DNA of 28,148 bases from a virus. Below are positions 1 to 28,148 of the stretch, one piece after another. The translations under genes were made by a program, and so were the position numbers. The notes beneath the pieces were generated by a model, which did no database searches, had not been told where the DNA came from, and saw only the letters and a list, made by a program, of their open reading frames with translations. How positions within the stretch are numbered: position 1 is the first letter of the stretch; each line of letters opens with the position of its first letter. The DNA lies in IMG/VR virus record IMGVR_UViG_3300008450_000348, positions 1-28,148 of that record; one strand, given 5' to 3'.

Positions 1-56
1 CCGCAAACGACCATAATGCCGGTCGAAACGAACCAGTCCTGAAATTCCTGTCTCAC
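1..56 (-). CDS. partial unknown gene, N-terminus only
   Basis: Reading leftward, a GTG at 56-54 overlaps the TGA (55-53) of the preceding gene as GTGA and opens a frame that stays open to the window edge. It encodes about 18 residues beginning M-R-Q-E-F-Q-D-W-F. The same overlap style links the other genes of this leftward operon, which is the main reason to call it. Too little is visible to assign a function; the protein continues beyond the left end. Confidence 0.5.
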   Translation of the reverse strand, partial: MRQEFQDWFVSTGIMVVC

Positions 57-298
57 TTCCCCTCTTGCTCCAGACGCAGACGCTCATTCTGAACCCGTTG
101 CAGTTCTGCCAAGACAGGCTTGACGGCCTGCTTCTGGCGCTTGGCTTTGTGGTAAGCGTAGGTCAAGTCCGCATGAAGATTGGCCAGCCTTAACCGCGAA
201 CGCTGGCGCTCATCATAGAACGGATCACGTTCCCAGCCCGTGTCCATAACAGGACGCTTTGAGAACCAAGGCCAGCCGATAAGGCGAAGGATGCTCAT
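53..298 (-). CDS. small basic protein of unknown function
   Basis: This 81-residue protein is rich in Arg, Lys, Gln and Leu. Its second half (about residues 35-80) reads as a long charged helix, possibly a coiled coil (Q-R-V-Q-N-E-R-L-R-L-E-Q-E). There is no signal peptide or membrane segment. The ATG at 298-296 overlaps the stop of the upstream gene by four bases (ATGA), so translation is probably coupled. It is the fourth gene of the leftward operon. I do not recognise a family. Confidence 0.6.
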   Translation of the reverse strand: MSILRLIGWPWFSKRPVMDTGWERDPFYDERQRSRLRLANLHADLTYAYHKAKRQKQAVKPVLAELQRVQNERLRLEQEGK

Positions 299-426
299 TG
301 GTTCTCTCCAAAAACCTCAATAACGACTTCATCCGCTTCATTGCGGAAAACGCGGAAAACACCAGGAACCCCGGCACGTTTCGCACGGCGTTCGGTAACG
401 AGGGTGACAGCTTCTTGCACGGTCAT
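295..426 (-). CDS. 43-residue unknown protein
   Basis: The frame extends upstream to position 588, but the ATG at 426-424 is the likely start. It overlaps the stop of the previous gene as ATGA, and the longer version would lie almost wholly on top of that gene. The product starts M-T-V-Q-E-A-V-T-L-V-T-E-R-R and ends in an alternating beta-like stretch (V-V-I-E-V-F-G). It looks like a small single-domain phage accessory protein; no function is recognised. Confidence 0.55.
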   Translation of the reverse strand: MTVQEAVTLVTERRAKRAGVPGVFRVFRNEADEVVIEVFGENQ

Positions 427-608
427 GATTTGCCTTTCAGGGCGTGAGCGCGGGCACGTTGAACAGCCTTCGCGCGGATGACTTGAATAGCGTCCAAAAC
501 CACGGTCAGCGCGGCTTTGGCGGTAAGTTTGCGGGCCTCCAAGCGGGCAAGCTGTTTTTCCTCTTGCTCGCTCAGATGGTCGCGCCATTCGTACAAACGC
601 TTAGGCAT
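423..608 (-). CDS. small helical basic protein, unknown
   Basis: It encodes 61 residues from the ATG at 608-606 and overlaps the end of the upstream hexapeptide-repeat gene by eight bases. A longer in-frame start at 635 would lie deeper inside that gene and is less likely. The sequence is almost entirely helical and charged (E-W-R-D-H-L-S-E-Q-E-E-K-Q-L-A-R-L-E), with a strongly basic C-terminus. Such proteins in phage early operons often bind nucleic acid or partner proteins, but nothing specific can be shown here. Confidence 0.6.
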   Translation of the reverse strand: MPKRLYEWRDHLSEQEEKQLARLEARKLTAKAALTVVLDAIQVIRAKAVQRARAHALKGKS

Positions 609-1089
609 TAGCGAGAAGCCTCCGCACGGCTGCAACCTCGTCAGGGGTCAGTTGGTCCGCCATGGGGATTTCGTCCGCTTCGGTTTCAACCACGGGCGGG
701 ACGTGCGTTCCGAAACACAGGGTTCCGTTTCGCAGTTCGGCTCGCAGTTCCATTTCATCAGCGGCAGGTTCGCGCCACAGGCAGAGGCCAACGAAAATAC
801 GCAGCGGGCAGTTAACCCATTTGGCGATGACTGACAAACCGGCCTCGATGCCCGAACCGGCCTCGATGCCCTCACCGGCCTTGATGCCCAAACCGGCCTC
901 GATGCCCGAACCGGCCTTGATGCCCGAACCGGCCTCGGCTCGTATCCGCCCAGACGCTTTGATAGCCTTGAAGAACACTGTTCCAAGGTGCGCGGCGATA
1001 TGAATGTGCCCGATGAAGTTATCCAGGGCGACAGTGCCGATGTAGATGCCGTCTTTAACTTGATCTGCGGTTACAATGTGCGTTTGCAT
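601..1089 (-). CDS. GxGIxA hexapeptide-repeat phage protein
   Basis: First gene of the leftward operon, 162 residues from the ATG at 1089-1087, which has a strong GGAGGAA Shine-Dalgarno. An in-frame ATG at 1194 lacks this support. Residues about 1-45 form a beta-rich head. Residues about 52-85 carry consecutive six-residue units of the form G-S-G-I-E-A, G-L-G-I-K-A and G-E-G-I-E-A, and the remainder is a C-terminal domain with W-V-N-C-P-L-R-I-F. Proteins with this GxGIxA ladder recur in phages and prophages of Proteobacteria with no established role, as far as I know. The regular ladder suggests a small beta-solenoid. The acidic tail ends with D-Q-L-T-P-D-E-V. Confidence 0.75.
   Translation of the reverse strand: MQTHIVTADQVKDGIYIGTVALDNFIGHIHIAAHLGTVFFKAIKASGRIRAEAGSGIKAGSGIEAGLGIKAGEGIEAGSGIEAGLSVIAKWVNCPLRIFVGLCLWREPAADEMELRAELRNGTLCFGTHVPPVVETEADEIPMADQLTPDEVAAVRRLLANA
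839..940. repeat. 18-bp tandem repeat inside the hexapeptide gene
   Basis: Five consecutive 18-base units start at 839, 857, 875, 893 and 911, each beginning ccggcct(c/t)gatgccc and ending in a variable triplet. A sixth, degenerate unit starts at 929. Because 18 is a multiple of three, each unit encodes one six-residue step of the minus-strand protein. Units 1 and 4 are identical, which points to recent slippage or recombination. Confidence 0.9.
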
Positions 1090-1222
1090 GGGGTTCCTCC
1101 CGTGAGTGATGCCGAACGCTAGCCGATAAAAAAGCGCTCGGCAACGAAAAAGATTTGTTGCCTCACTCATCGGGACGTGCTTATCTATCGTCACTAGGCC
1201 AAGCCTGACAGGGAGAAGACAG
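1090..1222. promoter_or_regulatory. divergent control region with nested inverted repeats
   Basis: This is the only gap between the leftward and rightward early operons, so it should hold both early promoters and any operator. Three inverted repeats are visible: tgagtga/tcactca (1103-1109 and 1163-1169), ggcaac/gttgcc (1140-1145 and 1157-1162), and a ten-base pair with one mismatch (1111-1120 and 1133-1142). A leftward Shine-Dalgarno GGAGG lies at 1096-1100, and a rightward one, gggag, at 1211-1215. No convincing sigma-70 promoter stands out. The best rightward try is TTGCCT at 1158-1163 with TTATCT/TATCTA at 1181-1187, which is weak. Confidence 0.5.
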
Positions 1223-1450
1223 ATGGCAAACCCGACAAAGTTCAGCCATTCGGCTCAAAATCCGGCAATCGAAACGCGCGCTTTTGTCAGCGAGGCGTCG
1301 CGGGCAGGAATGCAGGCATTTATTGACGCGCGAGAGGCGCAAGGCTTCCGCGTTCAAGTCACAAAGCGCTTTAACGGACGCGATTGGAAGACACGCCAGC
1401 CGATCAAGGTTCCGGTCGTGCATGTTTTTGACCGTGCCGCCAAATCTTAA
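1223..1450 (+). CDS. small early protein, unknown
   Basis: First gene of the rightward early operon, 75 residues, with a good Shine-Dalgarno (agggagaagacag) before the ATG. Residues about 25-72 look like one compact alpha/beta domain with a basic segment (V-T-K-R-F-N-G-R-D-W-K-T-R). There is no membrane segment or cysteine motif. First genes of phage early operons are often host-takeover or anti-defence factors, but that is only positional reasoning. Confidence 0.65.
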   Translation: MANPTKFSHSAQNPAIETRAFVSEASRAGMQAFIDAREAQGFRVQVTKRFNGRDWKTRQPIKVPVVHVFDRAAKS

Positions 1451-1462
1451 GGGAGAAGACAG

Positions 1463-1828
1463 ATGACTGCCAAAGAACGCCTCCAAGAAGCAATCGACGC
1501 CTACATTGACGTGGTTGCGGAGGGATATCCGGGCCTTCGTGACGAGACAGCGCAAGAGGCTTTCGCCCTGTCTGATATCGGCAAAGACATGGCGCGCTCG
1601 CTTGTGCGCTGGTCCGCTCAACTGGACAAGATTGTTAACGCGAAAGACGCGCGATACAATCTGGACCCTGAACATGCCCTGCAATGCATCGTTGATGCGT
1701 TTTACGATTGCACGACCGACGACGCGCGGAATGTTATCGCAAAGGGTGCGGAACTGGAACGTCAAGCCAACCCGCCCGCCAAGCCCTCTTTCTTCGCCAC
1801 GGCGGCTGACATTGTGGGGGCGAAGTGA
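1463..1828 (+). CDS. acidic helical early protein, unknown
   Basis: It encodes 121 residues, mostly helical, acidic in the first two thirds and ending with a proline-containing tail (Q-A-N-P-P-A-K-P-S-F-F). The 16 bases ending in its ATG are identical to those ending in the ATG of the preceding gene, so the two start sites may be duplicated. Its stop overlaps the next start by one base. Two cysteines (C-I-V-D-A-F-Y-D-C) are not in a metal-binding arrangement. No family recognised. Confidence 0.65.
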   Translation: MTAKERLQEAIDAYIDVVAEGYPGLRDETAQEAFALSDIGKDMARSLVRWSAQLDKIVNAKDARYNLDPEHALQCIVDAFYDCTTDDARNVIAKGAELERQANPPAKPSFFATAADIVGAK

Positions 1829-2058
1829 TGAGCAATCTTGATGATCTGGTCGGCCACATTGAAACGGCGCAAGCTGCGCTTGTGTGGGCTGATGAGCGGA
1901 TAAAAGAGTTGTCTGCGGCGCTAAATGAAGTCCTAGACTTTGTGGACCGCGACATCATCCTCATCCGCCCGTCTGAGCGCGACGAGTTTCTTTCGGGCCT
2001 AGAGCGTTGGAACATCGCGGCTGCCAACGCCCGCAAGGCCGCAAGGGAAGGCGAATGA
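1828..2058 (+). CDS. small coiled-coil early protein
   Basis: It encodes 76 residues from the ATG at 1828, which shares one base with the stop of the previous gene (TGATG). A GTG one codon upstream is an alternative start. The N-terminal half (L-D-D-L-V-G-H-I-E-T-A-Q-A-A-L) has heptad spacing of hydrophobics consistent with a short coiled coil. No signal peptide is seen. Function not recognised. Confidence 0.6.
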   Translation: MSNLDDLVGHIETAQAALVWADERIKELSAALNEVLDFVDRDIILIRPSERDEFLSGLERWNIAAANARKAAREGE

Positions 2059-2243
2059 CCCCCCGAAACCCCACAACCTTTGAACCCTGTATGTCTGATC
2101 TAGTCGCAGCAATAGGGAATATAGAGCGGCTTCAATCCGTCTCGGCAGGGGATCGGGAACGATTGATCCAGCAGCAAATCCGATTGATGGCGGCTGTCCG
2201 TGGCCTGTATGTTTTTGATGGAGAAATGAATGAGAACGTCTGA
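2055..2243 (+). CDS. small helical early protein upstream of Erf
   Basis: It encodes 62 residues from the ATG at 2055, which overlaps the preceding stop as ATGA. An in-frame upstream ATG at 2007 would duplicate coding inside the previous gene and is not preferred. The core is helical (M-S-D-L-V-A-A-I-G-N-I-E-R-L). Its 3' end overlaps the Erf-like gene by 14 bases, so it probably belongs to the same translational unit. No family recognised. Confidence 0.55.
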   Translation: MTPRNPTTFEPCMSDLVAAIGNIERLQSVSAGDRERLIQQQIRLMAAVRGLYVFDGEMNENV

Positions 2244-2913
2244 GACAATCGCCAGGATTGCCGCCGCCATGGTGAAGGCACAAGCGGCTATGACCGGCGT
2301 GAAGAGAGACGCTGAGAACGCCGCGTTCAAGGCTAATGGCAAGGTGAGTACCTATGCCACGCTTGCGGCCTGTATGGATGCCAGCCGGGAAGCCTTGGCT
2401 GAAAACGGGCTTTGCGTCATTCAAGGGCCGGGCGTGACGAATACGGAAGCCAAGACCCTGACGATCACCACGCGGATTTTCCACGAATCCGGCGAATGGA
2501 TCGAGACCGCTTTCGATATGCCGTTGACGAAATGGTCGCCGCATGAAGCAGGATCGGCCACGACATACGGACGCCGCTTTGCTCTCATGGCGATGCTTGG
2601 CCTTGCGCCAGTCGATGATGATGACGGAAACGCTGCGGCAGGTGCAAAGCCCTTCAAGGCTCCTAACGTGTCTGTCCAGCCGGAAGGTCCCGACTGGTAT
2701 GGGGCGGAAGGTCCAGGTATGAGCGCGGCGCAAGCCAAGCGTGACGGATGGGGCGAGACAATGGATGCATGGCTAGGGGCCATCCATCTGTTGCCGACCT
2801 TGGAAGCATGGCAGCAGTTTTGCCGCGACCATGACGACGACATCAAGGCGCTCCCGAAAGGCTGGCGCATCCAGCTTCGTGAAGAACTCGATCTGAGAAG
2901 GAAGGAACTGTAA
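2230..2913 (+). CDS. erf: Erf-family single-strand annealing recombinase
   Basis: This 227-residue protein has the layout of the ERF family (Erf of phage P22). It shows K-V-S-T-Y-A-T-L-A near residues 38-46, a G-L-C-V-I-Q strand at 60-65, H-E-S-G-E-W-I at 85-91, G-S-A-T-T-Y-G-R-R-F-A-L at 108-119 and the acidic D-D-D-D-G-N after L-G-L-A (122-133). ERF proteins form rings on single-stranded DNA and anneal complementary strands without ATP. They promote genome circularisation and phage recombination in the cytoplasm. The start ATG follows a ggag motif. Residues about 160-227 are a separate helical tail. The SSB-like and NinB-like genes follow directly, which supports the call. Confidence 0.92.
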   Translation: MRTSETIARIAAAMVKAQAAMTGVKRDAENAAFKANGKVSTYATLAACMDASREALAENGLCVIQGPGVTNTEAKTLTITTRIFHESGEWIETAFDMPLTKWSPHEAGSATTYGRRFALMAMLGLAPVDDDDGNAAAGAKPFKAPNVSVQPEGPDWYGAEGPGMSAAQAKRDGWGETMDAWLGAIHLLPTLEAWQQFCRDHDDDIKALPKGWRIQLREELDLRRKEL

Positions 2914-3257
2914 TGGCTGGTTTTGAGCCTCGCCCGAATGACGCGACGATCTACAAAGAGCGCGACAAGAAAAACGAGAAAGGGCCAGACTGGAAAGGCT
3001 CAGCGCTGGTCGTCATTCCCGAAGGCGCAAGGCCCGGTGATGTGGTGAAGATGGACCTCGCCTTCTGGGCCAAGGGACAATACGGAACCATGCTTGCTGG
3101 AAACATCAAGCCGACCCGTTCGCGTGACGATGGCTTTCCTGCAAAGCGTGATGACGGTTTTTCCGGGGGCGGTGGCTTTCGAGATAATCAGGACAAGGGA
3201 CGGGGAGATTTTGGAGCGGCGAGCCATTACGACCTGAACGATGATATTCCGTTCTGA
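2913..3257 (+). CDS. SSB-like protein with DDIPF tail
   Basis: It encodes 114 residues and the start shares a base with the Erf stop (TAATG). The last residues, D-L-N-D-D-I-P-F, match the acidic C-terminal tip of bacterial and phage single-strand DNA-binding proteins, which recruits recombination and repair partners. The body (about 20-70) is beta-rich and could be a diverged OB fold. Residues 70-105 form a Gly/Arg/Asp linker typical of SSB tails. I do not see a standard SSB signature in the body, so it may be a functional analogue. The position directly after Erf supports a joint role on single-stranded DNA. Confidence 0.7.
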   Translation: MAGFEPRPNDATIYKERDKKNEKGPDWKGSALVVIPEGARPGDVVKMDLAFWAKGQYGTMLAGNIKPTRSRDDGFPAKRDDGFSGGGGFRDNQDKGRGDFGAASHYDLNDDIPF

Positions 3258-3260
3258 TCG

Positions 3261-3656
3261 ATGACCCGCGCGACGGTCGTCATTCGATCAAAACAGGACA
3301 GGGAGAAGTTGTGCAAGTGGGTCATGGCTTCTCCCGACCTGACACGGGTATCATTCGCCAAGCCTCGGCGCAGTGTGCCTCAGAACGCCAAGCTATACGC
3401 CATGCTGACTGAAGTGGCCGAACAGAAGCCCACCCACAACGGCGTAAAAATGGACCCAATGAAATGGAAAGCGGTTTTCATGCAGGCGCTAGGGTCGTAT
3501 GTAGAGATGTTGCCTAGCCTCGAAGGCGATACCTGGTTCCCGCTTGGCCACCGTTCCAGCGAGTTAAGCCGGGGAGAAATGGCTGACCTGATCACGCTGA
3601 TACAGGCATGGGGCGATCAAAACGGCGTTGTGTTTTCAGGTGAAAAGGGAGAATGA
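3261..3656 (+). CDS. ninB: NinB/Orf-like recombination mediator
   Basis: This 131-residue protein has features of the NinB (lambda Orf) family: P-R-R-S-V-P-Q-N-A-K-L near residue 35-45, M-K-W-K-A-V-F in the middle, and R-S-S-E-L-S-R-G-E-M-A-D-L-I near residue 98-111. Lambda Orf binds single-stranded DNA and SSB and helps load annealing proteins, replacing host RecFOR. Its length is close to the family norm. There is little Shine-Dalgarno before the ATG, which starts three bases after the SSB stop, so translation is probably coupled. Confidence 0.85.
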   Translation: MTRATVVIRSKQDREKLCKWVMASPDLTRVSFAKPRRSVPQNAKLYAMLTEVAEQKPTHNGVKMDPMKWKAVFMQALGSYVEMLPSLEGDTWFPLGHRSSELSRGEMADLITLIQAWGDQNGVVFSGEKGE

Positions 3657-3659
3657 TTA

Positions 3660-3821
3660 ATGGACTCGGATATCCGCGCTAATCGTCTGGCCGCTTATAT
3701 CTATGCTTGTGAAGCAATCGGACCTACGCAACTGCAATGGGCTAATATAATGCGCATGGCGATGGCGTATCTTGAGAAGTTTGATCAAGTAACGTTTGCA
3801 GGGACACATGATCCAGATTGA
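3660..3821 (+). CDS. 53-residue unknown protein
   Basis: The ATG at 3660 lies four bases after the NinB-like stop and opens 53 codons ending with TGA at 3819-3821. The preceding gene ends aaagggagaatga, which supplies a good Shine-Dalgarno (agggag) for this start. The product is helical (R-A-N-R-L-A-A-Y-I-Y-A-C-E-A-I), with a Met-rich middle. It overlaps the next gene by 14 bases. No function recognised. Confidence 0.6.
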   Translation: MDSDIRANRLAAYIYACEAIGPTQLQWANIMRMAMAYLEKFDQVTFAGTHDPD

Positions 3822-3993
3822 AAAGACAGACATCGGCTACAGGTTCGCCCTTAGTGCCAATGGCCTAACGGTTGAAACCGGCCATGAGGACACACAGGCC
3901 AAAGCCCTGAAAGCTGCAAAGAGCGCGGAGGCATTCATGCGGTTTGATGAAAGCCCGATTGAGGATGAACTGCGGCGACTGGGGCTGGCATGA
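3808..3993 (+). CDS. 61-residue unknown protein
   Basis: The ATG at 3808 is preferred over a TTG at 3796 because it follows a cagggac Shine-Dalgarno-like stretch. The protein starts with two beta strands (I-Q-I-E-K-T-D-I-G-Y-R-F-A-L) and continues with a helix (A-K-A-L-K-A-A-K-S-A-E-A-F), giving a beta-beta-alpha small domain. Its TGA overlaps the ATG of a 12-codon mini-ORF. No function recognised. Confidence 0.6.
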   Translation: MIQIEKTDIGYRFALSANGLTVETGHEDTQAKALKAAKSAEAFMRFDESPIEDELRRLGLA

Positions 3994-4028
3994 CCCGTTC
4001 CCCAAACAAGAAGAAGGTAGAGGCGTGA
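3990..4028 (+). CDS. 12-codon mini-ORF linking two genes
   Basis: The ATG at 3990 overlaps the previous stop (ATGA), and the TGA at 4026-4028 overlaps the GTG start of the next gene (GTGA). The peptide is M-T-R-S-P-N-K-K-K-V-E-A. Double start/stop linkage would let ribosomes pass from one gene to the next. It may be a translational bridge rather than a functional peptide. The alternative is that the downstream gene starts earlier, at ATG 3944, and this ORF is meaningless. Confidence 0.3.
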   Translation: MTRSPNKKKVEA

Positions 4029-4468
4029 GAGAGGGTGTGTCAGAATCGGAGTGGGTGGATATGCTGCTAACTCAGCCTCACCCGAACGACACGCTGTGTG
4101 GCGCGCTGTTTGCCTACGAACGACCGGAAGACAAGCCGCATCGGGGGAGGGTGGGGTATTGGCGGCTTGTAGAGGAGCGCATGATCCGCGCGCAGCTTGA
4201 GAAAGAGGGGTGGGAGAGTGACTGGAAAGACGGGCGGCTAATATATTTTGAAATCTCAAACCGCATTGCCCAGAACCATAGAAATGACGTAACTTTCCGC
4301 GAACAGCAAGAGTTACTTCGTAAGTATCGCCCTGCCAAACCCGGCTCGGTTGCATTTACGGAAGAAGAGTTTGAACGGCTCGCAGAGCATTTTGCTGGCG
4401 CTAACGATCCTGTATCGCAGTCAATTCTTATTAAGGCGCTGGACGCGATTAAGGCAAGCCAGTCATGA
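4025..4468 (+). CDS. 147-residue accessory protein, unknown
   Basis: I chose GTG 4025 because gaaggtagagg lies just upstream and the start overlaps the mini-ORF stop. The in-frame ATG at 3944 would overlap the previous gene by 50 bases. The protein has one central alpha/beta region with many Trp and charged residues (G-Y-W-R-L-V-E-E-R-M-I-R, E-G-W-E-S-D-W-K-D-G-R) and a helical C-terminus (T-E-E-E-F-E-R-L-A-E-H). There is no membrane segment. I do not recognise a family. Confidence 0.6.
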   Translation: MREGVSESEWVDMLLTQPHPNDTLCGALFAYERPEDKPHRGRVGYWRLVEERMIRAQLEKEGWESDWKDGRLIYFEISNRIAQNHRNDVTFREQQELLRKYRPAKPGSVAFTEEEFERLAEHFAGANDPVSQSILIKALDAIKASQS

Positions 4469-4608
4469 CCCTCACTCCCGCAGAGACACGGTATATCCTG
4501 ACCCTAATGGGCCAGATGCCCGACAGAACACTAATCCGTCCTGATCCTGAGTTCACGGGTTCGGATGTCCTGGCATTGGCTGAGAAGCTGCGCGCGGCGA
4601 TGAAATAA
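4465..4608 (+). CDS. 47-residue unknown protein
   Basis: It starts at ATG 4465 with an ATGA overlap and ends TAA at 4606-4608. The product is M-T-L-T-P-A-E-T-R-Y-I-L-T-L followed by a proline-rich turn and a C-terminal helix (V-L-A-L-A-E-K-L-R-A-A-M-K). The overlap with the upstream gene and the codon style support it as a real small phage gene. No function is assigned. It is the last gene before the internal promoter at 4622-4649. Confidence 0.5.
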   Translation: MTLTPAETRYILTLMGQMPDRTLIRPDPEFTGSDVLALAEKLRAAMK

Positions 4609-4610
4609 TT

Positions 4611-4634
4611 TCACAGGGCGATTGACACCTGTGA
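4611..4634. promoter_or_regulatory. palindromic operator candidate over a -35 box
   Basis: TCACAGG at 4611-4617 and CCTGTGA at 4628-4634 form a perfect seven-base inverted repeat with a ten-base spacer. The TTGACA hexamer lies inside the spacer. A dimeric repressor bound here would cover the promoter. The half-site order is opposite to a CRP site (TGTGA first), so CRP is unlikely. Confidence 0.5.
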
Positions 4635-4649
4635 CCGGTCGCGTATGTT
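4622..4649 (+). promoter_or_regulatory. sigma-70-type promoter candidate
   Basis: A perfect TTGACA at 4622-4627 is followed after 16 bases by TATGTT at 4644-4649. Transcription would start near 4656, about 20 bases before the ATG at 4675, giving a short leader that contains the aagggagagag Shine-Dalgarno. It lies in a true gap between genes, which supports it. Confidence 0.6.
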
Positions 4650-4674
4650 CAATCCATCAAAGGGAGAGAGTGAC

Positions 4675-4827
4675 ATGACCCACCAAGTGATCAAGACCCA
4701 AAACGGCTACGGCATCAAAAACCTGCGCAGCGGCGCTGTCTACGGATTGTTTGCCACCTTCTCCGAAGCCATGGAAGCTTTGTCTCAATCGGCTTTGGCT
4801 GATCAAATGTCGCGGTGTGGCGAGTGA
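4675..4827 (+). CDS. 50-residue unknown protein under its own promoter
   Basis: The ATG at 4675 has a strong Shine-Dalgarno (agggagagag). An in-frame ATG at 4645 lies inside the -10 box and is rejected. The sequence M-T-H-Q-V-I-K-T-Q-N-G-Y-G-I-K-N resembles small phage proteins that begin with a beta hairpin and end with a helix (F-S-E-A-M-E-A-L-S-Q-S). Having a dedicated promoter makes it a candidate early regulator or host-interaction factor, though nothing proves it. Confidence 0.6.
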   Translation: MTHQVIKTQNGYGIKNLRSGAVYGLFATFSEAMEALSQSALADQMSRCGE

Positions 4828-4976
4828 AAGACCTAACCCTTCAAGACGCCGGGTTCCGGTTCACCTTCAAAGCGGAAGGTGGCTGGGGCTGGCGTCAAGA
4901 TGTTGGCGAAGGTGACATAGACGCCACAGACATGAGTTCGGAAGAGTTTGAACAAGCCGTCAGGGATACGCAATGA
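4824..4976 (+). CDS. 50-residue acidic unknown protein
   Basis: It starts at GTG 4824 (GTGA overlap with the previous stop) and ends TGA at 4974-4976. It is acidic, with a beta-like first half (A-G-F-R-F-T-F-K-A-E-G-G-W-G-W-R) and a helical acidic end (S-S-E-E-F-E-Q-A-V-R). The tight overlap on both sides supports translation. No family recognised. Confidence 0.5.
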   Translation: MKDLTLQDAGFRFTFKAEGGWGWRQDVGEGDIDATDMSSEEFEQAVRDTQ

Positions 4977-5140
4977 CCGCCGCTATCCGAAAGCAAATCC
5001 AACGCTCCAAAGAAGCTGCCAAGGGCCTCAAACGCATAGAGCTAACCCTAACCCCCGATGAGCAAAAGCTGCTAGGCCCGCGCCCGGCTCAAGCGCTTAA
5101 GGATATGATCCAATCCGCCTTGACGCATAAACCCGAATAG
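4973..5140 (+). CDS. 55-residue basic unknown protein
   Basis: ATG 4973 overlaps the previous stop as ATGA; TAG is at 5138-5140. The N-terminus is strongly basic and helical (A-I-R-K-Q-I-Q-R-S-K-E-A-A-K). A short strand (R-I-E-L-T-L-T-P-D-E) follows, then a helix. The strand-helix pattern after a basic arm is reminiscent of small ribbon-helix-helix DNA binders, which often regulate promoters, but that is a guess. It is the last gene before the gap at 5141-5206. Confidence 0.5.
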   Translation: MTAAIRKQIQRSKEAAKGLKRIELTLTPDEQKLLGPRPAQALKDMIQSALTHKPE

Positions 5141-5150
5141 CTGGGGGTTT
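5129..5150 (+). terminator. weak hairpin at the end of the early operon
   Basis: aaaccc at 5129-5134 pairs with gggttt at 5145-5150 across a ten-base loop, overlapping the last codons of the upstream gene. The following bases (gccgtttgt) are only modestly T-rich. It could be a leaky terminator between the early genes and the virion genes. Confidence 0.25.
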
Positions 5151-5206
5151 GCCGTTTGTACTAAATCCGTGTAGGGTGATTGCACTGAGCGTCGGGAGAC
5201 TGGACA

Positions 5207-5566
5207 GTGCGGATTAGCCTTCTGGATCGTGGAGGGATGGGTGTGTATGGGTCTGGCGGGTATGACGCCGGGCGCAACGCTGCTGTTTTGCTCACTGGCC
5301 AGTCGGACGACAGTGCCGCAACGTACACCGTAAAGATTGAGTGCGGTAGCGCTCCGACGACGGTTACAGCGACGGGCAATGGTGCCACCGTCGGAACGCC
5401 GACCATATCAGGAAACCAAATCACATTGGGCCTGTCTGCGGTTCAAGACAACGCAGATGTGAAGGTCCAGGCGACAATCAATGGTGAGGTTCGCCGTCTC
5501 CGCATTATTTCGGACGGCTTGGCTGGTCCTCGCAATGATTACACTTACCCCTCTTACGTCGGATAA
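5207..5566 (+). CDS. beta-rich probable virion protein
   Basis: It encodes 119 residues from GTG 5207, which has gggag at 5194-5198 at ideal distance. A later ATG at 5237 lacks one. The protein has a Gly-rich N-terminus and then a run of Thr/Val/Ala beta strands (T-Y-T-V-K-I-E-C-G, T-T-V-T-A-T-G-N-G-A-T-V), consistent with an Ig-like or jelly-roll sandwich. It ends in Y-T-Y-P-S-Y-V-G. Its neighbour, the 261-residue protein, is also beta-rich, so the two may be head or neck appendages. Family not recognised with certainty. Confidence 0.6.
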   Translation: MRISLLDRGGMGVYGSGGYDAGRNAAVLLTGQSDDSAATYTVKIECGSAPTTVTATGNGATVGTPTISGNQITLGLSAVQDNADVKVQATINGEVRRLRIISDGLAGPRNDYTYPSYVG

Positions 5567-5572
5567 ATCCTG

Positions 5573-6358
5573 ATGGCCCTTAAGACTGTTTCCAGCCCTT
5601 CCGAGTTTCAGGCCGTAGCGGAGGTTCCGGTTTCGGAAACTCATGAGCCGAATGGGCTAAAAGGCTTTGCTCAAGCTGTCACACTGGTTGACCAGAACGG
5701 CGCTGCTGTTCCGGCTGGTTCTTCGGCCGATCCTAGCGTTGTTGTCGGCGCTGCTGCCCATGATGCTGCGGTATCTGGCGCTCCTGTTTTGCAAGGGGGC
5801 GTTGCCGGTTCTTCGGCTCCGACTGCTGTATCGGCTGGTGATGCGGTCAGGTCTTGGCACGGGCTGAATGGTCAGCAGGTGGTTGCGGTTGGTGCGGCGT
5901 TCACGGGCACGGACGCGGCGGCAAACACCCTGGTTTATCCGCAAAACAGCTCGACTTCATTCAATCACATGCTTGCCGTGGGCGGGTTCCGGTTCAACGG
6001 TACGAGTTGGGATCGAGACCGCAAGCCCAACGTCAGCAAGCGTATTGCGTCGTCCGCATCATCTGGAAACCCGGACTTCCTGAAAGCGTCGGCTGGTGAG
6101 CTTGTCCAGTTCTGGGGACAGAACGGCGCGGCTATTACGTACATCCAATTTTATAACAAGGCGTCAGCCCCGACGATTGGCACTGATACACCAATCTTGA
6201 CGCGGGCTGTGGCGGCGAACGCTGCGTTTGATGTGTCTATCCCGAATGGCGGGCTCTACTTTGCCACAGGCATTGCCTATGCATTCACGACAGATGCGGC
6301 AGGGGCCACAGGTGCCTCGGCTGCTGCCGTCACGTCTTGCAACATCATTGGCGCATAA
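5573..6358 (+). CDS. putative phage structural (appendage) protein
   Basis: It encodes 261 residues starting six bases after the previous gene. The middle carries the G-A-A-A-H-D-A-A-V-S-G-A-P-V pattern and W-H-G-L-N-G-Q-Q-V-V, which I associate with recurrent phage virion proteins of unknown exact place. The C-terminal third (Y-I-Q-F-Y-N-K, then V-S-I-P-N-G-G-L-Y-F-A-T-G-I) is a beta-sandwich-like fold. There is no signal peptide. Being upstream of the terminase rather than in the tail cluster is unusual. Possible roles include head fibre, neck protein or decoration protein; I cannot choose between them. Confidence 0.6.
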   Translation: MALKTVSSPSEFQAVAEVPVSETHEPNGLKGFAQAVTLVDQNGAAVPAGSSADPSVVVGAAAHDAAVSGAPVLQGGVAGSSAPTAVSAGDAVRSWHGLNGQQVVAVGAAFTGTDAAANTLVYPQNSSTSFNHMLAVGGFRFNGTSWDRDRKPNVSKRIASSASSGNPDFLKASAGELVQFWGQNGAAITYIQFYNKASAPTIGTDTPILTRAVAANAAFDVSIPNGGLYFATGIAYAFTTDAAGATGASAAAVTSCNIIGA

Positions 6359-6374
6359 ATGCATCGCGCCCTGA

Positions 6375-6404
6375 TTGACAATTTCAAGCCCACAAGGGCA
6401 TAAC
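6375..6404 (+). promoter_or_regulatory. promoter candidate before the terminase genes
   Basis: TTGACA at 6375-6380 is followed after 18 bases by CATAAC at 6399-6404 (four of six consensus bases). It sits in the 114-base gap 6359-6472, the largest gap near the packaging genes, and shares the gattgaca context with the promoter at 4622. A small gccc-acaa-gggc hairpin (6388-6399) overlaps the spacer. The gap otherwise shows nothing coding. Confidence 0.4.
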
Positions 6405-6472
6405 CCCTGCGTCTCTAAGCCCGCGCCACGGCAATAAGGCTAGAAACGCAACAGACGAACCAAACGGACCTA

Positions 6473-6898
6473 ATGGCTAATACCGGAAGGCCATCAGACT
6501 ATACGCAAGAGATTGCGGACGAGATTTGCACAAGGCTCGCTAACGGGGAATCGTTGCGGGCTATTTGCAATTCAGACCGTGATGACTTCATGCCTGCCAT
6601 GGGCACTGTGTTTCGGTGGCTTGCCGACCCTGAGCATACTCGCTTTCGAGAGCAATACGCGATGGCTCGTGAGGTTCAGGCCGAAACTATGGCCGATGAA
6701 ATCGTTACGATTGCAGACGGATCAGGGCTTGGCGTTGAAGAGCGAGTAGCCTTGTCTGCCCGTGACCGCCTTCGCGTTGACAGCCGCAAATGGGTTGCAT
6801 CCAAACTGCTGCCCAAGAAGTATGGCGACAAAATCCAGCAAGAGGTCACAGGCCCTGAGGGTGGCCCTTTAACGGTCACATGGCTCAAGCCCGAGTAA
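6473..6898 (+). CDS. terS: terminase small subunit
   Basis: This 141-residue DNA-recognition subunit of the packaging motor begins G-R-P-S-D-Y-T-Q-E-I-A-D-E-I-C. L-R-A-I-C and T-V-F-R-W-L follow, an N-terminal helix-turn-helix. A helical oligomerisation region (Q-Y-A-M-A-R-E-V-Q-A-E) and the R-V-D-S-R-K-W-V-A-S-K-L-L-P-K-K-Y-G-D-K signature come next. This set is typical of Sf6/rhizobial phage small terminases. It binds the packaging start site and feeds DNA to the large subunit, whose gene overlaps its end by 19 bases. Confidence 0.9.
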   Translation: MANTGRPSDYTQEIADEICTRLANGESLRAICNSDRDDFMPAMGTVFRWLADPEHTRFREQYAMAREVQAETMADEIVTIADGSGLGVEERVALSARDRLRVDSRKWVASKLLPKKYGDKIQQEVTGPEGGPLTVTWLKPE

Positions 6899-8196
6899 TC
6901 CCCTACGCGCCTCGCCGCGTGTTCATGCCCTACCATGACAGGAAAGAGCGCTTTGCCATTGGCGTTGCGCATCGCCGCTGCGGGAAGACGGTATCATGCA
7001 TCAATGACCTGATCAGGCAGGCAGTGACATGCCAGAAGCCGAACGGGCGCTTTGCCTATGTCGCGCCGTACTACAACCAGGCCAAAGACGTTGCATGGAC
7101 CTACCTGAAGCAATACGCCGCCCCAGTGATGGACGGAGCGCCTAACGAGAGCGAGTTGCGCATTCCGATCATCGGAGGGCACCAGATCAGGCTCTATGGC
7201 GCGGACAATCCCGACAGGCTCAGGGGTTTGTATCTCGATGGCGTGATTCTGGACGAATACGCAGACATGCACCCTGCCGTATGGGGTGAGGTCATCCGTC
7301 CCCTGCTTGCGGATCGGATGGGGGGCGCTTCGTTCATTGGCACACCGAAGGGCCGCAACGCCTTCTATGAGATGTTCAGCCGGGCCGAGAACGATCCCGA
7401 TTGGTTCCAGTTTTACCTACCCGCCAGTCAGACAGGCATCATTCCAGACAGGGAGCTTGCCGCCGCTCGCCGTGAGATGACGCCGGAGCAATACGAACAG
7501 GAGTTTGAATGCAGCTTTGAGGCAGCAATCATCGGTGCGTATTACGGTCGGGACATGGCCGAGGCTGAGCGGTCTGGACGGATCACAGACGTTCCGTATG
7601 AGTCTGCCCTGCCCGTGCATACCGTCTGGGACTTGGGCATAGGCGATTCAACGGCCATCTGGTTCTGGCAAGCCGTCGGCAGTGAAGTGCGCGTGATCGA
7701 CTTCTACGAGAACAACGGCGTTGGCCTAGACCATTACGCCAAGATGATGCACGCCAAGCCCTACAAGCGGGGGGATGATTACGTTCCTCACGACGCCCGA
7801 GTGAAAGAGTTAGGCACAGGCCGAACCCGCGTTGAAACCATGATGACGCTAGGTTTGAAGCCTAAGCTGGTTCCAGGGCACAAGATCATGGACGGCATCA
7901 ATGCCCTCAGGGTCATGTTCCCTCGCATTTGGTGGGATCGGGACAAGTGCCGTGATGGTCTGGAAGCCCTGAGGCAATACCGCGCGGACTATGACGAGAA
8001 GGCGCGAGTGTTCCGGGATCATCCCAAGCACGACTGGACATCACACGCTGCGGACGCCGCCCGCTATCTGGCCATGGCCTACAGGGAGATAAGGCCAGAT
8101 GTCGTGGAAGCACCTAAGCCCATACTGGGCATTATGGACATGACCTTTGATCAGCTTCTAGCCGGATCACCTACGTCACGGGCAGACAGGGCCTAG
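6880..8196 (+). CDS. terL: terminase large subunit (packaging ATPase/nuclease)
   Basis: This 438-residue motor and headful nuclease has a Walker A-like motif A-H-R-R-C-G-K-T at residues 30-37. Walker B is G-V-I-L-D-E-Y at 121-127, with catalytic Glu 126, and the coupling motif S-F-I-G-T-P is at 151-156. The C-terminal RNase H-like nuclease shows D251 in V-W-D-L-G, D305 in P-H-D-A and D392 in the final A-A-D-A-A-R-Y. All key residues are present, so it should be active. It acts at the portal, cutting concatemers and pumping DNA. The start overlaps terS. Confidence 0.96.
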   Translation: MAQARVIPYAPRRVFMPYHDRKERFAIGVAHRRCGKTVSCINDLIRQAVTCQKPNGRFAYVAPYYNQAKDVAWTYLKQYAAPVMDGAPNESELRIPIIGGHQIRLYGADNPDRLRGLYLDGVILDEYADMHPAVWGEVIRPLLADRMGGASFIGTPKGRNAFYEMFSRAENDPDWFQFYLPASQTGIIPDRELAAARREMTPEQYEQEFECSFEAAIIGAYYGRDMAEAERSGRITDVPYESALPVHTVWDLGIGDSTAIWFWQAVGSEVRVIDFYENNGVGLDHYAKMMHAKPYKRGDDYVPHDARVKELGTGRTRVETMMTLGLKPKLVPGHKIMDGINALRVMFPRIWWDRDKCRDGLEALRQYRADYDEKARVFRDHPKHDWTSHAADAARYLAMAYREIRPDVVEAPKPILGIMDMTFDQLLAGSPTSRADRA

Positions 8197-8251
8197 GCTT
8201 TGATTTGCGGTCAAACGCATGTATGTTGCGCGGAATGATGCAGAGGCGCAA

Positions 8252-10288
8252 ATGGCTTCCAACGAACCGCTGACTGACGCAGGCAAAGTGGCTTCTCGAT
8301 GGATCGAGGAGATAAACACTGCCGAACAGTCCATGCAAGAATGGTGGCGGTCAGGCGATATCATCGTCAGGCGCTATCGCAATGACGAACGCAGGGCAGA
8401 TGGCGGTACGGCTATCCAGCCTCGCCGTCGGTATGCGGTTCTGTATTCCAACGTCCAGACAATCGGCCCGGCTATCTATGCCAAGACGCCTGTTCCTGTC
8501 GTTACGCGCCGGTTCAGGGATGAAGATGCAGTCGCCAAGATTGTCAGTGAGATTCTGGAACGTGCCCTGGTCTATACGCTGGAGTCCTATGACTTTGACG
8601 GCAAGATGGAACTTGTACGGGATGACTACCTGTTGCCGGGCCGTGGCCAGTTGTGGGTTCGCTATGTCCCACACATGCGCAAGATCGAGCCTGAGGAAGA
8701 CATCGAAGTTGGCGAAGGCGAGGAAGACGCCGACATTAACGATGACCTTGAGGGCGACACAGAAGCGGTTGCTTATGAGGAAGTGCTTTGCGACCACGTT
8801 CAGTGGAAAGACTTTCTGACAAACCCGGCAAGGGAATGGGCAGAGGTCCGGTGGGTGGGTCGGCGCGTTCTCATGAGCCGCGAACAGCTAACGCAGCGTT
8901 TCGGTGAGAAGGGTAACGCGGTCCCGCTGGATTGGAAGCCGGTGGGCTATGACGATAGCAAAGACGCGGACGAACGTGTCAAACGCGGTCAGGTCTATGA
9001 GATTTGGGACAAGCACGAACGCAAGGCTTACTGGATTAGCAAGTCCATGGCCACGGACGTGCTGGACGTTCGCGATGACCCGCTAGGGCTTAAGGACTTC
9101 TTTCCCTGCCCTGAGCCGTTGAGCACGACGCAGGCCCCAGGCCATTTTCTGCCGGTCGCTGATTACGTCATGTATCAGGATCAAGCGGAGGAACTGGACG
9201 AACTGACGCAGCGTATCGGAAGCCTTCAGGCGGCCTTGCGCGTGGTCGGGTTCTACGGTGGCGAGGCGAAGAACGAACTGGCGCGAGTGTTTGAGCCGGG
9301 CGGTGAGAACAGGCTTATCCCGGTCGATAGTTGGGCCATGTGGAAAGAATCTGGTGGGGCCAAGGGCTTCATTGATTACGTCCCCGTGGATATGGTCGCG
9401 ATGGTCCTGAAGGCTTGCTACGAGGCGCGCCAACAGGTGCTTAACGACATCTACGCCATTACCGGCATTAGCGACATTGTGCGCGGGGCTGGCGATCCGA
9501 ATGAGACGGCGACGGCGCAAGGGATCAAGGCGCAGTGGGGTAGCCTGAGGGTTCGGGATCGTCAGAAGGATGTGTCCCGCTTTGCCCGTGACGTGATCCG
9601 CATCATGGCTGAAGTGATTGCCGAGCATTTCTCGCCGGAAACCTTGTCGCAAATGACGGGCATCAAACTTCTGCGTCAGGCCGAGAAGCAACAGATTGCC
9701 GTGATGATGCAAGCGCAACAGCAAGGGCTTCCCGTGCCTCCGGTCCCGCCTGAGCAGTTGGAACTCATGGACCAGCCTTCATGGGAGGAGGTTGAAGCCT
9801 TGATGAAAGACGACAAGCTGCGTTCGTTCCGCGTGGAGGTCGAGACGGATTCGACCATTGAAGCGGATGAGCAATCTCAGAAACAGTCGTTCATCGAGTT
9901 TACGAACGCGGCAACGGGCTTGCTGACTGCGGCGGCGGGGATTGTGCCGTCTGCGCCTTATGTGGCCCCGCTGTTTGCCGAGATGTTCAAGGAAGGCGCT
10001 CGCCTGTTCAACGTCTCACGCGGCATGGAAGACGTAATCGACAAGGTGTTTTCGACTGCCGAACAGACGCCGCCTGCGCAACCGGAAGGGCCTCCGCAGC
10101 CTGACCCGGCGCAGCAACAGGCCGAACAAATGAAAGGCCAGATCGCCATGGTTCAGGCCCAGAACGAACAGGCCAGAACGCAGATGGAAGGCCAGCTTGG
10201 CGCGGCTGAGTTGCAGATCAAGCAACAGGAGTTGCAGCTTAAGGCCGCTGCCCTGTCCCGCGATCCGACGCCTCAGGGGAGTGCGTGA
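8252..10288 (+). CDS. portal protein
   Basis: It encodes 678 residues from ATG 8252, chosen because agaggcg precedes it. The in-frame ATG 8219 has no Shine-Dalgarno. The portal is the dodecameric ring at the head vertex through which DNA enters and leaves. N-terminal W-I-E-E-I-N, a wing region, a central Y-Q-D-Q-A-E-E-L-D-E-L-T-Q-R-I-G stem segment and A-T-A-Q-G-I-K-A-Q-W-G-S-L-R fit portals of podoviruses of Alphaproteobacteria. The last 80 residues are a Gln-rich coiled coil, comparable to the barrel helices of P22 portal. It follows terL and precedes the scaffold, as expected. Confidence 0.9.
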   Translation: MASNEPLTDAGKVASRWIEEINTAEQSMQEWWRSGDIIVRRYRNDERRADGGTAIQPRRRYAVLYSNVQTIGPAIYAKTPVPVVTRRFRDEDAVAKIVSEILERALVYTLESYDFDGKMELVRDDYLLPGRGQLWVRYVPHMRKIEPEEDIEVGEGEEDADINDDLEGDTEAVAYEEVLCDHVQWKDFLTNPAREWAEVRWVGRRVLMSREQLTQRFGEKGNAVPLDWKPVGYDDSKDADERVKRGQVYEIWDKHERKAYWISKSMATDVLDVRDDPLGLKDFFPCPEPLSTTQAPGHFLPVADYVMYQDQAEELDELTQRIGSLQAALRVVGFYGGEAKNELARVFEPGGENRLIPVDSWAMWKESGGAKGFIDYVPVDMVAMVLKACYEARQQVLNDIYAITGISDIVRGAGDPNETATAQGIKAQWGSLRVRDRQKDVSRFARDVIRIMAEVIAEHFSPETLSQMTGIKLLRQAEKQQIAVMMQAQQQGLPVPPVPPEQLELMDQPSWEEVEALMKDDKLRSFRVEVETDSTIEADEQSQKQSFIEFTNAATGLLTAAAGIVPSAPYVAPLFAEMFKEGARLFNVSRGMEDVIDKVFSTAEQTPPAQPEGPPQPDPAQQQAEQMKGQIAMVQAQNEQARTQMEGQLGAAELQIKQQELQLKAAALSRDPTPQGSA

Positions 10289-10617
10289 TGAGCAATCAGG
10301 GGCGCAGGCAAGCCGCTGCCAGGGCGATTAGCGGAACGACCACGAACAACCCGTACAATGACGACCTGATGCTGATGTTCACGGCAGAGGGTATCGCGAC
10401 GGCTGGAACGTTCAATGAGCGGTTTCTGCTTTGGCTGAACTATCGCACGGGCCGGACCTATACGAGCCTGCCGGAAGCCATGACGGGCTTCGCGCAGGGT
10501 CTGGGCCTTCAATCATGGAACGATGTCGGCCCGTTCTATCCTGACAAGACAATCTTTGACCGCGCTGCGTCTCCGCTTCTGGACCGGGCAGGCGCTTACA
10601 TTGAAACGAGGGTCTAA
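10288..10617 (+). CDS. small head-module protein, unknown
   Basis: It encodes 109 residues from ATG 10288, overlapping the portal stop by one base and preceded by aggggag. The body is helical and aromatic (N-E-R-F-L-L-W-L-N-Y-R-T-G-R), with a conserved-looking S-L-P-E-A-M-T-G-F-A-Q-G-L. It lies between portal and scaffold, where small head-completion or morphogenesis proteins are common. No specific family recognised. Confidence 0.6.
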   Translation: MSNQGRRQAAARAISGTTTNNPYNDDLMLMFTAEGIATAGTFNERFLLWLNYRTGRTYTSLPEAMTGFAQGLGLQSWNDVGPFYPDKTIFDRAASPLLDRAGAYIETRV

Positions 10618-11159
10618 TGGCTAACGTCTATGACATGACGGACACATGGAACAACGTCTCCACGACGTTTGTGTCCATCAAGATGAATGCGACGGATACG
10701 GCGTCTGCGTCGGGCTCCCTGCTTATGGATTTGCAGGTTGGCGGGGTAAGCCAGTTCCGGGTGAGCAAGGCGGGCGCTGTGACTTCGGTCGGCGCTGTTT
10801 CCGCGTCGGGTGTAACCGCAAGCGGTAACGTCCAGACAGGAACGAATGGGGCCTTCCTGTTTGGCGGACGCACGATCATCGCATCATCGTCAGATGGCCT
10901 GCTGCGCCTTGTTAACAACGCGCAAACCGATTTTGGGCGGCTCCAGCTTGGCGGGACCACATCAAGCTTTCCGGCGCTCAAGCGGAGCGGGACGACCGTT
11001 CAGGCCAGATTGGCGGACGATAGCGCATTCGGGTCGATCCAGGGCAAGTTGACGACGGACACGGCTTACACGGCAGGCGCTACGACGCCCACGGGCTATC
11101 TGATCCTTTATGACAGCAACGGAACGGCTTACCGGGTTCCGGCTCTGGTCAATCCTTAA
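10617..11159 (+). CDS. fibre-like protein, probable head fibre
   Basis: It encodes 180 residues and the start overlaps the previous stop as TAATG. Residues about 28-75 have the D-L-Q-V-G-G-V-S-Q-F-R-V-S-K-A-G pattern that phage fibres use to begin beta-helical shafts, followed by Ser/Gly/Ala/Val strands. The C-terminus ends in G-Y-L-I-L-Y-D-S-N-G-T-A-Y-R-V. Similar shaft wording occurs in the tail fibre at 24931. Because it lies inside the head module, a head fibre or decoration role is more likely than a tail role. This is inference from position. Confidence 0.6.
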   Translation: MANVYDMTDTWNNVSTTFVSIKMNATDTASASGSLLMDLQVGGVSQFRVSKAGAVTSVGAVSASGVTASGNVQTGTNGAFLFGGRTIIASSSDGLLRLVNNAQTDFGRLQLGGTTSSFPALKRSGTTVQARLADDSAFGSIQGKLTTDTAYTAGATTPTGYLILYDSNGTAYRVPALVNP

Positions 11160-11497
11160 TGCCGAGAATGTCGTTCAGGAAATGCCAGTCCTGCGGTGAT
11201 ATTCACCAGTTGGACCAATGGCCGCGTGAATGCCTGGAACAGTTCAGGAAGGCGCGTTCTGACCTTCCTTGCCCTGCCATTCGAGCGGACGGCATGGATG
11301 CGACCATGAACCATGCGGACGGCAGGCTTTACGATAGCCGGTCAGCCTATGAGAAAGCCGTTAAGGCTATGGGGTGCGAGATTATTGGCGACGCCCCTAT
11401 ACCGTCCGCACCTGCTCCGAAAGAGCCGGACATGGCGGACATTGCCAATGACGTGAAAACAGCAATGCAGCAAGTGGAGGCTGGCTACAATGGATAA
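11159..11497 (+). CDS. small zinc-ribbon-like head-module protein
   Basis: It encodes 112 residues. C-Q-S-C near the N-terminus with two further Cys at about 25 and 38 suggests a zinc ribbon. The middle (N-H-A-D-G-R-L-Y-D-S-R-S-A-Y-E-K-A-V-K-A-M-G-C-E) matches a pattern I recall in small proteins placed between portal and scaffold in many podoviruses, sometimes annotated FmdB-like. The last 20 residues form a helix similar to the scaffold C-terminus (A-M-Q-Q-V). It overlaps the scaffold gene by eight bases. Role in assembly unknown. Confidence 0.6.
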   Translation: MPRMSFRKCQSCGDIHQLDQWPRECLEQFRKARSDLPCPAIRADGMDATMNHADGRLYDSRSAYEKAVKAMGCEIIGDAPIPSAPAPKEPDMADIANDVKTAMQQVEAGYNG

Positions 11498-12506
11498 CGA
11501 CGCGGTTACAGACGATATTGCGAACGACATTCGCGCGGCTTTCGATGCGCAGGCGGTCGAGACACCGGAGCCTGTCGAGATTGAGGCTGCGGTAGAACAG
11601 CCTGCCCCGGAACCGGAAGAAACCGGCGAGGAAGGCCGCAAGCGTGGCCCTGACGGAAAGTTTCTTGCAAAAGAAACGGAACAGGCGCAAGATAATACCG
11701 GACCTGCCTCAAAAGATGGCGAGGAGCAGCCGTCAAACGCTGTCAGCCGCGTTCCATCTTCGTGGTCCCCTGCCGCAAAGGCTGAGTTTGATAAGCTACC
11801 CGTGCCGGTGCGACAGGCTGTCGCCAAGCGCGAGTTGGAGATCGAACAAGGGCTCTTTCGGAAGGCTGAGGAACTGAAGCGGTATGAACCGCTGGAGCGT
11901 GTTATCGCCCCGCACCGCCAGAAGTGGCAGGTTGCGGGTATAGACGAGGCAACGGCTGTTAATCAGCTTCTTGCTGCGTCTGACTGGTTGGAGAAGGACC
12001 CCGCCCAGGCGATTGCATATCTGGCGCGTCAATACGGCGTATCTTTGCAGGGACAGGCGGGATCGCCCCAGCCCTCGCAACAGGCCCCAGCCCAGACGGG
12101 ACAGGCAAACCCTGAGATTGAGCAGCTAAAGGCTCAAATCGTCCAGTTGAAACAGGTTGTAGAGCAGGGCCAAACGGCTCCGCTTGTCAACGAGGTTGAG
12201 GCGTTTTTCAACGACCCGGCTAACCTGTACGCAGAGAACGTGCGCGATGAGATGGCGCTAATTCTTGAGGCAGGTAAGGCCACTACGTTGAAAGAGGCTT
12301 ACATCGCGGCCTGTTACATGCGTGCGGACATTCGCCCCTTGCTTACGCAGTCGGTGGATCGTGCGGACACTGCCAAGACGATGAGAGCAAAGAGCGCTGC
12401 GGTTTCCGTCACCGGATCGCCTGCGTCTGCCTCGCCAGTCGCGTCGTCCGGTTCCATTGAGGATGACATTCGCGCTGCCATGCAACAGGTAGCCGGTCGA
12501 GCATAA
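11490..12506 (+). CDS. scaffolding protein
   Basis: It encodes 338 residues placed immediately before the capsid gene. The first 90 residues are acidic, Pro-rich and probably disordered. A long helical region (about 100-245) follows, with a coiled coil I-E-Q-L-K-A-Q-I-V-Q-L-K-Q-V-V, then a small C-terminal helix. This helical, hydrophilic layout is typical of phage scaffolds that guide procapsid assembly and then exit or are cleaved. The end (I-E-D-D-I-R-A-A-M-Q-Q-V) would be the coat-binding helix. Identification rests on layout and position rather than on a strict motif. Confidence 0.85.
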   Translation: MDNDAVTDDIANDIRAAFDAQAVETPEPVEIEAAVEQPAPEPEETGEEGRKRGPDGKFLAKETEQAQDNTGPASKDGEEQPSNAVSRVPSSWSPAAKAEFDKLPVPVRQAVAKRELEIEQGLFRKAEELKRYEPLERVIAPHRQKWQVAGIDEATAVNQLLAASDWLEKDPAQAIAYLARQYGVSLQGQAGSPQPSQQAPAQTGQANPEIEQLKAQIVQLKQVVEQGQTAPLVNEVEAFFNDPANLYAENVRDEMALILEAGKATTLKEAYIAACYMRADIRPLLTQSVDRADTAKTMRAKSAAVSVTGSPASASPVASSGSIEDDIRAAMQQVAGRA

Positions 12507-12518
12507 AGGAACAGAGGT

Positions 12519-13490
12519 ATGGCCTCTCCGAATCTGAGTGAAATCATCACCACGACCCTGCGCAATCGCACGGGGAAGCTGGCTGACAACGTGACTGAGA
12601 ACAACGCCCTGCTGAAGCGTATGAAGCAGCGCGGCACCGTGAAGCCCGCATCGGGCGGTCGCACCATCGTCCAGGAACTGGAATACGCCGAGAACGTCAC
12701 GTTCCAGCGTTATTCCGGCTATGAGATTCTGAACATCTCGCCCTCGGATGTTCTGACTGCGGCTGAGTTTGACTGGAAACAGGCGGCGGTTAACGTCTCC
12801 ATCTCCGGTCTGGAGCAAATGCAGAACAGCGGTTCGGATGCGATTATTGACCTTCTCGGGTCGCGCATCAAAAACGCTGAGAAGACCATGGCGAACAACA
12901 TTGCTTCGGATGTTTACTCGAACGGCACTGCGTCGGGCGGTAAGCAGATCGGTGGCCTGCAACTGCTTGTGGCCGATGATCCGACCACGGGCACCGTCGG
13001 CGGCATCAATCGTGCGTCGTGGACCTTCTGGCGTAACCAGAAGTATCAAGCGACCTCGGATGGTGGTTCGGCGGCTTCGGCCTCGAATATCCAGCGCTAC
13101 ATGAACACGCTCTATCTGCGTTGCTCGCGTGGTTCGGATCGCCCTGACTTCATCGTCGCGGACAACACCTATTACCAGTTCTACTGGAACTCGCTTCAGG
13201 CGATCCAGCGTATCTCGCAAACCGACACCGGCGAAGCGGGCTATGCCAACCTGAAGTTCATGGGCGCTGACGTTGTGTTTGACGGTGGTTACGGTGGGGC
13301 CTGCCCGACCAACCACATGTACTTCCTGAACACGCAGTACATTCACTTCCGTCCGCATTCGCAGCGTAACTTTGTGGCGCTGGAAGGCAAGGAATCGGTC
13401 AACCAGGATGCGATGGTCAAGCCCCTCGTGTTCATGGGCAACATGACCCTTTCCAATGCCTTCCTGCAAGGCGTCCTGTTCCAAGACTAA
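12519..13490 (+). CDS. major capsid protein
   Basis: It encodes 323 residues with a strong leader (aaaggaacagaggt). It starts N-L-S-E-I-I-T-T-T-L-R-N-R-T-G-K-L, followed by N-N-A-L-L-K-R-M-K-Q-R-G. This is the N-terminal arm seen in major capsid proteins of alphaproteobacterial podoviruses and related phages, expected to have an HK97-type fold. W-T-F-W-R-N-Q-K-Y and P-D-F-I-V-A-D-N-T-Y-Y fit the same group. It lies between scaffold and decoration genes and is followed by a terminator that should keep its message abundant. Codon choice is noticeably more uniform than in the neighbours, fitting high expression. Confidence 0.93.
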   Translation: MASPNLSEIITTTLRNRTGKLADNVTENNALLKRMKQRGTVKPASGGRTIVQELEYAENVTFQRYSGYEILNISPSDVLTAAEFDWKQAAVNVSISGLEQMQNSGSDAIIDLLGSRIKNAEKTMANNIASDVYSNGTASGGKQIGGLQLLVADDPTTGTVGGINRASWTFWRNQKYQATSDGGSAASASNIQRYMNTLYLRCSRGSDRPDFIVADNTYYQFYWNSLQAIQRISQTDTGEAGYANLKFMGADVVFDGGYGGACPTNHMYFLNTQYIHFRPHSQRNFVALEGKESVNQDAMVKPLVFMGNMTLSNAFLQGVLFQD

Positions 13491-13511
13491 CCCCTCGAAA
13501 GGAGCGCCGAC

Positions 13512-13799
13512 ATGGCTTCCACTGCTGCTACGGTCTTTGCGACCACTCCGTCTCTTGGTGTTGACCTTGACTCCAAGTCCTCGACTGCCGCGTTTGCGAC
13601 GAACACGACCGTTCGCGCCAATGATGGCCGTCTTCACCTGTATGCCCGTGCGTCGGAAGCCCTTGGCTCTACCGACAACATCAAGATCGGGACCAGCGGT
13701 TCTGCGTCGTCTGACGCGGGATCCGGTGGTTTCACCGTGAATACCACGGGTGGCGTTACTGCCGGGCAATACTTTTTCGCCAAGCAAACCGCTATCTAA
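13512..13799 (+). CDS. head decoration-like protein
   Basis: It encodes 95 residues with Shine-Dalgarno aaaggag before the ATG. It is composed of short Ser/Thr/Ala/Gly strands (T-T-V-R-A-N-D-G-R-L-H-L-Y-A-R-A) and ends G-Q-Y-F-F-A-K-Q-T-A-I. Small beta proteins directly after the capsid gene usually bind the outside of the shell as trimers. It is the last gene before the terminator, so it should be co-expressed with the capsid protein. The exact family is not recognised. Confidence 0.65.
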   Translation: MASTAATVFATTPSLGVDLDSKSSTAAFATNTTVRANDGRLHLYARASEALGSTDNIKIGTSGSASSDAGSGGFTVNTTGGVTAGQYFFAKQTAI

Positions 13800-13836
13800 C
13801 CGGGCCTAGCCTCCACTGGGTCTAGGTGGTAGCTTG

Positions 13837-13867
13837 AGGGCGTTGGGCTTCGGCCTGACGCCCTTTT
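13837..13867 (+). terminator. UUCG hairpin terminator after the capsid genes
   Basis: agggcgt (13837-13843) pairs with acgccct (13858-13864). Between them, tg-ggc-TTCG-gcc-tg extends the stem through two wobble pairs to a stable UUCG tetraloop. The run tttt (13864-13867) follows. It separates the capsid/decoration genes from the cargo genes. A second, weaker inverted repeat (cctag/ctagg, 13805-13809 and 13822-13826) lies just upstream. Confidence 0.85.
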
Positions 13868-13882
13868 GCTATGGAGGTAGCA

Positions 13883-14071
13883 ATGACAGATTGGCGTCTG
13901 ATAGACGAAAACACCCCAAAAGACCGTCGCATTTTGCTTTGCAATGGAAAGGTGGTCGCGTGTGGAAGATGGGTTGAGGGACTGTACCAGCGCGGTTGGC
14001 GTCTGGACGACGGAAAGGTCCATCATGTCACGCATTGGTCCCCGATTACGCATCCGTCGGTGTTGGGGTAG
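13883..14071 (+). CDS. DUF551-like small protein
   Basis: It encodes 62 residues from ATG 13883, preceded by a perfect ggagg. The in-frame ATG at 13871 contains that motif and is not the start. The layout W-R-L-I-D-E-N-T-P-K-D-R-R-I-L-L at the N-terminus and V-T-H-W-S-P-I at the C-terminus matches the small DUF551 family frequent in phages (function unknown, one beta-rich domain). It is the first gene after the capsid terminator. Confidence 0.65.
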   Translation: MTDWRLIDENTPKDRRILLCNGKVVACGRWVEGLYQRGWRLDDGKVHHVTHWSPITHPSVLG

Positions 14072-14074
14072 CGA

Positions 14075-14395
14075 GTGTCAGTTATCAAATGCCCGGAGAA
14101 GCGGAGACGCATCCGGATTTCACTTTGGACCGCGCAAGGTGGTCTTTGTGCGCTGTGCTTGAAACCAGTCGCGCATCCCGACGACCCTATGCCGATGAAT
14201 CACCCAGACGGCCCGTCGTTGGATCACGTTGTCCCAAAAGCAGCGGGCGGGCGGAACCATAACAATCTGAGCTTAACGCATCGGGCTTGTAACACTAAAA
14301 AGTCAGATAGCGCCCCAGACAGGGACCATCGAACAGCGCTAATGGTCATTAAGGCGCGGACTAAGGCCGAATGGAAAAAGCGGGTTTCCCGATGA
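14075..14395 (+). CDS. HNH endonuclease
   Basis: It encodes 106 residues from GTG 14075. The beta-beta-alpha-metal core is visible: C25-x2-C28 zinc pair, S-L-D-H-V-V-P-K at 48-55 with the catalytic His 51, an Asn in N-H-N-N-L at 61-65, and H69 with C72-N73 (zinc and HNH end). Free-standing HNH proteins in phages act as homing enzymes or in packaging/DNA processing. With terL far upstream and no adjacent intron visible, a homing or mobile role is plausible but not shown. Its stop overlaps the next start as ATGA. Confidence 0.85.
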   Translation: MSVIKCPEKRRRIRISLWTAQGGLCALCLKPVAHPDDPMPMNHPDGPSLDHVVPKAAGGRNHNNLSLTHRACNTKKSDSAPDRDHRTALMVIKARTKAEWKKRVSR

Positions 14396-15822
14396 TTAAC
14401 GTCGTCTCTGTCCGCGTCGGGACAAAATACCCGGCTGAATACGTCCACACACTCCATGACATGATCGCCCGGCATCTAGGCGAAGATCAGCGGCATTGGT
14501 GCCTCACGGATGATCCTGAGAGCCTTCCTGACGGCATTGAGGCGATCCCGCATAACCCTGACTTGCCCGGTTGGTGGCAGAAGGTGTTTCTGTTCTCGCC
14601 GGACATGCCATGGAACGCAGGCGAGCCGGTTCTCTATATGGACTTGGATGTATGCGTCACAGGCCGGTTGGAGGACTTGCCCGATGGCATCATTCAGGAC
14701 TGGCATTGGCCTTGCTACAACTCGTCAGTGATGAAGTGGAAACATGGCGACCATGCTCAAATCTGGTCGCGGTTCACGCTTGATGTGATTGATGCTCCGT
14801 CCCCTCGTTTAGGACCGTACTTGCCCTCTGGACAGGTCAATGGCGGGGACCAGGAATGGATCACCAGCGTCAGCCAATGGGAGACGTTTCCGGCTGAATG
14901 GTTTGTCTCGTATCGCACGGCAACGGGCTGGCCTGCGGACAAGGCCAAGGCGGTTATCTTCCATGGGTCCCCAAAGCCGCATGAGATTGATCAGGGCTGG
15001 GTTCCCGGTGTGTGGAAGGTCGGCGGACACACGGCGTTCCCTGAACTCAAGGGAATGAACGTCTCGCATGATTTTGCCTATGCCAATGTGCGGGCGAACG
15101 TGCTGCGTGATGTTCCGTGGTTCTCAGGGCATCCTGAGCGCAAGGGAACGGTGGTTCTGGTTGGCGGTGGTCCATCCATGAAAGACAGCTTGCCAGCCAT
15201 ACGCGGCCACAAGCGGAACGGTGCGCGCATTGTCACGGTCAATAACGCCCTGACCTATCTGCATGATCGAGGGATTACGCCTCATTCTCATGTGATGCTT
15301 GATGCGCGGGAAGAAAATGCGGGCATGGTGTTTAATGCGCCAAAATCCGTGCGCTATTTCCTCGCTTCGCAGGTGCATCCATGCGTGTTTGACGCTCTAT
15401 CTGGGCATGATGTTGTTTTATGGCACAACGGCATGGGCGACGGGTCGGACCTCATGGAGATTGTGCAACCATGGTTTGACGAGGGGCCGGATCAAAGGCC
15501 GGTGGTTCTGGTTCCAGGGGGCGGGACGGTTGGTCTTCGCGCGCTCAATCTGGTCTGGTTGTCGGGCTATCGGAAGGTCCATCTGTATGGCTTTGATAGC
15601 TGCTACCATGAGGGTCAGCATCATGCTTACGGGCAGGCATTGAACGACGGTGAGCCGGTTCAGGAGGTCGTGCTCATGGACAAGAAATACATAGCGGCCC
15701 GATGGATGATCCGGCAGGCTATGGAGTTTCAGGATCAATACCGGATGCTAACGGAGGAAGGCGTCAAGGTCGTGGTTCACGGCAAGGGGCTTATCCCTGA
15801 CATGTGGAGGCTCATGCGGTGA
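14392..15822 (+). CDS. glycosyltransferase fused to DUF115/MptE-like domain
   Basis: It encodes 476 residues from ATG 14392 (ATGA overlap); an upstream ATG at 14371 lies inside the HNH gene. Residues 1-215 resemble a GT-A glycosyltransferase: W-W-Q-K-V-F-L-F at 61-68, Y-M-D-L-D-V at 82-87 with the D-x-D metal site, G-G-D-Q-E-W at 151-156 and H-G-S-P-K-P at 191-196. Residues 250-476 resemble the DUF115/MptE-like Rossmann domain of Maf-type flagellin-glycosylation factors: V-L-V-G-G-G-P-S-M at 255-263, V-N-N-A-L at 283-287, and G-G-G-T-V-G-L-R-A with H-L-Y-G-F-D at 376-402. It probably attaches or prepares a sugar. The acceptor (virion, DNA or host glycan) is unknown. Confidence 0.75.
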   Translation: MINVVSVRVGTKYPAEYVHTLHDMIARHLGEDQRHWCLTDDPESLPDGIEAIPHNPDLPGWWQKVFLFSPDMPWNAGEPVLYMDLDVCVTGRLEDLPDGIIQDWHWPCYNSSVMKWKHGDHAQIWSRFTLDVIDAPSPRLGPYLPSGQVNGGDQEWITSVSQWETFPAEWFVSYRTATGWPADKAKAVIFHGSPKPHEIDQGWVPGVWKVGGHTAFPELKGMNVSHDFAYANVRANVLRDVPWFSGHPERKGTVVLVGGGPSMKDSLPAIRGHKRNGARIVTVNNALTYLHDRGITPHSHVMLDAREENAGMVFNAPKSVRYFLASQVHPCVFDALSGHDVVLWHNGMGDGSDLMEIVQPWFDEGPDQRPVVLVPGGGTVGLRALNLVWLSGYRKVHLYGFDSCYHEGQHHAYGQALNDGEPVQEVVLMDKKYIAARWMIRQAMEFQDQYRMLTEEGVKVVVHGKGLIPDMWRLMR

Positions 15823-16394
15823 GGGCGTTTGATGGGCTTTGGTGGCCTGATTCTGACCGGAGGGGCCGTCCTGCGATTGTCTCAGGGTGTGCCATGGCTA
15901 TGCCGGTCGTTCTGCCGCTTGTGAAAGAGAAGGGCGTCTGTGTGCAAGCCGGTGGCAACGTGGGTGTGTATCCGAAAGCCCTTTCCGGTGTGTTTGGGCG
16001 CGTTCTGACGTTTGAGCCGGACCCTGACAATCTGGCATGTCTGGAGCGGAACGTGACGGAGGGAAACGTCATGATCTGGCGCGCGGCATTGGGGAGCGAA
16101 AAAGGCTCATGCGGCATGGACCATATCGAACCGGACAACTGCGGAGCGCACAAGGTCACGGACGGGGGCTCTATCCCGGTCATGTCGATCGATAGTCTGG
16201 AACTGGACCGATGCGACCTGATCTGGCTGGACATAGAGGGGGCGGAAGCGCAAGCGATTTGCGGCGCGATGGCGACAATCGAAAAGTTTTCGCCTATAAT
16301 CGTTCTGGAGGAGAAGGGATTAGGCGCGAAGGCCGCGCTTCCCGGCTACCGACAGGTTAACAGGATTGGCAACGACACGGTGTATATGAAATGA
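15819..16394 (+). CDS. FkbM-type SAM-dependent methyltransferase
   Basis: It encodes 191 residues from GTG 15819, which overlaps the previous stop (GTGA) and has ggagg eight bases upstream. Motif I is V-Q-A-G-G-N-V-G-V-Y at 42-51, with the acidic ligand in T-F-E-P-D at 64-68. L-I-W-L-D-I-E-G-A-E at 134-143 and V-L-E-E-K at 162-166 match the FkbM family, which O-methylates sugars and small molecules. The first Gly-Ala usually seen as D-x-G is A-G-G here, a mild change. Directly following a glycosyltransferase-like gene, it is a good candidate to methylate the same glycan. Confidence 0.82.
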   Translation: MRAFDGLWWPDSDRRGRPAIVSGCAMAMPVVLPLVKEKGVCVQAGGNVGVYPKALSGVFGRVLTFEPDPDNLACLERNVTEGNVMIWRAALGSEKGSCGMDHIEPDNCGAHKVTDGGSIPVMSIDSLELDRCDLIWLDIEGAEAQAICGAMATIEKFSPIIVLEEKGLGAKAALPGYRQVNRIGNDTVYMK

Positions 16395-16897
16395 GCGAGC
16401 CCGATAACGTCATCCCGCTTTTCTACCTGAAGCCCGTCAAGAATGAGTACCAGACGGAAGCCCTTGGCCGTGAGGTTTGGGAGGAAAAGGAATACGTCGA
16501 GATTATCGTTCCAGGGGATCGCAATGCGGTCGTTCATGAGCGTGTAAAGCAGGCGCACAAGGATCGGTGGCCTCGCCAGTATCTTGCCTTCACGCAAAGC
16601 CGCGAAACCCCGGTTGACGGAACGCCGCTTGAGGAGTGGCCGGTGGTGAACTCTGCGATGGTGATGGAACTCAAATCGTCGCACGTTCGCACGGTGGAAC
16701 AACTTGCGGGCCTGTCGGATGGCCAACTGAGCAAGACGGTTTCCATGGGTGGGTTTGAACTGCGTCGGAAGGCTCAACTGTTCGTGGAGGGCAAGAGCGA
16801 ATCGGATGCGCGGATTGCTGACCTTGAGGCGAAACTTGCGGCCCTGACGGCTGCGATGGAAGCGAAATCGGAACCTGTCGCGGAGGCTGCGGAATGA
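16391..16897 (+). CDS. conserved phage connector-module protein
   Basis: It encodes 168 residues with an ATGA overlap at the start. The N-terminal domain is beta-rich (E-Y-V-E-I-I-V-P-G-D-R). A helix-hairpin-like segment follows (H-V-R-T-V-E-Q-L-A-G-L-S-D, then F-E-L-R-R-K-A-Q-L-F), and residues about 135-160 form a coiled coil. I recall proteins of this layout just before the head-tail adaptor in related podoviruses, without known function. Its end overlaps the next gene by four bases. Confidence 0.65.
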   Translation: MSEPDNVIPLFYLKPVKNEYQTEALGREVWEEKEYVEIIVPGDRNAVVHERVKQAHKDRWPRQYLAFTQSRETPVDGTPLEEWPVVNSAMVMELKSSHVRTVEQLAGLSDGQLSKTVSMGGFELRRKAQLFVEGKSESDARIADLEAKLAALTAAMEAKSEPVAEAAE

Positions 16898-17181
16898 GTG
16901 GGCTGGAACGTCAAGCGGTTTTCAAGCCGGGCGCATCTTTCTTCGAGGAAGGCGGCGAAGTGTTTTTCCAATATCAGCTTGATGCGGGATCGGTCATTGG
17001 TCCGCGCAAGGTCAAGGATGCGGACAAGATCGAACATGCGTTTGAGTGGGAGCGGTTCAATGAAGGCCGCTTGCCGCAACTCGACCATGACGGTGACGGG
17101 TTTCCTGGTGGAAGCCTGCCGCATGTAGAAGACGCGGAGCCTGTCGCAAAGCGTCGTGGCCGACCGCCTAAAGGAGCCTGA
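16894..17181 (+). CDS. small protein with EF-hand-like loop and AT-hook-like tail
   Basis: It encodes 95 residues. Residues about 64-70 (D-H-D-G-D-G) resemble a calcium-binding D-x-D-x-D-G loop. The C-terminus K-R-R-G-R-P-P-K-G-A contains the R-G-R-P core of an AT-hook, a minor-groove DNA-binding motif. The rest is a small beta domain. It lies between the conserved connector protein and the adaptor gene, so it may contact packaged DNA at the neck. This is inference; the motifs are short. Confidence 0.6.
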   Translation: MSGLERQAVFKPGASFFEEGGEVFFQYQLDAGSVIGPRKVKDADKIEHAFEWERFNEGRLPQLDHDGDGFPGGSLPHVEDAEPVAKRRGRPPKGA

Positions 17182-17183
17182 TT

Positions 17184-17891
17184 ATGAGCCTGCTGACGAT
17201 TGTCCAGAAGGTCTGTCGCCTTGTGTCCCTGCCGGTCCCGACTACGGTTGTGGGCTCTACGGATGCGCAGGTTCTCCAACTATGGGAACTGGCGAACGAG
17301 GAGGGTTACGAACTCTCGGGGGCCTTTGATTGGCAGGCCATGCGCAAGCAATACACGTTTGAAACGGTGGCATCTGCCGTTCAATCGAGTGCGTTGCCGT
17401 CTGATCTGGACCATTTCATTTCCAACTCGTTCTTCAACCGAACGACGATGCGGAACATCTGGGGGCCTATCACCCCGCAACAGTGGCAGGCTATTCAGGC
17501 GCAGCCACAACTCAATCGCGTGTTTCTGACGTTCATTGAGCGCGATGGCCAGTTTCTCGTTACGCCGACGCCAACTGCCGGTGAGACGGTGGCGTATGAG
17601 TACATCACGACGCACTGGGCCAAGACGGAAAACGGAACCCCGAAAGCCGAGTTTACGCTGGATACGGACACAACGTATCTCGATGAGCAGCTATTTGTGC
17701 TTGGCGTTCGCTGGCGTTGGGAGAAGTCCAAGGGTCTGGATTATGGTGAGGACTTCCGCACCTACATGACCGAACGGACGCAGCGCATGGCCCGTGATGG
17801 CGCGGCATCGGCACTCGATATCTCGGGCGGGAACTATAACTACAGCTACCTGAACAACATTCAGGATGGCAACTATCCCGGCCCCGGCTAA
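17184..17891 (+). CDS. head-tail adaptor, P22 gp4-like
   Basis: It encodes 235 residues with aaaggag upstream of ATG. L-L-T-I-V-Q-K-V-C-R-L at the N-terminus, E-L-A-N-E-E-G-Y-E-L then F-D-W-Q-A-M-R near residues 35-55, and W-G-P-I-T-P-Q-Q-W-Q near 92-101 match the gp4-like connector family of podoviruses. These proteins form a ring under the portal and provide the site for the tail hub. The hub gene follows 0.2 kb downstream. No transmembrane segment. Confidence 0.82.
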   Translation: MSLLTIVQKVCRLVSLPVPTTVVGSTDAQVLQLWELANEEGYELSGAFDWQAMRKQYTFETVASAVQSSALPSDLDHFISNSFFNRTTMRNIWGPITPQQWQAIQAQPQLNRVFLTFIERDGQFLVTPTPTAGETVAYEYITTHWAKTENGTPKAEFTLDTDTTYLDEQLFVLGVRWRWEKSKGLDYGEDFRTYMTERTQRMARDGAASALDISGGNYNYSYLNNIQDGNYPGPG

Positions 17892-18088
17892 TGACGACGC
17901 CCGCTCTTTCCATCTCCGATATGAAGAATGAGCAGAACTTCCGGCGACGGTTGAACACACTGCTTTCGGCCTATGCGCCGGGGTATGGGTCAGCCCTTCC
18001 GTCTGCCGAGAACAGCCCTGATGGGCGATTGTTCTATGTCGGAAGCCAGGGTTATCAGCAACGCGGCGGAACGTGGGTGGCGCTATGA
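17891..18088 (+). CDS. small protein between adaptor and hub
   Basis: It encodes 65 residues, starting in a TAATG overlap. An N-terminal helix (M-K-N-E-Q-N-F-R-R-R-L-N-T-L-L) is followed by D-G-R-L-F-Y-V-G and a final G-G-T-W-V-A-L. The end-motif style is common in short phage tail-connector proteins. It overlaps the hub start by four bases. The function is unknown but probably structural. Confidence 0.55.
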   Translation: MTTPALSISDMKNEQNFRRRLNTLLSAYAPGYGSALPSAENSPDGRLFYVGSQGYQQRGGTWVAL

Positions 18089-19776
18089 GGCAGTCTGTTC
18101 AAGCCTATGGGCGTCAACCCTATAGAGCGGTCACACAACGCCGTGTGACGGTGGGTGGCGCTATTCCGGCTCCGGTCGGTGGATGGGATGCGCAAAGCCC
18201 TCTGGCGAACATGCCTGCGCAAAACGCAGTGACGCTGGATAACTTCATCCCTCGCGCTGGATATGTGGAACTGCGCAAGGGCTATATCCCGTGGCAAACC
18301 GGACTGGGCTTGCCGGTGGAGACGGTGATGGCATGGCGTCCGGCTTCTCCGACCACGGCTGATCATATCTTTGGCGCGTCGGGTGCGTTCATCTACGATA
18401 TGTCAAATCAGGACGGAACGCCGTCTGCGGTGTATTCGGCGGCTTCAAGCCCTCGCTGGCAATGGATCAACTTTGCCAATGACGCAGGGGTTTTTCTGTA
18501 TGCCGTGAACGGTGCGCAGGACCCTGTGTATTATGACGGCAGCACGTTTCAGGACACGGTGATTACGGGATCGTCTGGCGTTATCACGCTGGACCCGCGC
18601 ACTCTCGTTGACGTGATGGACCACAAGGGCCGCTTGTTCCTCTTGCAAGAGGATTCCATGCGCGTCTGGTATCTGGACCCGTTTGCCATTCAGGGAGAGG
18701 CGAACCTTCTCGACCTGGGGCCTATCTTTGATAAGGGCGGGTCGATTCTTTGCCAAGCCACATGGACGGTGGATGGCGGGTCCGGTGCCGATGATCTGGC
18801 GGTGTGGGTTACGACACAAGGTCAGGTGGCTGTTTATCAGGGCGTGGACCCTAGCAATGCCGATGACTGGGCTCTTGTCGGTGTCTATGACGTGGGCTTC
18901 CCACTGTCGCGCCGTAGCCTGATCAAATACGGCTCCGATTTGATGGTCCTGACAACAGATGGCGTTGTGCCGCTGTCTCAGGCCCTGAAACTGGACCGCG
19001 CGCAAGAGAACCTTGTCGCCCTGACGCAGCGTATCCAGAACGCTTTTCAGATGGCAACCACGCGGTATCGTAACAACTTCGGCTGGGAAGGCTGCTTCTA
19101 TCAGCGCGGCTCGCTGGCCATCTTCAACGTGCCGATTACCGAACTGGCCACGTCGGAACAATACGTCCAGAACGTCCAGACAGGTGCATGGTGCCGGTTC
19201 ACGGGACTGAATGCCTACTCATGGGCGATTGCCAATGACAGGGCTTATTTCGGGGCATCGGACGGCATTTACCTTTGGGATGAAGGCTATGCCGACAACG
19301 AAACGAACATCGTAGCGGACCTGAAAACCGCGTTTAACTATTTCGGCTCGCGCGGGTCGCTCAAGAAGTTTGAGATGATCCAGCCTATCCTGAGAATCGG
19401 CAACTCGATTGCGCCTGCTATCGAGATTGTGACGGACTTCAAGGAGCGTGTACCTACGTCGGTCCCGACATTGATCGAGACGACGGGCGCGCTTTGGGAT
19501 GAGGCGCTTTGGGATGATGGTTTGTGGTCGCCATCGACCGAAACCCGCGACGGATGGACCAGTGCGACGGGCCTTGGCTATTGCGGCTCTGTTCGCATGA
19601 GGGTTGAGGTATCTGCGTTCACATACGTTGACCTTGGCGTGACGGATGCAATCTCAGTGGCCAGCGCGGCCAATGATGTGCTTATCGTCCAGACACCAAC
19701 CCGAACGACAAGCGCCCCGGTTGAGGTGATTGCGTTCAATATCAAGTACCAGAACCAGACAGGCGGGCAGCTTTGA
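18085..19776 (+). CDS. tail hub / DNA-stabilisation protein, P22 gp10-like
   Basis: It encodes 563 residues from ATG 18085 (ATGA overlap), chosen over the in-frame start at 18073. Repeated Trp/Tyr-rich blades (P-R-W-Q-W-I-N-F, V-Y-Y-D-G-S-T-F, W-C-R-F-T-G-L-N-A-Y-S-W) suggest a beta-propeller. Its place right after the gp4-like adaptor matches the gp10 hub that plugs the portal and carries tail fibres or spikes. The N-terminal P-V-G-G-W-D-A-Q-S-P-L-A-N and D-N-F-I-P-R motif recurs in hub proteins of this type. Assignment is by layout and position. Confidence 0.75.
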   Translation: MRQSVQAYGRQPYRAVTQRRVTVGGAIPAPVGGWDAQSPLANMPAQNAVTLDNFIPRAGYVELRKGYIPWQTGLGLPVETVMAWRPASPTTADHIFGASGAFIYDMSNQDGTPSAVYSAASSPRWQWINFANDAGVFLYAVNGAQDPVYYDGSTFQDTVITGSSGVITLDPRTLVDVMDHKGRLFLLQEDSMRVWYLDPFAIQGEANLLDLGPIFDKGGSILCQATWTVDGGSGADDLAVWVTTQGQVAVYQGVDPSNADDWALVGVYDVGFPLSRRSLIKYGSDLMVLTTDGVVPLSQALKLDRAQENLVALTQRIQNAFQMATTRYRNNFGWEGCFYQRGSLAIFNVPITELATSEQYVQNVQTGAWCRFTGLNAYSWAIANDRAYFGASDGIYLWDEGYADNETNIVADLKTAFNYFGSRGSLKKFEMIQPILRIGNSIAPAIEIVTDFKERVPTSVPTLIETTGALWDEALWDDGLWSPSTETRDGWTSATGLGYCGSVRMRVEVSAFTYVDLGVTDAISVASAANDVLIVQTPTRTTSAPVEVIAFNIKYQNQTGGQL

Positions 19777-20213
19777 GGCTGGCAACCGGCTTTGATGCCG
19801 TTGTCGCGCAATGGGTTGCGGACAGGATTCCAGGCGTTGACGGCTTCGGCCCTTGTGCTGCGTTAGGCGTTGTGGACACGCAAGACAATCTTGTCGCCGG
19901 GGTGGTTTTTCACGATTATCAGCCACAGTACGCCAATATACAGGTGAGTTTTGCCTCAGAACGGGCGGATTGGTTGACGCCTCGCCTTCTGCGGTCTATC
20001 CTAAGCTATCCATTCCAGCAGCTTGGAGTGGCGAGGATCACGACGCTAACCCCGAAGCGTAATCGGGCCGCTCGCCAGTTCCTCCGAAAGTTCGGGTTTT
20101 TCCATGAGGGAACAATCCGTAAAGGCTTCGGAGATGACGACGCGATAGTCTCCGGCCTGCTTAAGACAGAGTGGTTGGAGCATCGTCTGAATCATGGGAA
20201 AACCGACACCTAG
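19773..20213 (+). CDS. GNAT-family acetyltransferase
   Basis: It encodes 146 residues; the best start is TTG 19773, overlapping the hub stop as TTGA. The later strand/helix arrangement R-I-T-T-L-T-P-K-R-N-R-A-A-R-Q-F-L-R-K-F-G-F ends in the A-x-x-x-x-x-x-F-G-F pattern of GCN5-related acyltransferases. The acetyl-CoA loop appears as P-K-R-N-R-A, a reduced form of the usual Q-x-x-G-x-G/A. H-D-Y near residue 46 may be substrate-facing. Such genes recur between tail genes of related podoviruses, with unknown substrate (virion or host protein). Confidence 0.75.
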   Translation: MRLATGFDAVVAQWVADRIPGVDGFGPCAALGVVDTQDNLVAGVVFHDYQPQYANIQVSFASERADWLTPRLLRSILSYPFQQLGVARITTLTPKRNRAARQFLRKFGFFHEGTIRKGFGDDDAIVSGLLKTEWLEHRLNHGKTDT

Positions 20214-21273
20214 AGCGCCAGCGGCCCCTGATCCGGTCCAGCTTGCCAATGCTCAATCGACCGCAAACACGGCGACGGCTCGTGAGCAACAGCGTTTGAA
20301 CATGATTAACACGAGCGGGCCTAACGGGTCTGTTTCGTATGTGGCTGATCCGAGTGCGCCCGGTGGTTATCGTCAGGTCACGTCGTTGAGCCCCGGCCAG
20401 CAGCAAGCCTACGACCAGAACATGAACGTCTATAATCAGGCGCTCACGACGGCAGGCGATCAAATCGGGCGCGTGAATACGGCACTGGGTCAGGGTCTGG
20501 ACACGGCAGGGCTTCCCGGCCTTCAAGGCTTTGATGCGAACAACTTTGACCGCCAGCGCTTTGAGGATGCGACATACCAGGGGCTGACCCGTCGCCTTGA
20601 TCCGCAGTTCCAGCGCATGGAAGGCGGACTGGACGCCAAACTTGCGGCGCAGGGTTTGGGGGCTAACTCGGAAGCCTCGCGCAATCTGAGGCAGGACTTC
20701 TCTCGGGATCGAGAGGATGCTTACGCGGGTGCGGGCTTGCAGGCTATTCAGGCCGGTGGTGCGGAGCAAATGCGTGCTTTGCAGGGTCAGATTGCCGGGT
20801 CGCAGTTCAATAATCAGGCGCGGACGCAGGGCCTTCAAGAGCGGGCCTATGTGCAAAATCAGCCCTTGCAGCAACTTCAAGCCCTGCTTGGCACGGGTCA
20901 GGTTTCCACGCCTCAGGGTGTGCAATACACGCCGACGAGCGTAGGCCAGACGGATGTTCTGGGAGCCAATGCGCTTAATCAGCAGGCGCAGTGGAACCGT
21001 TACAATGCGCAACAGCAGCAGCAACAGGCTGGCTTGGGTGGGTTGTTCTCGCTTGGCTCTGCGGCAATGACGGCGTTTTCTGACCGTCGATTGAAGCGTG
21101 ATGTGATGCGCATCGGTCGGATGGCGAATGGTCTGGCGATCTATGCCTATCGCTATCTATGGTCGCCTGCGGTGCATGTCGGCGTAATGGCTCAAGAGGT
21201 CATGAGCGTAAATCCGAAGGCGGTTATTCGCCGCCCTGACGGCTTCCTCATGGTCGATTATTCGGTGATCTGA
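20194..21273 (+). CDS. virion protein with C-terminal S74 chaperone domain
   Basis: It encodes 359 residues. Residues 1-295 are Gln/Ala-rich, helical and resemble ejection or needle-type proteins. Residues 296-359 are the intramolecular chaperone (peptidase S74) domain: S-D-R-R-L-K at 296-301 with the Ser-Lys dyad, G-L-A-I-Y-A-Y-R-Y, G-V-M-A-Q-E-V at 330-336 and V-D-Y-S-V-I at the end. S74 domains trimerise their protein and cut themselves off. A trimeric tail needle or fibre stump is therefore possible. A poly-Gln run (273-278) precedes the domain. Confidence 0.8.
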   Translation: MGKPTPRAPAAPDPVQLANAQSTANTATAREQQRLNMINTSGPNGSVSYVADPSAPGGYRQVTSLSPGQQQAYDQNMNVYNQALTTAGDQIGRVNTALGQGLDTAGLPGLQGFDANNFDRQRFEDATYQGLTRRLDPQFQRMEGGLDAKLAAQGLGANSEASRNLRQDFSRDREDAYAGAGLQAIQAGGAEQMRALQGQIAGSQFNNQARTQGLQERAYVQNQPLQQLQALLGTGQVSTPQGVQYTPTSVGQTDVLGANALNQQAQWNRYNAQQQQQQAGLGGLFSLGSAAMTAFSDRRLKRDVMRIGRMANGLAIYAYRYLWSPAVHVGVMAQEVMSVNPKAVIRRPDGFLMVDYSVI

Positions 21274-22772
21274 TGGCGCGTGAACCGATTGCATCCCCGC
21301 TTCAACGCCGCAGCCAATATCTGGCGCAAGCCTTGGAGCAAATGAACAAGCCGCCTGAGCGTATTGCCGGGTATGGTGATCTGGGTGCTCGCCTTCTGGC
21401 GCAGGCATTGACGCAACGCGCTGCGGAGAAAACCGAAGGGGCTTTGCAGGCTGAACAATCGAACAAGGACCTTGCCCGTCGTCAGGGTATTGCAGCGGGT
21501 ATCGGTGAAACCGTTGAGGGAACGCCTCAAGAGGTCGGAAACGGTCGCCTTGGCAACCCTATCACGGGTCTGGTGAATGCCATCCGTGGACGTGGCCAGC
21601 CTGAGCCTGTAGCGGCTCCGCAAGCCCCGGCACAGGCCCCCGCACCGGCTATGATGCCGACCAATACGCAAGAGCCTGTCAGTTCTCCGATTGCCCCTGT
21701 GGCCCCGGTTCAAGGCGCTCCCTTGCCCGAACAGGCTCCTATGCAGGCCCCCGCTTCGGCTCAACCCGCTCCGCAGATGCAACAGCCTGCCCCGGAACAG
21801 AACCCGCTCGCGGCGACCCCGCAAGAGCGCCAGATGATTGTGAGCGACCTGAACAGCGGTGATCCTGAACGGGTCGCTAGGGCTGAACAGATGGTTCAAG
21901 ACATCCAACTGCGTCAGGCTCAACCGGCAGCGCTGCGCTACGAGTATCAAGCGGTCAACGGCGTTCCTGGTGTGGTCGATCCGGTCACGCGCCAGTGGAC
22001 ACCGATTGAGGGCGGCATTCCGCAGCAGGCCATGAACGAGAATCAGATTGCCGGAGCGGGTAATGTGTTCGGCGTGGCTGAAGGGACAGGTGTTTCACTA
22101 AACCCGTTTGGGGTTCCGACGATTGTTGGCCGTCCGCCTGAAGGCTTTGAGCGTGTTGGCGGTGGACTGAGGGCTGAACGAGGTGGGCCGCAAGATCAAT
22201 CGACCGGCGGAAACCAGATTGCAAACGAACGTAGCCTGAGAACCGAATATCAGCGGGCCACCGATGATTACAGGGCAGCGCGCAACGGGTATCAAAAGGT
22301 TCAAGCGGCAGCGGCGGATGATTCCGGCGCGTCGGATGTCGCCCTTATCTTTGGGTTCATGAAGACGCTTGATCCTCAATCGACCGTGCGTGAGGGTGAG
22401 TTTGCCACGGCTCAAAACACGGGGTCAGTCCCTGAGAGGGTTCAGGCCGCTTACAACCGTGCGATAACGGGCGACCGCCTGACACCGGAACAGCGTCGCG
22501 AGTTTGTCCAGACGGCGGCAACGCAGTTTGCCACATATGAACAAGGCTATCAGGATCGCACGGCTGAATATATCAGCATGGCCGAGCAGTATGGCTTGAA
22601 CCCTGAGAACGTTGTGGGTCGTGCTACGCCTCCGCGTGAAGCCTCTGCCCGTCCCGCGCCCGCTCGCCCCCGTCAATCGGCACCGCCAAGGCAGCAACCC
22701 GCTACACCGCCGCAACGTAGGTATTTCAATCCTGCTACTGGTGCATTCCAAACGGAGCCGGTGCGCCGATGA
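21273..22772 (+). CDS. ejection (internal virion) protein with Pro/Ala-rich linker
   Basis: It encodes 499 residues; the start shares a base with the previous stop. The helical N-terminus (Y-L-A-Q-A-L-E-Q-M) is followed by a long Pro/Ala/Gln linker (about 110-185). A central beta/helix region and a conserved-looking block (I-F-G-F-M-K-T-L-D-P-Q-S-T-V-R-E-G-E-F) come next. That block is frequent in injected proteins of podoviruses and in some soluble lytic-type phage proteins. Order after the hub and before the fibres agrees with the P22 gp7/gp20/gp16 set. It is likely carried inside the head and passed into the host envelope. Confidence 0.7.
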   Translation: MAREPIASPLQRRSQYLAQALEQMNKPPERIAGYGDLGARLLAQALTQRAAEKTEGALQAEQSNKDLARRQGIAAGIGETVEGTPQEVGNGRLGNPITGLVNAIRGRGQPEPVAAPQAPAQAPAPAMMPTNTQEPVSSPIAPVAPVQGAPLPEQAPMQAPASAQPAPQMQQPAPEQNPLAATPQERQMIVSDLNSGDPERVARAEQMVQDIQLRQAQPAALRYEYQAVNGVPGVVDPVTRQWTPIEGGIPQQAMNENQIAGAGNVFGVAEGTGVSLNPFGVPTIVGRPPEGFERVGGGLRAERGGPQDQSTGGNQIANERSLRTEYQRATDDYRAARNGYQKVQAAAADDSGASDVALIFGFMKTLDPQSTVREGEFATAQNTGSVPERVQAAYNRAITGDRLTPEQRREFVQTAATQFATYEQGYQDRTAEYISMAEQYGLNPENVVGRATPPREASARPAPARPRQSAPPRQQPATPPQRRYFNPATGAFQTEPVRR

Positions 22773-24931
22773 GACAGGATATTATCAAGCGCGCGCCTGA
22801 TGGTTCTGAGGTCGTCTTTCCGGCTGGCACCCCGCAGGACGTTATTGATCGCGCCATGTTGTCTGAATATGGCGGCGCTGAATCTGCGGACCTTTACACG
22901 CAAGATGCGCCGATGGTTCCGACCGGAGAAAGCGCTGATCTGGCGATTGATCTGTCAGGCTACGCACCGCATGAGATTGTCGGGCTCGGCTTGAGGCAAG
23001 GTGATTGGGTTTCTGTTCCGTCTGTCGATAACGGGACGCCATTCCAGCTTGCGGAAGACGTATCGGTCGGAGCGGCACAGTTAGGGGCTCAAGAGGCTCA
23101 ACCCGGTGTGATGGTCAATCCGCCGCTGCGTTGGGATCAAGACGCCGTGCGTTCGCTTCCGACTGGCATTGCAACGGGTATTACGCAACTGCTTGGCCTG
23201 CCCGGCACCATGCGGGATGCGCTTGGCGTGTCCGGTGGTCGTCAGGTGTCCAATCTGCCGACGACGGCACAACTTGATGCGCTGTTGCAAGCGGGTATCG
23301 GAAACTATTACGAACCGCAGACGGTGGCGGGTGAGTATGCGCGCACGATAGGCCAGAACCTGCCCGGTGCGATTGTTCCTGGTGGCGTTGCGACCAAAGC
23401 CGCGTCGGTTATTGCGCCTGCCCTTCTGAGTGAAACCGCAGGCCAACTGACTGAGGGAACGCCGTATGAAACGCCAGCCCGCATTGCAGGGGGTGTCGTC
23501 GGTGGCCTTGGCGTTGGACTGGGCAACCAGTTTGCAGGCGGCGCGCGTGGCATCATTCGAGAGGCTACGGAAGGCGTAACGCCGCAGCAACTCCAACTTG
23601 CCGCCGCCCTTCGTCAGAATGCATCGCGTCTTGGTGTGGACCTGACGAACGCGGAAGCCTTGCAGCGTGTCACCGGAGGGACGACAAACCTTCCCCGTGT
23701 TCAACGTGTCGTGGAGGGCAATAACACGGCCCTTGCGCAAATTATGGCGCAGCGTCCGCAGCAATCCCGCCAAGCCATTGCAGGGGTTCTGGATCAAATC
23801 GCACCGGAAGCCCCGCCTAGCGATGTCGCTCGCCGCTCGCAGGAAGCCGCATCCGGTGTGCTTAACACCATGCGCCAGCGTGTAAACGAGAGCGCACAAC
23901 CGTTCTATAACGCCATGCGAGGGCAGGAGGTCCCGCTAGATGTTGTAAGGCAGCTGGAGGCTAATCCGTCATACATGGCGGCGACGGAAGACCTGATGGG
24001 AAATCCAGAGTTGGCCGCTCAACTGACAGGCTGGCGCGACGACATTTCTACGATTGATAAAATTATTCAGCGTCTGGATGAGTTGGAAAACAGCGCACGT
24101 CCCAGCATTATGAGTTCTGGAAACAACACGCTTGCGTCACAAAGAGAACAAGCGGGGCGTTTGGCGCGTCAACTGGCAGGCGATACTTCAGAAGATTTCC
24201 GCATGGCTCGCCTTACCGGCGCAACAGGCCGCGAGGCTTTTGTAGAGCCCCTTCGCGCTGGCACTATCGGCAGGCTTGCAGGCCAGAACGAAACGACACC
24301 GGCCCTTGCGGGTAGCCCTAACGCCTTGTTCCCGGCTGACCCGTTCCCCGGTCAACCGGCTGAAACTGCGCAAGCCCTGCGCCTTATGGGTGAGATTGAT
24401 CCGACCGCGCCGCCTGATCTGGTCCGTCAGTTTCTGGGTCAACGCGCTGCGGCGGCTACGCAAGACTTGCAATCCGGTCCTAACCAGTTTGGCGGCGCTC
24501 GCTTTGCGGCTGACGTGTTCGGGAACCCTGTCCAGCGTGAGAACATTCTCGGCGCGGTCGATGTCGCAGCGCCTATGGCCTCGCGCGATTTGCGTGATCT
24601 GGTGGAAGTGCTTGCGGCGACTGGAACGCGTGAAGGCCCCGGATCACAGACGGCCTTTTCGTCGGGCATGAATGAGCAACTTCGCGCGGGCGGTGCCGGA
24701 TCGACTATCGGGCAGGCCGTGACCAACCCTGTTGGCATTCCTGGCCAAATCCGACGCGGGATTGGTGATCTGAATGCCCGTGTCAACAGTCGGAAACTTG
24801 CGGAGATTTTGCAGTCTGATCCGCAAGAGTTTTCCAATCTTGTGAACGGCCTTGTAAACAGGCCACGAGGAACGACGGCGCGTTCTGCTATAGCTGGCGC
24901 GCTTCTTGGCCTGAATGGAGGGCGTGAATAA
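22769..24931 (+). CDS. large ejection protein
   Basis: It encodes 720 residues with an ATGA overlap. The start I-I-K-R-A-P-D-G-S-E-V-V-F-P-A-G-T and D-V-I-D-R-A-M is a small N-terminal domain I recall in several phage DNA-transfer proteins. Two Gly/Ala-rich hydrophobic stretches near residues 205-260 could insert into a membrane during DNA ejection. The remainder is helical. It is the largest gene of the injection module and lies before the fibre genes, like gp16 of P22. No lytic transglycosylase motif was recognised. Confidence 0.7.
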   Translation: MRQDIIKRAPDGSEVVFPAGTPQDVIDRAMLSEYGGAESADLYTQDAPMVPTGESADLAIDLSGYAPHEIVGLGLRQGDWVSVPSVDNGTPFQLAEDVSVGAAQLGAQEAQPGVMVNPPLRWDQDAVRSLPTGIATGITQLLGLPGTMRDALGVSGGRQVSNLPTTAQLDALLQAGIGNYYEPQTVAGEYARTIGQNLPGAIVPGGVATKAASVIAPALLSETAGQLTEGTPYETPARIAGGVVGGLGVGLGNQFAGGARGIIREATEGVTPQQLQLAAALRQNASRLGVDLTNAEALQRVTGGTTNLPRVQRVVEGNNTALAQIMAQRPQQSRQAIAGVLDQIAPEAPPSDVARRSQEAASGVLNTMRQRVNESAQPFYNAMRGQEVPLDVVRQLEANPSYMAATEDLMGNPELAAQLTGWRDDISTIDKIIQRLDELENSARPSIMSSGNNTLASQREQAGRLARQLAGDTSEDFRMARLTGATGREAFVEPLRAGTIGRLAGQNETTPALAGSPNALFPADPFPGQPAETAQALRLMGEIDPTAPPDLVRQFLGQRAAAATQDLQSGPNQFGGARFAADVFGNPVQRENILGAVDVAAPMASRDLRDLVEVLAATGTREGPGSQTAFSSGMNEQLRAGGAGSTIGQAVTNPVGIPGQIRRGIGDLNARVNSRKLAEILQSDPQEFSNLVNGLVNRPRGTTARSAIAGALLGLNGGRE

Positions 24932-26091
24932 TGTCTCGCAACGGTAGCGGCTCCTATACCCCTCCGTCCAATAGCTGGAACCCCGCTGTTGCTGGCGTTC
25001 CCATTCTGGCCGATGACTGGAACCAGACGCTTGCTGACCTTGCAAGCGCCCTGACAACCTCGCTGGCCTCCGATGGACAGACGACGGCTTCGGCGCGCAT
25101 CCCGTTTGCGCAAGGCGTCTCGACCTTTGCAGGGTCAACGTCTGTGGTCGCTTACGGGGCGACAGGCGACCTTGATACCGGCTTCTATTTCCCTGCGGCT
25201 AATCAGGTCGCGGCGGTATGTGGAGGAACGACGGTCTGGACGGCGACAACGTCAGGCGTGACCTTCCCGGTGGCCGTGACCTACACAAGCATTACGGTGT
25301 CAGGGGCTTTTGTTGCCAACGGTGATGTAACGCTAGGCAATGCTGCCGGGGATGCGTTGACGGTCAATGCCACGGGCACGTTTGCAGGCAACCAGACATT
25401 CAACGGAACGGCCACGTTCACGTCCACTGTGACGGTTCCTGACGCATCATTCTCGAATGCCAAGCTTGCCAATATGGCAACGCAGACTATCAAGGGCCGC
25501 ACCACGGCAGGCTCGGGAGCACCGGAAGACCTGACCGCTACACAGGCAACGGCAATCCTTAATCCGTTCACGGGTGACAGTGGGTCTGGCGGGGTCAAGG
25601 GTCTTGTTCCGGCTCCTGCGGCTGGCGATGCAGGAAGGCGCGCATTCCTGCTTTCGGACGGCACATGGGCGACGGCGGTTCCGGTGGGTTCCGTCATCAA
25701 TCACGCTGCGGAAACCGCTCCGACAGGCTGGCTTGAATGTGATGGTAGCGCCGTCTCGCGCACAACCTATGCGGCCCTGTTCGCGGTTATTGGAACCGTG
25801 TTCGGGACCGGGGATGGGTCCACTACGTTCAATGTGCCGGACCTTCGCGGCGAGTTTGTGCGCGGTTGGGATGATACCAGGGGGGTCGATCCGGCCCGTG
25901 CGTTTGGTTCGGCGCAGGCGGATGAGTTTGAAAGCCACACACACACCGTCTCGGCGCAACAGGACGACACGCCTAACACGGCGATTGCATCGGGTTCTGG
26001 CGTTCAGACGGCGACGGTCACAACGTCAGCAACCGGAGGCACTGAGACGCGCCCGCGTAACATTGCCCTGCTTTATATCATCAAGTTCTAG
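24931..26091 (+). CDS. tail fibre with collar domain
   Basis: It encodes 386 residues starting in TAATG. Residues 8-50 (S-Y-T-P-P-S-N-S-W-N-P-A-V, then D-W-N-Q-T-L-A-D-L) are a fibre-anchor motif often found at the N-termini of podovirus fibres. A beta-helical shaft (70-180) follows. Residues 252-386 form the phage tail collar domain: G-W-L-E-C-D-G, F-N-V-P-D-L-R-G-E-F-V-R-G, E-S-H-T-H and R-P-R-N-I-A-L-L-Y-I-I-K-F. H336 and H338 are candidate metal ligands. It probably binds the host receptor together with the next two products. Confidence 0.9.
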   Translation: MSRNGSGSYTPPSNSWNPAVAGVPILADDWNQTLADLASALTTSLASDGQTTASARIPFAQGVSTFAGSTSVVAYGATGDLDTGFYFPAANQVAAVCGGTTVWTATTSGVTFPVAVTYTSITVSGAFVANGDVTLGNAAGDALTVNATGTFAGNQTFNGTATFTSTVTVPDASFSNAKLANMATQTIKGRTTAGSGAPEDLTATQATAILNPFTGDSGSGGVKGLVPAPAAGDAGRRAFLLSDGTWATAVPVGSVINHAAETAPTGWLECDGSAVSRTTYAALFAVIGTVFGTGDGSTTFNVPDLRGEFVRGWDDTRGVDPARAFGSAQADEFESHTHTVSAQQDDTPNTAIASGSGVQTATVTTSATGGTETRPRNIALLYIIKF

Positions 26092-26099
26092 GGGCTGCG

Positions 26100-26426
26100 A
26101 TGACCGACGTAATCCGCAAGCAATACAGTCAGCTTACGGCGGCAACCACGCCGACTGACACGGACCTTATCGCGATCTATCAGGGCGCTTCGCCTTTGAA
26201 GGTCATCACATGGGCTAACTTTCTGGAGGCTATCGTGGCCGAACTTGGCGTATTGGTGGACAGTGAGGGGAACCCGTTTAACCCTGACAGTTACGATCAG
26301 ACATTCGCGTATGTGGATGGGAACCTCTCGACCATTACCGCAACGGACGGCGTGACGACGTGGGTGCAAACCTACACTTATGACACCGACGGCGTAGCCA
26401 CGATCAGCAACTGGGTGGTTCAATGA
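26100..26426 (+). CDS. fibre-associated small protein
   Basis: It encodes 108 residues with ggggctgcg before the ATG. It begins with S-Q-L-T-A-A-T-T-P-T-D-T-D-L-I-A-I-Y-Q-G, a phrase that recurs at the start of phage fibre or fibre-linker proteins. It ends with two beta hairpins (F-A-Y-V-D-G-N-L-S-T-I, T-W-V-Q-T-Y-T-Y-D). It sits between a fibre and an esterase and overlaps the latter by four bases, so it may connect the two. Confidence 0.6.
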   Translation: MTDVIRKQYSQLTAATTPTDTDLIAIYQGASPLKVITWANFLEAIVAELGVLVDSEGNPFNPDSYDQTFAYVDGNLSTITATDGVTTWVQTYTYDTDGVATISNWVVQ

Positions 26427-27583
26427 GCATTTCCAGCACGATCAAATCCAACGAGGTTCTGAAGGTCATTACGCGGGTCGATCTGGTCCCTGAGAAGAAA
26501 ATCACAAAGGTGGTTTGCATCGGGGATTCGGTCACTGAGGGGTATTACGACGGCTCGCCGTGGCCGAACCGTTATTCGTGGCTGAACGGTGGCTATGTCA
26601 TCTCTGCGAATTACGCAGACGGCGGCAAGACCTCAACGCAAATCCTGGCCGAACAAGTCCCGCTGGCATTGGCATCGGGGGCCTCACACTGCTTCACGCA
26701 GTTTGGCACGAACGACATTTCGCAGTCCGTCCCGATGACGACGACGCGCGCCAACGCCGTGTCGATCTGGTCCGCCTTGCGTGCGGGCGGGATCGAGCCA
26801 ATCCATGTCGGATTGCAGCCGGTCGATAACACCGGCAACTATTCCAAAGCCTGCGCCTTCAACCTGTGGGCCAAGCTTTACTGCCGCCTGAATAACATCC
26901 TGTATGTGGACATCATGCCCCTGCTTTCGGCAGGTGGTTCGGGCACATACAAGACGGGTCTGGGGTACGATACCGTCCATCCGTCCAGTGTCGGGATGAA
27001 GGTCATCGCTTCTCAGGCCAGTGAGCAAACGCTGCAAAGCTATGCGCTTACTCCGCTTCTTGCCGAGGCGGATGACAGGTTCTTTTCGGCAACTCCAAAC
27101 ACGATTGCTCTCAACGGCAACGCCATCTCGTTTACAGGCGGCACCCCTCCGACCGGATATACCCAAGTTGGCAGCGGGGGTGTTCTGTCGGTAGAGCCCC
27201 CCGATGCTGATGGGTTCGGGTCATGGCTCCGCGCGACCCTGACGGCAGATACGGGCTTTGGCTTCAACTGTACGGCACAATCGCTCTCGTCGCTTGGCTG
27301 GGCCGTTGGAGATACTATCGGCATTGGCTACCGTGTCCGGTGGGTCGATAGTGCGCAAGCCTTGACGCTTTCTGCGAATACGACGGGGGGAAGCACGCAG
27401 CTTTTTGCCATGTTCAACGAGCAAGGCGGGACAAGCACGGGCGACGATATGTACGTCTATACAGAAGGCGCAATCCCGGCTGGCACAACGAATATCAGTT
27501 TCCAGTGGACCGGAACCGGCACTGGCTATTTTGAAGTCAATCGCCCTATCATCATTAACCTGACGCAACTGGGACTGGCCTGA
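26423..27583 (+). CDS. SGNH/GDSL esterase, likely tail-associated
   Basis: It encodes 386 residues. SGNH blocks are clear: I-G-D-S-V-T at 33-38 (nucleophile S36), G68 in A-D-G-G-K, G-T-N-D at 95-98 (Asn 97), and D183 with H186 in Y-D-T-V-H-P-S. Residues about 225-386 form a beta-sandwich, probably a carbohydrate-binding or trimerisation module. The family removes acetyl or acyl groups from polysaccharides. Placed next to the fibre genes, it most likely de-esterifies capsule or O-antigen during adsorption. No signal peptide, as expected for a virion protein. Confidence 0.88.
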   Translation: MSISSTIKSNEVLKVITRVDLVPEKKITKVVCIGDSVTEGYYDGSPWPNRYSWLNGGYVISANYADGGKTSTQILAEQVPLALASGASHCFTQFGTNDISQSVPMTTTRANAVSIWSALRAGGIEPIHVGLQPVDNTGNYSKACAFNLWAKLYCRLNNILYVDIMPLLSAGGSGTYKTGLGYDTVHPSSVGMKVIASQASEQTLQSYALTPLLAEADDRFFSATPNTIALNGNAISFTGGTPPTGYTQVGSGGVLSVEPPDADGFGSWLRATLTADTGFGFNCTAQSLSSLGWAVGDTIGIGYRVRWVDSAQALTLSANTTGGSTQLFAMFNEQGGTSTGDDMYVYTEGAIPAGTTNISFQWTGTGTGYFEVNRPIIINLTQLGLA

Positions 27584-27864
27584 TGACCGCACAAGAGCAC
27601 ATTAACGCCATAGGCGAAGCACAGAACCGGCTAGACGCTACGCTGGCGGAACTGAAAGACGAAACAGCCCAGCTTCATGCCTTGGCGGATAGCGTGAAGA
27701 TGCTTGCCAAGCGGGCTAATCGTGAGGCTCGCAAGGTCCACTATCTACAGGACAAGGCGCAGCGGGCGTATCTGGAATCCAATCCAGAGGGCAATATCGT
27801 GCTGTTCAGCGGAGGCACGAACAAACCTCCGGTTGACGATCCCGACGAGCCGGTTGGTCCGTAA
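27583..27864 (+). CDS. coiled-coil protein, unknown
   Basis: It encodes 93 residues with TGATG overlap. Residues 4-65 form a long amphipathic helix with heptads (N-A-I-G-E-A-Q-N-R-L, then L-A-D-S-V-K-M-L-A-K-R). The tail is Pro/Asp-rich. There is no membrane segment. The next gene encodes a membrane protein, so the pair may belong to an envelope or lysis function, but spanin or holin features are not seen. Confidence 0.6.
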   Translation: MTAQEHINAIGEAQNRLDATLAELKDETAQLHALADSVKMLAKRANREARKVHYLQDKAQRAYLESNPEGNIVLFSGGTNKPPVDDPDEPVGP

Positions 27865-28148
27865 TGTCGGCAATGTCGCTCTATGGTCTGGCCACGATAG
27901 GCGTTTGGGCGCTTAGTCAATGGGCGGCTAGTCGTGACAAGCGGCTAGTGGACGCCCTGGGCGTAAGCTGGCTTCTATGCACGTCCTATCTGCTTTCCAA
28001 CGTGCTGACTGAGGCGGTGGGCTGGCCTCAGACCATGGCATGGTTCCCGTTCGTGGATGCCTTGTTCTGCGCCATGCTGTTTGGCAACTGGCGCAAGCAT
28101 CGCAGGGCGTGGAAGGTCGTTGTTATGTGGGCCGTCGTATTCCAGATG
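27864..28148 (+). CDS. partial multi-pass membrane protein
   Basis: ATG 27864 overlaps the previous stop (TAATG). The frame is open to the window edge, giving 95 residues. Hydrophobic segments at about 4-22, 28-50, 56-74 and 83-95 suggest at least four membrane spans. A positively charged loop (N-W-R-K-H-R-R-A-W-K) lies between the third and fourth. The right side is cut off. A holin or superinfection protein is possible but not shown. Confidence 0.65.
   Translation, partial: MSAMSLYGLATIGVWALSQWAASRDKRLVDALGVSWLLCTSYLLSNVLTEAVGWPQTMAWFPFVDALFCAMLFGNWRKHRRAWKVVVMWAVVFQM

Follow-up and report, generated by a model that had tools for sequence, protein, structure and literature searches.

A predicted glycosyltransferase-methyltransferase module and a three-hairpin RNA element beside the capsid genes of an uncultured phage group

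Organization of the locus

The window analyzed here is the whole 28,148-nucleotide stretch of IMG/VR virus record IMGVR_UViG_3300008450_000348. All features of the locus lie on the plus strand, between the major capsid gene and a conserved gene on the connector side:

12519..13490, + strand: major capsid protein (Mx8-type); PHROG_9953 major head protein, E 7.6e-125
13512..13799, + strand: p95, probable capsid decoration protein and candidate acceptor, 95 aa, flanked by the capsid gene and the terminator
13802..13823, + strand: RNA hairpin A, 6-nt loop CCTCCA at 13810-13815, 8-bp stem; loop invariant, stem covarying
13836..13867, + strand: intrinsic terminator, a hairpin with a 13-bp stem and TTCG loop, plus a T run; from its fold and compensatory changes
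13866..13883, + strand: RNA hairpin B, covarying stem, 6-nt loop TGGAGG at 13872-13877, which is the Shine-Dalgarno of the first cassette gene
13883..14071, + strand: DUF551-like small ORF, 62 aa, optional neighbor; Pfam DUF551 E 0.014, below cut-off
14075..14395, + strand: HNH endonuclease, probably of the free-standing homing kind, optional neighbor; PF01844 E 3.6e-5, above cut-off, PHROG_338 E 2.8e-11
14392..15822, + strand: fused GT-A (GT8/glycogenin-like) and DUF115/MptE-like glycosyltransferase; PHROG_1962, PF01973
15819..16394, + strand: FkbM-family SAM methyltransferase; TIGR01444 E 8.8e-17, PF05050 E 2.3e-12
16391..16897, + strand: conserved connector-side gene of unknown function, PHROG_20268 (E 6.6e-21)

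The HNH, GT-DUF115 and FkbM genes run into one another through overlaps of four bases (ATGA at 14392, GTGA at 15819), and a further ATGA overlap at 16391 chains the FkbM gene into the connector-side gene, which in every relative bounds the slot on its right. The ORF of the fused protein opens at 14371, and its start was set at 14392 because homologues begin at that ATG. The same locus is carried by 66 distinct viral contigs, with the fused frame intact in almost all, a recurrence far in excess of chance. Of 76 distinct related contigs, 52 have both GT-DUF115 and FkbM in this interval, with the decoration gene on one side and the connector genes on the other. A sequence-only reading had placed four genes after the capsid terminator; four plus-strand ORFs are indeed found there, but the DUF551-like and HNH genes are variable neighbors rather than members of a conserved unit. 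Homologues of the former occur in few relatives (L020, L027, L029 and L104). Homologues of the latter occupy just two of the 76 slots (L010 and L105), with different HNH families at the same spot elsewhere, and the HNH protein was accordingly rejected as part of the enzyme unit. Given its HNH motif and sporadic occurrence at one intergenic site, both features of homing endonucleases, the gene at 14075-14395 probably encodes a free-standing enzyme of this kind.

The fused protein and its methyltransferase partner

The fused protein comprises a GT domain at residues 13-216 (PHROG_1962, E 1.6e-19) and an MptE-like/DUF115 domain at residues 258-414 (PF01973, E 6.8e-21). The latter scores 75.2 bits against a gathering cut-off of 34.6, which is also exceeded by proteins of L132, L134, L065 and L135. 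Among homologues the DxD and GxPS motifs are invariant, the DxD motif being D91-L-D93 (“DLD” at 14641-14649) and unchanged in 28 sequences. The AF2 model has a pLDDT of 87.9, with a pTM of 0.56 that leaves the mutual placement of both domains uncertain. Its Foldseek matches include LARGE1 and glycogenin (E 1e-6 to 1e-8), Maf (PDB 5mu5, E 2.3e-7), MptE and the sialyltransferases ST8SiaIII and ST6GALNAC2, and the DUF115 part has a profile match to Maf as well (PDB 5mu5, E 7.8e-7). Homology and structure checks therefore bear out the GT-A and DUF115 folds that had been read from the sequence, with Pfam, PHROGs, the Maf profile and AlphaFold/Foldseek in agreement, and, for the domain as such, the suggested tie between DUF115 and flagellin glycosylation is upheld. 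With its DxD motif in a modelled GT-A fold, the N-terminal domain is proposed to be a metal-dependent sugar transferase.

Thought at first to be uncommon, the fusion is seldom met in cellular genomes but is common within this phage group. It was found in one of 289 alphaproteobacterial genomes, the one being a phage contig, and a search of cellular-genome contigs gave two remote relatives only, a Gammaproteobacteria MAG and a phage-like Rhodopila MAG contig. Related fused proteins from uncultured Caudovirales are already in UniProt as “MptE-like”. A tblastn search of cultured phages with DUF115 alone gave no match, and a literature search on DUF115 in phages returned nothing relevant.

The third of the chained genes encodes an intact FkbM methyltransferase, as had been recognized earlier: it passes the cut-offs of TIGR01444 (61.9 vs 37.7 bits) and PF05050 (47.8 vs 22.7 bits), has a profile match to PDB 2py6 (FkbM; E 3.8e-9), and retains its SAM motifs, with QAGxNVG, EP and LDxEG invariant in homologues. 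An FkbM gene is present in 52 of the 58 contigs with GT-DUF115 and in none of the 18 contigs that lack the fusion. In two remote relatives a single protein at the same locus unites the domains, namely a 702 aa GT-DUF115-FkbM protein in L135 and a 645 aa GT-DUF115-Methyltransf_24 protein in L065. L134 has an additional N-terminal domain that is GT-A-like by eye only, and L132 and L133 are phages with DUF115 only. By gene content the locus thus holds the pairing of a phage glycosyltransferase with a sugar methyltransferase that is expected of virion glycosylation, either linked or fused. Co-occurrence and natural triple fusions support a joint route of sugar and methyl addition, and this part of the earlier proposal of a complete sugar-adding and capping route stands. 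Its completeness does not: the donor-sugar enzyme families CTP_transf_3 and NTP_transferase, the two that were searched for, with positive controls included, are absent from the window record and 16 relatives. The absence of these two nucleotidyltransferase families from the 17 records is consistent with activated sugars being supplied by the host.

An RNA element between the capsid gene and the cassette

What had been described as the capsid terminator is the middle member of a three-hairpin RNA element, in which loop A (CCUCCA) is the exact complement of loop B (UGGAGG), itself the Shine-Dalgarno of the cassette's first gene. Across 37 distinct sequences, hairpin A combines its invariant loop with a covarying stem. 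Compensatory changes occur at 9 of the 13 pairs of the terminator stem and at all 4 pairs of the hairpin B stem, while a contact between loops A and B has no covariation support of its own since both loops are invariant. A simple consensus terminator scan, which performed no better than on shuffled sequences, did not list the hairpin at 13836, and it is the covariation of the stem that argues for the reality of this hairpin. In an Rfam search no family reached its gathering threshold, and a Brucella sRNA at 15 bits, far below cut-off, was set aside. With GGA in its hexaloop, hairpin B could serve as a CsrA site, a role that is possible but not favored as the A before UGGA is not conserved.

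It may be, though we consider this rather unlikely, that a dedicated virion-glycosylating GT-DUF115-FkbM family acts under a form of RNA control that has not been described, in which kissing loops CCUCCA/UGGAGG span the terminator and mask the Shine-Dalgarno, either in cis on read-through or in trans, with loop A supplied by capsid mRNA that ends at the terminator and is abundant. If so, the kissing loops would tie the output of the glycosylating enzymes inversely to capsid mRNA. With the covarying terminator/Shine-Dalgarno loop element, RNA control at the boundary of structural and modifying genes can be put to a direct test.

Proposed function, alternatives and known systems

Ser and Thr make up 28% of p95, vs 15% of the capsid protein. 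Its AF2 model (pLDDT 85) gives Foldseek matches that are weak singly (E>0.1), yet the best 12 are all chains of phage or virus capsids, for the most part decoration or head-fibre proteins (HFTV1, phi29 gp8.5, TW1), and the Mx8 gene at the equivalent position is annotated “major virion structural protein”. The protein is probably a capsid decoration protein. In the relatives that lack the cassette, which are more distant, the decoration protein is different and longer, and the association of p95 with the cassette is thus confounded by phylogeny. The acceptor would most likely be a head protein, with the Ser/Thr-rich p95 encoded just upstream as the candidate.

Taken together, the domains, motifs, synteny, coevolution, fusions and RNA hairpins described here suggest, with a probability of about one half, that the locus encodes a late-expressed protein glycosylation module that places a methyl-capped sugar on a head protein. 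In the order of steps that we infer, the N-terminal GT-A domain, through its DxD motif, would put a first sugar, from an activated donor drawn from the host, on a hydroxyl of a phage protein, and the DUF115 domain, with its Maf/sialyltransferase-like fold, would add a second sugar or hold the acceptor; FkbM would then O-methylate the glycan and so cap it. The substrate may be a head protein from the same operon, especially the abundant p95 or the capsid protein itself, and the terminator and CCUCCA/UGGAGG pairing would limit output and so keep the enzymes scarce in comparison with the capsid protein. To our knowledge, covalent glycosylation of phage virions is known in few systems and few hosts. 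If the proposal is correct, it extends to many more phages, a large uncultured group with cultured capsid relatives on Bradyrhizobium, Stenotrophomonas and Myxococcus hosts, and DUF115, known from flagellin, gains a second role in protein glycosylation.

Location beside head genes is circumstantial evidence, since late genes can also have morons and host-modifying genes inserted among them. The enzymes might instead alter the host surface (O-antigen, capsule or flagellin), blocking superinfection or changing receptors as seroconverting phages do, a reading that we consider rather unlikely but that draws on several observations: DUF115 sits at the center of Maf flagellin glycosyltransferases, PHROG_1962 is filed under “moron, auxiliary metabolic gene and host takeover”, Erf and NinB recombination genes are present in the window phage, and the same GT domain occurs singly in P1-like phages. 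Against it, translational chaining makes the cassette part of the structural operon, with which it is also inherited. Classical seroconversion cassettes (gtrABC) have an adjoining flippase or membrane protein, and none was recognized beside the cassette. The flagellar target suggested by the sequence-only reading fares poorly, as Maf's two other domains are absent and the window contains no flagellin gene; the protein, which has no NCBIfam flagellin-modification match, was not filed as a Maf flagellin glycosyltransferase, given that GT-A and DUF115 lack Maf's flanking domains.

It is less likely still that DUF115 acts as a pterin diphosphokinase (MptE), or binds the acceptor without catalysis, with GT-A alone transferring sugar. 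The Pfam family is named after MptE, and the model matches MptE/HPPK 8sd5 with a Foldseek TM of 0.65 on target; the profile E of 0.069 to MptE, however, is far weaker than that to Maf, sialyltransferases are matched too, and DUF115 is fused to GT-A and co-occurs with a glycan-type methyltransferase.

That all four genes form a horizontally mobile moron or cargo cassette without a tie to the virion appears improbable. The slot differs in content, with HNH genes of several types, DUF551, small ORFs and a DNA methylase among its occupants, and the module is absent from more distant capsid relatives, but GT-DUF115 and FkbM are syntenic in nearly all close relatives, and their distances follow capsid and adaptor distances (Spearman 0.74-0.87) as those of other structural genes do. 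Syntenic and diverging in step with the capsid genes, these two are core genes of the clade; of the cargo cassette originally proposed, the HNH and DUF551-like genes alone behave as inserts. Cultured capsid-protein relatives include Bradyrhizobium phage ppBjS10J-1 (65%) and Mx8 (48%).

Some phages glycosylate hypermodified bases, and the slot holds an HNH gene and, in L010 and L003, a DNA N6/N4 methylase, but modification of sugars or bases on phage DNA is very improbable, as the early and late ORFs scanned in the window yielded no recognizable hypermodification gene, be it base-hydroxylase, thymidylate-synthase-like or other, the GT resembles glycogenin, LARGE, Maf and sialyltransferases rather than T-even DNA glucosyltransferases, and the gene is late and capsid-linked.

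The closest parallel to virion glycosylation is found in mycobacteriophage loci (Che8, Rita and cluster O), where, as reported in articles that cite the work, phage-encoded glycosyltransferases and an O-methyltransferase act on proteins of the capsid and tail tube (Freeman et al., 2023, cited in PMC11600133 and PMC11256854). In those accounts the glycan is demonstrated, the GT genes are separate and the phage and host group is another, whereas the present system has a GT-A-DUF115 fusion and a predicted glycan. The central DUF115/Maf_flag10 domain of Maf, which resembles the Cst-II sialyltransferase (PMC11339370), is common to Maf (PDB 5mu5) and the fused protein, but here it is joined to an N-terminal GT-A domain, Maf's N-terminal Rossmann-like and C-terminal helical domains are missing, and no flagellin substrate gene lies near the cassette. 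Glycogenin/GT8 and LARGE-type enzymes share the GT-A fold with DxD, and LARGE1 also has two GT domains per chain, although sequence similarity is weak and the second domain here comes from another fold family. P1 PmgQ and P7 HdmD (PHROG_1962) share their GT domain family with the N-terminal half, with the match limited to that domain and the DUF115 part unmatched. The methyltransferase passes the family cut-offs of FkbM O-methyltransferases (TIGR01444/PF05050; PDB 2py6) with SAM motifs intact, and differs in being small, phage-encoded and locked to a GT-DUF115 partner. Hairpin A recalls alpha-r14 and NfeR1, alphaproteobacterial anti-Shine-Dalgarno sRNAs with a hairpin in which the CCUCC-type loop is conserved and the stem varies (PMC10746234). 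Whereas alpha-r14 is recognized by three hairpins each with CCUCCUCCC, here a single CCUCCA hairpin, without an Rfam match, is followed in cis by a terminator and then by a hairpin with a complementary Shine-Dalgarno loop, and this three-hairpin element with complementary loops is new here.

Gene order and domains

The window, an IMG/VR virus record of 28,148 bases, comes from a phage that carries Erf and NinB recombination genes and whose head module is of the Mx8 type, comprising terminase, portal, capsid and SU10-type adaptor. The four genes that the sequence-only reading had placed behind the capsid terminator are present as described in the open reading frame calls of the window:

12519-13490, capsid gene
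13512-13799, gene for p95, a 95-aa Ser/Thr-rich probable decoration protein, between the capsid gene and the terminator
13802-13883, three hairpins separating p95 from the gene that opens the cassette: A (loop CCUCCA), terminator, B (loop UGGAGG)
13883 (likely start), DUF551-like gene
14075 (likely start), HNH gene
14392 (likely start), GT-DUF115 gene, a GT-A domain fused to a DUF115/MptE-like domain; homologues begin at the same ATG
15819 (likely start, GTG), FkbM SAM methyltransferase gene
16391, connector-side gene, next after FkbM

The HNH, GT-DUF115, FkbM and connector-side genes are linked by 4-base ATGA/GTGA overlaps and are thus probably translated together.

The GT-A and DUF115 folds originally proposed are upheld by both homology searches and structure prediction. 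The first part of GT-DUF115 (residues 13-216) matches the glycosyltransferases of PHROG_1962 (E 1.6e-19); the second (residues 258-414) scores above the cut-off of Pfam MptE-like/DUF115 (E 6.8e-21). An alignment of 28 relatives shows little or no variation in D91-L-D93, the DxD motif, or in GxPS, LDAR, GTVGL and HHAYxQxLND, the motifs of DUF115. A family profile matches Magnetospirillum Maf (5mu5) in the DUF115 half (E 7.8e-7), with weak matches to MptE (E 0.069) and glycogenin (E about 0.1). When searched with Foldseek, the AlphaFold2 model (pLDDT 87.9, pTM 0.56) retrieved LARGE1 (7.6e-8), Maf (2.3e-7), glycogenin (4.8e-7), human sialyltransferases (about 5e-5) and MptE/HPPK (TM 0.65); the Maf central domain has been described as resembling the sialyltransferase Cst-II (PMC11339370). 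The methyltransferase call also holds, as the FkbM protein exceeds the TIGR01444 and PF05050 cut-offs, retains the SAM motifs and matches PDB 2py6 by profile (3.8e-9). From sequence and fold, it is close to certain that the two proteins are in kind a glycosyltransferase and a methyltransferase, their activity being predicted.

Further downstream, the 567-aa protein at 18073-19776 is labeled "amidase" in PHROGs, a domain not found in it by Pfam. This label may be a propagated misannotation; judging from its place beside the adaptor, the gene may encode a tail or connector protein. It is followed by a weak GNAT acetyltransferase-like gene (19773-20213, below Pfam cut-offs), and a GNAT N-acetyltransferase is annotated at the matching position in two cultured relatives. 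A GDSL/SGNH lipase-esterase gene (26423-27583, Pfam E 5.8e-18) directly follows that of a tail-collar fibre protein and could deacylate host surface polysaccharide.

Core genes and inserts

Scanning 2.9 million viral contigs gave 64 loci with the fusion as query and 80 kept loci with the capsid protein as query; many lie on shared contigs, and duplicates were removed before counting. The fusion is found in 66 deduplicated contigs, nearly always as a single open frame and, wherever neighbours are present, always between a decoration-type gene and the connector-side gene. Among 76 distinct slots with both borders present, 52 hold GT, DUF115 and FkbM, six have GT and DUF115 but no FkbM, two hold DUF115 alone (L132/L133) and 16 are empty, the last all in more distant capsid relatives; FkbM was never found there without GT-DUF115. 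No module is annotated at this position in three cultured relatives. Pairwise distances of GT, DUF115 and FkbM track those of the capsid, adaptor and tail genes (Spearman 0.74-0.87), which correlate likewise among themselves. Thus, the pair GT-DUF115 and FkbM belongs to the core genes of a clade and is not floating cargo.

The sequence-only reading, which treated the whole interval as a cargo cassette, therefore stands in part: the description applies to the HNH and DUF551-like genes and fails for the syntenic pair. This HNH, best read as a putative free-standing homing endonuclease, occurs in just two other slots. In other contigs the insertions at this spot, upstream or downstream of the terminator element, are different HNH families, small ORFs or a DNA methylase; HNH_3-type genes lie between p95 and hairpin A (L006, L056) or after the terminator with hairpin B lost (L002, L007, L024, L050). 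The RNA element may sit at a homing site. Between GT-DUF115 and FkbM, two relatives carry a DNA N6/N4 methylase (L010:8089-8763 and L003), and many have there a small conserved ORF of a family that includes L037:8277-8657 and has 36 other members on further contigs; the family has no Pfam match and is absent from the window.

The three-hairpin RNA element

The loop of hairpin B doubles as the Shine-Dalgarno sequence for the gene that opens the cassette. Both A and B are present in 47 of the 62 contigs having the interval, and in 46 of these the spacing from loop to loop is 61-64. A stem of at least 4 bp around a 6-nt loop is expected by chance at about 2% of positions. Across 37 sequences, stem pairing is kept despite sequence differences (94.9% of cells vs 85.5% shuffled and <=59% slid), with compensatory changes at 16 stem pairs, among them the four that make up stem B. 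When the viral collection was scanned with two patterns, the element turned up in 39 and 44 contigs, all of them known carriers of the GT-DUF115 locus and none outside them, and it is absent from Rfam. It is likely a control element of the module. Loops A and B are exact complements (duplex -8.6 kcal/mol), and a kissing contact between them is proposed, to which the invariant loops lend no covariation support.

Target of the module

The strongest evidence for a joint route comes from fusions at the same locus: L135, a Rhodopila MAG contig, encodes a single 702-aa GT-DUF115-FkbM protein, and L065 a 645-aa GT-DUF115-Methyltransf_24 protein. Fusion of two different methyltransferases to the same enzyme argues for sugar transfer and methylation in one predicted route. 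In L134, the DUF115 protein has about 200 additional N-terminal residues that are GT-A-like by eye, without Pfam support. A search of 289 alphaproteobacterial genomes turned up a single copy of the fused form, on the phage-like contig L135 itself, and UniProt already holds fused MptE-like proteins (685-700 aa, uncultured Caudovirales) without a described role.

The best-supported reading is that the module serves the virion, with glycosylation occurring first and methylation second, and virion proteins as its target are given a probability of about 0.5. A candidate acceptor is p95, with 28% Ser+Thr as compared to 15% in the capsid protein. Its small, beta-rich model (pLDDT 85) yields only weak Foldseek matches (E>0.1), yet the best 12 are all phage or virus capsid chains, most of them decoration or head-fibre proteins (HFTV1, phi29 gp8.5, TW1, T1), and the annotation of the Mx8 gene at this position reads "major virion structural protein". 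Proteins of the p95 type accompany the module while relatives without it mostly have longer, different proteins there, an association confounded by phylogeny that leaves p95 a candidate only. Since CTP_transf_3 and NTP_transferase genes were not found in 17 records, the sugar donors probably come from the host. That the host surface is modified instead is unlikely, and DNA as the target is very improbable.

Phage-encoded glycan modification is already known, while the architecture, synteny and RNA leader described here are new. The proposed virion-serving module can be compared with loci of mycobacteriophages: papers citing the original work report that glycosyltransferases together with an O-methyltransferase modify proteins of the capsid and tail tube there (Freeman et al. 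2023, cited in PMC11600133, PMC11256854).
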